A stretch of 64,000 bases of DNA, from contig NZ_JALPRD010000009.1 in NCBI RefSeq assembly GCF_023197165.1, forward strand, positions 62,001-126,000, written 5' to 3'. This document shows, one piece after another, positions 1 through 64,000 of this stretch. Below the pieces are notes generated by a model. The model saw only the letters and a program-made list of their open reading frames with translations, ran no database searches and was not told the DNA's origin. How positions within the stretch are numbered: position 1 is the stretch's first letter; every line of letters begins with the position of its first letter. The DNA comes from Sphingopyxis sp. MSC1_008 (GTDB taxonomy: Bacteria > Pseudomonadota > Alphaproteobacteria > Sphingomonadales > Sphingomonadaceae). The translations under genes and the position numbers were made by a program.

Positions 1-1
1 G

Positions 2-724
2 CAGTTCGCATTGCTCGGCGCGGCCTTCACGGTGATCGAGGCGAACAAGCTGACCCGCGAGCGCGAGCTCGAGCTCGCCGTCGCGCGCGAAGCCGCCAGC
101 CGCGCCGAAGCCGCTGCGAGCGCCGCGAGCCTCGCGGCGCTGCGCTATCAGCTCAACCCGCATTTCCTGTTCAATACGCTCAACGCGATCTCGTCGCTGA
201 TCGTCACAAAGGAATATCGCACCGCCGATGCGATGCTCGCCAAGCTGTCCGAATTCCTTCGCGCAACCTTGTCATCCGAACCCGATGCGCTGCTGCCGCT
301 CGAAGACGAGCTCGCAACGCTGCAACATTATCTGGAGATCGAAAGCGTCCGTTTCGGCGAGCGGCTCGCGGTCGAATTCGTCTGCCCGCCGGCGCTCAAC
401 AGCGCTCTGGTGCCGAGCTTCCTCCTCCAGCCGCTCATCGAAAATGCGATAAAATACGCGCTCGCACCGTCGGCGGTGCCAGTGACGATCAAGGTCGAGG
501 CGTCGAGCGACGACGGCGTGCTGTTCGTCTCGGTCGAAGACGACGGCGCCGGGCAGGAAAAGGACGCGCGCCCGGGCACCGGCGTCGGGATCGCCAACGT
601 CCGCCAGCGGCTCGAGACGCTCTATGGCGCGCGGGGAAGCCTGGAAACGCTGAAACGCGAGCGCGGCTTTCTCGCGATTGCGCGGCTGCCGCTCGATCGA
701 CGTCGCGATGAGGTCGCGGCATGA
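2..724 (+). CDS. Sensor histidine kinase, LytS/YehU type (5' truncated)
   Basis: The frame is open to the left edge, so the membrane sensor part lies outside the window. The visible part carries the His-kinase domain typical of LytS-type sensors: an H-box NPHFLFNTLN (His about 51 residues after base 11), an N-box with LIENAIKYAL and G-boxes DDGAG and GTGVGIANVRQRL. It should autophosphorylate in the cytoplasm and pass phosphate to the next gene product. Its stop overlaps the start of the LytTR regulator (ATGA), which indicates translational coupling and a cognate pair. The signal sensed cannot be read from this fragment. Confidence 0.93.
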   Translation, partial: QFALLGAAFTVIEANKLTRERELELAVAREAASRAEAAASAASLAALRYQLNPHFLFNTLNAISSLIVTKEYRTADAMLAKLSEFLRATLSSEPDALLPLEDELATLQHYLEIESVRFGERLAVEFVCPPALNSALVPSFLLQPLIENAIKYALAPSAVPVTIKVEASSDDGVLFVSVEDDGAGQEKDARPGTGVGIANVRQRLETLYGARGSLETLKRERGFLAIARLPLDRRRDEVAA

Positions 725-1467
725 GCGCGCTGCACGTCCTGCTCGTCGACGATGAGCCGCTGGCGCTGCGGCGTCTTGAAACGCTGTTCGGCGATATCGA
801 CGATGTCGAGGTGGTCGGCACGGCTTCGACCGGCGAAGAGGCCGAAGACCGGATCGCCGCGCTCAAGCCCGACCTCGTGATGCTCGACATCTCGATGCCG
901 CAAAAGAGCGGTATCCGCGTCGCCGCCGATCTCGTCGCCGATCCGCGACCCGAAATCATTTTCGTCACCGCCTTCGAACAATATGCGCCCGATGCCTTCG
1001 AAGTCGAAGCCGCCGATTATCTCCTTAAGCCGGTGCGCTTCGACCGGTTGCGCCAGGCCGTCGAACGCGCACGCCGTCGCCGGAAGATGCGCGATGCCGC
1101 CGACCGGCTGGCGAGCGCCCCGCCGGCCGAAATCCGCGAAGAGGCGATCTGGGTCCAGGTCGCGAGCGGCAACCTCCGCCTCCCCATCGCGCAGATCGAA
1201 TGGGTCGAGGCCGCGCGCGACTATGTGCTGCTTCACACGGCGACACGCAGCTACATCCATCGCATTTCAATGACCGCGCTGGAGCAATTGTTCGATCCGC
1301 AGCTCTTGATGCGCGTCCACCGCTCGACCTTCATCCGGCCCGCGCTCGTGAAGGCGGTGCAGCGGCTCGGCAAGGGACTCATCGCGCTCGAAATGGAGGA
1401 TGGCGCGGTCGTGCAGGTCGGGCCGAGCTATGTCCGCGCCGTGCTCGACCGGCTCGGTCTGTCCTGA
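721..1467 (+). CDS. LytTR-family response regulator
   Basis: An N-terminal receiver domain (acidic pocket at residues 10-11, phospho-acceptor Asp56 in VMLDISMP, Lys near 103 in LLKPV) is followed by a LytTR DNA-binding domain at about 142-245 with the usual IEWVEAARDYVLLHT and MRVHRSTFIRP motifs. Length of 248 aa is normal for the family. It overlaps the upstream kinase gene by 4 bp, so the pair forms one two-component system. Targets are unknown. The stop codon falls inside a 19-bp tandem duplication. Confidence 0.95.
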   Translation: MSALHVLLVDDEPLALRRLETLFGDIDDVEVVGTASTGEEAEDRIAALKPDLVMLDISMPQKSGIRVAADLVADPRPEIIFVTAFEQYAPDAFEVEAADYLLKPVRFDRLRQAVERARRRRKMRDAADRLASAPPAEIREEAIWVQVASGNLRLPIAQIEWVEAARDYVLLHTATRSYIHRISMTALEQLFDPQLLMRVHRSTFIRPALVKAVQRLGKGLIALEMEDGAVVQVGPSYVRAVLDRLGLS

Positions 1468-1490
1468 CCCCCTCGGTCTGTCCTGACCCC
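1453..1490 (+). repeat. Two perfect tandem copies of a 19-bp unit at the 3' end of the LytTR gene
   Basis: Bases 1453-1471 and 1472-1490 are identical (unit ctcggtctgtcctgacccc). The first copy encodes the last residues and stop of the regulator; the second is a non-coding copy directly behind it. This is best explained by a recent slippage duplication that left the protein end unchanged. Confidence 0.95.
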
Positions 1491-1700
1491 TTCGTCGCAC
1501 GGGCGTCGGCGTTGGTCGATGCGGCAGCGCCCACGTCGCATGGCGATCCGGTTTTAAAGCAGGCGCGGCGCGGCGCCATCCGCACTCCCATAGCGTGACG
1601 GTTGCGGCATCCAGCCGCGCAGAGGCAACCGGCCTGTCCCACGCCACCCCGGCAAGGGCCGGTCTCTCTGCTCCACCCTCATCGACGATGGAGTCCTATC

Positions 1701-1910
1701 ATGAGCAAACTCTCCTTCCTCGCCGCTGCGATCGCTCTCGGCCTGCCGATGCCCGCACTCGCAAAGGCCGAAGCCAAGCCCGAAGCCCACGCGAAGGCCG
1801 AGGCCAAGCCCCAGGCCCGTGCGAAAGCCGAAGCGAAGCCCGAGGCGCGCGCCAAGGCCGAAGCGAAACCCGAGGCGCGTGCGAAAGCCGAAGCGAAGCC
1901 CGAAGGCTGA
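1701..1910 (+). CDS. Small exported Lys/Ala/Glu repeat protein
   Basis: 69 aa. A signal peptide of about 21 residues (hydrophobic LSFLAAAIALGLP, cleavage after ALA) is followed by five copies of a decapeptide, AKAEAKPEAR with minor variants, up to the end. The start at 1701 is chosen because GGAG lies 7 nt upstream and the signal peptide begins there. The mature chain is all charged residues plus Ala/Pro, resembling low-complexity periplasmic or histone-H1-like tails. No catalytic domain is present and no function is assigned. Confidence 0.7.
   Translation: MSKLSFLAAAIALGLPMPALAKAEAKPEAHAKAEAKPQARAKAEAKPEARAKAEAKPEARAKAEAKPEG
1761..1907 (+). repeat. 30-bp tandem repeat coding AKAEAKPEAR units
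   Basis: Five head-to-tail units of about 30 bp (the last truncated) encode the decapeptide repeat. Units differ at a few third positions and at E/Q and H/R codons, so the array is older than a fresh slippage but still prone to copy-number change. Confidence 0.85.
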
Positions 1911-2028
1911 TCGCATCGGCAAGGAGTGCCGGCGGGATAGCCCCCTCCGTCGGCACTCCGCCACGCGCAAAAAAGCACAGGCCGATACCGGCTGTTCCGG
2001 GCGCTCATACAAAGAAACAGGACCTGTC

Positions 2029-2628
2029 ATGCGAACCTTGATCCCTGCGGCCGGCTGTGTCGCGCTTCTCCTGGCATTGCCCACGCCGACCCTTGGACAG
2101 GGCTTCCTCAAACGGATCGCCGATCGCATCGTCGAGGCGCCGAAACAGGTTGGCGGAGAAGCGGCGTCGGCCGATATGTCTTCCGCCGGGAATGCCACGG
2201 CGCCTTCGACAGCCAAAAAAGCGCCGGCGCCCGAAATCAAATATCCGAGCCGCATGCCTGAGCCCGACGGCTTTGCCGCTGTGAAGAAGGCCTATGACGA
2301 TTTCGGAAAGGTGCGCTGCACCAGCTGCGAAGGCGGCCACGCCTATGACGGTTGGGCAGTCTTTCCCCGCGATGGCAACAGGCGTCCGTTCGATGGAGCG
2401 CGGAGCATCCTCGGCGACCTGCCGATCGGGCACGTCCATCGCTGGACCGGCGCCGAATCCAAGGGTTCGCTCACGATCGTGAGCGAGGAACTGGTCGGCG
2501 GATTTCGCTGCCGCCAGCTTCTCTATCGACTGACCAAGGGAAGCGCGTCGGCAGAACGACCCGGGCTGATGTGCTGGGGCTATGCGAACCAGTTCTCCGC
2601 CTCCGAAGGCTGGAACGAGGTTTATTGA
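2029..2628 (+). CDS. Exported protein of unknown function
   Basis: 199 aa. Begins with a signal peptide (MRTLIPAAGCVALLLALP, likely cleavage near TLGQG), then an Ala/Pro/Lys-rich linker to about residue 75, then a compact domain with a CTSC pair (VRCTSCEGGHAYDGW) and two more Cys (FRCRQLLYR, MCWGYAN). The four Cys suggest disulfides or metal in the periplasm. ATG at 2029 is preceded by an ACAGGA motif. No family recognised with certainty. An 8-bp hairpin (2684-2703) follows before the next gene. Confidence 0.8.
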   Translation: MRTLIPAAGCVALLLALPTPTLGQGFLKRIADRIVEAPKQVGGEAASADMSSAGNATAPSTAKKAPAPEIKYPSRMPEPDGFAAVKKAYDDFGKVRCTSCEGGHAYDGWAVFPRDGNRRPFDGARSILGDLPIGHVHRWTGAESKGSLTIVSEELVGGFRCRQLLYRLTKGSASAERPGLMCWGYANQFSASEGWNEVY

Positions 2629-2733
2629 TCGCTGCGGCCGCGCCGCCGCTTCCCGCACCATCTCTTAGAATAGGGCCGCGATCCCGCCGGCAGCAGCCGG
2701 CGGCGGGCCCGCGCCACCAACAGGAGCATCGCG

Positions 2734-4791
2734 ATGACGATCTTTCGCACCTTACCGGCCCTCGCGATCGGATTGACACTGTCCGGCGCAGCGACCCCCG
2801 TCGCGGCAGCCGCCGCGGCGAAATGCGCCAGCGGCTGGTCGGGAACGGTGGAATTTTCGCGGCATCAAGCGAACAGCGATTCCAAGACGGTCACGCGCGT
2901 TTCGGGCAAAGGCACGCAGACGACCGACTCGTCGATGACGTACGACTATACCGCGCAGGTCGCGGTGCGTCCGGCTCCCGGAGCGGAGTACAGCCTAGGC
3001 ACCGCCAAAATCGATCTGAGCTCGGTCGCGACCGAAACGGTGAATTCGAACGATCGGATGATCTGCCCGCATGAGCGTACGATACGTCAGATGTCGGGCA
3101 GTTTCGTCAGCAAGAGCCAAACGCGCGCGAACGCCAGCGGTATCGAAGCCGGCGTCGACATCAGTATCGATTCGGACGGACGCTACACTGTCAGCGTCCG
3201 TCTGCCCGAAGTGAAGGGCACGGCTTCGGGGTCGAATGCGGCGAGCTTTAGCGGCCAGTGCAAGCCCAAGGAAGCCACGAACCAACGTATCGCAGAGATG
3301 CCCACCACGGTAGAGGCGATGCGTTTCTCAAGCAGCGGCGGCGATCGGCTCAATCCTGCTGATCCCAACCGGCTATCGGGTGGCCACTCGGAAACGTCGT
3401 TTGGCGTGACCGACTCGCTGCGCTGGAACCTGCGCCGCTGCGGCGGCGCGCTGCGCCTCGTCGACCTCAAGTTCGAGGACATGCGCTTTCCGACGTGGGA
3501 AGCTTGGCAGGACATCACCGAGCAGGTCGGCACGATCGACGGCAATATCGTCCGCCTTACGGCAATTGTCGCCAATGATAGCCCCGACGAGAAAGCCGTA
3601 ACGGTCAAGTTCCGCGATACTTACAAGGGCGACAAGTGGGAAGGCGCCAAACCCGACGGATTGCTTGGCGAGGCGGCCGTATCCATACCCGCCGGCGAAC
3701 AACGCGAGGTCCAGTTCGAATTGGACAGCTCGGGATATGCCTGGTTCGACGACGGTCGCCCGCGGGTTGTCCAGCGCATCAAGGCCGAGATCGAGGACAA
3801 AGGCAAAAAGGTCGACGATATGACGCGCAACCTGAAGGTCGCGCCAAAGCCGGTTGTCTTGGTGCACGGGCTTTGGTCGAACTGGAAGGCATGGGAAAGC
3901 TGGCAGAATATCCTGTCCGCCAGCCACAGTTACGACTGGAAGGCGTTCCCGGTGGGCGAGAGACCCGAACATGGCCGGATGAGAACCGGCGAAGAGGTCG
4001 GTAACGTCGACCCGACCAACACCATCGCCCAGAATGCGGACGAACTCGGCCGCTATATCGAATATGCTCAAAAGGACCGCAATGCCTGGCATGTCGACCT
4101 GGTCGCGCATTCGATGGGCGGGCTGATCAGTCGGCGCTATGTCCACGCACTGATGCCGAGCTATGCCGATGGCAAGCCGCAGGTGGCGCATCTGGTCATG
4201 CTCGGCACCCCCAATATGGGCAGCAGCTGCGCCAATCTGATCAGCGCGTCGCTGGACTTCGTCGGACGGCGGATGGAGGCGCTACGCGAGCTGCGACCCG
4301 ACGAGGTCCAGAAGTTCAACGCGCTTCATACCGAACGTAAAGGCGTGCCATTTTCCATCCTGGCTGGCAGTCCCCTGCCACCTCCGGCCTGCGGAATCAT
4401 GAGCTTCCATGACGGAGTGGTCACCGTGCCATCCGCTATCTGGACGATCGAAGACAATGCGCAGATGCGCTTGCCCCACACGAGCCTGACCGGCGCAGAG
4501 CCCTTCTCGACATTTGTGAAGCCGCGCCTCGCCGTCGGGCCAGCCAAGCAGAAATTGAGCGGAGCCGCCTCCTCGCGTCTCATGCTGTTGGGTGTCGATG
4601 ATACGGCCGACACTGCACTCCCTGCACCCGATTTCTCGAAGATCGTAAAGCTTGCGCCGGGCGAGACCGCCGAGGTCGTGATTCCCGTCACCATTCCGGC
4701 ACCGGCGAACCAACGGGCGTCTACGGTCAAAGTTGCAGTCATGGCGTTGTGCCATCCACCGATGCGGCGAACCGATGGCCGCCCCTTATAG
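2734..4791 (+). CDS. Secreted alpha/beta-hydrolase (esterase/lipase-like)
   Basis: 685 aa with an N-terminal signal peptide (to about residue 28). Residues 30-360 form a long beta-rich N-terminal region of unknown fold. The hydrolase core starts at the oxyanion strand VLVHGLW (His378-Gly379), with nucleophile Ser460 in AHSMGG and likely Asp560 (HDGVVTVPS) and His582 (LPHTSL). The GTPNMGSSCANL segment is typical of PGAP1/lipase-class enzymes. The C-terminal tail (about 630-685) looks like the start of a beta-sandwich that ends abruptly. AGGAG precedes the ATG. Substrate unknown. It overlaps the converging gene by 6 bp. Confidence 0.88.
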   Translation: MTIFRTLPALAIGLTLSGAATPVAAAAAAKCASGWSGTVEFSRHQANSDSKTVTRVSGKGTQTTDSSMTYDYTAQVAVRPAPGAEYSLGTAKIDLSSVATETVNSNDRMICPHERTIRQMSGSFVSKSQTRANASGIEAGVDISIDSDGRYTVSVRLPEVKGTASGSNAASFSGQCKPKEATNQRIAEMPTTVEAMRFSSSGGDRLNPADPNRLSGGHSETSFGVTDSLRWNLRRCGGALRLVDLKFEDMRFPTWEAWQDITEQVGTIDGNIVRLTAIVANDSPDEKAVTVKFRDTYKGDKWEGAKPDGLLGEAAVSIPAGEQREVQFELDSSGYAWFDDGRPRVVQRIKAEIEDKGKKVDDMTRNLKVAPKPVVLVHGLWSNWKAWESWQNILSASHSYDWKAFPVGERPEHGRMRTGEEVGNVDPTNTIAQNADELGRYIEYAQKDRNAWHVDLVAHSMGGLISRRYVHALMPSYADGKPQVAHLVMLGTPNMGSSCANLISASLDFVGRRMEALRELRPDEVQKFNALHTERKGVPFSILAGSPLPPPACGIMSFHDGVVTVPSAIWTIEDNAQMRLPHTSLTGAEPFSTFVKPRLAVGPAKQKLSGAASSRLMLLGVDDTADTALPAPDFSKIVKLAPGETAEVVIPVTIPAPANQRASTVKVAVMALCHPPMRRTDGRPL

Positions 4792-5043
4792 CCCGAGCCT
4801 GGCCAGCGCTCTTGCCAGTTCGGCATCGGCGATTTGACCCTCGCCGGGCGCAAATTTGTTGAGCGCAGTCTGAATGCGCCGTTGCGCAACCTGAAGCGCC
4901 TTGTGCCTGACCTCACGATCCTTGTTCGTCCGCCAGGAGCGGCTCTCACCGAGAAGCGGGGTCCATTTTTCCTCTTCGGCCGTCAGAATTGCCAGCGCGA
5001 GCCGGAGGCCGTCGCGCCGACCCTGGTCATAATCGGCGGACAT
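4786..5043 (-). CDS. Small helical protein of unknown function
   Basis: 85 aa. The start at 5043 is chosen because GGAGG lies 5 nt upstream of that ATG; two upstream in-frame starts lack a ribosome site. The product is soluble and charged (MSADYDQGRRDGL..., TAEEEKWTPLL) and predicted mostly helical. It lies 36 bp downstream of the TraR/DksA-type gene and is probably cotranscribed. Its end overlaps the converging hydrolase gene by 6 bp. Confidence 0.7.
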   Translation of the reverse strand: MSADYDQGRRDGLRLALAILTAEEEKWTPLLGESRSWRTNKDREVRHKALQVAQRRIQTALNKFAPGEGQIADAELARALARLGL

Positions 5044-5079
5044 CCATGCCTCCATAATTCGAACGAACAAGTCTCGCGT

Positions 5080-5343
5080 TTAGCGAAGTTGGCTGTCCTT
5101 GCTGCCGCGGCGGTTGATCCCTACTTGCCGGCGCTTTGCGTCTCGCGCCGACTGGCAGTCGATGCAGGTGCGGCTGCGAGGCAAAGCCTTACGTCTGGCT
5201 TCCGGAATCTGTTCGCCGCAATCCTCGCAATAGGCGGAGCCGGCGCCCTCGGCGAGACGCAAGCGCGCCAGCTTTACGGCGTCTGCAACCGTGTCGTCGA
5301 TCTGCTCCTGAACGGCGCCGTCGCGCGCCCAGCCGTTTGCCAT
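5080..5343 (-). CDS. TraR/DksA C4-type zinc finger protein
   Basis: 87 aa from the ATG at 5343, with AGGAA just upstream; the reading frame extends further upstream without family support. A helical N-terminus (QEQIDDTVADAVKLARLRL) is followed by a four-cysteine zinc finger CEDC-x17-CIDC, characteristic of short TraR/DksA proteins. Family members bind the RNA polymerase secondary channel and modulate promoters in the stringent response. No coiled-coil of full-length DksA is present, so it is the short TraR type. Likely in one operon with the small gene at 4786-5043. Confidence 0.88.
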   Translation of the reverse strand: MANGWARDGAVQEQIDDTVADAVKLARLRLAEGAGSAYCEDCGEQIPEARRKALPRSRTCIDCQSARDAKRRQVGINRRGSKDSQLR

Positions 5344-5820
5344 CTTCCTGTCTTCCGTTTCGGACAAATTCTTCCTGTGGAAACCAGCTGAGTCGCCATT
5401 GGTTTCCTTTAGGATGCAATCGCGGAACCAATCCACGTCTGGCCAGTCCCGCCCACACGCTTTACCTGACCGAGACCGGTCGGCGATTGTTGTGGGAAGA
5501 CGAAGCTTTACCGATTCAGCACTTGGATTCGTCAGATTCTGTCGAGGCCGAGCGTGTCAAAGGAGCAGCGCCAGCACGCCGAGAGGATGCCTTCCCTTCC
5601 CATGCGCAGGGCATCCTTCCGATTTTCAGAAGCGGGCCTGCCGAGCGTCGTCACGATTCCCCCGGACCCTCGGATAAAAAAGTCGAACTCGATTTGGCGA
5701 AAAAACCGCGGCTGCGGCCGTGCCGCCAACATGCGTTAAAGCAATCCCCAACATATCGACTAGGCTGGGGTCGGCGGCTCACCCCTCGGGCCGCCCGTCC
5801 GGCCCATGGACGGCCGACGG
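5344..5820. other. Intergenic stretch without a convincing gene
   Basis: Several open frames cross this region on both strands, but all are Arg/Pro/Ser-rich shadows without ribosome sites. An inverted pair AGGATGCC/GGCATCCT (5582-5589, 5608-5615) is present with no T-run. The region presumably holds the promoter of the TraR-type operon. Confidence 0.5.
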
Positions 5821-5867
5821 CGAACAGACCGGACCGGCACCTCTCTCGCCCGGCACCGGTCTGTTCG
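5821..5867. repeat. Perfect 12-bp inverted repeat upstream of a small membrane gene
   Basis: CGAACAGACCGG at 5821-5832 is the exact reverse complement of CCGGTCTGTTCG at 5856-5867, with a 23-nt loop. It ends 34 bp before the ATG at 5902 and has no T-run, so an operator or mRNA leader hairpin is more likely than a terminator. Confidence 0.75.
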
Positions 5868-5901
5868 TGGAAGGCCCGACGATCGTTTGAGGACGCGCGG
5901 C

Positions 5902-6057
5902 ATGTTAGAAAATTTCTTCGACCAGATGTGGCCGTTGTTCGCTGCGACGGGCGCGATCCTCGTGGTGATAATGTGGGTGCATTTCGCCCGCGACCGGTTG
6001 ATTTCCGCGGGTCACGATCGTGAGGCAAAAGCCGGCGCCACGCGTCGGAGCGACTGA
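5902..6057 (+). CDS. Small single-span membrane protein
   Basis: 51 aa. One hydrophobic helix (LFAATGAILVVIMWVHF) followed by a basic tail (ARDRLISAGHDREAK...), suggesting a cytoplasmic C-terminus. ATG at 5902 has GAGGA about 8 nt upstream. No family recognised. A hairpin (5821-5867) precedes it and a clear terminator (6128-6152) follows. Confidence 0.6.
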   Translation: MLENFFDQMWPLFAATGAILVVIMWVHFARDRLISAGHDREAKAGATRRSD

Positions 6058-6058
6058 G

Positions 6059-6086
6059 AATAAGACGCTTCGAATAAGACGCTTCG
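6059..6086 (+). repeat. Two tandem copies of a 14-bp unit
   Basis: The unit aataagacgcttcg occurs at 6059-6072 and again at 6073-6086, directly behind the stop codon of the small membrane gene. A second slippage-type duplication near a gene end in this window. Confidence 0.9.
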
Positions 6087-6127
6087 AGGTGTGCACTAGA
6101 TAATGGGGATCAAAGGCCGAAATGGTC

Positions 6128-6152
6128 AAGGGGAGCCGTCTGGCTCCCCTTT
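6128..6152 (+). terminator. Rho-independent terminator
   Basis: AAGGGGAGCC (6128-6137), loop GTCT, GGCTCCCCTT (6142-6151) forms a perfect 10-bp stem followed by T-rich sequence. It fits the end of the transcript of the small membrane gene at 5902. Confidence 0.85.
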
Positions 6153-6648
6153 CTTGCACATGGTCGCGGCAAACCAAAGAGAATCTCCGCGGGTCCCGTG
6201 CCGCAGTGAAACGTCCGGCGGCGTCGCCAGTTCCACCGAGTGCCTCAGGGGATCATCTGTCGAAACCGGATCGTGGCAATATGCGCCCCTCCAGCTCAGC
6301 TTTCCTCCGGTCGAGCGGGTCGCGCTGCTTGCATGCGTTTTTTCGCGCCGAGCTGCATAGCGGCGCGAGCAGTCGCGATTAACGGCTTGCAGCAACCGGG
6401 CTGAAGGTCGAACCTGCCTGACCGACGCGTTGGATACGTATCAAAGCGCGACTCTTCATTGCAGTTTCGTTCACGCCGCTTTTGAAGACCATTGCGACAA
6501 TATTCCGATAATGCGCAACCAGACTGGATGCCCTTTGTTGCGAAGTCCCTTCTATCGGGCGAACGCGAAGACTATGCGCAGATCCTGAAGGGACTCGAAA
6601 CCCGCCAGGTGGGGCTCGTGGTGCCGGTTATTCAAAAGGATGATGCCG
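6153..6648. other. Intergenic stretch, no gene supported
   Basis: No frame here combines a ribosome site with a protein-like sequence. A 65-codon frame from a TTG at 6492 runs into the lipid-kinase start (to 6689) and has a moderately protein-like middle (DYAQILKGLETRQVGLVVPV), but it would overlap the kinase and has no clear Shine-Dalgarno, so it is not called. Confidence 0.5.
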
Positions 6649-7575
6649 ATGTCGTGGCCGACCGGAACGCGCGCGCTTGTGCTTCTTAATGCGAAGGCCC
6701 GCAGCGGAGAGAGCGCGTTGCAACCGGTACGCGATCGACTCGAAGCCGGCGGACTGCGTATGACCGCCGAGCCGTTCGAAAATCTTCCCGAGATCGCACG
6801 CGACGTTACGCGGCTGCACCGCGAAGCGGACCTGATCATGGTGTGCGGCGGAGACGGGTCGATATCGTCGGCGGCGCCCGCGGTCATCGAAAGCGGCTTG
6901 CCGCTCGGGATCATCCCTGCAGGCACTGCCAACGATCTCGCGCGAACGCTCTCGATACCCCTCGACTTCGCCGCAGCCGCGGACGTGATCGTTGCGGGCC
7001 ACAGGCGGCGGATCGACGTCGGCACGGTGAACGGTCACGCCTTTTTCAACGTCGCGAGCATCGGGCTGAGCAGCGAGCTTGCGCAGAGGCTCGATCCTGC
7101 CATCAAGAAGCGCTTTGGGCGCCTTGGCTACGCGGTTGCAGCATTGCGCATATTGGTCGGTGCGAGACGCTTCAGGGCGACAATTACCGAAAAGGGCCGC
7201 ACCGCGACGGTGGGAACCTACCAGATCGCAATCGGCAACGGCCGCCTTTATGGCGGAGGAAACGTCGTGGAGGAGGACGCCGCGATCGACGATGGCAAGC
7301 TCGATCTTTACAGCCTCGAAATGCGGAACCTCTGGAAGCTCGTATTGATGCTGCGCGCTTTCCGGTCGGGCACGCACGGTGCCTGGAGCGAGGTTCGCAC
7401 CGCGAAATGCGTTGAGTTCGAGATTGCGACGCGCCGCCCGATGCCGATCAATACCGATGGCGAGATCGTTACCGCCACTCCCGCACATTTCCGCGTAATG
7501 CCGCGCGCGGTATCGGTGTTCGCTCCACCCGACGTCGCGCCCGCGGCAGGACGGTTTCCACTTTATCACCGCTGA
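6649..7575 (+). CDS. YegS/DgkB-type lipid (diacylglycerol) kinase family protein
   Basis: About 308 aa. The catalytic DAGK domain starts at once (LVLLNAKARSG) and carries the nucleotide loop CGGDGSISSAAPAV and GIIPAGTANDLAR; the C-terminal half has the beta-sandwich with YGGGNVVEEDAAIDDGKLDLY. Family members phosphorylate diacylglycerol or related lipids at the inner membrane. Three ATGs are close together (6640, 6643, 6649); 6649 has AAGGA 8 nt upstream and is preferred. The gene stands alone. Confidence 0.9.
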   Translation: MSWPTGTRALVLLNAKARSGESALQPVRDRLEAGGLRMTAEPFENLPEIARDVTRLHREADLIMVCGGDGSISSAAPAVIESGLPLGIIPAGTANDLARTLSIPLDFAAAADVIVAGHRRRIDVGTVNGHAFFNVASIGLSSELAQRLDPAIKKRFGRLGYAVAALRILVGARRFRATITEKGRTATVGTYQIAIGNGRLYGGGNVVEEDAAIDDGKLDLYSLEMRNLWKLVLMLRAFRSGTHGAWSEVRTAKCVEFEIATRRPMPINTDGEIVTATPAHFRVMPRAVSVFAPPDVAPAAGRFPLYHR

Positions 7576-7759
7576 TGTGTGCGAAACTTTCAGGTCCAAC
7601 AGCTCTTGGAAGGAACGGCCAGCGCCAAGCCATCGGAGCCGGCCCATCAACGCAATAGCTTCAACCCGCCACCCGTCAACGCAGCCCCGACAGGGCGATC
7701 GCCCTGCTTGCCGCGCCGGAGACCAATAAGCCAACCTTCTCCCTCCGGCCGGCACGCTA

Positions 7760-8035
7760 TCAAGAGGTGCCGGCGACCCGCAAGGAAGAGATCGCCGGCA
7801 CCAGGAGATGGGCCGCGACGGTCGCAGCCCGCAGGGTAAGAAGCGCATCAGCAGCCGCGCGCAATGTGTGCTTGACCGCGTGGAGGGCCACCGATGTCAT
7901 CGCTACGGCCGGCACCGCCAGCCGCGCCCAGCCGGCCGTGCGACTGGTCGCCCAGACGTTGTTGTGCCTGGTGCTCCACCAGAATTTGCGGACTTGAAAT
8001 TCTTTGCAGAGAGACGCTGTCGGTGGGCGTGCCAT
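7760..8035 (-). CDS. Small protein of unknown function with hydrophobic C-terminal half
   Basis: 91 aa. Start at 8035 is set by a strong GGAGG 5 nt upstream. N-terminal part is polar with an aromatic patch (KFWWSTRHNNVW); residues 40-90 are Ala/Val/Leu-rich with two weakly hydrophobic stretches, possibly membrane-associated. No family recognised. A perfect 11-bp inverted repeat (7766-7802) lies within its last codons. The opposite strand is also open but has no ribosome site. Confidence 0.6.
   Translation of the reverse strand: MARPPTASLCKEFQVRKFWWSTRHNNVWATSRTAGWARLAVPAVAMTSVALHAVKHTLRAAADALLTLRAATVAAHLLVPAISSLRVAGTS
7766..7802 (-). terminator. 11-bp perfect inverted repeat at the end of a minus-strand gene
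   Basis: GGTGCCGGCGA (7766-7776) pairs exactly with TCGCCGGCACC (7792-7802), 15-nt loop. The hairpin overlaps the last codons of the gene at 7760-8035, and no good T-run follows, so termination is possible but not certain. Confidence 0.4.
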
Positions 8036-8173
8036 TACTTCCTCCATGGCTCGGCTTCAGGGCGCTACGGAAAAATGAACGCGCGAAAAACCAAGTAGTA
8101 GCAGGTCAAGTCGATAACCTGGGTAATTTCAGAAATGAAGCGCGGTGACGATACCGCCCTAGCCTGTGGCATT

Positions 8174-8198
8174 GGAACATTTGGCCCGATCTATGGTT
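8174..8198 (+). promoter_or_regulatory. EcfG-type general stress promoter
   Basis: GGAAC (8174-8178), 16-nt spacer, GGTT (8195-8198) matches the alphaproteobacterial EcfG consensus. It lies about 50 bp upstream of the start at 8249 and has the right orientation. Confidence 0.65.
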
Positions 8199-8248
8199 GA
8201 CCAAGCACTGACGCGCCCAGTCGCAGACATCTAGATTCGGAGCAGGGA

Positions 8249-8614
8249 ATGAGCGAAGCCACCATGTTGGAAGCTGAATATGCCGCTTGGCTGCAGTCGC
8301 TCGTCACGGGCTCGATCCACGGCATGTGGCGGATCGCGAGCGACTTTACCGACCGGGAACCCGGTAAATATCCGCAGATCGACGATGCTGTCATGTTCGA
8401 TGTCGCAATGCTGCTCGCGGCGACAGTGATCGAAGGCAACGTCGAGTTTCGCGATGCGAAGCGCTTCGGCCGCGGCGCCGATATCGCGCGCTCGACTTTT
8501 CTTGAACATATACGCGGCGTCCGAAAGATGAGCGAGGCCCGCGGAACTCCGATGATCTATACGCATATTGAGAGGGCGACGGGCGAGGAACCAACACCGC
8601 ACAGCGCCCATTGA
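8249..8614 (+). CDS. Conserved-looking protein of unknown function
   Basis: 121 aa, soluble, mixed alpha/beta composition (EAEYAAWLQSLVTGS, DDAVMFDVAMLLAATVIEG). Start at 8249 has CAGGG upstream. An EcfG-like promoter at 8174-8198 suggests general stress control. No motif allows a function. It precedes the signalling block that begins at 8766. Confidence 0.65.
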   Translation: MSEATMLEAEYAAWLQSLVTGSIHGMWRIASDFTDREPGKYPQIDDAVMFDVAMLLAATVIEGNVEFRDAKRFGRGADIARSTFLEHIRGVRKMSEARGTPMIYTHIERATGEEPTPHSAH

Positions 8615-8765
8615 TTGCTGGGATGATGGCCTGTGCAGCCGTCTGCCAACAGCGCCGTCCGGGCCGGCGCGGCGGAAAAGGATCGATGGCCCGACCCCTA
8701 TGATTTTTCTTCTGAGAGTGACCGCGCTCATAGGAATGTATCGTCGCGCGCGTTAAGGGAACGAA

Positions 8766-9131
8766 ATGAACAGGCATATCCTTGTCGTTGAGGATGATCC
8801 GCTCGTCGCTCTTATGCTCGAGGGTTATCTGGATGCTCTCGGCCACACGACGGTGGCCGTGGTCGAATCGGTCGCTGCCGCACTCGCGCAGATCGCAAGC
8901 CGCGATCTCGATGCCGCGATCGTCGATGTACATCTTGCGAGCGGAGAGACGAGCGGCCCGGTTGCCGATGCACTCCGGGCGGCCGACATTCCCTTTCTCG
9001 TGACGACGGGATCGCTCACCGCGATCGATGACCCGGCGCTGGCTGCGGCGCCGCTCGTTGCAAAGCCGTTCGCGCTCGCGAGCCTTGCGACGGCGCTTGC
9101 TGAATTGTGGCGGGCTCCAGTGGAAGACTAA
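8766..9131 (+). CDS. Single-domain response regulator (receiver only)
   Basis: 121 aa, a receiver domain with nothing else: acidic pair Asp10-Asp11, phospho-acceptor Asp54 in AAIVDVHL, Thr near 80 (LVTTGS) and Lys in VAKPF. AAGGGA precedes the ATG. It faces the convergent hybrid kinase/KaiC operon and is closely similar in pattern to the receivers at 12941-13285 and 31322-31693. Such proteins usually act as phosphate shuttles or sinks in a phosphorelay. Its kinase is not proven, but the neighbouring hybrid kinase is the obvious candidate. Confidence 0.92.
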   Translation: MNRHILVVEDDPLVALMLEGYLDALGHTTVAVVESVAAALAQIASRDLDAAIVDVHLASGETSGPVADALRAADIPFLVTTGSLTAIDDPALAAAPLVAKPFALASLATALAELWRAPVED

Positions 9132-9245
9132 CCCATACCGGTGAATGGATGGACATCACTGCTTCAAGGCAACAGCGCCAACAAACAGAGCGACGCCGAG
9201 CAGGCCGACCTGGCCGTTGGACGTTCTAGCAGCAATCCGATCGGG

Positions 9246-11252
9246 CTAGGACGCCAAACGAGACACAAGCGCGACATCGCGGATAGCGCGCGCAAGTTCC
9301 GCGACGCGAAACGGTTTGGGCAGCCGCATGACATGCGTCGCGGTATCTTCGGCAAGATCGGCAAAGCCGGTGATCATCAGAATTGGAAGGTCGATCCGTA
9401 CCTTGCGGGCTTCGGCCGCGAGTTCGAGACCGCTCATCGCGGGCATCAAATAATCGGTCACGACGATGTCGAACGGCTCCGAACGGATTGCGCCCAGCGC
9501 TTTCTGGCCGGAATCCGCCTGGGTGACGCGGTGTCCCATTTCTTCCAGCATCGCGGCCGTGCTGGCGCGAACGGTCTCTTCATCGTCGACGAGCAATATG
9601 TGCATCGGCGGTGCTTCGACCATTGCTGGGTCGAAATGATGCTCGTGTAAAACCGCTGCCGTCGCCGCTGCGGGGAGCCAAATTTCTGCCGTCGTGCCTT
9701 CGCCGGGTGTGCTTCGCAGCGTCAGGCGACCGCCCGATTGCGCGGCGAGACCATGGACCATTGAGAGGCCGAGGCCGGTCCCTTTGCCGATGCCCTTGGT
9801 CGAGTAAAATGGCTCGACGGCGCGCGCGAGCGTATCCGCATCCATTCCCTCGCCGCAATCGGCAACCGAGATGCGGACATAAGCGCCTTGATGCAGCGAC
9901 GCATCCCGCGCACCGACCGCAACCAGGTCCACCGCTACTGAGAGGCGGCCCCCTTTCGGCATCGCATCGCGGGCGTTGATGGCGAGATTCAGCAAGGCGA
10001 GTTCGAGCTGGTGCGGGTCGACCATCGCTGCCGGCACGCGTTCGTCTAGCGCAAGAACGAGCGTTATCGTCGGACCGATCGACCGCTGGATCAATTCGGC
10101 GATGCCCGCGATTAATGCAACGACGTCGACAGGCAAGGTTTCGAGATTCTGTCGGCGCGCGAATGCGAGCAGGCGAGCGACGAGCGTGCGGGCGCGTTCG
10201 GACGACTGCAGCGCGCCGTCGACGAGATGCTGCAACCGTTCGTCGGTTATTCTGCGGCGTACGAGATCGAGGCTGCCGACGATCGGGGTCAGAAGATTGT
10301 TAAAGTCATGGGCGACGCCCCCGGTGAGCCGTCCCAATGTCTCGAGCTTTTGCGCCTCATGGAGCTGCGCCATCGCCTCTCCATATTCGCGCGTCCGCTC
10401 TTCGACCCGCTGCTCCAGTTCGACCGTGAAGTTGCGCAGCGTTTCCTCGGCTGTCTTCCGCCCCGTGATCTCCTGACTCACCCCGGTCATCCCGAGCGCC
10501 CGGCCTGCAGCGTCGAGCGCGGGACGGCCGCGCACCTGGACCCAGTGGAGACTCCTGTCGGGCCAAACACAGCGATATTCGACATCATAATCCTCGCCGG
10601 TCGCGAGGGCGCTGCGTACTTTCTCCTGCATCATGGCGCGGTCTTCGTCGTGCACGCTCGTTATGAGATCGTCGTAGGAAAATGGATCGCCCGGCGCGCG
10701 GCCGTAGTGGCTCTTGCAGTCGTCGGACGCCTCGAGCTGCATCGAGGCGACATCGAAGGACCATGCGCCGAGCTTTCCAGCGGCAAGCGCGATGCGCAGT
10801 TGCTGCTCGCCCTCGCGGATTTCCTGCAGCCGCGCCCGTGCTTCATATTGTCGGCGCCGAGCACGCAGCGCCGCCCGGGCGATGCTGATGAGCGTTGTCG
10901 GATGAAAGGGACGCTCGAGAAAGGTGACATTGCCAAGCAACTCGAGATATCGGCCGGCAGCGGGATTGCGCTCGATGCCGCCTCCGTGTTCAGTCAACAG
11001 GATAAAGGGAAAGTCGGACCACTCTTGCTGCGCCTTGAGAAAGGCATCGAGTCCGCGCAGATCGGCGCCCCGAAGGGCTTCGTCCGTCATCAATGCGAAT
11101 GCGGCGCCATCAGACAGTTTCTCGACGAATTCGGCCAGCGACCGCGCAACGTCGCTTTCGATCCTCGCTTCACGCAACATCGAAGTGGCGATCTCGGCGT
11201 CACGACCGCGCGGGGCAAGAAGGACCGCGTGCTCGGAAAAGGTCCGATTCAT
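9246..11252 (-). CDS. PAS-containing hybrid histidine kinase/response regulator
   Basis: 668 aa. Domains in order: N-terminal degenerate receiver-like segment (about 1-130), coiled linker, PAS domain (about 155-280, GAWSFD...WVQVRG...GVSQEITGRK), HisKA with His315 in GGVAHDFNNLL, HATPase (NARDAMPKGG, GTGLGLSMVHGL) and a C-terminal receiver with Asp600 in VVTDYLMP. No membrane span, so cytosolic. The start overlaps the kaiC-like gene stop by 4 bp (ATGA), so the two are translationally coupled. It probably feeds phosphate via its own receiver to single-domain receivers nearby (inference). Confidence 0.93.
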   Translation of the reverse strand: MNRTFSEHAVLLAPRGRDAEIATSMLREARIESDVARSLAEFVEKLSDGAAFALMTDEALRGADLRGLDAFLKAQQEWSDFPFILLTEHGGGIERNPAAGRYLELLGNVTFLERPFHPTTLISIARAALRARRRQYEARARLQEIREGEQQLRIALAAGKLGAWSFDVASMQLEASDDCKSHYGRAPGDPFSYDDLITSVHDEDRAMMQEKVRSALATGEDYDVEYRCVWPDRSLHWVQVRGRPALDAAGRALGMTGVSQEITGRKTAEETLRNFTVELEQRVEERTREYGEAMAQLHEAQKLETLGRLTGGVAHDFNNLLTPIVGSLDLVRRRITDERLQHLVDGALQSSERARTLVARLLAFARRQNLETLPVDVVALIAGIAELIQRSIGPTITLVLALDERVPAAMVDPHQLELALLNLAINARDAMPKGGRLSVAVDLVAVGARDASLHQGAYVRISVADCGEGMDADTLARAVEPFYSTKGIGKGTGLGLSMVHGLAAQSGGRLTLRSTPGEGTTAEIWLPAAATAAVLHEHHFDPAMVEAPPMHILLVDDEETVRASTAAMLEEMGHRVTQADSGQKALGAIRSEPFDIVVTDYLMPAMSGLELAAEARKVRIDLPILMITGFADLAEDTATHVMRLPKPFRVAELARAIRDVALVSRLAS

Positions 11253-12775
11253 TCGGGGCGCTCGTCCCGCGTTTTTTCCATCAATCCCGCCGACGGGATA
11301 ATCTCGGGGACCCCGCGAAGCACGCCCTGGAATCCCGTCAGCGGCTCGCCGAGGGTGATCCCCTTCGCATCGATCCAGTATTCGCGGATCGTATATTCAT
11401 GCGCGCCGGTCCGCTTTTTCATAATCGAGATGGCCCGCCTCACACGTCCCGCCGCCTCGAAATAACGCAGAAGCACGACGGTATCGGCGAGGTAGGTCAC
11501 ATCGACTGGCGACTTCATATCGCCGACCAGGCCGTGCTGGGCGACGGTGAGAAAGGTCATAACGCCCTGGCGGTTCAGATATTGCAGCAATTCGTGCATA
11601 TGGAGAATGAGCGCGCTTTCTTCGGGCATCGCTGCCTGGAAGCCGTTCAGGCTGTCGATCACGACGGTCTTCGCCTGATGCTCCTCGACACAGTTGCGCA
11701 CCCGCTGCGAAAATTCCCCGGGAGAGAGTTCGGCGGCATCGACCTGTTCGATGATGAGATTGCCGCCGTCGACCATTGCCTGGATGTCGATCCCAAGACC
11801 CTTCGCACGCGAGAAGAGCAATCCAAGCTCCTCATCGAAAACGAACATGGCGGCCTTGCCGCCGCGCCTGATCGCGCTTTCAACGAATGTCAGGGCAAAC
11901 AGCGATTTTCCGGTTCCCGATGGACCGAGGATCAGTGCGTTCGACCCGGTCTCGAAGCCGCCTCCCAGCAAGGCGTTGAGCTCGGCGCTATCGGTCGTGA
12001 CGGGCTCGCGTTTGAACTGCGTCTTATGCTCGAGCGACACGAGCCGGGGGAAAACCCGGACGCCGCCGTGCTCGATGACAAAATCATGATAGCCGCCGCG
12101 AAATTTCTGACCCCGATATTTGAGTATGCGCAAGCGCCGACGTTCGGGGCCATATTCGGGCGACATTTCCTGAAGCCGGATCACGCCGTGCGCAACGCTG
12201 TGCACGGTCTTGTCGGCGCTTTCCGAGGTCAAATCGTCGAGCATCAGCACGGTCGCCTCATGATGCGCGAAATAATGCTTGAGCGAGAGGATCTGTCGCC
12301 GATAGCGCAGCGAGCTTTGGGCGAGCAGGCGGATTTCGGAAAGGCTGTCGAGGACGACACGATCCGGTTTGACCTCCTCATATTTCTCGAGGATCCGTTT
12401 CGTCGTCTCGCCAAGTTCGAGGTCCGATGAATACAGGAGGCTTTGTTGTTGCTCGTCGTTGAGCAAGGCCTCAGGCGGCACAAGCTCGAAAATGTGAAAA
12501 TTGTCCGGAAGCTCCCACCCATGCGACCGCGCCGTCTCGCGAAGCTCTTCCTCGGTTTCCGAAAGCGTGATGTAGAGGCAGCGCTCGCCCGCTTCTGCGC
12601 CCGTCATCAGGAACTGGCTCGCAATTGTCGTCTTGCCGGTCCCCGGATCGCCTTCCATCAAAAAAATCCGGCCGCGCCTCAGCCCCCCGGCTGTAATGTC
12701 ATCAAGGCCGGCGACACCTGTTGCCGCCTTGCCGGAGCGACTTTCGCCGTTTTTATTTGCTTCGGCCTTGGTCAT
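11249..12775 (-). CDS. KaiC-family double-domain ATPase
   Basis: 508 aa with two RecA-like KaiC domains: Walker A GDPGTGKTT at 42-50 in the first and GPSGTGKS at about 284-291 in the second; Walker-B-like VVLDSLSEIR and VVIDSLNGF follow. Length matches cyanobacterial KaiC, where the second domain autophosphorylates; no kaiA or kaiB is present here. In non-cyanobacteria, KaiC homologues occur with histidine kinases in stress or timing roles. The downstream overlapping hybrid kinase supports a shared signalling function. Confidence 0.92.
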   Translation of the reverse strand: MTKAEANKNGESRSGKAATGVAGLDDITAGGLRRGRIFLMEGDPGTGKTTIASQFLMTGAEAGERCLYITLSETEEELRETARSHGWELPDNFHIFELVPPEALLNDEQQQSLLYSSDLELGETTKRILEKYEEVKPDRVVLDSLSEIRLLAQSSLRYRRQILSLKHYFAHHEATVLMLDDLTSESADKTVHSVAHGVIRLQEMSPEYGPERRRLRILKYRGQKFRGGYHDFVIEHGGVRVFPRLVSLEHKTQFKREPVTTDSAELNALLGGGFETGSNALILGPSGTGKSLFALTFVESAIRRGGKAAMFVFDEELGLLFSRAKGLGIDIQAMVDGGNLIIEQVDAAELSPGEFSQRVRNCVEEHQAKTVVIDSLNGFQAAMPEESALILHMHELLQYLNRQGVMTFLTVAQHGLVGDMKSPVDVTYLADTVVLLRYFEAAGRVRRAISIMKKRTGAHEYTIREYWIDAKGITLGEPLTGFQGVLRGVPEIIPSAGLMEKTRDERPE

Positions 12776-12940
12776 CGTTCGCTACATCTCCTTCAGCTTA
12801 TCAACGCTCTGCATCTGGTGCGAGGCCGTCTTGGCTCAACCGGATGAAGTCTCGACGACGCAGTTCCTGCGTGGTCTTTTTCATCCGGTTCGCCCATCAA
12901 GAATGATTGACCGCGCCTGAGGGTTCCGAAGGCGGCGCGG

Positions 12941-13285
12941 TCAAAGCCGCCCGAGACCCTCGCGCAGGTCGTCCAGTGTAAACGGCTTGGCGAGGATTGG
13001 ACGCCCGCGCCAAGCCGGACCTGTCTCACCGACGAATCCGCCCGTCGCGACGAGAAACGGTATGTTGTTTTCGCTCAGCGCGGCTGCGATCGCGTCGCCG
13101 ACGTCACCATCCGCAAGGTGGACGTCGACCACCGCAGCGTCGATGCCGCCCTCTGCAATCTTCGCCAGCGCGTCGTCGACGCGGTCAACCGTCGCCGCGC
13201 AGCGATGGCCGAGCATATCGATATATTCTTCCAGCAACATGCCGATGATCGCATCATCTTCGACGATCAAAATCCGTTGGTTCAT
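12941..13285 (-). CDS. Single-domain response regulator (receiver only)
   Basis: 114 aa from ATG 13285 (GAGGA 7 nt upstream; a GTG one codon earlier is also possible). Receiver signature: Asp10-Asp11, phospho-acceptor Asp54 in AAVVDVHLADG, Thr near LVATGG and Lys in LAKPF. It lies upstream of the kaiC-like gene, 165 bp away, on the same strand. Sequence layout matches the receivers at 8766 and 31322, so these three are probable paralogues. Confidence 0.9.
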   Translation of the reverse strand: MNQRILIVEDDAIIGMLLEEYIDMLGHRCAATVDRVDDALAKIAEGGIDAAVVDVHLADGDVGDAIAAALSENNIPFLVATGGFVGETGPAWRGRPILAKPFTLDDLREGLGRL

Positions 13286-13455
13286 CACTGATTCCTCGAT
13301 TAGCCATGGCGCCGGTTCTCCTGAGCCCTCGTCCCGCGCCTACCGTTCCGGCGAGAGTCAAAAGATGAAGTTGGAATAGTCACCGCCGCGCGGCACGACG
13401 GAAGCGATGACCAGGGCATTCAAAACAAGCGCAAACACTCTCGCCCTTCGGACAT

Positions 13456-13953
13456 TCAAGCGACCCACAACCGCTGGTCACGATGCCAGGTCTCGATCGA
13501 TTTTTTCGGGTAAAGGTCAAAGACTTCGTCGGCCGGGCTGATGGTCGGCACGACCCACGCCGCCTTATATTTGAGCATGATATGCACCGAGACCGGTGGT
13601 TCGGGGAGATCAGTGTTAATCGCGCTCGCGAAGGGATGGACCAGCTCAGGCCATTCGGGATCGAAAAGCCAGAGTGCGGAACCGCAGGCGGTGCAGAACC
13701 GCCGCTCCGCGGTGGAAAGTTCGCAGCCTTGATGTTCGTCGTCGGAGATGCGGGCGCGGTACGTGCCGAGCCGCTCTTCGCCTTGAACCTCGAGCGTGGA
13801 TGCGCTGGCAGCCAGGTTGATCGCATATCCTCCGCCGCCCTGCTGTTTGCGGCAGATCGAGCAATAGCAGCGTTGATAAGGGACCGGTGTGTGGCTCTCG
13901 ATCTGAAATGTCACGGCGTCGCAGCGGCACGAGCCTTCGAGCATCAACGGCAT
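13456..13953 (-). CDS. GFA family (CENP-V type) zinc protein
   Basis: 165 aa. Contains the GFA zinc ligands: SCRCDAV near residue 9, CYCSIC near 34 and CTACG near 91. Family members include glutathione-dependent formaldehyde-activating enzyme, but most are uncharacterised. The start at 13953 is chosen because the family fold begins at once (MPLMLEGSCRC) and GGAGG is about 11 nt upstream; the frame is open further upstream but overlaps a real gene. It lies 5 bp behind the gene at 13959, likely in the same operon. A second GFA gene is at 32530. Confidence 0.88.
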   Translation of the reverse strand: MPLMLEGSCRCDAVTFQIESHTPVPYQRCYCSICRKQQGGGGYAINLAASASTLEVQGEERLGTYRARISDDEHQGCELSTAERRFCTACGSALWLFDPEWPELVHPFASAINTDLPEPPVSVHIMLKYKAAWVVPTISPADEVFDLYPKKSIETWHRDQRLWVA

Positions 13954-13958
13954 GTATA

Positions 13959-14333
13959 TTATTCCTCCTCGGAAACGAGATCGGCGTACCAGTCGGCGTA
14001 TCCCGTCGTACGCACCATATGGCGGTTGAGGTCGGGCGCCCCGTCGGTCCACCAGACGGGTCCATGTTCGCCAAGCGACTGTTTGGCCCGGTCGACCTCC
14101 CGGCGCGCCGCGGCTTCCATGCCTGCGTCGCCTGACCGCTTCGCGGCCGCGACAGCGCGTCGCGCCCCCATCAACACCTTTACAAGTCGGCCGCGGACGC
14201 TGTCGGCGAGTCCGGGATCGGCCATCGGCCACAGGCGGCCACGAACGATGAAGTAGCGGCCATCGGGCGTCGTATTGGGAACGCCCAATGCGCGTGCCGT
14301 GCGACGCAACGGGGATTTTCCGCTCGACTCCAT
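13959..14333 (-). CDS. Protein of unknown function, GFA-linked
   Basis: About 124 aa from ATG 14333; a TTG at 14372 would add 13 residues. Contains a conserved-looking core (ALGVPNTTPDGRYFIVRGRLWPMADPGL), a basic helix and a C-terminal WWTDGAPDLNRHMVRTTGYADWYADL segment. Soluble. It immediately precedes the GFA gene, whose ribosome site lies inside its last codons. No function can be assigned. Confidence 0.75.
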   Translation of the reverse strand: MESSGKSPLRRTARALGVPNTTPDGRYFIVRGRLWPMADPGLADSVRGRLVKVLMGARRAVAAAKRSGDAGMEAAARREVDRAKQSLGEHGPVWWTDGAPDLNRHMVRTTGYADWYADLVSEEE

Positions 14334-14402
14334 ATCGACCGGATCACTGGGGTTCTCAAGGGCCACGGGCAAAAGGCTCGGAGCTGCGGCGATTTATAAA
14401 GA

Positions 14403-14429
14403 GGCACCGGCGGGCAATCCGCCGGTGCC
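14403..14429 (-). terminator. Terminator hairpin behind the DUF1328 gene
   Basis: GGCACCGGCGG (14403-14413) pairs perfectly with CCGCCGGTGCC (14419-14429) around loop GCAAT. On the minus strand it is followed by CTCTTTAT and lies 38 bp beyond the DUF1328 stop. Confidence 0.65.
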
Positions 14430-14467
14430 GGATATTGCGCGGGGACCACGGAGGCCCGCCACTTATG

Positions 14468-14641
14468 TCATGGCAATGTTCGCCGTCCGCCGCGTCCAAA
14501 GACGAAGCCGACGATTACGAGCACCACTGCCACAACGAGCAAAATCTTCGCAAAGTCGGCCGAGAGCCCGGCAATCCCGCCGAAGCCGAGAAGCGCGGCA
14601 ACGAGTGCTACGACTGCGAATATGATGGCCCATCTGAACAT
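14468..14641 (-). CDS. DUF1328 small membrane protein
   Basis: 57 aa with two hydrophobic helices ([20 protein letters not shown] and [17 protein letters not shown]) joined by [11 protein letters not shown], the standard DUF1328/YtjA layout. GAGGAG lies 8 nt before the ATG. An EcfG-type promoter (14762-14738) precedes it and a hairpin terminator follows, so it is a one-gene stress-controlled unit. The function of the family is unknown. Confidence 0.9.
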
Positions 14642-14737
14642 GTACACTCTCCTCGAAGCGCGCGGCGTCACCCGCATTCACGCGTGCGTGAAAGCGGCGG
14701 GCTGCACCGCCAAAACATCCTGTCCGGATAATCCGTC

Positions 14738-14762
14738 AACGCCGCCTCGGAGCAAAAGTTCC
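14738..14762 (-). promoter_or_regulatory. EcfG-type general stress promoter
   Basis: On the minus strand, GGAAC (14762-14758), 16-nt spacer, CGTT (14741-14738): a perfect match to the EcfG consensus, about 97 bp upstream of the DUF1328 start. Confidence 0.75.
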
Positions 14763-14776
14763 GGCTCCGACGACAG

Positions 14777-14801
14777 GCAACGCACCGCGCTCGCCCGCGT
14801 T
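14777..14801 (+). promoter_or_regulatory. Possible EcfG-type promoter (one mismatch)
   Basis: GCAAC (14777-14781), 16-nt spacer, CGTT (14798-14801), 41 bp before the lipoprotein start at 14843. The second base of the -35 box deviates from GGAAC, so the match is weaker. Confidence 0.35.
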
Positions 14802-14842
14802 CATTACCGTGCGGGAGGATGTTTTCCAAAGGCCGATCACCA

Positions 14843-15400
14843 ATGCCGCGATCATTTCTCTCTTCTGCACACTTCATCACCTTGCTTGCTCTTGCCGCGG
14901 CAGCGCCAACCCTTGCGGGTTGCAACGAGCGATCCGAGGCGACTGCGCCCCTGCCCGGTCGCAGCGACGAAATTCTTGTGCTTGCCGATGGCGCCACGAT
15001 GGTTGCCCGGCCAGGCAGCCGAGACCGGGCTATGGCGCACTGGATCGCTTCGGCGACCGATGAGGGCACATCCTTTTCTTTCGATAAGATTATGTTCGTG
15101 CCCGGCACATCGCGCTTCACGCACCAGGGTCTCGGCAATGCGGCGGTGCTCGAGACCCTGCTGCGCGCAACCCCCGACCTGCGCATAATCCTCATCGGCA
15201 GCAGCAGCCGTGGGGATGCCGACAAGGCTGTTCGGCGAGAGCGCGCCGAGGCGCTCTCGGAATTCCTTAAAGGCCGAGGGATCGCCAAGGACCGCATCGC
15301 GGTCGCCGACCGGGAGAACGACGGAGCGGCAGATGCCCAGTTGATTGCCGTCGCCCGGCGCGGTTCGTGGCGCGATCCGCTCGTCCCGGCCTCAAACTGA
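14843..15400 (+). CDS. OmpA-like lipoprotein
   Basis: 185 aa from ATG 14843 (an ATG at 14819 abuts its own GGAGG and is less likely). Signal peptide with lipobox LAGC at about residue 27, then an OmpA-type domain: FDKIMFVPGTSRF, LRIILIGSSSRGDAD, RAEALSEFLKGRGI, the hallmark of peptidoglycan-associated proteins. Expected at the outer or inner membrane facing the periplasm. It is divergent from the DUF1328 gene. Confidence 0.82.
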   Translation: MPRSFLSSAHFITLLALAAAAPTLAGCNERSEATAPLPGRSDEILVLADGATMVARPGSRDRAMAHWIASATDEGTSFSFDKIMFVPGTSRFTHQGLGNAAVLETLLRATPDLRIILIGSSSRGDADKAVRRERAEALSEFLKGRGIAKDRIAVADRENDGAADAQLIAVARRGSWRDPLVPASN

Positions 15401-15494
15401 CCTGCATCGCCCGGGCCTTACGCCGGGTCACCCGATCGCATGAGGGCGTCATCAGCCCGAGCGGCTGCTTCTGGGAAAGTGAGTTCGTAGCGCT

Positions 15495-15995
15495 TTATTT
15501 GCGCAAGCGTTCGGCGGCGTCGGCGAGCATCGCGATAGCGACGCCCACTGCTAATCCTAGAACCGTCTCGCGGCCGACATCACCGAAATGATGTTCCTCG
15601 ATCCGAACCCCGTCGCGATCGGCCGTCGCGACATAGACTAGCCCAACCTCTTCGTCATCCTGCTGCGGTCCACAAAAACCGGTGATCGATGCAGCGATGT
15701 CCGCCCGGCTTTTTGCCATCGCACCTTCTGCCATCGCGCGCGCGACCTCCGGATTGACCGCATCGCAGCGTTCGGCATCGTCGCGCTTCACCCCGAGCAT
15801 TTCGCATTTCGCATCGATCGAATAGACAACAAAGCCGCGCTCGAGACTGGGACCAAGCTTGGTATTTCCGGCGAACAGCGCCGCAAGTTGCCCACCGGTG
15901 CAGCTTTCGGCGGTTGCGACGCGCAACGCGGACCCGGCAAGCGCTTTCGCGAGACGGCGCGTCTGAACTTCAACCGGATCGGCTTCGAGGCTCAT
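15495..15995 (-). CDS. pncC: CinA C-terminal domain protein (nicotinamide-nucleotide amidase)
   Basis: 166 aa from ATG 15995, which has AGGGA 9 nt upstream; the ATG at 16019 lacks a ribosome site. A stand-alone CinA_C domain with TAESCTGG, the FVVYS strand and ASITGFCGP motifs. Family members deamidate nicotinamide mononucleotide to nicotinate mononucleotide and salvage NAD. Symbol by family, not by experiment. Confidence 0.88.
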   Translation of the reverse strand: MSLEADPVEVQTRRLAKALAGSALRVATAESCTGGQLAALFAGNTKLGPSLERGFVVYSIDAKCEMLGVKRDDAERCDAVNPEVARAMAEGAMAKSRADIAASITGFCGPQQDDEEVGLVYVATADRDGVRIEEHHFGDVGRETVLGLAVGVAIAMLADAAERLRK

Positions 15996-16163
15996 GAAAT
16001 AATCCCTGGTGTTCGCCATCGACGATTGAAATCACGACAACGAGCGTGCCCGCATAAGTTTAGCCAGCATATCCACAGGGCGGCGTCCGAAAAGACCGGC
16101 GTACCCAGGAATGCGCTGTTGCCGCGACGGGGCGCACGTCCCATCGCGGCAAAGTCATGCTAT

Positions 16164-16664
16164 TCAGGCGCGCATTGTTGCAAGTTCTGCGGGGGGAAGA
16201 CCGCCATTCTCGGCTTGCGCCTTCAGCTGTTCCTTGCGTGCCAGCATCTGCTCGCCGAGCGCTTCGAGATCGACGTCGGCGGCGCGCGCCTGCTGGAACA
16301 TATTGTCCTGCTGTTTTTCCTCTTCCTTCACATGATGCTTGATCTCCTCCGAGAGCACCGTGACCTTGGCGTCGAAAAATTCATCGTCGGGACCCGAGGC
16401 TTCGATGTCGTTGATCAGCACCTTGGCGCCGTCATGCTCGACATAGGCTTCATTCAACAGGTCGTCATCGATCTTGCCCCGAAGCGCCGGATAAAAGACT
16501 TCTTCCTCGATCTGGGCGTGAATCTTGAGCTCGGTGCAGATCTGCGCCGCGAGCTTAGCCTTGCGGTCGGAACTGGTCGCTTTTTCGAATTCTTCGAACA
16601 GGCCTTCCACCGTCCGGTGGTCGGCAGCGAGAATGTGGGTTGCATCCGTGTCGATCGATTTCAT
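16164..16664 (-). CDS. Hemerythrin HHE-domain protein
   Basis: About 166 aa. Helical protein with the metal-binding pattern AADHRTVEGLFEEFE, HAQIEEEVFYPALR and EIKHHVKEEE, matching di-iron hemerythrin-like domains. Acts in the cytosol, often linked to oxygen, NO or redox stress. The start at 16664 has GGAG 7 nt upstream; the ATG at 16676 is also possible. A near-consensus EcfG box lies upstream (16723-16699). Confidence 0.92.
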   Translation of the reverse strand: MKSIDTDATHILAADHRTVEGLFEEFEKATSSDRKAKLAAQICTELKIHAQIEEEVFYPALRGKIDDDLLNEAYVEHDGAKVLINDIEASGPDDEFFDAKVTVLSEEIKHHVKEEEKQQDNMFQQARAADVDLEALGEQMLARKEQLKAQAENGGLPPAELATMRA

Positions 16665-16698
16665 TGCAGTCTCCATCTTGCTCCCGCCTCATTGGCAA

Positions 16699-16723
16699 AA
16701 CGATGAAGTGCCCCTTAAGTTGC
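16699..16723 (-). promoter_or_regulatory. Possible EcfG-type promoter (one mismatch)
   Basis: Minus strand GCAAC (16723-16719), 16-nt spacer, CGTT (16702-16699), about 35 bp before the hemerythrin start. The same one-base deviation as at 14777. Confidence 0.35.
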
Positions 16724-16947
16724 GATCTCCCTTTCGGGGACAAGCGGGGCCGCGCGAGGTCCGACCTGACATGACGCCGCATTGGCACGCGCGTCGGACC
16801 GTCTCCGTCCGCGCGAGCGCGCCGCCCCATATCCGGAGCGGGTTTGCACGATGGCAGACAGCCAGAAGCGGGGTTTTTCCGAAATCTGCAACCGGCGGAA
16901 CGTTCGTGCGCACCGCGAATTGAATCATCGCAGCAACGGAGGCGACC

Positions 16948-17826
16948 ATGGCAGCGCGACCCTATTGGAAAGGCCAGATCCGGCTGGCGCTCGTGTCGAT
17001 TCCGGTCGAGGTTTATTCGGCGACGAAGAGCGGTGCGACGATCGCCTTCAACCAGATCCACGAGCCCTCAGGCAAACGCATCAAATATGAGAAAGTGGTG
17101 CCCGGCATCGGGCCGGTCGATGTCGACGAGATCGTCAAGGGCTTCGAATATGCCAAGGGTGAATATGTCCTGCTCGACGAGGAGGAGATCGAGGGGGTCA
17201 AGCTCGAAAGCAAGAAGACGCTTGAGCTCACGCAGTTCGTCGAAGCGCAGGACATCGACGAGATTTATTTCGAGAAGCCATTTTACGTAGTCCCCGCGGA
17301 CGATCTCGCGGAGGAGGCTTTCATCGTGCTGCGCGAGGCGCTGCGCCGGAGCAACAAGGTGGGACTCGGCCAGCTCGCGATGCGCGGGCGCGAATATGTC
17401 GTGAGCGTCAAGGCCTGCGGCCGAGGACTCGTCATGGAGACGCTGCGCTACGCCGACGAAGTGAACAAGGCGGCGAGCTATTTCCGCGATATCGGCGAAG
17501 GCGATCCTGACGAGGAACTTCTCGATCTCGCGACGACGCTGATCGACAAGAAGACCGGCAGGTTCGACGCAAGCGATTTCCACGACCGCTATGTCGAGGC
17601 GCTGCGGGACCTGATCGAGCGTAAGAAGAAGGGCAAGACCCTCAACGTCGAGAGCGAAGACGGCGATGCGGAATCGCGCGGCTCTAACGTCGTCGACTTG
17701 ATGGCGGCGCTGAAGAAATCCATCGGTGGAGCCGATGGCGCAAAGAGCAAGGCGAAGGCCACGCCAGCGAAAAAAAGCGCGACCAAGGCCGCGCCTAAAA
17801 GGGCTGCGGCGCGCAAGCGCGCCTGA
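16948..17826 (+). CDS. ku: Ku protein (non-homologous end joining)
   Basis: 292 aa. Classic bacterial Ku: starts MAARPYWKGQIRLALVSIPV, then the Ku core (NQIHEPSGKRIKYEKV, EGVKLESKKTLEL, DIDEIYFEKPFYV) and a Lys/Ala-rich basic tail (residues 250-292) that binds DNA. GGAGG stands 6 nt before the ATG. It binds double-strand ends and recruits LigD, but no ligD gene lies in this window. Neighbours are stress genes. Confidence 0.97.
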   Translation: MAARPYWKGQIRLALVSIPVEVYSATKSGATIAFNQIHEPSGKRIKYEKVVPGIGPVDVDEIVKGFEYAKGEYVLLDEEEIEGVKLESKKTLELTQFVEAQDIDEIYFEKPFYVVPADDLAEEAFIVLREALRRSNKVGLGQLAMRGREYVVSVKACGRGLVMETLRYADEVNKAASYFRDIGEGDPDEELLDLATTLIDKKTGRFDASDFHDRYVEALRDLIERKKKGKTLNVESEDGDAESRGSNVVDLMAALKKSIGGADGAKSKAKATPAKKSATKAAPKRAAARKRA

Positions 17827-17872
17827 CGCGATCAAGCGGGCCGGTTCGGTGGCATATCCCCGACAGCGACAG

Positions 17873-18208
17873 TCAGGCATTGGGCCCGAAACGGCGCCGC
17901 GTCGGATCGCGCACGCAGCGAAAATGACCCTTGATGCGCTCGTTGAAGAAGGTCCCTGCAGAATCCGCACGGCCGAGGGCCTCATAGACGTCGGCGGGCA
18001 CGTCGAAATAAAGATATTTGCCCGTTCCGCGAAACCAGATGCAAAGCGTCGCTTCGGCGACGTCATACGCGATGCGGTCGATCATCGACGACTGGTTGAC
18101 CCTGCGAGCCCTCATGACCTCACAGCGCACCGGCGCGCGCAATGTTGCGCGGGCTGCGCCCGCTTGAGTCGATGGCGCGGCAAAGCGCTTCATGCGCACA
18201 AACCGCAT
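17873..18208 (-). CDS. KTSC-domain protein
   Basis: The C-terminal 70 residues match the KTSC pattern (VNQSSMIDRIAYDVAEATLC, KYLYFDVPADVYEAL, GTFFNERIKGHF), named after lysyl-tRNA-synthetase-linked domains and of unknown role. The start is uncertain: a 111-aa frame starts at 18208, while the domain itself begins near ATG 18115, which is closer to the usual size. It converges on Ku. Confidence 0.75.
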   Translation of the reverse strand: MRFVRMKRFAAPSTQAGAARATLRAPVRCEVMRARRVNQSSMIDRIAYDVAEATLCIWFRGTGKYLYFDVPADVYEALGRADSAGTFFNERIKGHFRCVRDPTRRRFGPNA

Positions 18209-18265
18209 CTGCCGATGGGCCAGGCGATCCGTCCGATCGTCTCACGGCTTCGGGCGGCCCACTAG

Positions 18266-19171
18266 GTGGCGGCGACACTTAGCGCCGAGGAACTGCGGGC
18301 CATGGCCGAGCACCGCGGCCTCAAGCTTGTCCGGTCGCGCAAGCGCACGCCGGGCGTCGGGGATTACGGAAAATATGGGCTGACCGACGCAAAAGGACAA
18401 GCGCTCTTCGGGGTTGGCGACAACGGTCTTACCGCAGGCGCCAAGGAAATCGAAGACTATCTGCGCGGCGGCGCTTTGAGCAGCTGGAAACTTTCAGCCG
18501 AGACGACACCCGACCGGCCACCGCCCAAAGCCCGTCAAACCCGAAAGTCCGAAGTCGACGAGGCGTCGCCGGTTCGCCGCCGGGGCAAGGTATTAGACAA
18601 GCGCGTTGCGGCGCCGCGCAAACCCGCCGGGCGAAGCCAGGAACCGCCGCCCCCGCCGCGGAGCAAGCCCGAGCTCCGGCTGGTGTCCCAGCCCGCCGCC
18701 CCGCCGGTGCCGCGCCCGGTGTCCGAACTCAAGCTTCGCGCTTCCAGAGGCGATGATGCGCGAGCTCTCGGCGATCTTCTTGACCAGCTTGCCGGCCACG
18801 ACGGCGGGAGCGCCGACACTGCGGACCGTCTTGCGTCGATGCGCAAGGCGAAGGCTGGCGTTCTTGTAGCCGAACTCGAAACCGTCATCGGTTGCTGCGC
18901 CTGGGCCATGGTGCCGACCCTCCAACATGGCGTCGTCGGCCGGGTGACATTGCTCCTGGTCGACGCCGACCATCGCCGGCGCGGCGTCGGTACAAAGCTG
19001 CTCGCCGCAGCGGAGGCGGCGCTCGCAAAAGCGGGATGCCGAGCGGTCGAAGCGATGAGCGACATCATGATTGCCAACAGCCATAATTTCTTTCGCGCGC
19101 GCGATTATGAGCAGATAAGTTATAGGTTCGTGCGCGAAATCGGCGAGGTACCGGCAACGCGCAAGACATGA
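18266..19171 (+). CDS. GNAT acetyltransferase with an N-terminal accessory domain
   Basis: 301 aa from GTG 18266. Residues 1-70 form a small domain (LRAMAEHRGLKLVRSRKRTPG, GDYGKYGLTDAKGQALFGVG), 75-150 a Pro/Arg-rich linker, 155-300 a GNAT fold with the acetyl-CoA loop DHRRRGVGTKLL. The substrate is unknown. The N-terminal part looks like a small nucleic-acid-associated motif, but that is inference. Its closeness to Ku and the KTSC gene suggests a DNA-related role. Confidence 0.8.
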   Translation: MAATLSAEELRAMAEHRGLKLVRSRKRTPGVGDYGKYGLTDAKGQALFGVGDNGLTAGAKEIEDYLRGGALSSWKLSAETTPDRPPPKARQTRKSEVDEASPVRRRGKVLDKRVAAPRKPAGRSQEPPPPPRSKPELRLVSQPAAPPVPRPVSELKLRASRGDDARALGDLLDQLAGHDGGSADTADRLASMRKAKAGVLVAELETVIGCCAWAMVPTLQHGVVGRVTLLLVDADHRRRGVGTKLLAAAEAALAKAGCRAVEAMSDIMIANSHNFFRARDYEQISYRFVREIGEVPATRKT

Positions 19172-19236
19172 GCGGCACCGGATGGGCCGTCGCCGTAAAA
19201 CTTCCACCTGGCGTCGCGGCTCCTGCCGCTTTGCCG

Positions 19237-19494
19237 TCAGGCTTTTCTGATGGCCCGACAGACCGATTCGATATGACGCGAGGCGCTCGCTTTCGCGCGC
19301 GGCGAGCGGATCGTTGCCTGGTTCGTACGATTCAGCAAGGCGAGCATTTCAAGAAGGACGTCGGGGGGCACGCCCTGGGCGCGTAGTTCGCCCGCGATCA
19401 GTGTAAGTAAATTTGCCCAGACAGTGATCGCCCCTTCAGCGAACGCAGCGTCATCATCGGCGGCGACGTTGCTCTTCTCAGCAGCCATGCTCAT
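19237..19494 (-). CDS. Small protein of unknown function
   Basis: About 85 aa. Acidic N-terminus (AAEKSNVAADDDAAFAEG) then an amphipathic helical part (AITVWANLLTLIAGELRAQG, LLEMLALLNRTNQ). Start at 19494 or 19488 is not fixed by a strong ribosome site. No family recognised; codon pattern and composition support coding. Confidence 0.6.
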   Translation of the reverse strand: MSMAAEKSNVAADDDAAFAEGAITVWANLLTLIAGELRAQGVPPDVLLEMLALLNRTNQATIRSPRAKASASRHIESVCRAIRKA

Positions 19495-19626
19495 GCCGCC
19501 ATCTGCCGGCGGAGCAGAAGCGGGCAATCCGGAGGCGCGGCAAGACAGCCGAAGAAATGAAGACCACGAACGACTGAGAGACCGCTGGCCTGACGATGCA
19601 AGGCGGTCACCCGGTCGGCCACGGCG

Positions 19627-20250
19627 TCACAGGCTTTCGCCATTTTCGCCCCTTCCCTCGGTCGGCCCGTCACTGCGGCCGATGGTTTCGATCCTGCGCA
19701 GAATCTGACGATGGCGATCGACGGTCGCGGCCGCTTCCGCGGCGAACGCCGCGAGCGGCCGGCTATTGCCTTTTGTTGCGAAACGGCGAAGATCACCTAG
19801 TCTTTCTTCATGCGCCCGTCGTTGCTGTTGCAGATAGGCCGTGTCGAAATCCGCTGCTTTTTCGAGCGCGGCCAGGGCCGCCTTTTGCCGTTGGTCCGGT
19901 CCAAGCGGAACGATCCACCGCTCACTTGCGGCCGCCGTCTTGAGGTCGGCAGCCGCCTCGCCATTCGCTTTGACGATCATATTCGCATAGTCGCGCACCG
20001 CATTCGATCGCGTGCGCTCGAGGGCAATACGGGCGGCGGCAATTTCGTAGAGCAAGGTTTCACCAGTCTCGCTGACAAAGCTTTGCGCGTCGGGCGCGGC
20101 CGCGGAGGAGAGCGGCGCCTGTGTCGCGCCCACCGGCGCGGCGGGCGTCGACGCTTCGGACTGCCGGGCGACCTGACCCTCGTCAGGCTGCGACCCGCCG
20201 CACCCCGCGAGCAACGGGATGATGAACATCGAAATTGAGTATCGCTGCAC
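19627..20250 (-). CDS. DUF4142 lipoprotein
   Basis: 207 aa from a GTG at 20250 with GGAGA about 6 nt upstream. Very short lipoprotein signal with lipobox LAGC (Cys near 17), an Ala/Pro linker, then a DUF4142 four-helix domain (SFVSETGETLLYEIAAARIAL, RDYANMIVKANGEAAADLK). Ferritin-like folds are typical of the family; function unknown. A second DUF4142 protein is at 43088. Confidence 0.82.
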   Translation of the reverse strand: MQRYSISMFIIPLLAGCGGSQPDEGQVARQSEASTPAAPVGATQAPLSSAAAPDAQSFVSETGETLLYEIAAARIALERTRSNAVRDYANMIVKANGEAAADLKTAAASERWIVPLGPDQRQKAALAALEKAADFDTAYLQQQRRAHEERLGDLRRFATKGNSRPLAAFAAEAAATVDRHRQILRRIETIGRSDGPTEGRGENGESL

Positions 20251-20447
20251 CGGTGTCTCCTTTTCCGCACGCCATTTAGCAACGATGCGCGCGGCGCCTT
20301 CGTTGCGCGCCGAGGGCGAGCGCAAAGCCGCTTTTGATTAACATGCGGCAATTTGCGGCCCCCCGGCCGGAACGCGATCGTTGCCCGGCGCTTCATCCGC
20401 AAGGCGACGCTTATTTCGAGCCGTTCGAGAGCAGTTGGCATAGACGC

Positions 20448-21731
20448 ATGATGAATAATAAGACCGAGGCCCCATCTCCCCGCGTCGTGATCGTGGGGGC
20501 AGGTTTCGCCGGTCTTGCCTGCGCCCGCGCGCTCGGTTCGACCGGGGCGCGAGTGACAATCGTCGACCGCCACAATTATCATCTGTTCGTGCCGCTCTTG
20601 TATCAGGTCGCGACCGCGGCTTTGTCCCCCGCCGACATTGCCGAGCCGATCCGCAAGATCCTGCGCCGCCATCGCAATGTCGACGTCCTCCTCGGCGAGG
20701 TGGCAGGTGTCGACACAGCGAACCGGTCGGTTTGCCTCGCCGACGGCGAAAGGCTTGACTATGACCGCCTCGTGCTCGCGCCCGGGAGCCGTTACAATTA
20801 TTTCGCCCATCCTGAATGGGAGGCGTGGGCGCCCGGTCTCAAGACGATCGCCGACGCCCGACGCCTGCGCAGCAGGTTGCTGTGCGCCTTCGAACTCGCT
20901 GAGCGAGAGCGCGATCCGCAGCGGCAGCGCGCGTTGCTCACCACGGTCATCGTCGGCGGGGGCCCGACGGGGGTCGAGATGGCGGGCGCGATCGCCGAGC
21001 TTGCACGCCACGCGCTCGTTCGCGACTTTCGGCATGTCGATCCGGCGGCGGCTAGGGTCATGCTTGTCGAAGCGGGACCGCGGATCCTAGCTGCCTTTCC
21101 CGAGGCGCTTGCCGCCTTCGCGCATCGCCGGCTCGAACGGCTCGGTGTAGAAATCTGCTGCGGCTTGGCGGTCGAGCGAATCGGCGCGGACAGCGTCCGG
21201 ATCGGCGGGGACGAGGTTGCCGCAGGCGCCGTCATTTGGGGAGCCGGGATCAGGGCCGGATGCGTCGGCGATTGGCTCGGCGTTCCAGTCGATCGCGCCG
21301 GGCGCGTTCGCGTCGACGCGACTCTGGCTGTGCCGGATTTCGCGGACATCTTCGTCCTCGGCGACAGCGCGCGCTTCGACGACCCCGGCACGGGCAATGC
21401 GCTTCCCGCCCTCGCTCAGGTGGCGCACCAGCAGGGACAGCATCTCGGCCGCGCGCTCAGGAGGCAGCTGAGCAGCGAGGAGCCGCTTCCACCGTTCCGT
21501 TTTCGCGACCGCGGAAATACCGCGATTGTCGGTCGCAACGCCGCGATCTTCGATTTCGGGCGATGGCAGCTGAAAGGCCGGCTCGCCTGGTTGCTTTGGG
21601 CCATCGTTCATATCTACCTGCTTGTCGGTTTCGAGAAACGGCTGCTGGTGGCGATACAATGGCTATGGCGCTATCTGACCTATCAGCGCGGCGCCCGCCT
21701 GATCTCCGGCGGCGACGACGCCGCTCGCTGA
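20448..21731 (+). CDS. NAD(P)/FAD-dependent oxidoreductase, NDH-2 type
   Basis: 427 aa. FAD-binding GAGFAGLACARAL at the N-terminus, NAD-binding VIVGGGPTGVEMAGAIAEL in the middle, and the C-terminal FVLGDSA and LPALAQVAHQQG motifs. A C-terminal amphipathic/hydrophobic part (RLAWLLWAIVHIYLLVGF) anchors such non-proton-pumping NADH:quinone oxidoreductases to the membrane. Two adjacent ATGs at 20448/20451. It is divergent from the DUF4142 lipoprotein. Confidence 0.92.
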   Translation: MMNNKTEAPSPRVVIVGAGFAGLACARALGSTGARVTIVDRHNYHLFVPLLYQVATAALSPADIAEPIRKILRRHRNVDVLLGEVAGVDTANRSVCLADGERLDYDRLVLAPGSRYNYFAHPEWEAWAPGLKTIADARRLRSRLLCAFELAERERDPQRQRALLTTVIVGGGPTGVEMAGAIAELARHALVRDFRHVDPAAARVMLVEAGPRILAAFPEALAAFAHRRLERLGVEICCGLAVERIGADSVRIGGDEVAAGAVIWGAGIRAGCVGDWLGVPVDRAGRVRVDATLAVPDFADIFVLGDSARFDDPGTGNALPALAQVAHQQGQHLGRALRRQLSSEEPLPPFRFRDRGNTAIVGRNAAIFDFGRWQLKGRLAWLLWAIVHIYLLVGFEKRLLVAIQWLWRYLTYQRGARLISGGDDAAR

Positions 21732-21791
21732 AGCCTGCCGCTACCGCGCACCTGCGGAAGCAAAGGCGCTGCCTCGCAGGAGATAATCGCG

Positions 21792-22679
21792 ATGACCGAC
21801 TTACTGGTAGAGCTGGCGAATGACAGGCTCGCGGTATCGATCAATCCGCTCGGTGCCGAACTCTGGTCAATGCGTGACGCTGATGGACGCGAGCTGATGA
21901 CCGATGCCGATCCGCGTTGGTGGACGGGACGCGCTCCGCTTCTCTTTCCCTTCGTCGGACGCCTCGCGAATGATCAATACCGGCTCGGCGAGGCTGTCTA
22001 CACCCTGCCGCAGCATGGGTTCGCGCGTCGCAGGAAATTCAGCCTGATTGAACTGGCACGCAGCAGCGCGCTGTTTCGCCTCGAGGCGGATGCGGAAACT
22101 CGCGCTCAATATCCCTTCGACTTCGCGCTCGACGTCGCCTTCGATCTCACCGCCTCCACGCTGGCAGTGCGGGTGACGGTGCGTAATGACGGCGACGCGG
22201 TGATGCCTTTCAGCTTCGGCTTCCATCCGGCCTTTGCCTGGCCCCTGCCCTATGGCGATGCGGGCGTGGGGCACCGGATCCTCTTTGACGAACCCGAAGA
22301 TGCGCCGATACGGCGGGTCGCGGCGGGGAGCGGCTTGATTGCGGCAGCTGGCGAGACATCGCCCGCCCTGGGAAGGATACTAGTGCCGACAGCGGAAGAT
22401 TTCGAGCGTGACGCCATGATCTGGGATCGTCTCGCAAGCCGGGGATTGCTCTGGGGCGCGCCGGACGCGCCGAACCTGCGCATCGACTTTCCCGATACAC
22501 CGTGGCTGGCCCTGTGGCAGAAGCCCGGCGCGCATTATCTGTGCATCGAACCCTGGGCGGGGATAGCCGATCCGTTGGGTTTTACCGGCGACGTTTGGGC
22601 CAAGCCAGGGATCATGCGGTTGCTTCCGGGCGAAGCACGTCGCTTCCGGCTCGCCATTTCGCTTGTGGCGTCTTCATAG
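21792..22679 (+). CDS. Aldose 1-epimerase family protein
   Basis: 295 aa. Contains the galactose-mutarotase-like pattern: LGAELWSMRDADG, PLLFPFVGRLANDQY, LPQHGFARRRKF (catalytic His), SFGFHPAFAWPL and CIEPWAGIADPLG (catalytic Glu region). Of the LacX/YeaD-like branch that acts on hexose or hexose phosphate. Probably independent of the upstream oxidoreductase (60-bp gap). Confidence 0.92.
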   Translation: MTDLLVELANDRLAVSINPLGAELWSMRDADGRELMTDADPRWWTGRAPLLFPFVGRLANDQYRLGEAVYTLPQHGFARRRKFSLIELARSSALFRLEADAETRAQYPFDFALDVAFDLTASTLAVRVTVRNDGDAVMPFSFGFHPAFAWPLPYGDAGVGHRILFDEPEDAPIRRVAAGSGLIAAAGETSPALGRILVPTAEDFERDAMIWDRLASRGLLWGAPDAPNLRIDFPDTPWLALWQKPGAHYLCIEPWAGIADPLGFTGDVWAKPGIMRLLPGEARRFRLAISLVASS

Positions 22680-22722
22680 AGCTTTTCCGTTCTCCGCAGA
22701 TGGCGCCAACCGCCTTGAAAGA

Positions 22723-22746
22723 CGGAGCCGCGAGGGCGCGGCTCCG
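22723..22746 (-). terminator. Hairpin between convergent genes
   Basis: CGGAGCCGCG (22723-22732), loop AGGG, CGCGGCTCCG (22737-22746). On the minus strand it is followed by TCTTTC, 16 bp after the stop of the gene at 22763-23032. Confidence 0.5.
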
Positions 22747-22762
22747 CGAATATCCGCGACAA

Positions 22763-23032
22763 TCAGCCACAGCTCTGACGTTGCGCGGCACGGTCGTTAA
22801 TATGTTTCGATTGTCCAGCCTCACCGCTATCCAGCGAGCGCAACGCTGCCAGAACATCATCGACGGGGACGGCGCGCTTGGCGCCGGGCGGCTTGCGCAT
22901 CGCCGGCCGGTCGGGAACGGCCGAACGGTCCGAAGCCCAAGACGCCAGCAAAGCACGCTTGACCTCAGGCTCGAGACTCGGGTGGCGAGCCACCTCGAAG
23001 GGGTGAAGAAAACGGGAATATGGCTGCGACAT
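22763..23032 (-). CDS. Small protein of unknown function
   Basis: 89 aa, soluble. A conserved-looking N-terminus (SQPYSRFLHPFEVARHPSLEPEVKRALLASWASD) describes a short helical region; the rest is basic and disordered. A strong GGAGG stands 9 nt before the ATG. It resembles the small alphaproteobacterial proteins found near chaperone genes, but no family is assigned. Confidence 0.7.
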   Translation of the reverse strand: MSQPYSRFLHPFEVARHPSLEPEVKRALLASWASDRSAVPDRPAMRKPPGAKRAVPVDDVLAALRSLDSGEAGQSKHINDRAAQRQSCG

Positions 23033-23080
23033 GGCATTGCCTCCTTCCTTGACTGCAGCTCCTTTTCCAATGCGGCGCCG

Positions 23081-23105
23081 AGCGCCGCGCCTATAATTTT
23101 GTTCC
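23081..23105 (-). promoter_or_regulatory. Possible EcfG-type promoter (one mismatch)
   Basis: Minus strand GGAAC (23105-23101), 16-nt spacer, CGCT (23084-23081), about 50 bp before the start at 23032. The -10 box differs by one base. Confidence 0.35.
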
Positions 23106-23208
23106 TGCCGCGGCCGGCGTCAAGGGGCCCCATGTCTCCTCGCAAGCCTATGTATCGCGTGGGAATGACGCTCCCGCCGCTGCCGCGCCAAAAAAATTTT
23201 TGCACCCT

Positions 23209-23237
23209 CTTGAACCGCAGAAAGGCGATTCCCAGTT
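23209..23237 (+). promoter_or_regulatory. Likely heat-shock (RpoH) promoter of groESL
   Basis: CTTGAA (23209-23214), 16-nt spacer, CCCAGTT from 23231. The -35 box is the same as that before hsp20 (39981). No CIRCE inverted repeat (TTAGCACTC-type) was seen, so control by HrcA is not supported. Confidence 0.5.
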
Positions 23238-23305
23238 CGTCCCCCGCCCGCCGCTATCGCGGCGGGCATCGTCACATCATGTTTTGCAACCAGGAGGTAT
23301 AGCGC

Positions 23306-25286
<1,981 letters not shown>

Positions 25287-25293
25287 CGCGCGA

Positions 25294-25319
25294 GGGGGCC
25301 GGTCCGCCGGCCCCCTTTT
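25294..25319 (+). terminator. Rho-independent terminator of groESL
   Basis: GGGGGCCGG (25294-25302), loop TCCG, CCGGCCCCC (25307-25315), then TTTT. Perfect 9-bp stem, 7 bp behind the groEL stop. Confidence 0.93.
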
Positions 25320-25746
25320 CTTGGTATACGAAGTCGTCCACCCGAGAGCCGGCCACAGCTTGCCGAAACTGCCGGCGCCGGCCTGCCAATCTGGCGCGGT
25401 CGGCACAATCCGACTCGCGGCTAGAGGTGGCCAGCACGATTTGTTGCACCAGCGCCATGGCCGCGCTCCAGCTTTAGGCGGGCGATCCGCGATCATCAGA
25501 AGCGACACATGATCATGCGCCACGGAGCCCCAACGCACAGCGCGCGGGGCACGTCATTCTTCGTAACATGGATCATGTGGCGGAAACCGAAGTCCGCGAA
25601 ACGGGTATTGAGCGGCAAGACCAAGCCGCTGTAATCTACCTGCGCCGCGCAGCGCAGGGTCATGCTTGTGCGACATGACCGAGCGATTTCTTGGCACTAG
25701 CGCCTCAGGGCGACGATATTCCGCTTCACTTGCCCAAGGAGAGTTT
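25320..25746. other. Intergenic stretch, no gene supported
   Basis: Open frames on both strands are Arg/Ser/Pro-rich shadows without ribosome sites. No repeat, RNA gene or clear promoter was recognised before the CheB-type gene. Confidence 0.5.
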
Positions 25747-26757
25747 ATGCTGCGGAAAGATATCGTTACCATCGGGGGGTCGGCGGGCAGCCTCGCAGTC
25801 CTCAAACAGCTCCTCGCCGAACTTCCGGCGGACTTTCCGGCCACGCTCTTCGTGGCCGTTCACGGCCCGTCGCGGTCGCCGGGCTATCTCGCCGAGGCGC
25901 TGACCACCGTCTCGAAACTTCCGGTGGAGCGCGCAATTGATGGGAGGCCGATCGAGCGATCACGTGTCTATATTGCCGTTCCTGACCGACACCTGCTCAT
26001 TACCGGCGATGTCATCCGGCTCGGCGACGGCCCGCGCGAGAATATGGCCAAGCCGGCCATCGATCCCCTCTTCCGGTCGGCCGCTTTATCCCACGGGGGC
26101 CGCGTAGTGGGTGTGGTGCTGAGCGGCATGCTCAACGACGGCGCGTCCGGCCTGAATGCGATCAAAGCTTGCGGCGGAACGGCGGTGGTGCAGCATCCGC
26201 TCGATGCCGAAGCTGACCAGATGCCATTGGCGGCGCTCGAGGCGGTTGCGGCCGACGAGATCGCCACGTCGACAAACCTTGCTTCGGTGCTTGCTGCGAT
26301 CGTGACGACCGACGCTGGCGTCTCGATCGAACCGCCGCCCAGCATTGCGCTCGAAGTGCGGATTGCCGCGGGCGGGCGATTGGGATCGCGTGCGCTTCGC
26401 GACTTCGCCGATCCCAGCGCGCTTTCTTGCCCGGATTGTCACGGCGTACTTTCGGAAGTTCGAGGCGAACGGCCCTTACGCTACCGCTGCCAGATTGGTC
26501 ATGCCCACACCGCGGACAGTCTCGCTTCGCAAACGGGCGAACTCGACGAAGCGATGCATGTCGCCCTGCGAGTCATGGAGGAACGGGTCACATTGGTCAC
26601 GCGCATGGCCGAGGACGCCCGCACGGCCGGGCGGATGGCAGTTGCCGAGCTCTATGCCGCTCGCGCCGACGAATATGCCAGCTACGCCGACGTCATCCGC
26701 GGCGCGGCGATCAGTTCGCTGCGGCTCGGCGGTCGCGAGGGCGAAGAGGAAGTTTGA
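25747..26757 (+). CDS. CheB-type methylesterase domain protein
   Basis: 336 aa from ATG 25747 (AAGGAG 6 nt upstream). CheB catalytic domain at 1-185 with Ser in IGGSAGSLAVL, His in VAVHGPSR and Asp in SGMLNDGASG. There is no receiver domain, unlike chemotaxis CheB. The C-terminal part has a Cys-rich patch (SCPDCHGVLSEV, YRCQIGHAHTADSL) and a helical tail. No chemotaxis genes lie nearby, so it belongs to the stand-alone CheB group with unknown methylated partner. Confidence 0.87.
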   Translation: MLRKDIVTIGGSAGSLAVLKQLLAELPADFPATLFVAVHGPSRSPGYLAEALTTVSKLPVERAIDGRPIERSRVYIAVPDRHLLITGDVIRLGDGPRENMAKPAIDPLFRSAALSHGGRVVGVVLSGMLNDGASGLNAIKACGGTAVVQHPLDAEADQMPLAALEAVAADEIATSTNLASVLAAIVTTDAGVSIEPPPSIALEVRIAAGGRLGSRALRDFADPSALSCPDCHGVLSEVRGERPLRYRCQIGHAHTADSLASQTGELDEAMHVALRVMEERVTLVTRMAEDARTAGRMAVAELYAARADEYASYADVIRGAAISSLRLGGREGEEEV

Positions 26758-26783
26758 CGGGGAGCTGTCGTGATCGCGGCGGC

Positions 26784-26963
26784 CTATTCGGGCCGGTAGG
26801 AGCGCATCTTAGCGATCAATCGCTCCTGTTCGGCGATCTTCTCCGAAAGGATGCGCGGCACATCGGTCTCGTGTTCGCCTTTTGCGGCGTTTTCCTCGGC
26901 GAGGCGGCGCAGCAGATTCAGTTCGCTTTCGGCTTCGGAGAGGAAGGTTGCGAAAAAATCCAC
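26784..26963 (-). CDS. Small helical protein
   Basis: 59 aa from a GTG at 26963. The sequence VDFFATFLSEAESELNLLRR...EENAAKGEHETDVPRI..., ending in IAEQERLIAKMRSYRPE, is strongly helical and acidic, unlike neighbouring shadows. GGAG lies 10 nt before the GTG. No family recognised. It converges on the CheB-type gene, 26 bp apart. Confidence 0.6.
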   Translation of the reverse strand: MDFFATFLSEAESELNLLRRLAEENAAKGEHETDVPRILSEKIAEQERLIAKMRSYRPE

Positions 26964-27012
26964 TGCTGCCCCGCTCCGCCATGTCTTTGGCCGAGCACAC
27001 CGCTGGCCGACA

Positions 27013-27385
27013 GTGGTCTAACGACGAAGGGCTGCGATGGTTCACCGTGCCGCCGAACACGGCGCCTCGAATTCGCAATGATGGGCGCACGAACCAAGAA
27101 AAAATTCTCGCGGAGGGATCTTACGCGATGTTCGTGCTTTTCGCAGATGAGGCCCGCCCGCACTTCATCCCCCCTCGATTGCGGGCGGGCCTACATTCCG
27201 GTTTCAAAGCGCGGAGACGGCAGCGTCCACAGCTCGGCTGCCCATTTCTTCGTAGCCAAGACGGCAGGCTTTGCAAACCTCCTGGCGTCGATCCAGACCG
27301 CAGCCCGACGCCGGCGTGAAAGCGCTTATTGCGGTTCGTTGAGCGGAGGTCCGCCGGCTTCACCCCGACGGAGCGTGCGTGACGC
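27013..27385. other. Stretch without a convincing gene, with a large inverted repeat
   Basis: No reading frame has both a ribosome site and a protein-like sequence. The main visible structure is the 13-bp inverted repeat at 27150-27192. Confidence 0.5.
27150..27192. repeat. Perfect 13-bp inverted repeat
   Basis: AGGCCCGCCCGCA (27150-27162) and TGCGGGCGGGCCT (27180-27192) are exact reverse complements with a 17-nt loop. No T-run follows on either strand. It lies about 200 bp beyond the HU stop, in an otherwise empty region. Confidence 0.85.
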
Positions 27386-27661
27386 CTACCCGTTGAGGCG
27401 ATCCTTGACGGCTTTAGCCGGACTGAAGGTCAGCTTCTTAGCGGCCTTGATCTGAATGGTCTCGCCGGTCGAGGGATTGCGACCTTCGCGCGCAGGCGTT
27501 GCCTTCACCTTGAACTTCCCGAAGCCGTTGATCGAAATCTCGTCGCCCTTTGCTGCGGCATCCGAGATCGCCGCAATGACGGCATCGACTGCTTTGCGCG
27601 CATCGGTCTTGGAAAGATCAAGCGACGCAGCGACGGCGTCTGACAGTTCGGCGTGATTCAT
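27386..27661 (-). CDS. hup: HU-family DNA-binding protein
   Basis: 91 aa from ATG 27661 (GGAG about 7 nt upstream). Full HU fold: MNHAELSDAVAASLDLSK, DAAAKGDEISINGFGKFKV, the DNA-binding arm ATPAREGRNPSTGETIQI and KKLTFSPAKAVKDRLNG. A nucleoid protein that bends DNA. Alone in its transcription unit. Confidence 0.95.
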   Translation of the reverse strand: MNHAELSDAVAASLDLSKTDARKAVDAVIAAISDAAAKGDEISINGFGKFKVKATPAREGRNPSTGETIQIKAAKKLTFSPAKAVKDRLNG

Positions 27662-28097
27662 ATATTTCTCCACTATGAGCAACAGCCTGCGAATAGCAGA
27701 CGGACGTCGCTATAGTTGGCCTGCCGCGGATGCGCTACGCCCTTAACGGCCCCAAGCGTGACGTCGTCAAGCTTGCGTTCGACTGCAAGAAAGGCGCGGG
27801 ATGGGGGTTTTGAAAACAAGCGGGGCGCCTTCGCCGGGAGGTAAGCACCCGCCGCGCCGCGCTCGTTATGAAACATCACGGTCCGGTGTCGCCGCGTCTT
27901 GAAGACCGGAACACCCGAAGCGCCGCAAGTTTCCTCTCAGGCCCGCGCCATGTCGTCGGGCGTCCTCGCACAACGCCGCGCGCCGCGCGAACCGGCGCGC
28001 GCTGCCGAGCGCCGCGCGTCGCTGGTGACACATAAACGACGTCCGGAAGCAGCGAATGGTGCGGTGAGGCGTTCTTGCGTCTCAACCGGATGAGGCC
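27662..28097. other. Intergenic stretch, no gene supported
   Basis: Upstream of HU (minus) and DUF72 (plus), so it must hold both promoters. A 68-codon minus frame (27673-27879) has a partly protein-like end (KLDDVTLGAVKGVAHPRQANYSDVRLL) but no ribosome site, and is not called. Confidence 0.5.
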
Positions 28098-28850
28098 ATG
28101 GCACTGACATCTCCAATTCGAATTGGCTGCTCGGGATGGAACTACCGGCACTGGCGCGGGCCGTTCTATCCGGAGAGCCTGGGGGTAAAAGACTGGTTTG
28201 GCTTCTATGCTGGACGCTTCGACACGGTGGAAATAAACAACAGCTTCTACCGCCTGCCCACGGCAAAGACATTTGATGCCTGGCGCATTCAGGCGCCGCC
28301 CGATTTTCTCTACGCCGTCAAAGCAAACCGCTACCTGACCCAGGCCAAAAAGCTGAAGGAGTGCGAGGAACCGCTGGCGCGCATGATCCCGCCGATGCGC
28401 CATTTGGAGGAGGCGCTCGGGCCGATCCTCTACCAGCTCCCGCCATCGCTTCGCCTCAACCTCGACCGTCTCGAAGCCTTTCTCGCGATACTGCCGCGCG
28501 ATCTCACGCATGTTTTCGAGTTTCGCGACGCGAGCTGGTATCGCGACGAAACGCTGTCGATGCTTGATCGCTTCGGGGCTGGGTTCGTGGTCCATGATTT
28601 CCCGGGACGCGTGTCGCCGCGATGGGCGGCGAGCGGCGTGGCTTACGTCCGCTTCCATGGCGCGGCGGGGAAATATTACGGCCGCTACGCCCGGGAGGTA
28701 CTGGCAGGCTGGCGCGACTGGATGCTCAATCAAGCGCGGACGGGAAGAGCGGTGTGGGCCTATTTCAACAATGACACCGACGCGGCAGCAATCGATGATG
28801 CGCTCGCCCTGCGAGCGATGGTCCGAAGGGCGCTTGGAGCCGATCCCTAA
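28098..28850 (+). CDS. DUF72 family protein
   Basis: 250 aa. TIM-barrel-like DUF72 motifs: IRIGCSGWNYRHWRGPFYP, FDTVEINNSFYRLP, FLYAVKANRYLTQAKKL, FEFRDASWY and WAYFNNDTDAAAIDDAL. The enzyme function of the family is not established. No operon partner on the same strand. Confidence 0.93.
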   Translation: MALTSPIRIGCSGWNYRHWRGPFYPESLGVKDWFGFYAGRFDTVEINNSFYRLPTAKTFDAWRIQAPPDFLYAVKANRYLTQAKKLKECEEPLARMIPPMRHLEEALGPILYQLPPSLRLNLDRLEAFLAILPRDLTHVFEFRDASWYRDETLSMLDRFGAGFVVHDFPGRVSPRWAASGVAYVRFHGAAGKYYGRYAREVLAGWRDWMLNQARTGRAVWAYFNNDTDAAAIDDALALRAMVRRALGADP

Positions 28851-28902
28851 GCTCAATCGCTCCCAGGGAGGGGCAAATGCAAAGCGACGCGGAAGACTTC
28901 GC

Positions 28903-29166
28903 TCAGCCGGAGGAGCGCAGCGTGAAGTGAGCCAGCGTGAAGAGAAGCGCGATGACGATACCGAATGCGCAAATCATGACGCCCGCAATCCGCAGCACAT
29001 AGCGAGCGGGGTCGTCATTCGTGAGTGGGCGCAATGCCGCGCCAAGTGTTTGACGCCGCATCGCGGCCCACCAGCGACGCACATCCTCCTGACGGAAGGC
29101 AAGAAGGAATCCGGCGATTGCAAGCAGGAGTCCCACCAGGTCGACGATGATGATCGTTATTGGCAT
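28903..29166 (-). CDS. Small membrane protein
   Basis: 87 aa with two membrane helices (PITIIIVDLVGLLLAIAGFL and VLRIAGVMICAFGIVIALLF) separated by a basic cytoplasmic loop (RQEDVRRWWAAMRRQ). AAGGAAG lies 5 nt before the ATG. No known family assigned. Confidence 0.75.
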   Translation of the reverse strand: MPITIIIVDLVGLLLAIAGFLLAFRQEDVRRWWAAMRRQTLGAALRPLTNDDPARYVLRIAGVMICAFGIVIALLFTLAHFTLRSSG

Positions 29167-29425
29167 TCATCTTCCTTTCCGAACGCGCTGCCACCGTCGA
29201 GCGCGTCAATCTGCCCCTGCCGCCATTCTCGCTGAGGAAACGACGTGCAGCGGCCGAAGTTCATCGCGCGCCGATCGGGGCATGCCGATCCGGCGTTGGC
29301 TGCCAGTCCCGCAAATCGCGTCTCGCGCTCTCCGATGCGATATTGAAAATCGCGATTGTCGTACCTTAATCTGCCGACGCGGCCGTTCGGGCCGCAACAT
29401 CCTCAACTTTGGCACGGAGAAGACG

Positions 29426-29609
29426 ATGTCCCGCAAACCGATCCACTTTCTATGGCGCGAGCATGCCCGGCTCGATGCCGACATTCAGCGAGTCCCGCCG
29501 CAGCATTCCCGATGAGGTCCGCATTGCGCGGCTCAAAAGACTGAAACTAGCGCTCAAGGACCAGATCGCGGCGTGGAGCGAAGATCTCGATGGCGACCGG
29601 GTCGCCTGA
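29426..29609 (+). pseudogene. DUF465 (YdcH-like) gene with a frameshift
   Basis: ATG 29426 with GGAGA 7 nt upstream starts MSRKPIHFLWREHARLDADIQR and stops at 29515. The DUF465 signature (ESRRSIPDEVRIARLKRLKL then KDQIAAW) continues in the next frame to a stop at 29609. Joining the frames at about base 29487 gives a normal-length DUF465 protein. Either a real inactivating indel or a sequence error. Confidence 0.8.
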
Positions 29610-29654
29610 GAATTATCTCCGAGCTTGATATTCAGGCGTGCCAAGCCGCCGATG

Positions 29655-29671
29655 CCCCGCGCTTCGCGGGG
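29655..29671 (+). terminator. Short GC hairpin behind the DUF465 remnant
   Basis: CCCCGCG, loop CTT, CGCGGGG (29655-29671) with no T-run. Possible terminator of the DUF465 transcript. Confidence 0.3.
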
Positions 29672-29892
29672 ACGGCGGCATCGAAGGTGTATCCTCCATC
29701 CGGCGCATTCGTGGCGTCGAACGGAAACCGTGTCTGCGCCATTCAGGAAGGTTACCCGACCGCAAGTTGAGCCAGGTTATCAAAATTTTCAGGATGAGGC
29801 GCGTTTTCGGCAACATGGGTTAGCCCTCGAAATCGCATGGCGGATACGATCGGGTTCCAGTTGGCGGATTTTGCTTGCAGGAGGCCATTGCG

Positions 29893-30114
29893 ATGTCGGG
29901 CTATTCGCAAAATATGATCACGCGATGCGCTCTTGATGCGCACGCCCTCTACGCCGAACGCGCCAAAGACAGGCTCGAGCAGCAAATCTGCTGGTCGCGC
30001 GAGCGCGGAGCGAATGACGAAGCTGCTTTTTGGACGGCAGTCCTCGAACGATTGGCCGGCGAAAATGACGCGGCCCTTCCGCAGCGGATGCGGCTCACCC
30101 TTTCTCTCGGATAA
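29893..30114 (+). CDS. Small soluble protein of unknown function
   Basis: 73 aa from ATG 29893, with AGGAGG 8 nt upstream. Helical, rich in Ala/Glu/Arg (DAHALYAERAKDRLEQQICWSRERGANDEAAFWTAVLERL). No family recognised; the good ribosome site and composition support coding. Confidence 0.65.
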   Translation: MSGYSQNMITRCALDAHALYAERAKDRLEQQICWSRERGANDEAAFWTAVLERLAGENDAALPQRMRLTLSLG

Positions 30115-30223
30115 TCGTCGTATCCGTCGGCATTTCGCGGACCGAGGCCGAGCCAGAGAGCCGCACCTCGATCGAATGTCATCTCATGCTCCCGGCCAAC
30201 TGAAGAAAACCCGGCACCTTACC

Positions 30224-30601
30224 ATGCGGCACAATATCACCGGCTGGAAAGTGGGAACTGACGAGCGCCAACGCTTGCTCACCTGCTTTCCGCCGCGTTA
30301 TCCGCGTGTGGTTGCGGACCATGTAACCTTGCGGTTCGGGACGGGAGCGCGGACGCCGCTGCCCGCGGCGCGATCCGCCGAGATCATCGGCATTGCCGAC
30401 GATGAGAAGGGCGTTCAGGCGCTTGTCCTGCGCATCGCAGGGACATCTGCCCGCGGCGACGGCAGTCACTATCACATCACATGGTCTCTCGCCTCGGGCC
30501 GGCAGGCGCGGGAAAGCAATGATGTCATCGCCGACACCGGCTGGCAGCCGGTCGATCCTGCAATCACGATATCGATCGTCCCGGCGCGATGGGAGGGATG
30601 A
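30224..30601 (+). CDS. Protein of unknown function preceding a HAD nucleotidase
   Basis: About 125 aa from ATG 30224; an ATG at 30176 is also possible and neither has a strong ribosome site. Compact alpha/beta protein (RHNITGWKVGTDERQRLL, PRVVADHVTLRFGTG, HYHITWSL). Its stop lies 3 bp before the GTG of the nucleotidase gene, so the two are one operon. Pairing suggests a shared nucleotide or RNA end-processing task, but that is inference. Confidence 0.7.
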   Translation: MRHNITGWKVGTDERQRLLTCFPPRYPRVVADHVTLRFGTGARTPLPAARSAEIIGIADDEKGVQALVLRIAGTSARGDGSHYHITWSLASGRQARESNDVIADTGWQPVDPAITISIVPARWEG

Positions 30602-30604
30602 CCG

Positions 30605-31099
30605 GTGCAGCTTTATCTCGATTGCGACGGGGTGCTCGCGGATTTCGAGCGCGGCGCGGCCGATCTCCTCGGCATGGCGCCACGTGCCTACGAAAAGCGT
30701 CATGGCATCAGAGCCTTATGGCGCGAGATCGCCCGCCATCCCGACTTCTATGGAAGCCTGCCGCTGATGCCCGACGCGATGGATTTGTTCGCGGCGGTTC
30801 GGCATCTCCTTCCGGTGATCCTGACAGGTCTGCCGCGGGGAAACTGGGCCGCGCCGCAAAAGATACGCTGGGCCGCTGAGCATTTCCCCGGTACGCAGAT
30901 CCTGACCGTGATGGCGGTCGACAAACGCAACCACGCCCAAGGGGGCGACATCCTTGTCGATGACCAGCTCAAGCACGCCCATCTTTGGGAGAGCGCAGGT
31001 GGCATCTTCGTCCACCACCGCGACGCGGCGAGCAGCATCGCGAAGCTGCGCGCCCTGATCCCCGAACAAATGTCCGTGCGCCCGTCGCCCGACTCCTAG
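30605..31099 (+). CDS. HAD-like 5'-nucleotidase
   Basis: 164 aa from GTG 30605 with GGGAGGG about 8 nt upstream. HAD signature YLDCDGVLADFERGAADLLG, motif II LTGLPRGNW, and a motif-IV-like ILVDDQLKHAHLWES. It resembles deoxyribonucleotidases of the NT5C type, which dephosphorylate nucleotides. In operon with the preceding gene. Confidence 0.82.
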   Translation: MQLYLDCDGVLADFERGAADLLGMAPRAYEKRHGIRALWREIARHPDFYGSLPLMPDAMDLFAAVRHLLPVILTGLPRGNWAAPQKIRWAAEHFPGTQILTVMAVDKRNHAQGGDILVDDQLKHAHLWESAGGIFVHHRDAASSIAKLRALIPEQMSVRPSPDS

Positions 31100-31321
31100 A
31101 GGGGCCTGCGCGGGATGGCCGGGATTTCGCATTCCTCCGCATTGGCGCGTTCTGTCACCCTCATGGCTCGTGAAGCGTGATCGGGGACAGGTCCAGTCCT
31201 TCCCGCAGCTTTTCGCGCGGACACTGACGCATGTTAGGAAAGGCCATCCTATTTTTGCTAAAAGGAGTCGGCCTGCGCTCGGCCAGCCGCGCTGAAAGCG
31301 CCAGAACCAGGGGGTCAGATA

Positions 31322-31693
31322 TTGGGAAGCCGGATATTGATCGTCGAAGATGATCCGTTGGTTGCAATGATGCTTGAAGATTATCTCGAGCTTCTTGGCC
31401 ATCAACCCGTGGCTTGTGCAGACGGTATAGATTCGGCCTTGGCCGAACTGGCGTCGAGCGACATTGATGCGGCCATTATCGACGTTTATCTCGCAAATGG
31501 TGAAACGAGCGGACCGATAGCCGAGAAGCTCGCTGCGGGAGCAATTCCGTTTCTCATCTCGACCGGGGGATTTATCGCGGAGCGCGCGCCGGTCTTTGCC
31601 GATCGTCCGGTGCTGATGAAGCCTTTCACGGCGAAGAGCCTCAACCAGGCAATTACTGGTCTCGTCGGATCTGCACACGATCAGGGCATGTAA
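31322..31693 (+). CDS. Single-domain response regulator (receiver only)
   Basis: 123 aa from a TTG start. Receiver with Asp10-Asp11, phospho-acceptor Asp54 in AAIIDVYLANG, and Lys in MKPF. GGGGG lies about 8 nt before the TTG. Closely follows the pattern of the receivers at 8766 and 12941. There is no kinase next to it, so it is an orphan regulator likely phosphorylated in trans. Confidence 0.88.
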   Translation: MGSRILIVEDDPLVAMMLEDYLELLGHQPVACADGIDSALAELASSDIDAAIIDVYLANGETSGPIAEKLAAGAIPFLISTGGFIAERAPVFADRPVLMKPFTAKSLNQAITGLVGSAHDQGM

Positions 31694-31819
31694 TTTCCAT
31701 AATCTGGATCAGTTGGCTCCCCCATCCCGGAACCCAAGCGCGCGACGCCGGTTGCAATGCTATATGCTGAAGCTGAGCGGTGAGCATTGGGATGCGCGCG
31801 CTCTTAGCGGAGAAGACCG

Positions 31820-32374
31820 GTGCGAAGACGCTTATGCACAGCAATTGTCATCGCGGCCGCGGTACTGTCCAGTTGCGCCCGGCCAACCCCCTACCAGCCG
31901 ATTCGGAGCGCCTCGAGCTCGCAGGGTGGCTATTCGAGCGAACGTCTTGAGACAAACCGTTACCGCGTGACCTTTATCGGCAACAGCATGACGTCGCGCG
32001 ACACCGTCGAAACATATCTACTTTACCGCGCGGCTGAATTGACCCGGCAGCAAGGCTACGACTGGTTCGAAGCCGTTTATCGCGACGTCGAGAATCGGGG
32101 CCAGGTTGTCGTCGATCGGCCGTTTGCGACCGGACCCTATGGATGGTGGGGGCCGTCATGGCGTTATTATGGGCGCTCGGGTTGGCGGTCGTGGAGTCCG
32201 TGGGATCGCGATCCATTTTTGAGCGATCGTCTCGATGTGCGGACAATCGACCGGTATGAGGCCACGGCAGAGATTGTGATGCGCCGTGGCGACAAGCCAT
32301 CTGCGAACCCGCGCGCTTTTGATGCGAATGATCTGCTGCGAACGCTCGGTCCGCGCATCCGTCCGCCCGAATAA
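31820..32374 (+). CDS. CC0125/CC1285-type lipoprotein
   Basis: 184 aa from GTG 31820 (GGAGA upstream). Lipoprotein signal with lipobox LSSC at about residue 19; conserved core RYRVTFIGNSMTSRDTVETYLLYRAAELT and DWFEAVYR. The rest is aromatic and Gly/Trp-rich (GPYGWWGPSWRYYG). Anchored in an outer or inner membrane leaflet. Function unknown. Confidence 0.85.
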   Translation: MRRRLCTAIVIAAAVLSSCARPTPYQPIRSASSSQGGYSSERLETNRYRVTFIGNSMTSRDTVETYLLYRAAELTRQQGYDWFEAVYRDVENRGQVVVDRPFATGPYGWWGPSWRYYGRSGWRSWSPWDRDPFLSDRLDVRTIDRYEATAEIVMRRGDKPSANPRAFDANDLLRTLGPRIRPPE

Positions 32375-32529
32375 GCCGCCCCCGACCCTGTTAAAGCGGG
32401 AGCAATCGACCTCGAAATTTCGCCCGCCATCAGATGCAGTGCCACGACATCCGAAATTCTCCGATACCGAAGCAAGTGCCGGGAAAGCATGTATGTTCAA
32501 CCGGTACGACCCCGTAGGAGGCGCCAATC

Positions 32530-33015
32530 ATGACCGAGCAATTTGTTCCTGTCGAAGGTGGCTGCGCCTGCGGATCGGTGCGGTACCGCCTCGACGAGAC
32601 GCCCTACGACACCGGTTGGTGCCATTGCCGTGTCTGTCAGCATGTATCGGGATCGGGAGGCATGGTCTTCACGACGGTACATCTCGATCGGTATCGCATT
32701 ACCGCCGGCCATGCCGAAGTCGGCCGCTTTGCTTCGACCGAATTCGGCACGCGAACTTTTTGCCGCAAGTGCGGCTCGCCGTTGACGATCCATGTCCGCC
32801 ATCAGCCCGATGAGATTGACGTCACCGCCGGTACCCTCGACGACCCCGAAGCGGTGGCCCCCGGTTTTCACATCTATGCCGCGGAAGCACCAAGCTGGGT
32901 ACCCATGATGGCATTTCTGCCGCGACATAAGGCTCTGCGTCCGAACACGCGCGGGCTTGAGGAAGGGCAAACTGAAGCAAGCCATGACAGGATTGACGGT
33001 GACGGACCGCTCTAG
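32530..33015 (+). CDS. GFA family (CENP-V type) zinc protein
   Basis: 161 aa. GFA zinc ligands GCACGSVRY, WCHCRVCQ and FCRKCGSPL are all present. AGGAGG lies upstream of the ATG. Relatives are often annotated as formaldehyde-activating, though most are not tested. It overlaps the converging BrkB gene by 4 bp. Second GFA gene of this window (see 13456). Confidence 0.92.
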   Translation: MTEQFVPVEGGCACGSVRYRLDETPYDTGWCHCRVCQHVSGSGGMVFTTVHLDRYRITAGHAEVGRFASTEFGTRTFCRKCGSPLTIHVRHQPDEIDVTAGTLDDPEAVAPGFHIYAAEAPSWVPMMAFLPRHKALRPNTRGLEEGQTEASHDRIDGDGPL

Positions 33016-34034
33016 GGGATGGTAGAGGCTTCGAGCGCAGCGCTTGTGTCTGCCATCGTCGCACCGCGCTCGCCCATCGGCCGTTCGCGGCCGGTCGTGG
33101 TATCGCGACTGGTCTGGCGCTCGGCCTCGGCGTTTACAAGAGCGCCGAGCAGCACGGCATAAGCCGATAGATAGAGCCACAGGAGAAGGACAACCACCGC
33201 GCCCAGTGAACCATAGGTCGCGTCGTAGTCGCCGAAACGCGAGGCATAGAATCCGAAACCGGTGGTGGCTGCGAGCCAGAGCAATGTCGCTAAGACCGAG
33301 CCGAGGCTCAGCCACTGCCAGCGAGCGTCGGCACGGTTTGGCGCAAAGCGGTAGATAGCGCCGATCGAGACAATGCACATCGCCGCCGCGAGCATCCAGG
33401 TTGTAATCTGGATGAGCGTTGCGGCGGCAGGTCCGATGTCCTCGGCCCATGCTTCCGCGAAGCTCAGCATCGATGCGGCAATGAGCCCCGCCATTCCGGC
33501 GAGGACGGCGCCCGCTGCGAGCGCGGTCGAGACGAGAGTCCAGCGCAGGTAGCTGCGTCGGTCTTTCTCTTCGTAGATAACATTGAGCGAGCTGATCATT
33601 GCGCCCGACGCTCGCGACGCGCCATAGAGCGATACCAGAAGCGCCACAATCAATCCCAGCCCTTTCCGGTCGGCGGAGCTCTGGGTCAATTGCGTCAACT
33701 GATCGTAGATGAGCCTTGCGGCATCGGCCGGCACGAGGTCGATCACCAGACGCATATGCCGGGCGACGGCTGAGGCATCGGCGACGAGGCCATAAGCCAT
33801 GACGAGCGCGCCCATCAGCGGCACGAAGGACAGAAATGCATAAAAGGCGACGCCCGCAGCGAGCAAGCTAAGATTATGCTCACCATTCTTGACCCACGCT
33901 CTTTTCAAGATCGTCCATGCCGTCGTTAGCGAATAGGCGCTCGGCCGGTCGGCGGCGGCGCCCATCTCGCGGGCATCCCGGCTGATCGCGCGCCGTGTCG
34001 CAATGTACGTCCCGAGCTTCCGCGCATTGATCAT
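33012..34034 (-). CDS. YihY/BrkB family membrane protein
   Basis: 340 aa with about six hydrophobic segments (e.g. LLAAGVAFYAFLSFVPLMGALVMAYGL, GLIVALLVSLYGASRASGAMI, LGAVVVLLLWLYLSAYAVLLGALVNAE). The conserved AFYAFLSFVPL and LLLWLYLSAYAVLLGAxxNAE patterns identify the family. An inner-membrane protein of unclear function (older name ribonuclease BN is not accepted). Confidence 0.92.
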   Translation of the reverse strand: MINARKLGTYIATRRAISRDAREMGAAADRPSAYSLTTAWTILKRAWVKNGEHNLSLLAAGVAFYAFLSFVPLMGALVMAYGLVADASAVARHMRLVIDLVPADAARLIYDQLTQLTQSSADRKGLGLIVALLVSLYGASRASGAMISSLNVIYEEKDRRSYLRWTLVSTALAAGAVLAGMAGLIAASMLSFAEAWAEDIGPAAATLIQITTWMLAAAMCIVSIGAIYRFAPNRADARWQWLSLGSVLATLLWLAATTGFGFYASRFGDYDATYGSLGAVVVLLLWLYLSAYAVLLGALVNAEAERQTSRDTTTGRERPMGERGATMADTSAALEASTIP

Positions 34035-34244
34035 GGAGAGTCTACGCTTGGCAGCCGCGATCTATCCGCGATGCGACGATTTGCGAAAGGATTGGCCCAA
34101 ATGCCGCATTTGGCATCCGATCTGCGCTTCGCCGTCAAAAGCGCTCGCTCCGGAAGACAGGGCGGAACGGAAGCGGCTCGGCTTCATTTCTCGAAAATGC
34201 CTGCGGGTTACGGCACATTAACAAGATCGGAATAGCCTGACGCC

Positions 34245-35462
34245 ATGAGAAGATCGGCCTCCCCTTTCCCGATCGCGCCGAAGTCCGGCCCGCACCTTTT
34301 CCCGGACCCCGCGATGTTGCCGCTCGCGGTCTATCGGGACTTCGTCGAGATGCTGTTCAGCATGCGCTTCCCCATACTTGGCCTCGGCGCGGTGTTCGTC
34401 GGCATTTGCATCTTCGTGAGCCGCGCGCTCGACAACAGCCTGCTAATGGTGCTCGCTGCGTTCGGTGCGCTCACGACCATCCTGCGGCTCGTGACGATCG
34501 CGGCCTATCATCGTGCCCGCCCCCTCCTGAGATTCAGCGAACTGCGACAGTGGGAGACGCGCTACGCTCTCGGCAATCTCGTCTCTGCCGCGCTTCTCGG
34601 CCTTCTCAATGTTGCGGCGATAGCGGCCCATAACCCGCTGATTCACATGATCACGGTTAGCCTCGTGTTCGGCTTCGGCGCCGGAATCGTCTCACGCACC
34701 TCAGTCCGACCTGCGATCTGCGTCGCGGGCTTGCTGACCGCCACCCTGCCAACGGTCGCGGCGCTCCTGCTGCATAGCTTAGAGCCAAATGCTCTCCCGC
34801 TGCATCGTGAAGCTTTTTTGATCGAAGCTTTCCTCGTCACGGCGATTATGGCGCTCAGCCTCCAGACGGTCGCTCACCTTTATCGCTCGGCCGTCGACCA
34901 CCATACCGCGCGCCACGACATGGCGAAGCTTGCGCGCACCGATGCCCTTACCGGCCTCTCCAACCGGCTGCTGCTTCGCGAACTTTTCCAGGATCGCGCG
35001 GCGACTGCCGTGCGCGCACGAAGTCTCGTCGCGCTCCACTACCTTGATCTCGACGGGTTCAAGGCGATCAACGACCGCCATGGGCATCCGGCGGGGGACG
35101 CACTCCTCGAACAGGTCGCGCGCAGGCTTGAAGAGATGGTTCGCAACGACGACGTCGTCGCGCGTCTCGGCGGCGACGAGTTCATCGTGCTGCAGGCGGG
35201 GATTGGCGATGAAAGCGAGGCAGAGCTACTGGCCCGCCGGATCATTCGCGAGGTGAGCCGCCCCTATCTTGTCGACGGAACATCGATGGCGATTTCGGTC
35301 AGCGTCGGCATCGCGACCGCCCCGAAACTCGGCGTTGAGCTAGAACGGCTGCTTGCATGCGCCGATGCCGCCCTCTACCGCGCCAAGGCAGGCGGAAAGG
35401 CGCGCGCGCTGTTCTGCCTCGAAGCCGACGCCGTCAACGCCGACGCCGAGGTCGCAGCCTGA
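34245..35462 (+). CDS. Membrane-bound diguanylate cyclase (GGDEF)
   Basis: 405 aa. N-terminal half has about six membrane helices (residues 35-220); the C-terminal GGDEF domain has TDALTGLSNR, LDLDGFKAINDRHGH, GGDEF at 309-313 and a product-inhibition site RNDD five residues before it. Makes c-di-GMP from GTP with feedback inhibition. No EAL domain. Transcribed alone. Confidence 0.94.
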   Translation: MRRSASPFPIAPKSGPHLFPDPAMLPLAVYRDFVEMLFSMRFPILGLGAVFVGICIFVSRALDNSLLMVLAAFGALTTILRLVTIAAYHRARPLLRFSELRQWETRYALGNLVSAALLGLLNVAAIAAHNPLIHMITVSLVFGFGAGIVSRTSVRPAICVAGLLTATLPTVAALLLHSLEPNALPLHREAFLIEAFLVTAIMALSLQTVAHLYRSAVDHHTARHDMAKLARTDALTGLSNRLLLRELFQDRAATAVRARSLVALHYLDLDGFKAINDRHGHPAGDALLEQVARRLEEMVRNDDVVARLGGDEFIVLQAGIGDESEAELLARRIIREVSRPYLVDGTSMAISVSVGIATAPKLGVELERLLACADAALYRAKAGGKARALFCLEADAVNADAEVAA

Positions 35463-35625
35463 CGACGGGCGCTCCAGCGCGCTTCCCGACCATCCGCCAC
35501 GCCCGCCGCACATGATCGTCCGGCGCGTGCGCGGCCCGCCCCGCCGTGAAATTGATCCATGTAATTGCAACTGGCCGGTCTTGCGTTCTGACTGTTTGAA
35601 GGGCGGGCGAATGAAAGGAACGATC

Positions 35626-35883
35626 ATGGAGAACCGACTTTCTTCTGGCAGAAGCGTCGGAAATCGCTGTCGCGCTGACGCCCGTATCGGGCAGCAGCGA
35701 TCGGCATTTGACTCAGAAGCAGCTTCCGATCGCGAATTGGGCCTAGCGGGTTCGCGTTCGCGCCCGCCTCATGGCGATCTTGTCGGCGACCGCTCGCGCG
35801 GCCTCGACTATGCGCAATTGACCGAAGACAGTCGACGCCGCGACGGGGGATTTACGCGCGAGATCGGACCGTCCCGGTGGTGA
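35626..35883 (+). CDS. N-terminal reading frame of a split BON-domain gene
   Basis: 85 codons from ATG 35626 with AAGGA 6 nt upstream. Polar, Arg/Gly/Asp/Ser-rich, disordered, typical of the N-terminal part of sphingomonad BON proteins. Ends at TGA 35881-35883 where the BON frame continues one base off. Likely one gene with a one-base deletion, or a coupled pair. Confidence 0.45.
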   Translation: MENRLSSGRSVGNRCRADARIGQQRSAFDSEAASDRELGLAGSRSRPPHGDLVGDRSRGLDYAQLTEDSRRRDGGFTREIGPSRW

Positions 35884-36236
35884 CACGCGGCCCGAGCGAT
35901 CCGGGCGGTCTGGGCGGAGGCGACCGTCAGGAGAATTTGTCGCAACGCGGAAGAGGTCCCCGCACCTATCGGCGATCGGACGATCGTATCCGCGAGGATG
36001 TCTGCGAGCGCCTGTCGATCGACCGGCGCGTCGACGCCTCGGATATCGATGTCACGATATCCGACGCCGAGATTACCCTCGATGGGACTGTCGACTCGTC
36101 CTTCACCAAACGGCGCGCGGAAGACATCGCCGCGGATACCATGGGTGTCCTCCATGTGCAGAACAACTTGCGCGCGGGTCGGGGGCCTATCACCGCCGAG
36201 CAGATTGGCGCCGCTGTTCCCAAGTGGCCGCACTGA
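35877..36236 (+). CDS. BON-domain protein (possibly frameshifted)
   Basis: 119 codons from GTG 35877. A Gly/Arg-rich lead (GGLGGGDRQENLSQRGRGPRTYRR) followed by a complete BON domain (DRIREDVCERLSIDRRVDAS, DVTISDAEITLDGTVDS, AADTMGVLHVQNNLR). BON proteins bind membranes and are osmotic/stress-linked. The GTG overlaps the stop of the preceding frame and has no clear ribosome site, so it is probably the downstream part of a disrupted longer gene. Confidence 0.7.
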   Translation: MVTRGPSDPGGLGGGDRQENLSQRGRGPRTYRRSDDRIREDVCERLSIDRRVDASDIDVTISDAEITLDGTVDSSFTKRRAEDIAADTMGVLHVQNNLRAGRGPITAEQIGAAVPKWPH

Positions 36237-36270
36237 GCGGATTCTCCCCGATGTTTTCAAGGATCGTACA

Positions 36271-36705
36271 ATGAATATTTCGGATTGCATGACGCGTGAG
36301 GTCCGCACGATTAGCCTCGACAACAGCCTCCAGTCGGCCGCCCAGACAATGGGCGACCTCGACTGTGGGTTCCTTCCGGTCGTCGACGGCGAGCGGATCG
36401 TTGGCATTGTCACCGATCGCGATATTGCAGTGAGAGGCATGGGTCGCGGCCTCGAAGCGAATGCCGGCGTCAGCGAAGTAATGAGTCAGGACGTTTGCTA
36501 TTGCTTCGAGGACGACACGGCGGAAGATGTCCTGATCAATATGAGCGATATCCAGGTGCGGCGTTTGCCCGTACTCGACAGAGCGAAGAGGCTCGTGGGC
36601 ATCGTGTCGATCTCGGATCTGGCCTCCAATGGTGAGGCGTCCGCAGCCGGCGTGACGCTCGGCGACATTGCTCGGCCGAGCGAATGTCATTCGCAGCGCC
36701 TATGA
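36271..36705 (+). CDS. CBS-domain pair protein
   Basis: 144 aa. Two CBS motifs: VRTISLDNSLQSAAQTMGDLDCGFLPVVDGERIVGIVTDRDIAVR and the second ending IQVRRLPVLDRAKRLVGIVSISDLA. AAGGA is 8 nt before the ATG. CBS pairs bind adenosine nucleotides and regulate partner proteins. It lies 34 bp behind the BON gene and is likely in the same operon. Confidence 0.9.
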   Translation: MNISDCMTREVRTISLDNSLQSAAQTMGDLDCGFLPVVDGERIVGIVTDRDIAVRGMGRGLEANAGVSEVMSQDVCYCFEDDTAEDVLINMSDIQVRRLPVLDRAKRLVGIVSISDLASNGEASAAGVTLGDIARPSECHSQRL

Positions 36706-37145
36706 TCTTGCCGAACGGAGAAGCATGATACCAGTCTCGTCTTGAAATTCGCCGCGCGCGCTCCCCTCGTAGCGGCGATGACCTATGATGGGGCGGCATC
36801 ACGGCGAACGGGATTTGGTCAAATAAAGGCAGTTTTTGCGCTCAAGCTGTTTGCCGAAGACACGCATGTCGAAGTTGCTAAATCCGCCGAGGGCAGCACG
36901 CGATCGGACGACAAGGCCGTGGACGATCGTCCGTGCCGTTGCCGTCCCATCGGGCGCTCCCAACGCCAGGACGAGCTATTCGAGAAGCGCAGCCGCGATG
37001 CTCGACGCGGGGTCGGCAACGCATCCGGAACAATCCTTCCCCCCGATCCCATGCCGCCTAGGGAGCCGACCCAAATGCCAATGGCGGACCCGAGGCTAAC
37101 ATGATATGTAAATTGGCGCTGCGTAACAGCCAGGAAGGGTTGATT
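36706..37145. other. Stretch with no supported gene
   Basis: A 120-codon plus frame (36742-37104) has a protein-like start (QIKAVFALKLFAEDTHVEV) but no ribosome site and an Arg/Pro-rich rest; it is not called. No repeat or RNA gene recognised. Confidence 0.45.
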
Positions 37146-37439
37146 ATGACAGAAGAGTGGCAAGTCGACGACCTGGCGCTTTGCATCAGCCGTCACGAGC
37201 GGTACCCCCCCGAAGTTCGCCCCGGCGCCATTTTCACCGTCCGGGCGGTGCTGGCTAACATGCCCGACCTTTCCGGTGGCGCGGCAGGCACGGCGCTGAA
37301 CTTCATCGACGTTGCAGAGTTGGGGCCGCACGCTGCATATTGCGCCAGCCGGTTTCGCAGACTCTTGCCGCACGCCCCGGACATTTTTGACGCCGAAGTG
37401 ATCGAACTGATGCGCGGCCTGAACGACGCTGGCCGCTAA
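37146..37439 (+). CDS. Small protein of unknown function
   Basis: 97 aa from ATG 37146, with GGAAGGG 6 nt upstream. MTEEWQVDDLALCISRHERYPPEVRPGAIFTVRAVLANMP shows a beta-rich N-terminal domain resembling small phage-type or SH3-like proteins, but no certain match. Confidence 0.7.
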   Translation: MTEEWQVDDLALCISRHERYPPEVRPGAIFTVRAVLANMPDLSGGAAGTALNFIDVAELGPHAAYCASRFRRLLPHAPDIFDAEVIELMRGLNDAGR

Positions 37440-37582
37440 GAGCTTGAAAACGCCATCGCGTTTTGATCGAGTGAGACGATTACTGTACCCGAAAAATTGG
37501 CATTGAGCAGGGGCTGCGGAGTGCATAGATGCGCTCCCGCAAAACATTTTTGCAGTGCAGCAAACAAAGGAAATACTCTCTC

Positions 37583-38146
37583 ATGGGCATCATCGGAAGC
37601 TCGATCAAGCCGTTCAGCGCCACCTCGTACCATCAGGGCAAGTTCGTCCCCGTGACGGACGCCGACACCAAGGGCAAGTGGGCGGTCTTCTTCTTCTATC
37701 CGGCCGACTTCACCTTCGTCTGCCCGACCGAACTCGAAGACCTCGCCGATCAGTATGAAACGCTGCAGGGCTTGGGCGTCGAGGTCTATTCTGTGTCGAC
37801 CGACACGCATTTCAGCCACAAGGCTTGGCACGACAGCTCGCCGGCGATCGGCAAGATCAACTATCACATGCTGGGCGACCAGAACCACGTCCTCGCCAAT
37901 AATTTCGGCGTGCTGCGTGAAGATTCGGGCCTCGCCGACCGCGCGACCTTCGTCGTCGATCCCAACGGCGTGATCCAGGTAATGGAAATCACCAACGAAG
38001 GCGTCGGCCGCAACGCCGAGGAACTCGTCCGCAAGATCAAGGCTGCGGCCTATGTCCGCGCCAACCCCGGCCAGGTCTGCCCGGCGAAGTGGGAAGAAGG
38101 CGCCGAGACGCTCGCGCCCTCGATCGAACTCGTCGGCAAAATCTAA
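37583..38146 (+). CDS. ahpC: Alkyl hydroperoxide reductase subunit C (peroxiredoxin)
   Basis: 187 aa. Typical 2-Cys peroxiredoxin: peroxidatic Cys in [14 protein letters not shown], resolving Cys in [11 protein letters not shown]. Reduces H2O2 and organic peroxides, itself reduced by AhpF. Start at 37583 has AAAGGA 11 nt upstream. Followed by a strong hairpin and ahpF. Confidence 0.97.
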
Positions 38147-38162
38147 GCCGACCGATTTGCAG

Positions 38163-38189
38163 GACCGGGCGGGCGGCGCTCGCCCGGTC
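38163..38189 (+). terminator. Hairpin between ahpC and ahpF
   Basis: GACCGGGCG (38163-38171) pairs perfectly with CGCCCGGTC (38181-38189), 9-nt loop, followed by TTCG. The weak T-run suggests partial termination, giving more ahpC than ahpF message. Confidence 0.6.
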
Positions 38190-38264
38190 TTCGCATTCTA
38201 AAAAAGCAAGATTTTGACGCCGCTCCCCGCGGCGAACCCCTGCTCCTGCCCGAAAGGCTCTCCC

Positions 38265-39821
38265 ATGCCGATGCTCGACGCCAACACGACCGCCCAGCTC
38301 AAAACCTATCTCGGCAACCTCCGCCGCCCGATCGAGCTGGTCGCAAGCCTCGACGCCTCGCCCAAGTCGGCCGAGATGCGCAGCTTTGTCGAGGAAGTCG
38401 CGGCGCAGTCGGATCTGGTAAGCGCCCGCTTCGACGGCGACGACGCGCGCAAACCCTCCTTCGCCATCCGCGGCGACGACGGGCGGGCCGAAGCCGTGTT
38501 CGCGGGCCTCCCGATGGGGCATGAATTCACCTCGCTGATCCTCGCGCTGCTCCATGTTGGCGGGCATCCGCCGAAGGAAGAGGCCGAACTGCTCGACGCG
38601 GTGCGCGCGCTGGAAGGCGATTTCGTCTTCGAAACCTTCTTCTCGCTGTCATGCCAGAATTGCCCCGACGTCGTGCAGGCGCTCAACATCATGGCCGCGC
38701 TCAATCCCAACATCCGCCACACCGCGATCGACGGCGCGCTGTTTCAGGACGAGGTCGAGCGCCGCAAGGTGATGGCGGTGCCCGCCGTCTTTCTCAATGG
38801 CGAACCCTTCGGCCAAGGCCGCATGGACCTTGCACAGATCGTCGCCAAGCTCGACACCGGCGCGGTCGCGCGCGCCGCCGAGAAGATCACCGCAAAGGAG
38901 CCGTTCGACGTGCTCGTCGTCGGCGGCGGGCCCGGCGGCGCCGCAGCCGCCATCTATGCCGCACGCAAGGGCATCCGCACCGGCATCGTCTCCGAACGTT
39001 TCGGCGGACAGGTGCTCGACACGCTGGGGATCGAGAATTTCATTTCGGTCCCGCGCACCGAGGGTCCCAAGCTCGCTGCCCAGCTCGAGGCGCATGTGAA
39101 GGATTATGACGTCGACGTCATGAATGTTCAGGAAGCCGCGGAGTTGATCCCCGGCGGCGCCAACGGTCTGCACGAAGTGAAGCTCAAGAGCGGCGCGAGC
39201 GTGAAGGGCAAGACGTTGATCCTGTCGACCGGCGCGCGCTGGCGCCAGATGGGCGTTCCGGGCGAAGCCGAATATCGCAACAAAGGTGTCGCCTATTGCC
39301 CGCATTGCGACGGTCCGCTGTTCAAGGGCAAGCGCGTCGCGGTGATCGGCGGAGGCAATTCGGGCGTCGAGGCGGCAATCGACCTGGCCGGTCTCGTCGC
39401 GCATGTGACGTTGATCGAGTTCGACGGCCAACTTCGCGCCGACGCGGTGCTCCAGACGAAGCTGCGCAGCCTGCCCAATGTCACGATCATCACCTCGGCG
39501 CTCACCACCGAAGTGCTCGGCAATGGCGAGAAGGTCGTCGGCCTGCGCTATCGCGACCGCGACAAGGATCAGGAGCATATCGTCGAACTCGAAGGAATCT
39601 TCGTCCAGATCGGCCTCATTCCGAACACCGAATGGCTGGGCAGCGCCGTGGCGCTCAGCGACTGCGGCGAGATCGAGGTCGACGCGCGCGGCGCGACGAG
39701 CCAGCCCGGCATTTTCGCCGCAGGAGACGTGACCACCGTCCCCTACAAGCAGATCGTGATCGCGATGGGCGAAGGATCGAAGGCGGGGCTTTCGGCGTTC
39801 GACCATCTGATCCGATCATAG
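38265..39821 (+). CDS. ahpF: Alkyl hydroperoxide reductase subunit F
   Basis: 518 aa from ATG 38265 with AAAGG 8 nt upstream. N-terminal thioredoxin-like domains with CxxC (SCQNCPD), then FAD site [19 protein letters not shown], redox CxxC in [13 protein letters not shown] site [17 protein letters not shown]. Transfers electrons from NAD(P)H to AhpC. Full family length. Confidence 0.97.
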
Positions 39822-39980
39822 GTTCGGTGGGCGGCCCGACGCCGGCGATGCCACGGAGAAGAAAGTCTCGAACGAGGCCCCGTTGGCAAGCGGGAATCGG
39901 CAGCATCAAGCGGCGGTTTCGGATCATTCGGTTGGGCGCCCCTCCCCCTGCAGCCCTTCGATTTTTTTTCGCGCCGCGCT

Positions 39981-40007
39981 CTTGAAACGCTTCGCACGCT
40001 GCCTAAT
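39981..40007 (+). promoter_or_regulatory. Likely heat-shock (RpoH) promoter of hsp20
   Basis: CTTGAA (39981-39986), 15-nt spacer, CCTAAT (40002-40007), 104 bp before the hsp20 start. Fits the alphaproteobacterial RpoH pattern and resembles that of groESL. Confidence 0.6.
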
Positions 40008-40110
40008 TTTTATTCGCCGGACGCTGTATTCGGGTCCGGTTGGACATGAGAGCGCCGGCTCTCTCCGGCGTATCTCGTTGCCCAGATTGCTTCAAATGGA
40101 GGATTTGGAA

Positions 40111-40590
40111 ATGAGAACCCACTTTGACTTTGCGCCCTATCGGCGCTCTACGGTCGGCTTCGACCATCTGTTCGATCTGCTCGAGGCGGGCGCCCGCGGC
40201 GACAGTTCGGACGGTTATCCGCCCTTCGATATCGAGCGCAGCGGCGACGACATGTACCGCATCACGCTCGCCGTCGCAGGATATCGCCCCGACGAGATCG
40301 AGGTCGTGGCGCAGCGCAATCAGCTCACCGTCACGGGCAGGCGCGCGGAGGATAAGGAGGATAGCCGATATCTGCACCGCGGAATCGCCGCGCGTCCCTT
40401 CGAGCGGCGATTCCAGCTTGCCGACTTTGTCGAGGTCGGCGCGGCAACCTTCGACAACGGCCTGCTCATCATCGAACTGCAGCGCGTCGTCCCCGAAAAT
40501 CTGAAACCGCGCAAGATTGCGATTGGCGGCGGCTCGCCGACGCCCGAACGCATCGAGGCACCGCAAGATGAAGCCCTGGAGGTCGCCTGA
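40111..40590 (+). CDS. Small heat-shock protein (Hsp20/alpha-crystallin)
   Basis: 159 aa from ATG 40111, GGAGG 8 nt upstream. N-terminal STVGFDHLFDLLEAG, then the alpha-crystallin domain from YPPFDIERSGDDMYRITLAVAGY to a FDNGLLIIELQRVVP strand. A holdase that protects unfolded proteins. Preceded by an RpoH-type promoter and followed by a terminator. Confidence 0.95.
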   Translation: MRTHFDFAPYRRSTVGFDHLFDLLEAGARGDSSDGYPPFDIERSGDDMYRITLAVAGYRPDEIEVVAQRNQLTVTGRRAEDKEDSRYLHRGIAARPFERRFQLADFVEVGAATFDNGLLIIELQRVVPENLKPRKIAIGGGSPTPERIEAPQDEALEVA

Positions 40591-40596
40591 CCCCCT

Positions 40597-40627
40597 CGCC
40601 CGCCGCACGTGCGGCGGGCGGCCTTTT
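40597..40627 (+). terminator. Rho-independent terminator of hsp20
   Basis: A 22-nt perfect palindrome GCCCGCCGCAC/GTGCGGCGGGC (40598-40619), followed by GGCCTTTT. The palindrome forms a long stem; only the loop bases remain unpaired. Confidence 0.75.
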
Positions 40628-40759
40628 CCACCACTTGGAAGAAGCTAGCATTGCCTCGGATGATCCCGGCTCCCGGAACTGGCGACACCTCGCTTCCGCC
40701 AGCCCGGGCCCGCAAAGGAAGGGGAAAGTTTGCTAGTCGAAGTCAGGGAGCCAGCTTCC

Positions 40760-41890
40760 ATGATCCGCGACCAAGGTCGTTCGAAGACCGGCGGATCTGC
40801 CGGCACGGGACGCCACACGTCGCCACGCACGCCGCGTTGGTCCCAATGGCTGCCGATCACCGGCCTCGCGATGGTTCCCCTGCACACCGAGGCACCGAGC
40901 ACGGCTGCCGTCGTCGTGGCAAGCGTGATTCTGATCGGCTGCGTCATCGCAGCCGTCCACCATGGCGAAATCATCGCCCACAAGGTCGGCGAGCCGTTCG
41001 GGACATTGGTCCTCGCGGGTGCGGTCACGGTGATTGAGGCGTCGCTGATCCTCGCGATGATGCTGAGCGGCTCAGCCAATCCCGATCTTCCCCGAGATAC
41101 GGTGTTTGCGGCGATCATGCTCATCCTCAACGGTCTCGTCGGAGGCTGCCTGCTGATGGGAGGAATCCGGCATGGTGAACAGAAATTCGTTCTCGAAGGC
41201 GTCAATGCGGCTCTTTGCGTGCTGGCCGCGATGGCCATCCTCGTCCTCGTACTGCCAGGCGTCGCGACCGACGCCCCGGCAACACATTATTCACCGGCGC
41301 AACTTAGCTTTACTGCACTCGTTTCGACAATCTTGTATGGGACGTTCATCTTCGTCCAAACGATACGACACCGTGACTATTTTCTACCCGAAGGGACCGG
41401 GGACCTCGCAGCCAACGCGCATGCAGCGCCCCCGAGCCGGCGCACGGTCGCCGCCTCCGTTTTTCTTCTCGTAGCTTCGCTTGTCAGTGTGATCTTTCTG
41501 GCAAAGGCCCTCTCCGGACCGGTCGAGGCAGCCGTCGCGGCGGCCGCGTTGCCGCGGGCGCTCGTCGGTATCCTGATCGCTTCGCTCGTACTTGCGCCCG
41601 AAAGCGTTGCGGCGCTTCGTGCCGCGCGACGAAATCGTCTGCAGACGAGTCTCAACCTCGCACTCGGGTCGGCGCTTGCGACGATCGGCCTGACTATACC
41701 GGTGATCGCCATCGCCGCGCTCGCCAGCGGCTGGCCGCTATCGCTCGCCCTAGATCCCGAAAGCATGACGCTTCTGGCGCTTTCGCTCGGCGTCGCAATC
41801 CTCTCGTTCGGCACTGGTCGAACCACGATTTTGCAGGGGGCAGTGCATCTCGTCCTGCTGGCTGCCTATGTCTTCACGACGGCGACGTAA
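40760..41890 (+). CDS. Calcium/proton antiporter (CaCA, ChaA-like)
   Basis: About 376 aa from ATG 40760 with GGGAG about 10 nt upstream. Ten or so hydrophobic segments and the two acidic repeats of the CaCA family: HHGEIIAHKVGEPFGTLVLAGAVTVIEAS and LIASLVLAPESVAALRAARRNRLQTSLNLALGSALATIGLTIP. Exchanges Ca2+ (or Na+/K+) for H+ at the inner membrane. Transcribed alone. Confidence 0.9.
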   Translation: MIRDQGRSKTGGSAGTGRHTSPRTPRWSQWLPITGLAMVPLHTEAPSTAAVVVASVILIGCVIAAVHHGEIIAHKVGEPFGTLVLAGAVTVIEASLILAMMLSGSANPDLPRDTVFAAIMLILNGLVGGCLLMGGIRHGEQKFVLEGVNAALCVLAAMAILVLVLPGVATDAPATHYSPAQLSFTALVSTILYGTFIFVQTIRHRDYFLPEGTGDLAANAHAAPPSRRTVAASVFLLVASLVSVIFLAKALSGPVEAAVAAAALPRALVGILIASLVLAPESVAALRAARRNRLQTSLNLALGSALATIGLTIPVIAIAALASGWPLSLALDPESMTLLALSLGVAILSFGTGRTTILQGAVHLVLLAAYVFTTAT

Positions 41891-41974
41891 ATTTGCTCGA
41901 CGGCCTCGAGCGATCTTGTCCTCCGGCGCCCGACGCCAATCGATCGGTCGATGATACAACGCCTCACGGCCTCG

Positions 41975-42697
41975 TCACAGGCGCGGCTGCCGTCCCAGAT
42001 AGAGGTAGAAGGGGTCGAATTCGGCGATCTGCCGCAACGCGCCAGGATCGTAAATCTCGACCTGGCGGTTTCGAAAGCTCATGACACGCTGCTCGCGTAA
42101 TTCGCGAAGCGTGCGGTTCACATGCACCGGCGTCAGACCAAGGCACTCGGCCAGTTCCGGCTGAGTGAGATCGAGCGCAAAGCTGCGCTCGTCGGCGAGG
42201 CCAACGACGCCAAGGCGAATGTGCAGCTCGCAGAAGAGTGCTGCGAGGCGCGCCAGCCCCTTTCGCCGGCCAAGCGACAATACCCACTCGCGGTGGATGG
42301 CGGCATCGAGCGCGGTCGCGAACCAGTAGACACGGGTGAGGTGCGGGAAGCGCGCCGTGACGTCGCGGAGCCGGTCATGGGGTACAAGCGCCGCACGGCA
42401 TGACGTCAGCGTCATGATGTTGTGATCGAGGCGTTTTAGCAGAAAGCTGTGCAGATCTGCAAAGTCGCCCGCAACATGGATCTCGGCGATCTGGCGCTGG
42501 CCCTCCGAGAGATCCTTGTAGCGACACATTAAACCGTCGAGGAGGAGCGTGCTGTGATGGAGAAATTCCTCCGCATGAATTACCGTTTCGCCAGCGCGGA
42601 AGCTTCGTATCTCGACGACGGCGTCGCGGATCGCGGCCTCCTCCTCGGCACCGATGTCATGCCGCAGCCTAAGCTTCGCGAGATGGCGTTCGATCAT
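41975..42697 (-). CDS. Crp/Fnr-family transcriptional regulator
   Basis: 240 aa. N-terminal cyclic-nucleotide-binding-like fold (LLDGLMCRYKDLSEGQRQIAEIHVAGDFADLHSFLLKRLDHNI), C-terminal helix-turn-helix LTQPELAECLGLTPVHVNRTLRELREQRV. There is no Fe-S Cys set at the N-terminus, so it is not a classic Fnr. The start overlaps the stop of a frameshifted upstream ORF by 4 bp. Confidence 0.9.
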   Translation of the reverse strand: MIERHLAKLRLRHDIGAEEEAAIRDAVVEIRSFRAGETVIHAEEFLHHSTLLLDGLMCRYKDLSEGQRQIAEIHVAGDFADLHSFLLKRLDHNIMTLTSCRAALVPHDRLRDVTARFPHLTRVYWFATALDAAIHREWVLSLGRRKGLARLAALFCELHIRLGVVGLADERSFALDLTQPELAECLGLTPVHVNRTLRELREQRVMSFRNRQVEIYDPGALRQIAEFDPFYLYLGRQPRL

Positions 42698-43028
42698 GCG
42701 CGCGCGCCCTCATCCCGGCAAATCAATGCCGCACTGGAAAACACTGTAGGCGAGGCCGTGGCTGAGGTCGCCAATACTTCAGCACGCATGGCTACCCGGC
42801 GTGCGATCGCGACGGACCGCACGGGCGTGCCGAGGATGAGATGGCCGTGATCCCGCGTGAGTGCGCTCCGAATCAAAGCTCCAGTCGGGCCCAGAATTCC
42901 GCTGGCGACCACCCGATCATATTGATCGGCCTGGCCGGCGCGACGTGCCGCCACGAGGAATGGATTAGAGGAATATATGGGGTTTCGGAATTGTGCCTTC
43001 GCGGCAACGAGCGTGATCGCATTTTCAT
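42694..43028 (-). pseudogene. Crp-coupled ORF with a probable one-base deletion
   Basis: AAAGGAGC lies 4 nt before ATG 43028, but that frame soon stops (51 aa). One base off, a protein-like frame (NAITLVAAKAQFRNPIYSSN... to ...ALICRDEGARA) runs on to the Crp gene start and overlaps it as ATGA. An extra A in the A4 run after ATG would join them (MKNAITL...). The product would be about 110 aa, unknown. Sequence error or real lesion. Confidence 0.5.
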
Positions 43029-43087
43029 TGGTGCTCCTTTAGCGGCCGGGCCGCCGAGGTTCAGGACGGCGCCGGCCGCGGTCCGGA

Positions 43088-43891
43088 TCAGCGTGCCGAT
43101 GAGAGCTTGCCGAGTTCGGCCCGATGGGTTTCCACGACGGGCACGATTTCCCGGGCCGCGCGCTTGAGGCTCTCAGTGTCGCCCCGCTCCGCATAGCCTC
43201 TGTGAAGCGCCAGCGCCGCATCATGAGCGCCACGCTGATGCCTGATGTAGACCGCGTCGATTGCGGCTGCATCCGCGGCCTTGATCTCGTCGAGCATGCG
43301 CCGCTGATTGGCATCGAGCGACGGGGCGGTCGCGGCAACACGCGCGGCGGCTGCCGCGGTCGTGACCTTCTGGGTCGACTGGCTGTGATGATCGATCATC
43401 ATTTGGGCGAAACGTTTGACGTCGGCGCGGCGTGACTTCGCGAGCACCGCTCTCGACGATTCGATCTCCCAAAGATCGCTCGCTCCGGCCTTCGACACAT
43501 AAGCTGCCGCGGTGGTCGGTGCGGGGTCTGACGGGGACGTGGAGGACGCCGCCGCTGTCGCCGAAGTGTCGGAAGACGAAGCGTTCGAATTCGGCTGACC
43601 GCGCGGTGGTTCGGTGGCCGTGGCAGAACTGTGCGGCGAAGGATTGCCTGCTTGCTGCCCGGTGCTTGTCTGCCCCTGTCGGGGACTTGCCGTCGACGGC
43701 CCGGTGTCCGGCTGGTTGGTCGGCGGCTGCGTTGTCGCAGGTGGGTTAGTGCGGGACTGACCCGAGCCGGGCTGCGAGCTGGCCGGTTGGCTGCTTGGCT
43801 GGCTTGAGGCTGGCGGGGTTGTCGTCTGCGCCGCCGCGACGCTCCAACCTGCAAGCGCGATGGCGATGGTGGGAAAGGCGATAAGCTTCAT
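43088..43891 (-). CDS. Exported DUF4142 protein with a long low-complexity linker
   Basis: 267 aa from ATG 43891 (AGGAG 7 nt upstream). Signal peptide (MKLIAFPTIAIALAGWSVAAAQ), then about 110 residues of Ser/Thr/Pro/Gln, then DUF4142 (AAYVSKAGASDLWEIESSRAVLAKSRRADVKRFAQMMIDHH). A perfect EcfG-like promoter precedes it. The linker could span the peptidoglycan. Second DUF4142 protein of the window. Confidence 0.88.
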   Translation of the reverse strand: MKLIAFPTIAIALAGWSVAAAQTTTPPASSQPSSQPASSQPGSGQSRTNPPATTQPPTNQPDTGPSTASPRQGQTSTGQQAGNPSPHSSATATEPPRGQPNSNASSSDTSATAAASSTSPSDPAPTTAAAYVSKAGASDLWEIESSRAVLAKSRRADVKRFAQMMIDHHSQSTQKVTTAAAAARVAATAPSLDANQRRMLDEIKAADAAAIDAVYIRHQRGAHDAALALHRGYAERGDTESLKRAAREIVPVVETHRAELGKLSSAR

Positions 43892-43919
43892 GAGACTTCT
43901 CCTGCTGGAATATTCGCAC

Positions 43920-43944
43920 AACCGCAGCAAGGTTCGCCTGTTCC
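43920..43944 (-). promoter_or_regulatory. EcfG-type general stress promoter
   Basis: Minus strand GGAAC (43944-43940), 16-nt spacer, GGTT (43923-43920), about 30 bp before the DUF4142 start. A perfect match. Confidence 0.75.
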
Positions 43945-44056
43945 CGCTTCGCCGCGAAACTTAACCCGGGATATGAAAAAACGGCGGGCTACCGGTCGGC
44001 TGGACGCAATTTTACTATCCCCGATCAAGAACTGCGCTGTTTCTCCGCACGCAGAG

Positions 44057-44081
44057 GAACAATAACCTGCTTTCGGCGTCG
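44057..44081 (+). promoter_or_regulatory. Possible EcfG-type promoter (one mismatch)
   Basis: GGAAC (44057-44061), 16-nt spacer, CGTC (44078-44081), 32 bp before the lipoprotein ATG at 44113. Last base of the -10 box deviates. Confidence 0.4.
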
Positions 44082-44112
44082 GCCTTGGACGCATTGAAGA
44101 TGGAGACTTGCC

Positions 44113-44544
44113 ATGAACCGCTTATCAATCTTGAGCCTTCCCGCGTTCGCCTTGCTCGCCGCCTGCAATAATTCACCCGGCAATGGCACCAGCCAGTCCT
44201 AAACCGACGCCGCGGCAACCGAGGAGGGCGCGATGGCGGCACCCGACATGAGCTCGGACAGCACAGCATCGACCTCGGGACCAGCGGGCCCGGACAGCGA
44301 CACGAGCACGACAGCGGGAACTGCCAGCTCGACGGATTCTGGCCCGACGGGAACGGCGGGCACGGAGGCGACATCGCGTACAACTGATCCGCAGAGCAGC
44401 GTCTCGAATCAAGGCAGCAGCAGCAACGGCAGTGGGGGCGCGACCGGCGGCGACAGCGGCACGGGCACCAATTCAGCAGCGGGCACGAACGCGAAGGGAA
44501 GCAGTACCAACAAACAAGGCACGCCGCCCCCGACGGGCGAATAA
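44113..44544 (+). pseudogene. Lipoprotein gene with an internal stop codon
   Basis: ATG 44113 (GGAG 8 nt upstream) starts a lipoprotein signal (MNRLSILSLPAFALLAACNN, lipobox LAAC) but meets TAA at 44200-44202 after 29 residues. The same frame is then open to 44544 and encodes a Ser/Thr/Gly-rich, Asp-containing low-complexity chain of about 114 aa. Repairing one stop would give a 143-aa secreted lipoprotein. Confidence 0.75.
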
Positions 44545-44687
44545 GAGATCCGCGCGGTCGGCCCGCGCAGCAGCCGTTGCTTGCCTGTCTGGTGCTCCCG
44601 ATGCCGCAGGCGAGGCCCGCTTCGAGCCCGCGCGTGAACCTCCGCGGGTTCGGGCGGCGCGACGGCAGGGCTGGAAGGAAAATTCGC

Positions 44688-45452
44688 ATGCGGCCCTGGC
44701 TCGTCTGGAGTGCCCTCCTTGGCTTCGCCTTTGGCGGTTTCTTCGACGGTATTCTTCTGCACCAGATCCTGCAGTGGCACCATTTGCTGAGCGGTGTCTC
44801 CGGCGTCGCGTCGCTGCGCGCGCAACTTCTCTGGGACGGACTTTTCCACGCCCTCATGTATTTGGTGGCGCTGGTCGCGCTGATCGGGCTGCGTCGGTAC
44901 CGCGCGCGTGCCGCCTCGATCGATGAATCGCTCTCTGGAGCGATGCTCGTCGGTTTCGGCGCATGGCATGTCGTTGATGCGCTCCTCTCTCACTGGGTGC
45001 TCGGTATTCATCGCATCCGGATGGACAGCCCGACCCCACTGCTTTGGGATCTCGGATGGCTCGCCGGGTTTGGGCTGGCTCCTCTCGCGTTGGGCGCGGC
45101 GCTGATCCGCGGCGCACGTCTGTCCGCCGAAGCGCGGCTGGGACGACGCCTGCCTCTGTGGCTACTGGCAGCCGTTACGATCGGTCTTGCCGCCTGGTCG
45201 CTTAGGCCACCCGCCGATCGGCAACTGGTTACCATCGTATTTTCGCCGGCGACGTCCCCGGCCGAGGCAATCGATGCGATCGTCACTTCCGGCGGGCGCA
45301 TAGCATGGGCCAACCCGGACCTGTCGGTTGCTCTTGCCGACGTGGCACCCGGGCGCCGCCTCAGCCTCTATCGGCGCGGCGCGTTGCTCGTTGCCGGACA
45401 GGGCCTTATCAGCGGATGCGCCGCGTGGAGTAGTAGGCGCGACGACGGCTGA
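44688..45452 (+). CDS. DUF2243 membrane protein
   Basis: 254 aa from ATG 44688 (AAGGA upstream). Four or five helices with the DUF2243 motifs LGFAFGGFFDGILLHQILQWHHLLS, LWDGLFHALMY and GFGAWHVVDALLSHWVLGIHRIR; His residues may bind metal. A C-terminal extension of about 80 aa (LVTIVFSPATSPAEAIDAIV) beyond the usual domain is present. Function unknown. Confidence 0.88.
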   Translation: MRPWLVWSALLGFAFGGFFDGILLHQILQWHHLLSGVSGVASLRAQLLWDGLFHALMYLVALVALIGLRRYRARAASIDESLSGAMLVGFGAWHVVDALLSHWVLGIHRIRMDSPTPLLWDLGWLAGFGLAPLALGAALIRGARLSAEARLGRRLPLWLLAAVTIGLAAWSLRPPADRQLVTIVFSPATSPAEAIDAIVTSGGRIAWANPDLSVALADVAPGRRLSLYRRGALLVAGQGLISGCAAWSSRRDDG

Positions 45453-45457
45453 CGACC

Positions 45458-45763
45458 TCAGTTTTCGTCAGCATCGGGTTCGGTATCGATCGCGCCATCC
45501 ACTGCCCCATCCGCATCCCATCGCGCTACGAGCGCAGCATCGATCATTTGTCGCCAGATCTTCGCATCGCCGGCGGCTGCCATCGCGGCGTCGGGTTCCT
45601 GGATCAAGACGAGGATGTCGGCCGCACGCTGCACATCGGCTCGTTGCGGCCGGCCCGTCGCAAGATAGGCGGCGATACGCGCGGCAACTGGCGACTGGCC
45701 GCCTGCCGGCTTTGTCCCGAACGCCGCCGCGGCGCCGCCGTCGCTTGCAGGACGCGCGGTCAA
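45458..45763 (-). CDS. Small protein of unknown function
   Basis: 101 aa, soluble, helical core (QRADVQRAADILVLIQEPDAAM, AKIWRQMIDAALVARWDAD) and acidic C-terminus. Its start overlaps the preceding gene by 4 bp (ATGA), so it is the last gene of the alcohol dehydrogenase operon. No family recognised. Confidence 0.7.
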   Translation of the reverse strand: MTARPASDGGAAAAFGTKPAGGQSPVAARIAAYLATGRPQRADVQRAADILVLIQEPDAAMAAAGDAKIWRQMIDAALVARWDADGAVDGAIDTEPDADEN

Positions 45764-46296
45764 AGACCGCGTCCTCGTCTCGCGGCCGTATCGGATCCTT
45801 TCCTCCGAAGTAGGAGGACCAAACCGCCGGCTACGGCAAACGCCGTGGCGGCCTTGATCGCGAACCCCTTCTTATTGTGCCGCCATTCGGCACGCACGCC
45901 CATTTCGGCTGGCAGGTTAGGGACGATTCCCCGTCCGATATCTTCGGCGATGCCCTCAACGACATTCAGACGATCGGCTCCCATTAGCAGCAGCCAGTGG
46001 AGCCAATTGGACTCGCTCCATCGGAAGGCCGCGCGCCGGAGCATTCCGCTCAGTCCGCGCGGCGGGTTGGCGGTTCCGAATACCGCGGGCCGGCGGATAT
46101 GCTCGATCGACTGGAGGATTTCGGGGCCTTCGCTTTGCAACGGTGGGCGCTCCCAGTCCGCGCGCGACCCCGGGTCGGTATCGCGAATGCGATAAGGATA
46201 GGTGGGATCGTTCTGCGGGTCGGCATCGATCCCCCAGCCCGGGACGCTGGAGGGATCGATCCGTTCGTTCGAGGGGGTGACGATATCGCTGCGCAT
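45760..46296 (-). CDS. Protein of unknown function with a C-terminal membrane helix
   Basis: 178 aa from ATG 46296 (AAGGAG 7 nt upstream). The N-terminus is polar and disordered (ERIDPSSVPGWGIDADPQNDPTYPYRIRD), the middle has a WSESNWLHWLLLMGADRLN segment, and residues about 155-168 form a hydrophobic span (AFAVAGGLVLLL) followed by basic residues. Part of the dehydrogenase operon (11 bp behind it). Confidence 0.72.
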   Translation of the reverse strand: MRSDIVTPSNERIDPSSVPGWGIDADPQNDPTYPYRIRDTDPGSRADWERPPLQSEGPEILQSIEHIRRPAVFGTANPPRGLSGMLRRAAFRWSESNWLHWLLLMGADRLNVVEGIAEDIGRGIVPNLPAEMGVRAEWRHNKKGFAIKAATAFAVAGGLVLLLRRKGSDTAARRGRGL

Positions 46297-46307
46297 GGGG
46301 TCTCCTT

Positions 46308-47456
46308 TCAAGCTTGGCTCGGCACGAGAACGGGCTTGATGCACCCGTCGAGCTTCGCGGCAAAAAGATGATAGGCGTCCGCGACGTCGTCGAGAGCCAC
46401 CCGGTGCGTGATCAGCTTCCGCGGCTCGATGTGTCCGCTCCGAACATGTTCGATGAGCCTAGGGAGCAGCCGCTTTACCGATGCCTGGTTGGCACGGATC
46501 GTGAGCCCCTTGTTGACCACATTGCCGATCGGCACGATGTTGCCCGTGGGACCATATACACCGACGACCGAGACGATGCCGCCTTTCTTAACCGAGTTGA
46601 TGGCCCAATGAAGGGGGATCGCATTGCCGGCCTCGAGCTTGAGCTTGGTCCCGAACAAGGTCTGGAGCATATTTCCTTTGGCGTCGCCGCCAACCGCGTC
46701 GATCGCGACATCAGCGCCGAGACCGTCAGTGGTCTTCTTCATGAAGGTCACAACGTCGTTTAATTCCTTGAAGCTGTAAACTTCAGCAGGGCCATAGCTC
46801 CGCGCGAACTCGAGGCGATATTCGAGATGATCGATCACGATCACCCGCCCCGCGCCGAAGAGCCACGCGCAGCGCGCGGCCATGATCCCGATCGGTCCGG
46901 CGCCGAAGATCAGGACTGTGTCGCCGCGCTGGATGCCTGCCATCTCGGCAGCCTGGTAACCAGTCGGAACGACATCCGTCAGCAAGACCGCATCGTCCGG
47001 GTCCATCCAGTCGGGCATGACGACGGGACCGACATCGGCGTAGGGCACGCGCACATATTCGGCCTGCCCGCCATCATAGCCGCCAGCGGTGTGCGAATAG
47101 CCGAAGATGCCACCGACCGCGGTCGCTTGCGGGTTCGATTCATGGCAATTGCCGAAAAGGCCTTGCTGGCAGAAATGACACTGGCCGCATGCGATGTTGA
47201 ACGGCACGAGAACATGGTCGCCAACTTCAAGGTTCGAAACCTCCTCGCCAAGCTCTTCGACCACACCGCAGAATTCGTGTCCGAAGGTGGTGCCGACACG
47301 CGTATCGGGGACCATGCCGTGATAGAGATGGAGATCGGAGCCGCAGATGCAGGACCGCGTCACGCGGACGATCGCATCGCGCGGATGCTCGATCCGCGGC
47401 ATCGGCTTCTCCGTAATTCGAACCCGATACGGTCCGCGATAATCCATTGCGCGCAT
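46308..47456 (-). CDS. Zinc-dependent alcohol/formaldehyde dehydrogenase
   Basis: 382 aa. Catalytic zinc site CICGSDLHLYHG (Cys38) and GHEFCGVVEELGE; structural zinc cysteines CGQCHFCQQGLFGNC; NAD-binding loop GAGPIGIMAA. Resembles glutathione-independent formaldehyde dehydrogenases. Oxidises alcohols or aldehydes with NAD. AAAGGAG precedes the ATG, and an EcfG promoter lies upstream. First gene of a three-gene operon. Confidence 0.92.
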   Translation of the reverse strand: MRAMDYRGPYRVRITEKPMPRIEHPRDAIVRVTRSCICGSDLHLYHGMVPDTRVGTTFGHEFCGVVEELGEEVSNLEVGDHVLVPFNIACGQCHFCQQGLFGNCHESNPQATAVGGIFGYSHTAGGYDGGQAEYVRVPYADVGPVVMPDWMDPDDAVLLTDVVPTGYQAAEMAGIQRGDTVLIFGAGPIGIMAARCAWLFGAGRVIVIDHLEYRLEFARSYGPAEVYSFKELNDVVTFMKKTTDGLGADVAIDAVGGDAKGNMLQTLFGTKLKLEAGNAIPLHWAINSVKKGGIVSVVGVYGPTGNIVPIGNVVNKGLTIRANQASVKRLLPRLIEHVRSGHIEPRKLITHRVALDDVADAYHLFAAKLDGCIKPVLVPSQA

Positions 47457-47482
47457 GGTCGCTCCTTTCTTCCTGCGTGAGC

Positions 47483-47507
47483 AACCTGAACGAGAGCGGT
47501 CCGTTCC
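47483..47507 (-). promoter_or_regulatory. EcfG-type general stress promoter of the dehydrogenase operon
   Basis: Minus strand GGAAC (47507-47503), 16-nt spacer, GGTT (47486-47483), 27 bp before the dehydrogenase start. A perfect match. Confidence 0.75.
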
Positions 47508-47806
47508 GAGCGGAGCCCTCCGATTTTCAAAACCTGGATCAATTGGAGCGCTTTCCGTCGCGGCGGACGTTGCGCTGATTGGCCGCTGAAAGGATCGATC
47601 GACTCGCGCGTCGCCGAAGTGGGCCCTTCACGGTCAGGATGCGAGCCCGGCTGCGGACGCTTGCGTTCCCCGGCTGGTCGATCGGGGCAGCCGTTCCCGT
47701 TGGACCGTCATTCGGCCGCAGCAACCTCCTGTTCTTAACCTGCGGCAAGAGCCGGAACATGGCATCGCCTTTGGGCGCTCCCCTTATCTCAAAGGAGACT
47801 GCCGTC

Positions 47807-48787
47807 ATGTTTATGCACAACAAGCGTCTGCAATATACCGTTCGCGTCGCCGAACCCAATCCGGCCCTCGCCTCGCTCCTGCTCGAACAGTTCGGAGGCC
47901 CCGACGGCGAACTGGCCGCTGCGATGCGCTATTTTACTCAAGGCCTTGCCGAGGACGATCCCGGGCGCAAGGATATGTTGCTCGACATCGCCACCGAAGA
48001 ACTCAGCCACCTCGAGGTGATCGGTTCGATCGTTGCGATGCTTAACAAGGGCGTCAAATCCGAACTGTCTGAAGCCGCTCTCGAAGAAGCTGATCTCTAT
48101 ATGTCGCTCAACGCCGGCGGTAACAGCCATACGCAATCGCTTCTTTACGGCGGCGGCCCATCGCTGACCAACAGCTCAGGGGTCCCCTGGAGCGCGGCCT
48201 ATATCGACAGCCGCGGTGATCCCACTTGCGACCTTCGGTCCAACATCGCGGCGGAAAGCCGCGCCAAGATCATCTACGAACGGCTAATCAACATCACAGA
48301 CGACCCGGGGATCAAGGATGCCCTCGGCTTCCTGATGACCCGCGAGGTGGCGCATCAGAAAAGCTTTGAAAAGGCGCTTTATTCGATCACCGACAATTTC
48401 CCCTCGGGCAAGCTTCCCGGTCTAGCACCTTATGCCAACATGTACGTAAACACGTCGCAGGGCGAAGGCGACATGACGGGTCCGTGGAACGAGGGGGAAC
48501 AATGGGAACGGCTCGATGACGTCGCCGGCAACCTGCCCGTCGACGGCGGCGATGGTCTGCCGACGGTCCAGATTAGCGACGCCCAGATGGCGGCCTATGA
48601 AGCGATGATGGCGCGTCTCCAGTCACGGCCCGACGCGAACCCGACAACTGGCGCCGATCTCGGCGCCGGCCCGGGTGCCGGCAAGACGACCGACGAAGAT
48701 TTAGGCGGAGCGTCCGACATGAAGGAAGCCAAGGCAATGGGCAACGCCCAGGCCGATGCGATTATCGCTGCCAATAGCAGCCAATGA
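47807..48787 (+). CDS. Manganese catalase
   Basis: 326 aa from ATG 47807 (AAAGGAG 9 nt upstream). Di-manganese four-helix ligands seen as ELAAAMRYFTQGLAEDDPGRKDMLLDIATEELSHLEVIGS and EVAHQKSFEKAL. Splits H2O2 to water and O2 without heme. A C-terminal Gly/Asp-rich tail. Its stop overlaps the ZIP transporter start by 4 bp, so metal uptake and the enzyme are made together (inference). Confidence 0.95.
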   Translation: MFMHNKRLQYTVRVAEPNPALASLLLEQFGGPDGELAAAMRYFTQGLAEDDPGRKDMLLDIATEELSHLEVIGSIVAMLNKGVKSELSEAALEEADLYMSLNAGGNSHTQSLLYGGGPSLTNSSGVPWSAAYIDSRGDPTCDLRSNIAAESRAKIIYERLINITDDPGIKDALGFLMTREVAHQKSFEKALYSITDNFPSGKLPGLAPYANMYVNTSQGEGDMTGPWNEGEQWERLDDVAGNLPVDGGDGLPTVQISDAQMAAYEAMMARLQSRPDANPTTGADLGAGPGAGKTTDEDLGGASDMKEAKAMGNAQADAIIAANSSQ

Positions 48788-49569
48788 GCGCGGATTCGAT
48801 CATTCTCACGGGATTTGTCGCCAGCCTCCTCGCGGGGCTGGCGACGGTCGTCGGCGCTTTGCCGATCCTGTCGATAGGTCGCCCAACCGAAGCGCAGCAA
48901 AATCTGATGCTGGGGTTCGCCGCTGGAGTCATGCTTGCCGCCTCCTTCTTTTCGCTGATCATTCCGGGCATCGAGCAGGCCGAGGCGCAAGGTGCAAGCC
49001 GGGCGACCGCGTCGGCAATGGTCGTCGTCGCGATTTTGATCGGCGGCGCCTGCCTCGCGCAGCTCAATGCCATTATCCCGCCACTCGATCGGCTTGGCCT
49101 TGGCCCGGAAGCCATCGCCGATGCTCGCTTCCGGCGCGTGTGGTTGTTTGTCGCCGCGATCACGCTCCACAATTTTCCCGAAGGCCTTGCGGTCGGGGTG
49201 AGCTTCGGTGGCGGCGACGTCGGAGCGGGCATGGCAACTGCGCTCGGCATTGGCCTTCAGAATATGCCTGAGGGGCTTGCCGTCGCGGGGTCGCTTGCGA
49301 GCCTCGGCTATTCGCGATCCGCCTCGATTGGCGCGGCGCTTGCATCCGGACTCGTCGAGCCGGTCGCCGGATTGTTCGGCGCCGCGGTCGTGTCGATCGC
49401 TCTGCCACTTCTTCCTTGGGGCCTGGGCTTCGCCGCCGGCGCGATGATTTGGGTGGTCGCTTCGGAAATCATTCCCGACACGCATAGCCGTGTCAATGGC
49501 CGCAAGGCTACGGCAGGGCTCATGGTGGGCCTCGTTGCGATGCTCTTCCTCGACACGACGCTCGGCTAG
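48784..49569 (+). CDS. ZIP-family metal transporter
   Basis: 261 aa, about eight hydrophobic segments. Metal-transport motif HNFPEGLAVGVSFGGGD in one helix and a second NMPEGLAVAGSLASLG, typical of GufA-like ZIP proteins that carry Zn2+, Fe2+ or Mn2+ inward. Translationally coupled to Mn-catalase, so manganese uptake is the most likely role (inference). Confidence 0.92.
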   Translation: MSADSIILTGFVASLLAGLATVVGALPILSIGRPTEAQQNLMLGFAAGVMLAASFFSLIIPGIEQAEAQGASRATASAMVVVAILIGGACLAQLNAIIPPLDRLGLGPEAIADARFRRVWLFVAAITLHNFPEGLAVGVSFGGGDVGAGMATALGIGLQNMPEGLAVAGSLASLGYSRSASIGAALASGLVEPVAGLFGAAVVSIALPLLPWGLGFAAGAMIWVVASEIIPDTHSRVNGRKATAGLMVGLVAMLFLDTTLG

Positions 49570-49765
49570 AACCTGCCGGCACCTTGTTTCAAGTCTCCAC
49601 TCCCCCGCAATGACGATGTCCAGACCGCTGAAACTACACTGGATAGCGGCCGGATGGGCTGTCAGCTTTGAGAAGCACTTCGGGCAATGGAACGGATTCA
49701 AAATTCGACATTGATCTGGATCATATTCCGGGAACATCGAGCGTATTTCAGTCGTATCGACGTCG

Positions 49766-50002
49766 ATGCCTAAATATTTTTTCAACATCCATAACGACGT
49801 CGAAACGCGCGACGAGGAGGGCAAGGAACTCCCCGATCTCGATGCAGCGATCGATTATGCAATCACCGGCGCGCGATCGCTTGCCGCAGAGACGGTGAGC
49901 GAGGGCCGCCTGATCGGTCACCACCGGATCGAGATCGTCGACGGCGAAGGAAAGTTGGTCCGATGCGTTCGCTTCGACGAGGCGGTCGACATACAGCCCT
50001 GA
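49766..50002 (+). CDS. DUF6894 family small protein
   Basis: 78 aa. MPKYFFNIHNDVETRDEEGKELPDLDAAIDYAI and IEIVDGEGKLVRCVRFDEAV match the short beta-alpha DUF6894 type common in alphaproteobacteria. Soluble, function unknown. Transcribed alone. Confidence 0.85.
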   Translation: MPKYFFNIHNDVETRDEEGKELPDLDAAIDYAITGARSLAAETVSEGRLIGHHRIEIVDGEGKLVRCVRFDEAVDIQP

Positions 50003-50250
50003 CAGCCCCGATCCGCTGACTTGAGTCTTCAACCAGCGGATCGGCTGGCTAATTCGCGATATGGTGGCGACGTACCCAGCCGCCAGAGACTGCCCACGAC
50101 CGACCTTCTTTACCCACTTGCAGGAGTTGATCGACCGCGCGGCGCGGTCAAAAATTCGATAACCGAGGTTAAATATCGGCTCGATCAAGGCGAAAACGCA
50201 GCATTCGCGCACAAGCGGCCCGAACAAACAGCGGGCCCGCGCGTTGGCCG

Positions 50251-51570
50251 ATGATGATAGATTCTGACTTTCGCGGAAGACGTATTCTCCTCCTCGGCGC
50301 CACGGGATTTATCGGTGCCGCCCTCGCCGCACGCCTGACAGCGGAAGGCGCGGCGGTAGTTGCGGTGGTCCGGCGCAATGGACGCATGACACGCAAGCTG
50401 GCCGTAGACGCAATTGTCGATCTCGATCTACGCGACGCGGTATCCGCCCGCGACTGGACGCCGCACCTCAACGGTATCGATCTTGCTATAAACTGCGCCG
50501 GCGTCCTGCAGGACGGTGCGCGCGATTCGACGCACGCGGTCCACGAGTGGGCCCCTGCCGCGCTCATTTCGGCGTGTGAGAAGGCCGGAGTCCGGCGCTT
50601 CATCCATTTCTCGGCGATGGGCGCAGACAAGGCGGCCTGCAGCGAATTCTCGCTGACGAAAGGCCGGGCCGAGGCGCTGCTGCGCGCGAGCTCACTCGAC
50701 TGGGTCATCCTTCGGCCTTCGGTCGTCGTCGGACGCGCCGCCTATGGCGGCAGCGCTCTTTTCCGGGGCCTCGCATCACTCCCTTGGCTCCCCCGGCTCG
50801 GCGAAGCGGGGCCGGTCTCGGTCGTCCAACTCGACGATGTCGTCGAGACTGTCGTTCGTCTTGTGCCAGAATCCGCTCCGTCACGCATCGCCCTCGATCT
50901 CGCGGGCCCCGAAGCCTTGAATTTCGATGCGATTGTTGCCCGCTACCGTTCGTGGCTCGGCTGGAATCCGGCCCGTGCCGTTTCACTCCCGCAACCGGTC
51001 ATGACGCTTTTGTACAAAGCCGGTGACCTTGCCGGGCGCCTCGGATGGAGGCCGCCGGTGCGAACGACGGCGCGTCGCGAAATGCGCCGCGGTGCGTCCG
51101 GCGATCCATCGGCATGGAGCGCCGCGCTCGGGATCGTTCCGCGCGCGCTCAGCGAAGCGCTGCAACGCGAACCCGCATCGGTTCAGGAGCGCTGGTTCGC
51201 GCGGCTGTACCTGCTCAAGCCCGCCGTCATCACCATATTTGCCCTCTTCTGGCTCCTCACCGGCTTCGTATCGCTCGGGCCGGGTTATGACATCGGGACG
51301 GCGCTGATGGTCGAAGGCGGCGCGGGGGCGCTGAGCGGGCCTGTCGTCATCGCGGGCGGCCTCGCCGACCTCGCGATCGGCCTTGCCATCCTCTGGCGGC
51401 CGGCGACGCGGATGGCGCTGTGGTGCGCACTCGTCCTGACCCTCGTCTATGTCATCGCCGGCACGGCCATCCTGCCCCGCCTCTGGGAAGAGCCGCTCGG
51501 GCCGATGATGAAAGTCTGGCCTATTATCGCCCTCAATTTCGTTGCCCTTGCCATTCTGGAGGATCGATGA
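50251..51570 (+). CDS. NAD(P)-dependent epimerase/dehydratase fused to a membrane domain
   Basis: 439 aa. Residues 1-270: extended SDR with GATGFIGAALAARL and a RFIHFSAMGADKAACSEF segment (atypical SDR without the YxxxK pair being obvious). Residues about 310-439: four membrane helices of the DoxX-like type (LYLLKPAVITIFALFWLLTGFVSLGPG). Such fusions modify lipids or quinones at the membrane (inference). Overlaps the DUF2269 gene by 4 bp. Confidence 0.85.
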   Translation: MMIDSDFRGRRILLLGATGFIGAALAARLTAEGAAVVAVVRRNGRMTRKLAVDAIVDLDLRDAVSARDWTPHLNGIDLAINCAGVLQDGARDSTHAVHEWAPAALISACEKAGVRRFIHFSAMGADKAACSEFSLTKGRAEALLRASSLDWVILRPSVVVGRAAYGGSALFRGLASLPWLPRLGEAGPVSVVQLDDVVETVVRLVPESAPSRIALDLAGPEALNFDAIVARYRSWLGWNPARAVSLPQPVMTLLYKAGDLAGRLGWRPPVRTTARREMRRGASGDPSAWSAALGIVPRALSEALQREPASVQERWFARLYLLKPAVITIFALFWLLTGFVSLGPGYDIGTALMVEGGAGALSGPVVIAGGLADLAIGLAILWRPATRMALWCALVLTLVYVIAGTAILPRLWEEPLGPMMKVWPIIALNFVALAILEDR

Positions 51571-52040
51571 CGTATCTCATCCTCAAATATCTGCACATTA
51601 TCGGCGCCGCTGTTCTGCTGGGCACTGGCGCCGGGATCGCCTTTTTCATGCTCCTCGCCCATCGTACAGGAAATCCGGCGACGATCGCGGCGACCGCTCG
51701 CATTGTCGTCGTCGCGGATTTTCTGTTCACGGCGAGCGCGGTGATTCTCCAGCCGGTGACCGGGTGGCTCCTGGCGCGCGAGGTCGGCTACTCGCTCTCG
51801 GAGGGGTGGATTCTGCTGTCGCTCGTCCTTTATGTCGTCACCGGCATTTTCTGGCTGCCGGTGGTGTGGATCCAGATGCGAATGCGTGACCTCGCCGCTG
51901 CCGCGGCGGATCACCGGGGCCCGCTGCCGGCAAGCTACCACCGGTTGTTTTGGACATGGTTCGCATTCGGTTTCCCCGCCTTCGGCGCCGTGCTCGCGAT
52001 TTTCTGGCTGATGATCGCGCGCCCCCCGATCAGCTTCTGA
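51567..52040 (+). CDS. DUF2269 membrane protein
   Basis: 157 aa from ATG 51567, GGAGG 6 nt upstream. Four membrane helices, with YLILKYLHIIGAAVLLGTGAGIAFFM at the start, the usual DUF2269 mark. Translationally coupled with the preceding SDR/DoxX gene. Function unknown. Confidence 0.9.
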   Translation: MTYLILKYLHIIGAAVLLGTGAGIAFFMLLAHRTGNPATIAATARIVVVADFLFTASAVILQPVTGWLLAREVGYSLSEGWILLSLVLYVVTGIFWLPVVWIQMRMRDLAAAAADHRGPLPASYHRLFWTWFAFGFPAFGAVLAIFWLMIARPPISF

Positions 52041-52047
52041 TGCGGGT

Positions 52048-53112
52048 ATGGTGACCGATTTGCGATCCGAAGAAGCTTTCATAAATGGCCGGCCGCCAGC
52101 GATCCTCCATGTCGGGACCTATGCCGCGGCCGGCGGCGACGGCGTCTATCCCATTTCGCGATCGTCCGCGGGATCCTGGGTCGCCGGTGCACCTGTCAGC
52201 GAGGCGCAAAACGCCTCTTATGCAGCCTATTCGGCGCGCTTCGATCTCCATTATCTGGTTGACGAGACGAACGGCACGATCGGGGTCTTTCGAGTGGCGG
52301 ACAGCTGGAGACGGCTTGCGACGTTGTCATCGGGCGGACGTGAGCCTTGCTATATCGCGCTCGATCCGGCTGAGACGGCGCTTGCTGTCGCAAACTATGG
52401 TTCGGGAACGCTGACCTATTATCGCCTCGACCCGGCAAGCGGCCTCCCCGTTGGCCCGCCGAAAATCAGGCAGAATGACGGGCATGGGCCAGATGGCGAA
52501 CGGCAGGAAGGGCCCCACGGCCATTGCGCGCAATTCAGCCCGGACGGCCGCTGGCTATATTATGTCGACCTCGGGACTGACCAGATTATTGCGTACTCCC
52601 ACGATGCGGCAACCGGCGAAGTCGGCGACGCGGTTTTGGCGTTTGCGGCGGCGGCGGGATCGGGACCGCGTCATCTCGTCTTCAGTGCCAACGGGATTGC
52701 CTATCTGATTTCGGAATTAGCGAGCAGCGTCACTCTCCTCGCCGTCGATGGAGCGAGGCTCATCGAACAGCAGACGGTTTCGACGTTGCCATCGGGATTT
52801 GCGGGTTCGAGCCTTGCCGGTCACATTGCCCTGAATGCGGACCGCACGCGGCTTTATGTGAGTAACCGCGGACATGACAGCATCGCGACCTTTGCGGTTG
52901 GGGACGATGGCAGGCTCGATTCGGCCATTCATGCGCCGAGCGGCGGCCGGTCGCCACGCTTCTTCCTGCCGAGCGAGGACGGGCGGCAGCTCGTTGTCGC
53001 ACATGAGCAAGACGGTGCGATCCGCATCGGCGGGGTTGACGAGAACGGGCGCTTTCGCCTCGTGGACACCGACCTTTGCGTGCCCGGCGCTGCCTTTCTC
53101 TTCTTCGCATAG
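52048..53112 (+). CDS. Lactonase family protein (6-phosphogluconolactonase-like beta-propeller)
   Basis: 354 aa. Repeated blades (LYVSNRGHDSIATFAVGDDGRL, WLYYVDLGTDQIIAYSHD, HGPDGERQEGPHGHCAQFSPDG), matching the YbhE/lactonase seven-blade propeller. Likely hydrolyses lactone rings of sugar acids. It follows the DUF2269 gene by 7 bp and may be cotranscribed. Confidence 0.88.
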   Translation: MVTDLRSEEAFINGRPPAILHVGTYAAAGGDGVYPISRSSAGSWVAGAPVSEAQNASYAAYSARFDLHYLVDETNGTIGVFRVADSWRRLATLSSGGREPCYIALDPAETALAVANYGSGTLTYYRLDPASGLPVGPPKIRQNDGHGPDGERQEGPHGHCAQFSPDGRWLYYVDLGTDQIIAYSHDAATGEVGDAVLAFAAAAGSGPRHLVFSANGIAYLISELASSVTLLAVDGARLIEQQTVSTLPSGFAGSSLAGHIALNADRTRLYVSNRGHDSIATFAVGDDGRLDSAIHAPSGGRSPRFFLPSEDGRQLVVAHEQDGAIRIGGVDENGRFRLVDTDLCVPGAAFLFFA

Positions 53113-53125
53113 CGCTTAACCACTC

Positions 53126-54034
53126 TTAGGTCGCATTAATGCGGGCACCCTCCCGGCCTGCCGAGTGCGATGTCATCCTCGCCATCGAACAGGTTTCCAC
53201 TCCGCCGATGCAGCGCCCGCGCTGCATCGCTTCAAGTTCCTTCGCATCGTGCGAACAAAAGACCGTGACGGCCGAACTCTGCCTGAGATCCCGAAGACGC
53301 TCCTGGTTGGCGAACCGGAGCGAGCGGTCCGTGTCCATCAGGCGCTGATAGAAACGGAGTCCCGGCGTGCAGCGCCGCCGGTCCGCGTCGAGCTCACGGC
53401 GATAGAAATAGGCATCGCCGGCATTGAGAACCCAGCCCGTGTCGCTCTGCACCGCGATCCCGGCGTGACCGGCGGTGTGGCCCGGCAGCGGGACCATGAG
53501 AATTTCGGGAGGCAAACCATCAAGCGCGCGGGCATTTTCGAAGCCGAACCAGCGCTCGCCGCCGCCGGCATAGGTGCGCCACTCGCGCACCTCATTCCAT
53601 TGTGCCGGACGGTAGCGGCGGCGCGCGATAAAACCTTGCCGCTTGCGCTCGGCGGCGTCGCGCTCGGCTTCCATCACATGGACGCGGGCGTTCGGAAAAT
53701 CCTCCAGCCCGCCGGCATGATCGAAGTCGAGATGCGTTAGCACGATATGGCGCACGTCGGCAGGCGAATAGCCCAAGGCCACGATCTGATAGAGCGCGGT
53801 CTCTCGCAAACGGAAACGGATGTTCAGCAGCGCGTGGAAAAATTTGCTCAGTCTCGGGTGGGGATGACGCACGTCCTCGGTCCCATAGCCGGTGTCGATA
53901 AGGACGAGGCCTTCGTTCGTCTCGACGAGCTGCGCCGCGCACGGAATATGCCCCAGGATCCCTCGGCTGAATCCGTCGAAAAGTGCGCCACCGAGGGGGC
54001 AGTCGGTTCCGCACTGAAGATAATGGATGCGCAT
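53126..54034 (-). CDS. Metallo-beta-lactamase fold protein, N-acyl-homoserine-lactonase-like
   Basis: 302 aa from ATG 54034 (GAGG 7 nt upstream). MBL fold with THLDFDHAGGLEDFP, PLPGHTAGHAGIAVQ, NAGDAYFYRREL and FCSHDAKEL (metal His/Asp). The usual HxHxDH motif appears as HLDFDH, i.e. the second His is Asp, so the first metal site may be altered. A Cys pair follows the start. Possible quorum-signal or other lactone hydrolase; substrate untested. Confidence 0.82.
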   Translation of the reverse strand: MRIHYLQCGTDCPLGGALFDGFSRGILGHIPCAAQLVETNEGLVLIDTGYGTEDVRHPHPRLSKFFHALLNIRFRLRETALYQIVALGYSPADVRHIVLTHLDFDHAGGLEDFPNARVHVMEAERDAAERKRQGFIARRRYRPAQWNEVREWRTYAGGGERWFGFENARALDGLPPEILMVPLPGHTAGHAGIAVQSDTGWVLNAGDAYFYRRELDADRRRCTPGLRFYQRLMDTDRSLRFANQERLRDLRQSSAVTVFCSHDAKELEAMQRGRCIGGVETCSMARMTSHSAGREGARINAT

Positions 54035-54395
54035 CGGATCGCCTCGCCGCTGATGGCTAGTCCCCCGGCGGCCCGCACAAGGCGAGCCGCGGGGGTGAGG
54101 TCCCGCCACACTCGAAGAGGCAACGGGAGATCTGGGTCGGCTTTTTGAAAAACCGTCACGAAGGCGACGCGCGACGCGCCCGCGATGTTCCCTTGGCAGA
54201 CCGCGTTTGGCGGAATCTTGACCCAAATCATCAATTTGTCACCCGTGGTCGCTGCGATCGGGCAGACCTCCCGGCAGTGCCGGCCTTGAGATCCGGATGC
54301 GTGGCGCAAGGCCACCTCCGCATCTTGCCGTCGCCGGTGCGGCCGCACCCGGTTCGCAGAGCGCGCGGCGCCAGCCCGAGCGCTGGCGAGCACGC
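54035..54395. other. Intergenic stretch, no gene supported
   Basis: Between the lactonase gene and the CtaG remnant. Open frames on the minus strand look partly protein-like (VFQKADPDLPLPLRVW) but have no start or ribosome site. Possibly decayed coding sequence; no function seen. Confidence 0.45.
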
Positions 54396-54626
54396 TCAAA
54401 CGCGCAGTGGCGATGACGGCCGGTCGGCCACCAGATAGTATCTGACGAGAAGCAGCGCCGCCGCGACATGTACCAATCCTCCCGACACCCCCATGATCAG
54501 CCCGGCGAGCGCCTGGTCGTCCTCCGGCGTCAGCCCGAAGGGCATCAGGGTCATTGCGGCATAGTGCGCATACCATTGGCTCGACGACGGAGCCCCACCA
54601 AAGCCCGATGGCGCCTGGGCAAAGGC
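54396..54626 (-). pseudogene. C-terminal remnant of a CtaG (Caa3-type) cytochrome oxidase assembly protein
   Basis: A frame bounded upstream by a stop (TAG at 54629-54627) encodes FGLTPEDDQALAGLIMGVSGGLVHVAAALLLVRYYL, which matches the C-terminal helices of the caa3-type CtaG family. Most of the protein and any start codon are missing, so it is a pseudogene. No intact terminal oxidase genes lie near. Confidence 0.7.
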
Positions 54627-54779
54627 CTAAAAGCTGGCGCAATGACGCCCCCCAGCCCGGCGGACTTCTGGCCGAAATAGCGATTCCGGGATACCTCGGC
54701 AGCGCGGCATCGTAGCGATCGGGTCGCAGCTGCATGGCACCAAAGATAGCAAAGGCTGATCTATGTAGTGGCCGACACT

Positions 54780-54897
54780 TAGATGCGCATTATCCTACAT
54801 TCCAAGCCACACCCATGGCTCCTATGACCGATCGTTCGGTCGATGCGCGAACAGGCAGGCCTATCCCGAAATCGGTCGGCCTGTTCGCGTCTTTTTG
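54780..54897 (+). ncRNA. Possible small RNA ending in a strong terminator
   Basis: A plus-strand hairpin GACCGA-TCGT-TCGGTC (54826-54841) is followed by a perfect 11-bp terminator stem (54846-54896) with TTTTT. No plus-strand gene ends here, so an orphan transcript is suggested. A 27-codon frame from ATG 54815 also runs through it (MAPMTDRSVDARTGRP...), so a leader peptide is another option. The 5' end shown is a guess. Confidence 0.4.
54846..54896 (+). terminator. Orphan Rho-independent terminator
   Basis: CGCGAACAGGC (54846-54856) pairs exactly with GCCTGTTCGCG (54879-54889), then TCTTTTT. It points in plus direction although both flanking genes are on the minus strand. Confidence 0.8.
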
Positions 54898-55022
54898 ACT
54901 GAACGAAGGAGCCGACACCGGACCGGTGGGCAATTTTCCTAGCGAGCGCCACTTACGTGCTGGCTGGTTCACCCGTTGCGGATAAATATACGCGCCGGCT
55001 GAAAGATATCCAACAGTCATGG

Positions 55023-57785
55023 CTAGCGCGTCGGCGGTTCGGCCGCGGCCTGGCCCATCGCCCCCTGTAGCCAGGCTGGGGAGGTCTCGCCCCATTTCCG
55101 GAGCAAAGCGGAGACGCGATCGGCGCTGATCGCCCGGCTGAAAAGATAGCCTTGCGCTATATCGCAGCCAAGACTGCGCAATTGGGCAAGTTGATTATCG
55201 TTCTCAACGCCCTCGGCAACTGTGACGATATTCATGCGATGCGCGATATCGATCACGCCATGCACGATCGCGAAATCGGCGCTGTCGGTGCTATCCAGTC
55301 GCGAGATGAACGATCGGTCGATCTTGAGGACGTCGACCGGAAATTGCTGCAAGTGCGTCAGTGACGCGTAGCCAGTTCCAAAATCGTCGAGCGCAACCGA
55401 TACGCCTTCGGCCACCAACGTCCGCAAAGCCCGCTCAACATTGAGCGCGAGATGGTCGACGAAGACGCTTTCCGTCACCTCAAGTTCGAGCAACGTCGGT
55501 GGAACGCCGGCCCGCTGAAACTTTCCGAGGATACGGTCAGCGAAATCGTCTCGTCGGAAGTCCGCAAGCGATCCATTGACTGCGATGCGGCCGAACGGGA
55601 CACCCTTCTCGTTAAATTCCACGACATCCGCCAGTACGCGGTCGATCATCCGGTCCGTCAATTCGCTCGCGAGCAGGCTATCGTCAAACGCAGCCTGGAT
55701 GGTGTCGGGCGGCTGAAGGCCGCGACGATGATGATGCCAACGCAGCAACGCTTCGAACCCGACTATTTCCCCGCTGCGCAGATCGACCTTCGCTTGATAG
55801 AAAGGGATGATCCGATCGTCGCCCAGAGCCTCGCGCGCTTCGCGCAGCATGGCCTTTCGGCTCTCTGCGGCCTCGCGCATTTCGGAATGAAACTCGCGTA
55901 TGACCCCTGCCCCCTCGGCCTTTGCCGCGTAGAGAGCGAGGTCTGCGCTCTTGAGAATTTCTTCTGCATTGCGTCCGTCGTCCGGCCACATCGCTGCGCC
56001 AGCGCTAATACTGACGTTGATGACGCTCTCGTCGATCGTCAGCGTATCGGCGACGCCCTCAAGGATTGCGACCACGTTCAATTCCCGCGCGTTTTCAGGC
56101 TTCAGGCCCGGTACGATCACCGCAAATTCATCGCCGCCGAGCCGGGCCACTGTCGCCTCGGGGGGAAGGTTCGTCTGCAGGCGGCGCGCAATCGTTCGAA
56201 GTAGTTCGTCTCCCGCCGAATGTCCCATGCTGTCATTGAGGAGTTTGAAACCATCGACGTCGATGACAATGACACAAACGTTTGAAGAGTCCGAGATCGC
56301 AGCCGTCAGCGAATCTTCCAGCCCTTCGGCGAAGAACTTCCGGTTGGGTAGACCGGTCAGCGGATCGTGATTGGCAGCCCACCGCAATTCCTCTTCTGCG
56401 CGGCGAGCGGCGGTGACGTCGAGAAGCGCGCCGATCGAGCGCACGGCCCCCCCGTCGCCATCGCGAACGACATGGCCTCGGGAGTAAAGGTTGATATACT
56501 CGCCGCGCGCGGTGCGGAACCGATATTCATGGTCCCAACTGTCTTGGCGATTGCCCAGTACCCTGTCGAATGTCGTCTCTACCGCAGGCAGATCTTCGGG
56601 GTGAATCCGCTCCTTCCACCAGCTGACCGTTGTTCCGTTTGACGCTTCGGGATAGCCGAGCCCCTCTACCGCGCCATTTCCCCATTCGATCCGGTCGCTC
56701 TCGTGCGACCAGTCCCAGATCACGTCATTCGTAGCGTGGGACGCCAGGCGGTAACGCTCCTCGCTTTCACGAAGGGCCAGTTCCGCGGCCACTTGATCGT
56801 GAATATCTTCCAGTGTGCCGTACCAGCTCACGATCCGCCCGTCCGTGCCGCGACGCGGATTGGCCCGAGCGCGGCACCACCGGTAACTCCCATCCGAATT
56901 GCGAACTCTGTACCGGATGTCGGCAACCGCATTGTCGATGGATGTCAGGGCTTCATCCCAGTGCGCGATGACGCTTGGCAAGTCCTCGGGATGAAGAGAG
57001 TCCATCCAGCCGCGGCCGAGCGCGTCCGCAGCGGGCACCCCTGTGAGGTCCGTCCATCGGGGGCCGACTTCGACGATTTGGCCTTCCGCGTCGCTGATCC
57101 AGGGAATCTGGGGATTGAGTTCGACGGAATAACGATAATGTTCCTCGCTACGCTGCAAGGCCTCGATCAGCCCCGCCATCTCCGAACGCGAGCGTAGCGA
57201 TTCGAATACCGCCGACCGGGTCGTCGCGATCGTCCGCAGAATGACGGCGGCGCCGAGCAGGAATGTGAGGCCCATTCCTGTGAAGTACCAATCGTGCGAG
57301 ACGAGGAGACCAATCGTGACTGGCATCGCACCGAACAGAAGGACGAGCCGGGCGGCCGCGGGGAGCGCCTGCAAGCAGTAGCAGCAGCTGATCGAGCCAA
57401 CAAAAATGAACAGAGCGATGGCGGTTGTATGAAAAGGATCGGCCGCGAGGAAAAGATATAGGCCCCAACCACCGAACAGAAGACTGAACGCCCCCGCCCG
57501 AAAAATTGTACCGCGAAGATATCGGCGAATATGATCGTCCGTCGCTTCAACGCGCCGTCGCATACACCACGCCGCTCCGCGGACAGCGATGATCAGCGTC
57601 AGTGCGAGCGGTGCGACGAAGCTGACTGCCCAAGATCCGCCGTCTGCAGTAACGAGCGCGAGAAAAAGAACATTCAGGAACATCAGCGCGTACATGAGCG
57701 GGACCTGCCGCGCCAGGCTCGCATACTGCTCACGCAACACGGCTTCAGATGGTACCGACAGATTACCGCTGGCGCTGAAGGCCAT
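55023..57785 (-). CDS. PAS-GGDEF-EAL cyclic-di-GMP enzyme with membrane sensor
   Basis: 920 aa. Membrane region at about 30-190 (six helices), two PAS/PAC domains (about 215-350 and 355-475, EERYRLASHATNDVIWDWSH), GGDEF domain with intact LGGDEFAV (no RxxD site), and EAL domain with FEALLRW, LDDFGTGYASL and VAEGVEN. Both enzyme sites look intact, so it could make or degrade c-di-GMP. Sensory input unknown. Transcribed alone. Confidence 0.95.
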   Translation of the reverse strand: MAFSASGNLSVPSEAVLREQYASLARQVPLMYALMFLNVLFLALVTADGGSWAVSFVAPLALTLIIAVRGAAWCMRRRVEATDDHIRRYLRGTIFRAGAFSLLFGGWGLYLFLAADPFHTTAIALFIFVGSISCCYCLQALPAAARLVLLFGAMPVTIGLLVSHDWYFTGMGLTFLLGAAVILRTIATTRSAVFESLRSRSEMAGLIEALQRSEEHYRYSVELNPQIPWISDAEGQIVEVGPRWTDLTGVPAADALGRGWMDSLHPEDLPSVIAHWDEALTSIDNAVADIRYRVRNSDGSYRWCRARANPRRGTDGRIVSWYGTLEDIHDQVAAELALRESEERYRLASHATNDVIWDWSHESDRIEWGNGAVEGLGYPEASNGTTVSWWKERIHPEDLPAVETTFDRVLGNRQDSWDHEYRFRTARGEYINLYSRGHVVRDGDGGAVRSIGALLDVTAARRAEEELRWAANHDPLTGLPNRKFFAEGLEDSLTAAISDSSNVCVIVIDVDGFKLLNDSMGHSAGDELLRTIARRLQTNLPPEATVARLGGDEFAVIVPGLKPENARELNVVAILEGVADTLTIDESVINVSISAGAAMWPDDGRNAEEILKSADLALYAAKAEGAGVIREFHSEMREAAESRKAMLREAREALGDDRIIPFYQAKVDLRSGEIVGFEALLRWHHHRRGLQPPDTIQAAFDDSLLASELTDRMIDRVLADVVEFNEKGVPFGRIAVNGSLADFRRDDFADRILGKFQRAGVPPTLLELEVTESVFVDHLALNVERALRTLVAEGVSVALDDFGTGYASLTHLQQFPVDVLKIDRSFISRLDSTDSADFAIVHGVIDIAHRMNIVTVAEGVENDNQLAQLRSLGCDIAQGYLFSRAISADRVSALLRKWGETSPAWLQGAMGQAAAEPPTR

Positions 57786-58431
57786 TTTAAAAGCCGTCCT
57801 TCAAATAGTGATCGGAACCGTATCGCTCGACCGATTAACGAAGCGTTTAGCAGCCCGTTGCACCGGGTACCCACCTGTTTGCGGATTTTTTGTCGCTCAA
57901 CTTGCAGTGCGGAAAATGTCTTGTGGGGTCGGTTCCGCGGCGCCCCCCTCCCCGCCCGGAATCCTGCAAACCCTCTCACGCGCTGTTTGTTATAATGCGT
58001 TAAACGATTGCACATCACGATCGATAGATGTTGCCGATAAGAGGCGACCCGATAAAACGATGCAAGGGGAAGCGCGCGCCAACCGAAGAAGGCTCCCGCG
58101 AGTTTGGCTTTGCCGAGCCGCCGAGCCCGATCGTTGCGTCGTTTCCCTCACCCTCCTGCCGATCGTGCGGCCCCTCGGCGCACCACCGTTTGCCCTGACA
58201 ACACCACCTCGGCTTCGAGGGCTTGTAGCGGCCGGCGGCCAGATAGCTCAATTCGCGTCCGAGGCGAAAGGCCCGAGTATTGCCAAAAGGCAGCCGAATT
58301 TGATGCCACGCGCCGGAGCCGGACGGAAGTTGGGCCGCGCCTGGCAAGGAGCCCGGGCGATGCCGGCAACTACGGCGTCGCGAACCGTTTATCGACAAGC
58401 CTGTAAACGGACTAACCAGCGAGGACGGCGG
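57786..58431. other. Intergenic stretch, no gene supported
   Basis: The topoisomerase frame is open back through here to 57589, but without a good start and with shadow-like composition. Holds the promoters of the GGDEF-EAL and topoisomerase genes. No RNA gene or repeat recognised. Confidence 0.5.
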
Positions 58432-59580
58432 ATGAGGCCAAAAGCAATCATGACGGCGGAAAAATCACGCCCAGAACATGAAAAACTCGGTTCGATCGTC
58501 GACCGTCAAGATGCCGCGGCCAGTGCGGGCCTCCAATATGTAAATGACGGCGCGCCAGGTTACACGCGCCGGAAATATGGCAAAGGCTTTCGCTATCTCG
58601 ATGCCGACGGAAAGCCGGTAAAGGACGAGGCGACGCTGAAGCGCATCGCCTCGCTCGCGATCCCGCCAGCCTACACCGACGTCTGGATCTGTGCCGACCC
58701 TAACGGCCACATCCAGGCGACCGGCCGCGATGCCAAAGGGCGAAAACAATATCGTTACCACATCCGCTTCCGGGAAATCCGCGACAGCACCAAATATGAG
58801 CATATGCTGGAGTTTGCCGAAGCCCTTCCGGCTATTCGCGCAGCGATCGACACCCATCTGCGGCTTCGCGGCCTTCCGCGCGAAAAGGTACTGGCGACGA
58901 TTGTCCGGCTGCTTGAAACAACCATGATACGGGTTGGCAACCCCGATTATGCCGTCAAAAACAGGAGTTATGGCCTCACCACGCTCAAAGATCGCCATGT
59001 TGCAATCGAAGGTGACGCCTTACGTTTCGACTTTCAGGGCAAGAGCGGAAAGCGATGGCGGCTGAGTGTTCGCGACAGGCGAATCGCAAAGGTCGTCAAG
59101 GCGGCGCAGGAACTCCCTGGCCAGCATTTGTTCCAGTACATCGACGAGGCCGGTAACCGGCGCGAGGTCAGCTCGGGGGATATTAACGCCTATCTCAAAG
59201 AGATTTCCGGCCGCGACATTACAGCGAAGGATTTTCGCACTTGGAGTGGAACCGTCCTCGCGGCGATAGCACTGTCTGAATATGAGCGGGTCGACAATGA
59301 GGCGGCAGCGAAACGCAATATCCGTGCAGCGATCGAAGCGGTTGCTTCGCGGCTCGGAAATACGCCCGCGATCTGCCGCAAATGCTACATTCATCCGGAA
59401 ATCTTCGTCTCTTATCTTTCGGACGCGCTCGCGCTCGAAGCGCATGAGAAGGCTGCGGAAGAACTACGAGAAGGCCTCGAGCATCTTCGCCCCGAGGAAG
59501 CGGTGGTGCTCTCCTTTCTCCATCAGCGTCTAGACAAGTCGCGTAACCGATCGCGCACCAAGGACGCTGGGTCGCGCTGA
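58432..59580 (+). CDS. DNA topoisomerase IB
   Basis: 382 aa from ATG 58432 (GAGGA 6 nt upstream). Poxvirus-type topoisomerase IB: GYTRRKYGKGFRYLDADGKPV at the N-terminus, then the catalytic domain with RVGNPDYAVKNRSYGLTTL, the FRTWSGT motif, and catalytic Tyr319 in RKCYIHPEIF. Relaxes supercoiled DNA through a 3'-phosphotyrosyl intermediate without ATP. Common in stress islands of alphaproteobacteria. Confidence 0.95.
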   Translation: MRPKAIMTAEKSRPEHEKLGSIVDRQDAAASAGLQYVNDGAPGYTRRKYGKGFRYLDADGKPVKDEATLKRIASLAIPPAYTDVWICADPNGHIQATGRDAKGRKQYRYHIRFREIRDSTKYEHMLEFAEALPAIRAAIDTHLRLRGLPREKVLATIVRLLETTMIRVGNPDYAVKNRSYGLTTLKDRHVAIEGDALRFDFQGKSGKRWRLSVRDRRIAKVVKAAQELPGQHLFQYIDEAGNRREVSSGDINAYLKEISGRDITAKDFRTWSGTVLAAIALSEYERVDNEAAAKRNIRAAIEAVASRLGNTPAICRKCYIHPEIFVSYLSDALALEAHEKAAEELREGLEHLRPEEAVVLSFLHQRLDKSRNRSRTKDAGSR

Positions 59581-59737
59581 ACAGGTGGACACGGCGCAGC
59601 GCGGAAATTGGCTGCATCCCTGATCTGCAAGGATCCGCTCTTGCCAGCCTTGTTGGCGTTGAAGCTGGCGGACAAACGCGATCTTATCCGTACCGCCCGA
59701 GCCGAACCGTAGAGCAGCAGGGGGACCTTCGGCGCCA

Positions 59738-61927
59738 TTAGAGAGTGAAACGGCCACTGTCCGTACTGGATTCAAGGCAGGAAGGAACCTCCCGACAGAA
59801 ACGTTCGATAGCGCTAGTCAGGCTTGGCATGATCTGCGCGCGCTCGCTCGTCATTGCAGAGAAAGCTGGCCTCGCAGCGCACCACCCCATGGCCGATGCG
59901 GGGCGACCATCGATCTGCGAGGCAGGCAAATCGAGCCCAGCCGCGAGATCGACGGCAAAAGCCGCCCAAGTTATCGCGCCATCATTCACGAGGTGCCACA
60001 GCCCCTGGGCATTGTCGATCACGAGATCGAGCGTCGCTCCGGCAAGGTCGGGAACATAGGTTGGCGATGTCACGCAGTCCGAAGCGGCCGGAAAGCTGCG
60101 GCCAGCCCTCAGAGCGGACGCGAGATGCACTGCAAAATTGTGCATGTCGAAGGGCGAGAAAAAAGAGGCGGTGCGTATGACGAGAGCCGATGCGCGCCAA
60201 TCAAGCAGGGCAGCATCGGCAAGCGCCTTGCTTCGGCCGTAAGCGCCGAGCGGTGCCGGGACGTCGCTCTCCCGGTAGGGGCGGCCTGCGAGTCCATCGA
60301 ACACCAGATCGCTTGAGAAGCAGCTGTAGTGGATCGCACGGCAAGCGCAGGCTGATGCGAGCGCAAGATTGCCTCCGAAGTTGATCGAGAGGCATGCTTC
60401 TTGATTGTCCTCTGCTTCATCTACGCGCACCCACCCGGTGCAATTGATCACCGCCCACGGTCGCTGCGCATCGAGACAGCGCTCAATCGACGTCGGATCG
60501 CAAAGATTCATCTGCTCGCGCGACGTCACGACATGATGGATGCCCCGCTCGAGGCACGCCGCCGCAAATGCTCGACCGAGCGTGCCCGTCGCGCCGGCGA
60601 TAAGCAGCGGACGCCGGGCCGAGGGACAGCCATCAGCGATCGGCATGGGTTGTTCGCGGTGCCGGCGCCACCAGCCACCGTTAGACAGCACGGGGTGGCC
60701 GAGCCGCTTCCCCTGAGCGAATGCGCGCATCATTGTCGCGAGCGCCGTCTCGCGCGGCGCCGGAGCGCGGATATCGAACACTCCGCTTTCGTAATTTCCG
60801 GACGCACGGGTCAAGAGGCTGTCCCAATCGTGCGCACCCAAAAGGCTCCAGGCCGTTACGGCCTCGATCGCTATGCCTTTCTGGCGGAGCCGGCTCGCGG
60901 TCACCCAGGATTCGTCGAGCCAGCGCATCTGCTCCTCGCGGGTGCAGCCATTATGCACCTCGGTGATCGCTATCGGGATTGCGTATCGGGCCCAGGTCTC
61001 GCGAAGTGCTTCTTCGAGGCCTGGCGAAGATCCGAGCGCGCGCACTGTTTCGACGTCGGCGAGCCGTCCCGCAGGACAGGTCCCAACGACAGTGGGTGGA
61101 TAGCGCTCGATCCGGTGGTCGAGGAAACGGTCGCTTGTGAGATAATGATTGAGCCCGATGAGCCCCGGCGGACACGGGCTTTCGACGAAGCCGGCGAGCC
61201 GGTCAGCGAAGCCCATGCCAGCCAGGCGCTCCCAGAAGGGATGGTTCCGATCTAGCCGACCTGCAAGCAGGTCCCACGTCGCCCAACGCCGGATATTGTC
61301 ATAGTCCGCTTGCACTCGGCGTTCGGTCGTCGCGTCGGTTCGACCAAGATCCTCGGTCTGGATGAGCCGCGCGGTCGGGTTGGCCTTGCGGATCTCGGCC
61401 ATCGACAGACGCACCGCGTCGATCTGATTGAGAAGCGCCCGCCAGAAGAGCGGCTCGTCCCGAAGATGCGGATACCAATGACCGTAGAGCGCGGAAAAGC
61501 GCGCTGTGGTCAGCGGTTCGTTGACCGGCGTCCAGTCATCGACCCACGGAAAATGGGCAGCGGCTGCGGATGCATGCGCCGCCAGCCCTCGAGCGAAATC
61601 GGCGTCGACGAGACTAGTTCCGCGCGGCCCGCTGCCGTGATGGATAAGTCCGATAATCGGCCGGACTCCGAGGTCACGAAGCCGCTGGAGACGCTCGCCA
61701 TGCCATCCCCAAAGGCGCGCCGGATCGTCGCTATGCGCAAAGCTTTCCCAAAGCAGCGGATATCGCAGCGCGGAAATTCCCAGCGACGCAAAGCGGTCGA
61801 GATCACATTCACGTCTTTTGTGGCCGCTCGAACACAGTTGATCGGTAAAGTGATCGCCGATCCGATTGATGGTGCATTCGGCGCCGCCCCAGATGGCCAG
61901 CGGGATAAGAGGTGGAAAGTCCGTCAG
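59738..61927 (-). CDS. Fusion of a GH1-like domain and an RmlD-like sugar-nucleotide reductase domain
   Basis: 729 aa if translation begins at CTG 61927, which has AAGGA 6 nt upstream; no ATG, GTG or TTG occurs before residue 172. Residues about 5-400: family-1-glycosidase-like barrel (IWGGAECTINRIGDHFTDQL, RYPLLWESF, acid/base Glu in TPVNEPLTT, nucleophile Glu in ITEVHNG). Residues about 440-720: Rossmann fold with AGATGTLGRAFAAACLERG and GAYGRSKALAD as in dTDP-4-dehydrorhamnose reductases. Role in polysaccharide modification is inferred. It is divergent from the GT-UGM gene. Confidence 0.85.
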   Translation of the reverse strand: MTDFPPLIPLAIWGGAECTINRIGDHFTDQLCSSGHKRRECDLDRFASLGISALRYPLLWESFAHSDDPARLWGWHGERLQRLRDLGVRPIIGLIHHGSGPRGTSLVDADFARGLAAHASAAAAHFPWVDDWTPVNEPLTTARFSALYGHWYPHLRDEPLFWRALLNQIDAVRLSMAEIRKANPTARLIQTEDLGRTDATTERRVQADYDNIRRWATWDLLAGRLDRNHPFWERLAGMGFADRLAGFVESPCPPGLIGLNHYLTSDRFLDHRIERYPPTVVGTCPAGRLADVETVRALGSSPGLEEALRETWARYAIPIAITEVHNGCTREEQMRWLDESWVTASRLRQKGIAIEAVTAWSLLGAHDWDSLLTRASGNYESGVFDIRAPAPRETALATMMRAFAQGKRLGHPVLSNGGWWRRHREQPMPIADGCPSARRPLLIAGATGTLGRAFAAACLERGIHHVVTSREQMNLCDPTSIERCLDAQRPWAVINCTGWVRVDEAEDNQEACLSINFGGNLALASACACRAIHYSCFSSDLVFDGLAGRPYRESDVPAPLGAYGRSKALADAALLDWRASALVIRTASFFSPFDMHNFAVHLASALRAGRSFPAASDCVTSPTYVPDLAGATLDLVIDNAQGLWHLVNDGAITWAAFAVDLAAGLDLPASQIDGRPASAMGWCAARPAFSAMTSERAQIMPSLTSAIERFCREVPSCLESSTDSGRFTL

Positions 61928-62035
61928 CGTCTATCCTTCGCTCCGCCCGCGCCGCAGCTGGCGACGGACAAGCAACGCGGGAGCGTTTGGTTGGCCGCAA
62001 CCCTGTCGGAACAAACCTATTGATGTGGGTTAACA

Positions 62036-62055
62036 GGTCCGCTGCGACGCGGACC
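62036..62055. repeat. Inverted repeat in the divergent promoter region
   Basis: GGTCCGC (62036-62042), 6-nt loop, GCGGACC (62049-62055), then TTTC. It lies between the two carbohydrate fusion genes and could be an operator or a weak terminator. Confidence 0.5.
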
Positions 62056-62111
62056 TTTCGGCCCATGAAAGGCGTTCGGTCGAAATATCTGGTTTTTAGC
62101 CGAAAGTAGAA

Positions 62112-64000
62112 ATGATGACGTTGATGTGTTTCTCGCATCTGCGCTGGGACTTCGTGTTTCAGCGTCCGCAGCAGCTCATGTCCCTCTTCGCCGAGCACCA
62201 CCCGGTCAGCTTCTGGGAAGAACCGCAATGGCAACCGGCCGGCACGGTTCCCACCATCACCCCCTATTCACCCTGCGAGAATATTACGGTCATCACGCCC
62301 CGGGTCCCGGAGGAAATGGGCGAAGAAGCACTGAACGCCGCGCTACGCAAAATGCTCGACGATTATCTGGCGGATAAGGGGGAGCCACTCATTCGCTGGT
62401 ATTATACGCCGATGATGCTCCCCTACTCGCGCCATCTGAAGGCTGCATGCACAATCTACGACTGCATGGACGAACTCGCGAATTTTCGGTTTGCGCCGCC
62501 CGATCTCATACCGCTCGAGGGCGAACTGCTCGATTTCGCCGATCTCGTCTTCACCGGCGGATACAGCCTCTACGAGGCCAAAAGGGAGCGTCATCCATCG
62601 GTGCATCCATTCCCATCGAGCGTCGACACGCGGCATTTCGCGCAAGCCCGGGAGAGCGGCGCGGACCCGGCGGACCAGGCTCCCCTGCCCCGTCCGCGCC
62701 TCGGCTATTACGGCGTCATCGACGAGCGCATCGATCTCGATCTGGTCGAAATGCTGGCGGATGCGCGACCGGACTGGCAGATCGTCTTCGTGGGTCCGGT
62801 CGTCAAGATCGACGCTGGCATGCTTCCGCAGCGTCCTAATATCACCTACCTCGGCGGAAAGGATTATGCCGAGCTTCCGGCCTATGCGCGCGGTTGGGAC
62901 GTCGCCCTGATGCCCTTTGCGCTTAACGAGGCGACGCGGTTCATTTCGCCGACGAAGACGCCGGAATATCTTGCCGCAGGCCTGCCGGTCGTCTCGACTC
63001 CGATCACCGACGTCATGCGACATTATGGAGATCTTGCCGCTGTTGAGATTGCTGGCCCCGTCGATGACTTCGTTGCAGCGTGCGAGCGGTCGCTGGCGCG
63101 ATCGAATGAGCCGCCAGGCGCAGCGTGGCGGCAAGAAGCCGACCATATGCTCGCAGGACAGAGCTGGCACGCGGTCGCGGGCGCAATGCTGGCAAAGATC
63201 AGCATCGCGACGCCGCGCCCGCAGCCGTCGTCTGACGCGCATTATGACTATTTAGTCGTGGGCGCCGGTTTTGCCGGCGCGGTCATGGCCGAGCGACTGG
63301 CCGCCGGAAGCGGCAAGCGCGTTCTCGTCATCGACCGCCGCGATCACATTGGCGGAAATGCCTACGACCATTGCGACGAAAGCGGCATTCTCGTTCATCG
63401 ATACGGGCCGCATATCTTTCACACGAACAGTGACGCGATTGTCGAATATCTTTCGCGCTTTACGGATTGGCGTCCCTACGAGCACCGCGTGTTGGCGGAT
63501 GTCGACGGCAAACTTGTACCGATGCCGATCAACCGCAATACCCTCAATTCCCTGTACAACCTCGATTTGCAAACCGAGGAGGAGGCCGGAGCCTTCCTCG
63601 CGAGCCGTGCGGAGCCGGTGGATCCGGTCCTAACATCCGCCGATATGGTCATTTCGAAGGTCGGCACCGCGCTCTACCAGACATTTTTCCGCGGTTATAC
63701 GCGCAAGCAGTGGGGAATGGACCCTACCGAGCTCGACAAGTCCGTCACCGCACGCGTTCCAACGCGCACCAACACCGACGACCGATATTTCACAGACAAT
63801 TTTCAGGCGATGCCGGCCAAGGGCTATACCGCAATTTTTGAGGCCATGCTCGACCACCCGCTAATCGACGTCAAACTGGGAATATCTTTCGACGAAATCC
63901 GAAAGCGGATCACCTATGACCGGCTCATCTACACTGGGCCCGTTGATGAATATTTCGGATATCGGCTTGGCAAATTGCCATATCGCTCGCTTCGCTTCGA
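62112..64000 (+). CDS. Glycosyltransferase fused to UDP-galactopyranose mutase (3' truncated)
   Basis: At least 629 codons, open to the window end. Residues 1-370: glycosyltransferase family 1-like (FSHLRWDFVFQRPQQLMSLFAE, RLGYYGVIDERIDLDLVEML, IVFVGPVVKID, EATRFISPTKTPEYLAAGLPVVSTP). From residue 378: UDP-galactopyranose mutase with FAD loop DYLVVGAGFAGAVMAERLA, RRDHIGGNAYD, GPHIFHT and KQWG. The mutase makes UDP-galactofuranose, which the transferase domain may use. The two-domain layout implies coupled synthesis and transfer of a galactofuranose-type sugar (inference). ATG 62112 has a weak ribosome site; ATG 62115 and 62124 are alternatives. Confidence 0.93.
   Translation, partial: MMTLMCFSHLRWDFVFQRPQQLMSLFAEHHPVSFWEEPQWQPAGTVPTITPYSPCENITVITPRVPEEMGEEALNAALRKMLDDYLADKGEPLIRWYYTPMMLPYSRHLKAACTIYDCMDELANFRFAPPDLIPLEGELLDFADLVFTGGYSLYEAKRERHPSVHPFPSSVDTRHFAQARESGADPADQAPLPRPRLGYYGVIDERIDLDLVEMLADARPDWQIVFVGPVVKIDAGMLPQRPNITYLGGKDYAELPAYARGWDVALMPFALNEATRFISPTKTPEYLAAGLPVVSTPITDVMRHYGDLAAVEIAGPVDDFVAACERSLARSNEPPGAAWRQEADHMLAGQSWHAVAGAMLAKISIATPRPQPSSDAHYDYLVVGAGFAGAVMAERLAAGSGKRVLVIDRRDHIGGNAYDHCDESGILVHRYGPHIFHTNSDAIVEYLSRFTDWRPYEHRVLADVDGKLVPMPINRNTLNSLYNLDLQTEEEAGAFLASRAEPVDPVLTSADMVISKVGTALYQTFFRGYTRKQWGMDPTELDKSVTARVPTRTNTDDRYFTDNFQAMPAKGYTAIFEAMLDHPLIDVKLGISFDEIRKRITYDRLIYTGPVDEYFGYRLGKLPYRSLRF

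Follow-up and report, generated by a model that had tools for sequence, protein, structure and literature searches.

The kaiC locus of Sphingopyxis sp. MSC1_008 lies in a window of 64,000 nucleotides, the whole stretch of DNA analysed here, with the reading frames of kaiC and of a hybrid histidine kinase sharing 4 bp (11249-11252, both on the minus strand) and a single-domain receiver gene, P0003 or P0004, on either side (Table 1). An initial annotation of this DNA had described a two-domain KaiC overlapping a PAS hybrid kinase by 4 bp, flanked by two receivers of which one is convergent, and had remarked on the absence of kaiA and kaiB. The coordinates and Pfam matches bear out this layout, and neither KaiA nor KaiB has a match anywhere in the genome (4.75 Mb, listed as 99.99% complete), with the S. 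elongatus controls positive for both. Searches for sigma-70-like promoters and for terminators between positions 8500 and 13700 gave no excess over shuffled sequences. An EcfG-kind stress promoter at kaiC, sought with the EcfG consensus, was rejected, as the whole window holds two matches, neither at kaiC, with 0.9 expected by chance.

Table 1. Features of the kaiC locus, in positions of the window
Feature	Position	Strand	Basis
kaiC, 508 amino acids, two KaiC ATPase domains	11249..12775	-	PF06745, 249.9 bits in two stretches
KaiC CI domain	about 12044-12724	-	profile and alignment to solved KaiC
KaiC CII domain	about 11354-12001	-	profile and alignment to solved KaiC
Codons T427 and Y428 of KaiC, aligned with S431 and T432 of S. 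elongatus KaiC	11492..11497	-	alignment
Hybrid histidine kinase, 668 amino acids, PAS-HisKA-HATPase_c-REC, starting within the end of kaiC (4 bp)	9246..11252	-	Pfam
Predicted N-terminal pseudo-receiver of kinase, residues 1-155, putative constant KaiC-linked module	10788..11252	-	model, structure matches, alignments
PAS domain of kinase, residues 173-258, variable among relatives	10479..10736	-	Pfam
HisKA and HATPase_c core of kinase, residues 306-529	9666..10337	-	Pfam
C-terminal receiver of kinase, residues 552-657	9282..9599	-	Pfam
P0004, single-domain receiver upstream of kaiC, same direction	12941..13285 from ATG (13288 from GTG)	-	reading frame, receiver match
P0003, single-domain receiver downstream, convergent with kinase	8766..9131	+	reading frame, Pfam receiver

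KaiC and the N-terminal domain of the kinase

Residues 16-494 of KaiC, near its full length, align to solved KaiC (E 3e-57), and the Walker A lysines are present in both CI and CII. Catalytic and phosphorylation sites were compared between 109 KaiC rows of the locus type and 13 rows of distant KaiC, with the first catalytic Glu of CI replaced by Ser in 104 of the 109 and kept in 10 of the 13, and the first catalytic residue of CII being Asp in 108 of the locus-type rows and Glu in 8 of the distant ones. The locus-type phosphosite is Thr or Ser followed by Tyr or Phe (Thr 96, Ser 13; Tyr 106, Phe 3), compared with Ser-Thr or Ser-Ser in 11 of the 13 distant rows. The pair at the locus itself, T427-Y428, differs from the adjacent Ser-Thr sites of the KaiABC clock and falls within the TY, SY or SF pattern of the published KaiC/Nt_HK pair described below. 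Given the T/S-Y/F phosphosite and the altered catalytic residues, the two-site phosphorylation of the cyanobacterial clock, on Ser and Thr, is unlikely, with phosphorylation at one site possible; in M. extorquens KaiC2, phosphorylation is reported to be lost when a single serine, S426, is changed (PMC8069551). Beyond the profile, the tail of locus-type KaiC has no more than 26 residues, which also holds for 9 of the 13 distant rows.

The kinase retains the phosphoacceptor H315, and alignment shows D600 and K646 kept in its C-terminal receiver. Its first ~150 residues form a conserved domain of their own, for which Pfam gives a receiver match below threshold on the locus copy (E 0.0075), a profile search of PDB sequences returns receivers from E 3e-4, and a profile comparison with receivers reveals moderate likeness (63.5, E 6.8e-5). 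The predicted structure of the domain (pLDDT 89) has a receiver fold, the last helix of which is long (118-154), and all 50 structural matches listed for the model are, by title, receivers or receiver-bearing proteins, the best being PleD (Z 15.7 over 135 residues). The second domain of PleD (residues 153-294), apparently the pseudo-receiver mentioned in PMC12632262, is also among them (Z 15.2). The pseudo-receivers of KaiA and CikA are absent from these 50 listed matches, with a likeness to either still possible, and no fusion of KaiC and the domain in one frame occurs among the matches listed. A KaiB-like, thioredoxin-fold domain was considered and rejected, with a profile comparison against ten KaiB sequences giving a probability of 0.1 over 7 columns and the fold being that of receivers at Z up to 15.7.

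The alignment of the domain comprises 142 rows, representing 141 places (G453 is counted twice, as L200 and L261), with L226 and L077 near-copies. The acidic pair of receivers is replaced by Ala-Pro (Ala in 135 and Pro in 138 of the 142 rows) and the receiver lysine by Arg in 141, whilst the place of the phospho-Asp is taken by Glu in 117 rows and by Asp in 16; the locus copy is among the latter, which may reflect some other use of the site. Residues 76-87 and 109-121 are the most conserved stretches. We describe the domain as a predicted pseudo-receiver, a receiver fold lacking the residues of phosphotransfer, and with Ala-Pro at the acidic pair and Arg in place of Lys its sequence indicates that it cannot act as a normal receiver.

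Pairing with kaiC and exchange of the kinase core

In named genomes, a match to the N-terminal domain lies directly behind kaiC at 80 of 80 loci (the best 80 of 143 relatives), and the domain was aligned in 38; the nearest relative within this best 80 of 143 is a Sphingopyxis with a KaiC 88% identical to that of the locus. At two of the loci, L034 and L039, the contig ends within the kinase gene. Elsewhere in the genus KaiC occurs at 89% identity in 3 of 59 other genomes, and at 52-53% in 2 of the 59.

Two samples, one of 385 genomes from the class and one of 398 from the phylum, with some genomes in both, yielded 58 strong matches to the domain (E 9e-24 or better), and because 55 of these lie directly downstream of a KaiC gene on the same strand, the adjacency evidently exceeds chance. 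The initial annotation had raised the occurrence of the gene set in other alphaproteobacteria, and the KaiC-kinase pair does recur, with 55 of the 56 KaiC genes at least 41% identical to that of the locus directly upstream of a kinase with the domain, compared with 0 of the 63 below 41%, this line and that for strong matches having been chosen after the lists were seen. The lone exception is a contig-end fragment in G169, another contig of which has a KaiC piece with the domain. Three strong domain matches have no adjoining KaiC (G453, G825:C11, and G750:C21); G825 and G750 carry a locus-type KaiC elsewhere in the genome, and G453 has none at the cut-off used. Five weak matches (E 6e-9 to 5e-7) lie outside the 58, none with a listed KaiC just upstream. 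Judged by gene order, the pair is evidently real and widespread.

The Sphingopyxis genome holds a second such pair on contig C22, where a kaiC whose product is 42% identical to the locus KaiC is followed by a kinase of 355 residues with an HWE-class core, the first 150 residues of which match the N-terminal domain of the locus kinase. One genome thus has both a HisKA pair and an HWE pair, and the matching domain ahead of an HWE core led us to handle the domain as a separate unit.

Across the 142 rows the kinase core is HisKA in 130, HWE in 10, and not recognised in 2, with the catalytic core complete in nearly all relatives of the kinase and a C-terminal receiver present in most. A PAS profile seeded from the locus kinase, which divergent PAS or GAF domains may escape, detected no PAS in 77 of the 142 rows, all of them complete HisKA hybrid kinases, and PAS input, initially proposed as a control element, is therefore not a constant feature of these kinases. 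In a KaiC tree built by a quick method (75 rows and 3 outgroup rows, covering only 18 of the 80 named loci, with L080 and L192, which have no recognised core, left out, the half-KaiC L195 kept, and a warning of long branches meeting for L207 with L008), the HWE/HisKA class needs at least five changes, all forced by well-supported branches. Two HWE members each group with a HisKA member, with 99% support (L259 with L088, and L249 with L072).

Over 63 loci, with the half-KaiC L195 left out, KaiC identity correlates at 0.90 with that of the N-terminal domain, at 0.51 with that of the core, and at 0.47 with that of the C-terminal receiver. As partial correlations these values become 0.86, -0.07, and 0.11, and in 500 of 500 resamplings the correlation with KaiC identity was higher for the domain than for the core. 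These comparisons point to the pseudo-receiver as a constant, KaiC-linked module under exchangeable kinase cores, and adjacency and correlated divergence together uphold the initial view that KaiC and the kinase belong together.

KaiC and the kinase might instead be mere neighbours, a cassette held by linkage and transfer with no direct contact between the proteins. The patchy occurrence in the genus (KaiC at 52% identity or more in 5 of 59 other genomes) is consistent with this, as are KaiC copies on conjugative plasmids: KaiC is present at E <= 1e-60 in 242 of 72,556 plasmid records, distant KaiC types included, with 113 of the 242 predicted to be conjugative, and the KaiC-kinase pair itself was seen on a plasmid from Caballeronia and on plasmid At of A. 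fabrum C58. Linkage between adjacent sequences can also account for some of the correlated divergence of KaiC and the domain. However, the boundary between what is constant and what is exchanged lies within the kinase gene, after the pseudo-receiver, and not between the genes, and has arisen there at least five times; linkage leaves this recurrent break unexplained, and we regard the absence of contact as quite improbable. A recent plasmid origin of the locus copy was considered separately and rejected, with 21 plasmid records found, the best at 71% identity over 26% of the query, and with the pair common to G016, G034, and G005, the first two of which share flank stretches too.

Flanking receivers and other Kai systems

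P0003 exceeds the Pfam receiver cut-off (32.7 against 30.2 bits), P0004 lies just below it (29.2 bits), and both keep the usual receiver residues. Each also has a candidate FAT GUY stretch, PFLVTTGSL in P0003 and PFLVATGGF in P0004, which we take to resemble that motif. A FAT GUY family of single-domain receivers, named for SdrG, has been described (PMC5898713). The initial annotation had placed KaiC, the kinase, and both receivers in a single phosphorelay, and the proximity of P0003 and P0004 and their intact residues are in keeping with this, as are close relatives of P0003 and of P0004 next to the pair in G016 and G005, respectively, and DNA in G034 that matches the P0004 region. However, a single receiver like P0003 or P0004 lies within 1.5 kb of the pair at 8 of 138 loci, 2 of which belong to the Sphingopyxis genome itself (the second pair and the window locus, where the stretch searched ended short of P0004). 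Furthermore, P0003 is opposite in direction, and the genome contains eight other matches to P0004, including P0003 and a receiver at 31322-31654 of the window, both 47% identical. A four-part phosphorelay is not borne out by these results and seems to us very unlikely; P0003 and P0004 are ruled out by their co-occurrence as fixed parts of a module, and may be local partners of the system rather than defining parts of it.

A KaiC/Nt_HK pair was defined in 2011 as the second (‘dark-blue’) kaiC context, with Rta_04330/Rta_04340 of Ramlibacter tataouinensis as an example, for which RT-PCR showed co-transcription (PMC3164672). As described there, a specific kinase gene systematically comes next after kaiC, the KaiC sites are SY, TY, or SF, kaiB is absent, and the N-terminal domain of the kinase matches receivers weakly and also aligns weakly with KaiB/SasA, with a family of KaiC-interacting kinases proposed (PMC3164672). 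The Sphingopyxis locus fits that description, as a kinase gene encoding a conserved N-terminal domain comes directly after its kaiC, the KaiC site is within the TY/SY/SF set, and the genome has no kaiB. Since the pair was already described and proposed to be KaiC-interacting in 2011, the locus is a further member of a known pair, one that is little studied and experimentally almost untouched. Whereas a legend in PMC3164672 presents the domain as KaiB/SasA-like, here it shows no KaiB likeness and a receiver fold, and the HWE version found here is absent from the account of the pair in the portion of PMC3164672 consulted. A literature search, scant on subscription journals, found no treatment of HWE versions and no settled fold of the domain.

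KaiB was found at 15 places in 11 of 38 chosen genomes, all within about 0.7 kb of a KaiC less than 36% identical to that of the locus (coordinates compared by eye), and none lies beside a locus-type KaiC in the 38 genomes searched. Three of 26 genomes with a locus-type KaiC (G143, G169, and G344) also have KaiB, next to another KaiC, such that the published absence of kaiB from such genomes holds mostly, but not always. The KaiB-linked KaiC proteins found here are 26-32% identical to the locus KaiC. Rhodopseudomonas carries a KaiB-linked kaiC operon with a kinase. Such operons, described in Rhodobacter and Bradyrhizobium (PMC5520375, PMC6627678, PMC3899966), resemble the locus in that KaiC is encoded near a histidine kinase and differ from it in carrying kaiB. 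The KaiABC circadian clock likewise has kaiA and kaiB, both absent from the Sphingopyxis genome.

A Methylobacterium genome (L088) carries the pair with a KaiC 72% identical to the locus KaiC. LabA is an NYN-domain protein, and no LabA-like NYN-domain protein was found in the Sphingopyxis genome. In Methylorubrum (Methylobacterium) extorquens, LabA is the reported downstream factor of kaiC2-kaiR2, which in strain AM1 is a two-gene cluster without kaiB, with one phosphorylated serine, and which affects UV resistance and leaf colonisation (PMC8069551). By description only, the Sphingopyxis locus is similar in being a two-gene kaiC cluster without kaiB.

The pseudo-receiver of CikA lies at its C-terminal end. 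SasA and CikA are the clock kinases that read the state of KaiC, with the CikA pseudo-receiver binding KaiB (PMC5520375, PMC12632262). The N-terminal domain of SasA is KaiB-like, in contrast to the receiver fold of the locus kinase, and the KaiB contacted by the CikA pseudo-receiver is absent from the Sphingopyxis genome. Control of a hybrid kinase by a pseudo-receiver has precedent in ShkA and CikA (PMC12632262, PMC7010744), and SasA homologues outside cyanobacteria are described as lacking the KaiB-like domain, with an output pathway that must differ (PMC5520375).

Proposed role of the pseudo-receiver

The best reading of the pair is that the state of KaiC controls the kinase. We propose, with moderate confidence, that the two proteins form a signalling unit in which KaiC binds the pseudo-receiver and determines how active the kinase is. 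Computed support comes from the adjacency of the genes, the receiver fold without phosphorylation residues, the constancy of the domain under core exchange, and its divergence in step with KaiC; as the domain stays with KaiC while the rest of the kinase is exchanged, it is likely to be the point at which KaiC passes its signal on. By analogy with its family, KaiC would form a ring in an ATP-dependent manner and change in its ATPase or phosphorylation state, and the pseudo-receiver would bind it and, via the long last helix, raise or lower autophosphorylation of the kinase. The phosphoryl group would then pass to the kinase’s own receiver and on to partners differing between organisms, among which P0003 or P0004 may, speculatively, be acceptors in this genus. 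With a mean pairwise identity of 0.43 against 0.48 for the core, however, the domain is on average no more conserved than the core, counter to expectation for a fixed interface, and this counts against the proposal, as do the three strong domain matches that lack an adjoining KaiC, the Asp kept in 16 rows, and the history that neighbouring sequences may share through linkage.

The direction of control could also be reversed, with the kinase sensing a signal and the pseudo-receiver setting the ATPase or phosphorylation of KaiC as KaiB or KaiA do, leaving KaiC to act on other targets. The same adjacency and correlated divergence fit this arrangement, the domain accompanies a type of KaiC that lacks an adjacent KaiB, and S. 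elongatus KaiA itself carries a pseudo-receiver and stimulates KaiC (PMC12632262). We nevertheless consider it unlikely, as the complete core of nearly all the kinases and the C-terminal receiver of most suggest an output of their own, and a core class that changes freely is more in line with variable outputs than with a fixed effect on KaiC. For a stress- or time-keeping module, as initially suggested, the sequence analysis found no support.

The pseudo-receiver may be a portable KaiC adaptor in KaiB’s place, fitted to HisKA hybrid and HWE kinases at least five times, a reading that we put forward only tentatively. Were it true, KaiC could pass its state to different outputs in Pseudomonadota with no KaiB next to that KaiC, and the exchanged kinase cores amount to ready-made chimeras. 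The present analysis adds numbers, a fold, and a second kinase class (HWE) to the 2011 proposal of a KaiC-interacting kinase, as described in PMC3164672, along with the apparent role of the pseudo-receiver as the constant, KaiC-linked module beneath exchangeable kinase cores. Outside cyanobacteria, where the output is held to differ (PMC5520375), this one small domain would be a natural candidate for the read-out of KaiC.

Further features of the window

Between P0004, the single-domain receiver gene upstream of kaiC, and kaiC itself lies an imperfect inverted repeat (ACCGGATGAA ... TTCATCCGGT), spotted by eye, which is possibly a regulatory site. The window also encodes an additional single-domain receiver, sharing 47% identity with P0004, and a 121-aa ORF with no match in Pfam or NCBIfam, the region of which has a 66% DNA match adjoining the kaiC and hybrid kinase pair in genome G016.

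Coordinates of the window features and of two further loci
Feature	Sequence	Position	Strand
Imperfect inverted repeat	window	12840-12900	
Additional single-domain receiver	window	31322-31654	plus
121-aa ORF	window	8249-8614	plus
Second KaiC locus, L008	G000:C22	4325-7346	
Two-frame kinase locus, L192	G143	2254-5051	

KaiC and pseudo-receiver kinases at other loci

The window's own genome carries a second KaiC at L008, with an HWE kinase bearing the pseudo-receiver and a single receiver directly after it. The KaiC genes of L212, L270, and L271, with 36-37% identity to the window's KaiC, form an outgroup to the KaiC of the pair in the KaiC tree, and a pseudo-receiver kinase is absent downstream of each.

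At L192, two overlapping frames encode the pseudo-receiver and the kinase core respectively, reflecting either a split gene or a frameshift. No KaiC gene adjoins the pseudo-receiver kinases L246 (G825:C11), L247 (G750:C21), and L261 (G453), with KaiC not found in genome G453 at the search cut-off applied; these three kinases may either use a KaiC encoded elsewhere, or possess a pseudo-receiver able to bind another partner.
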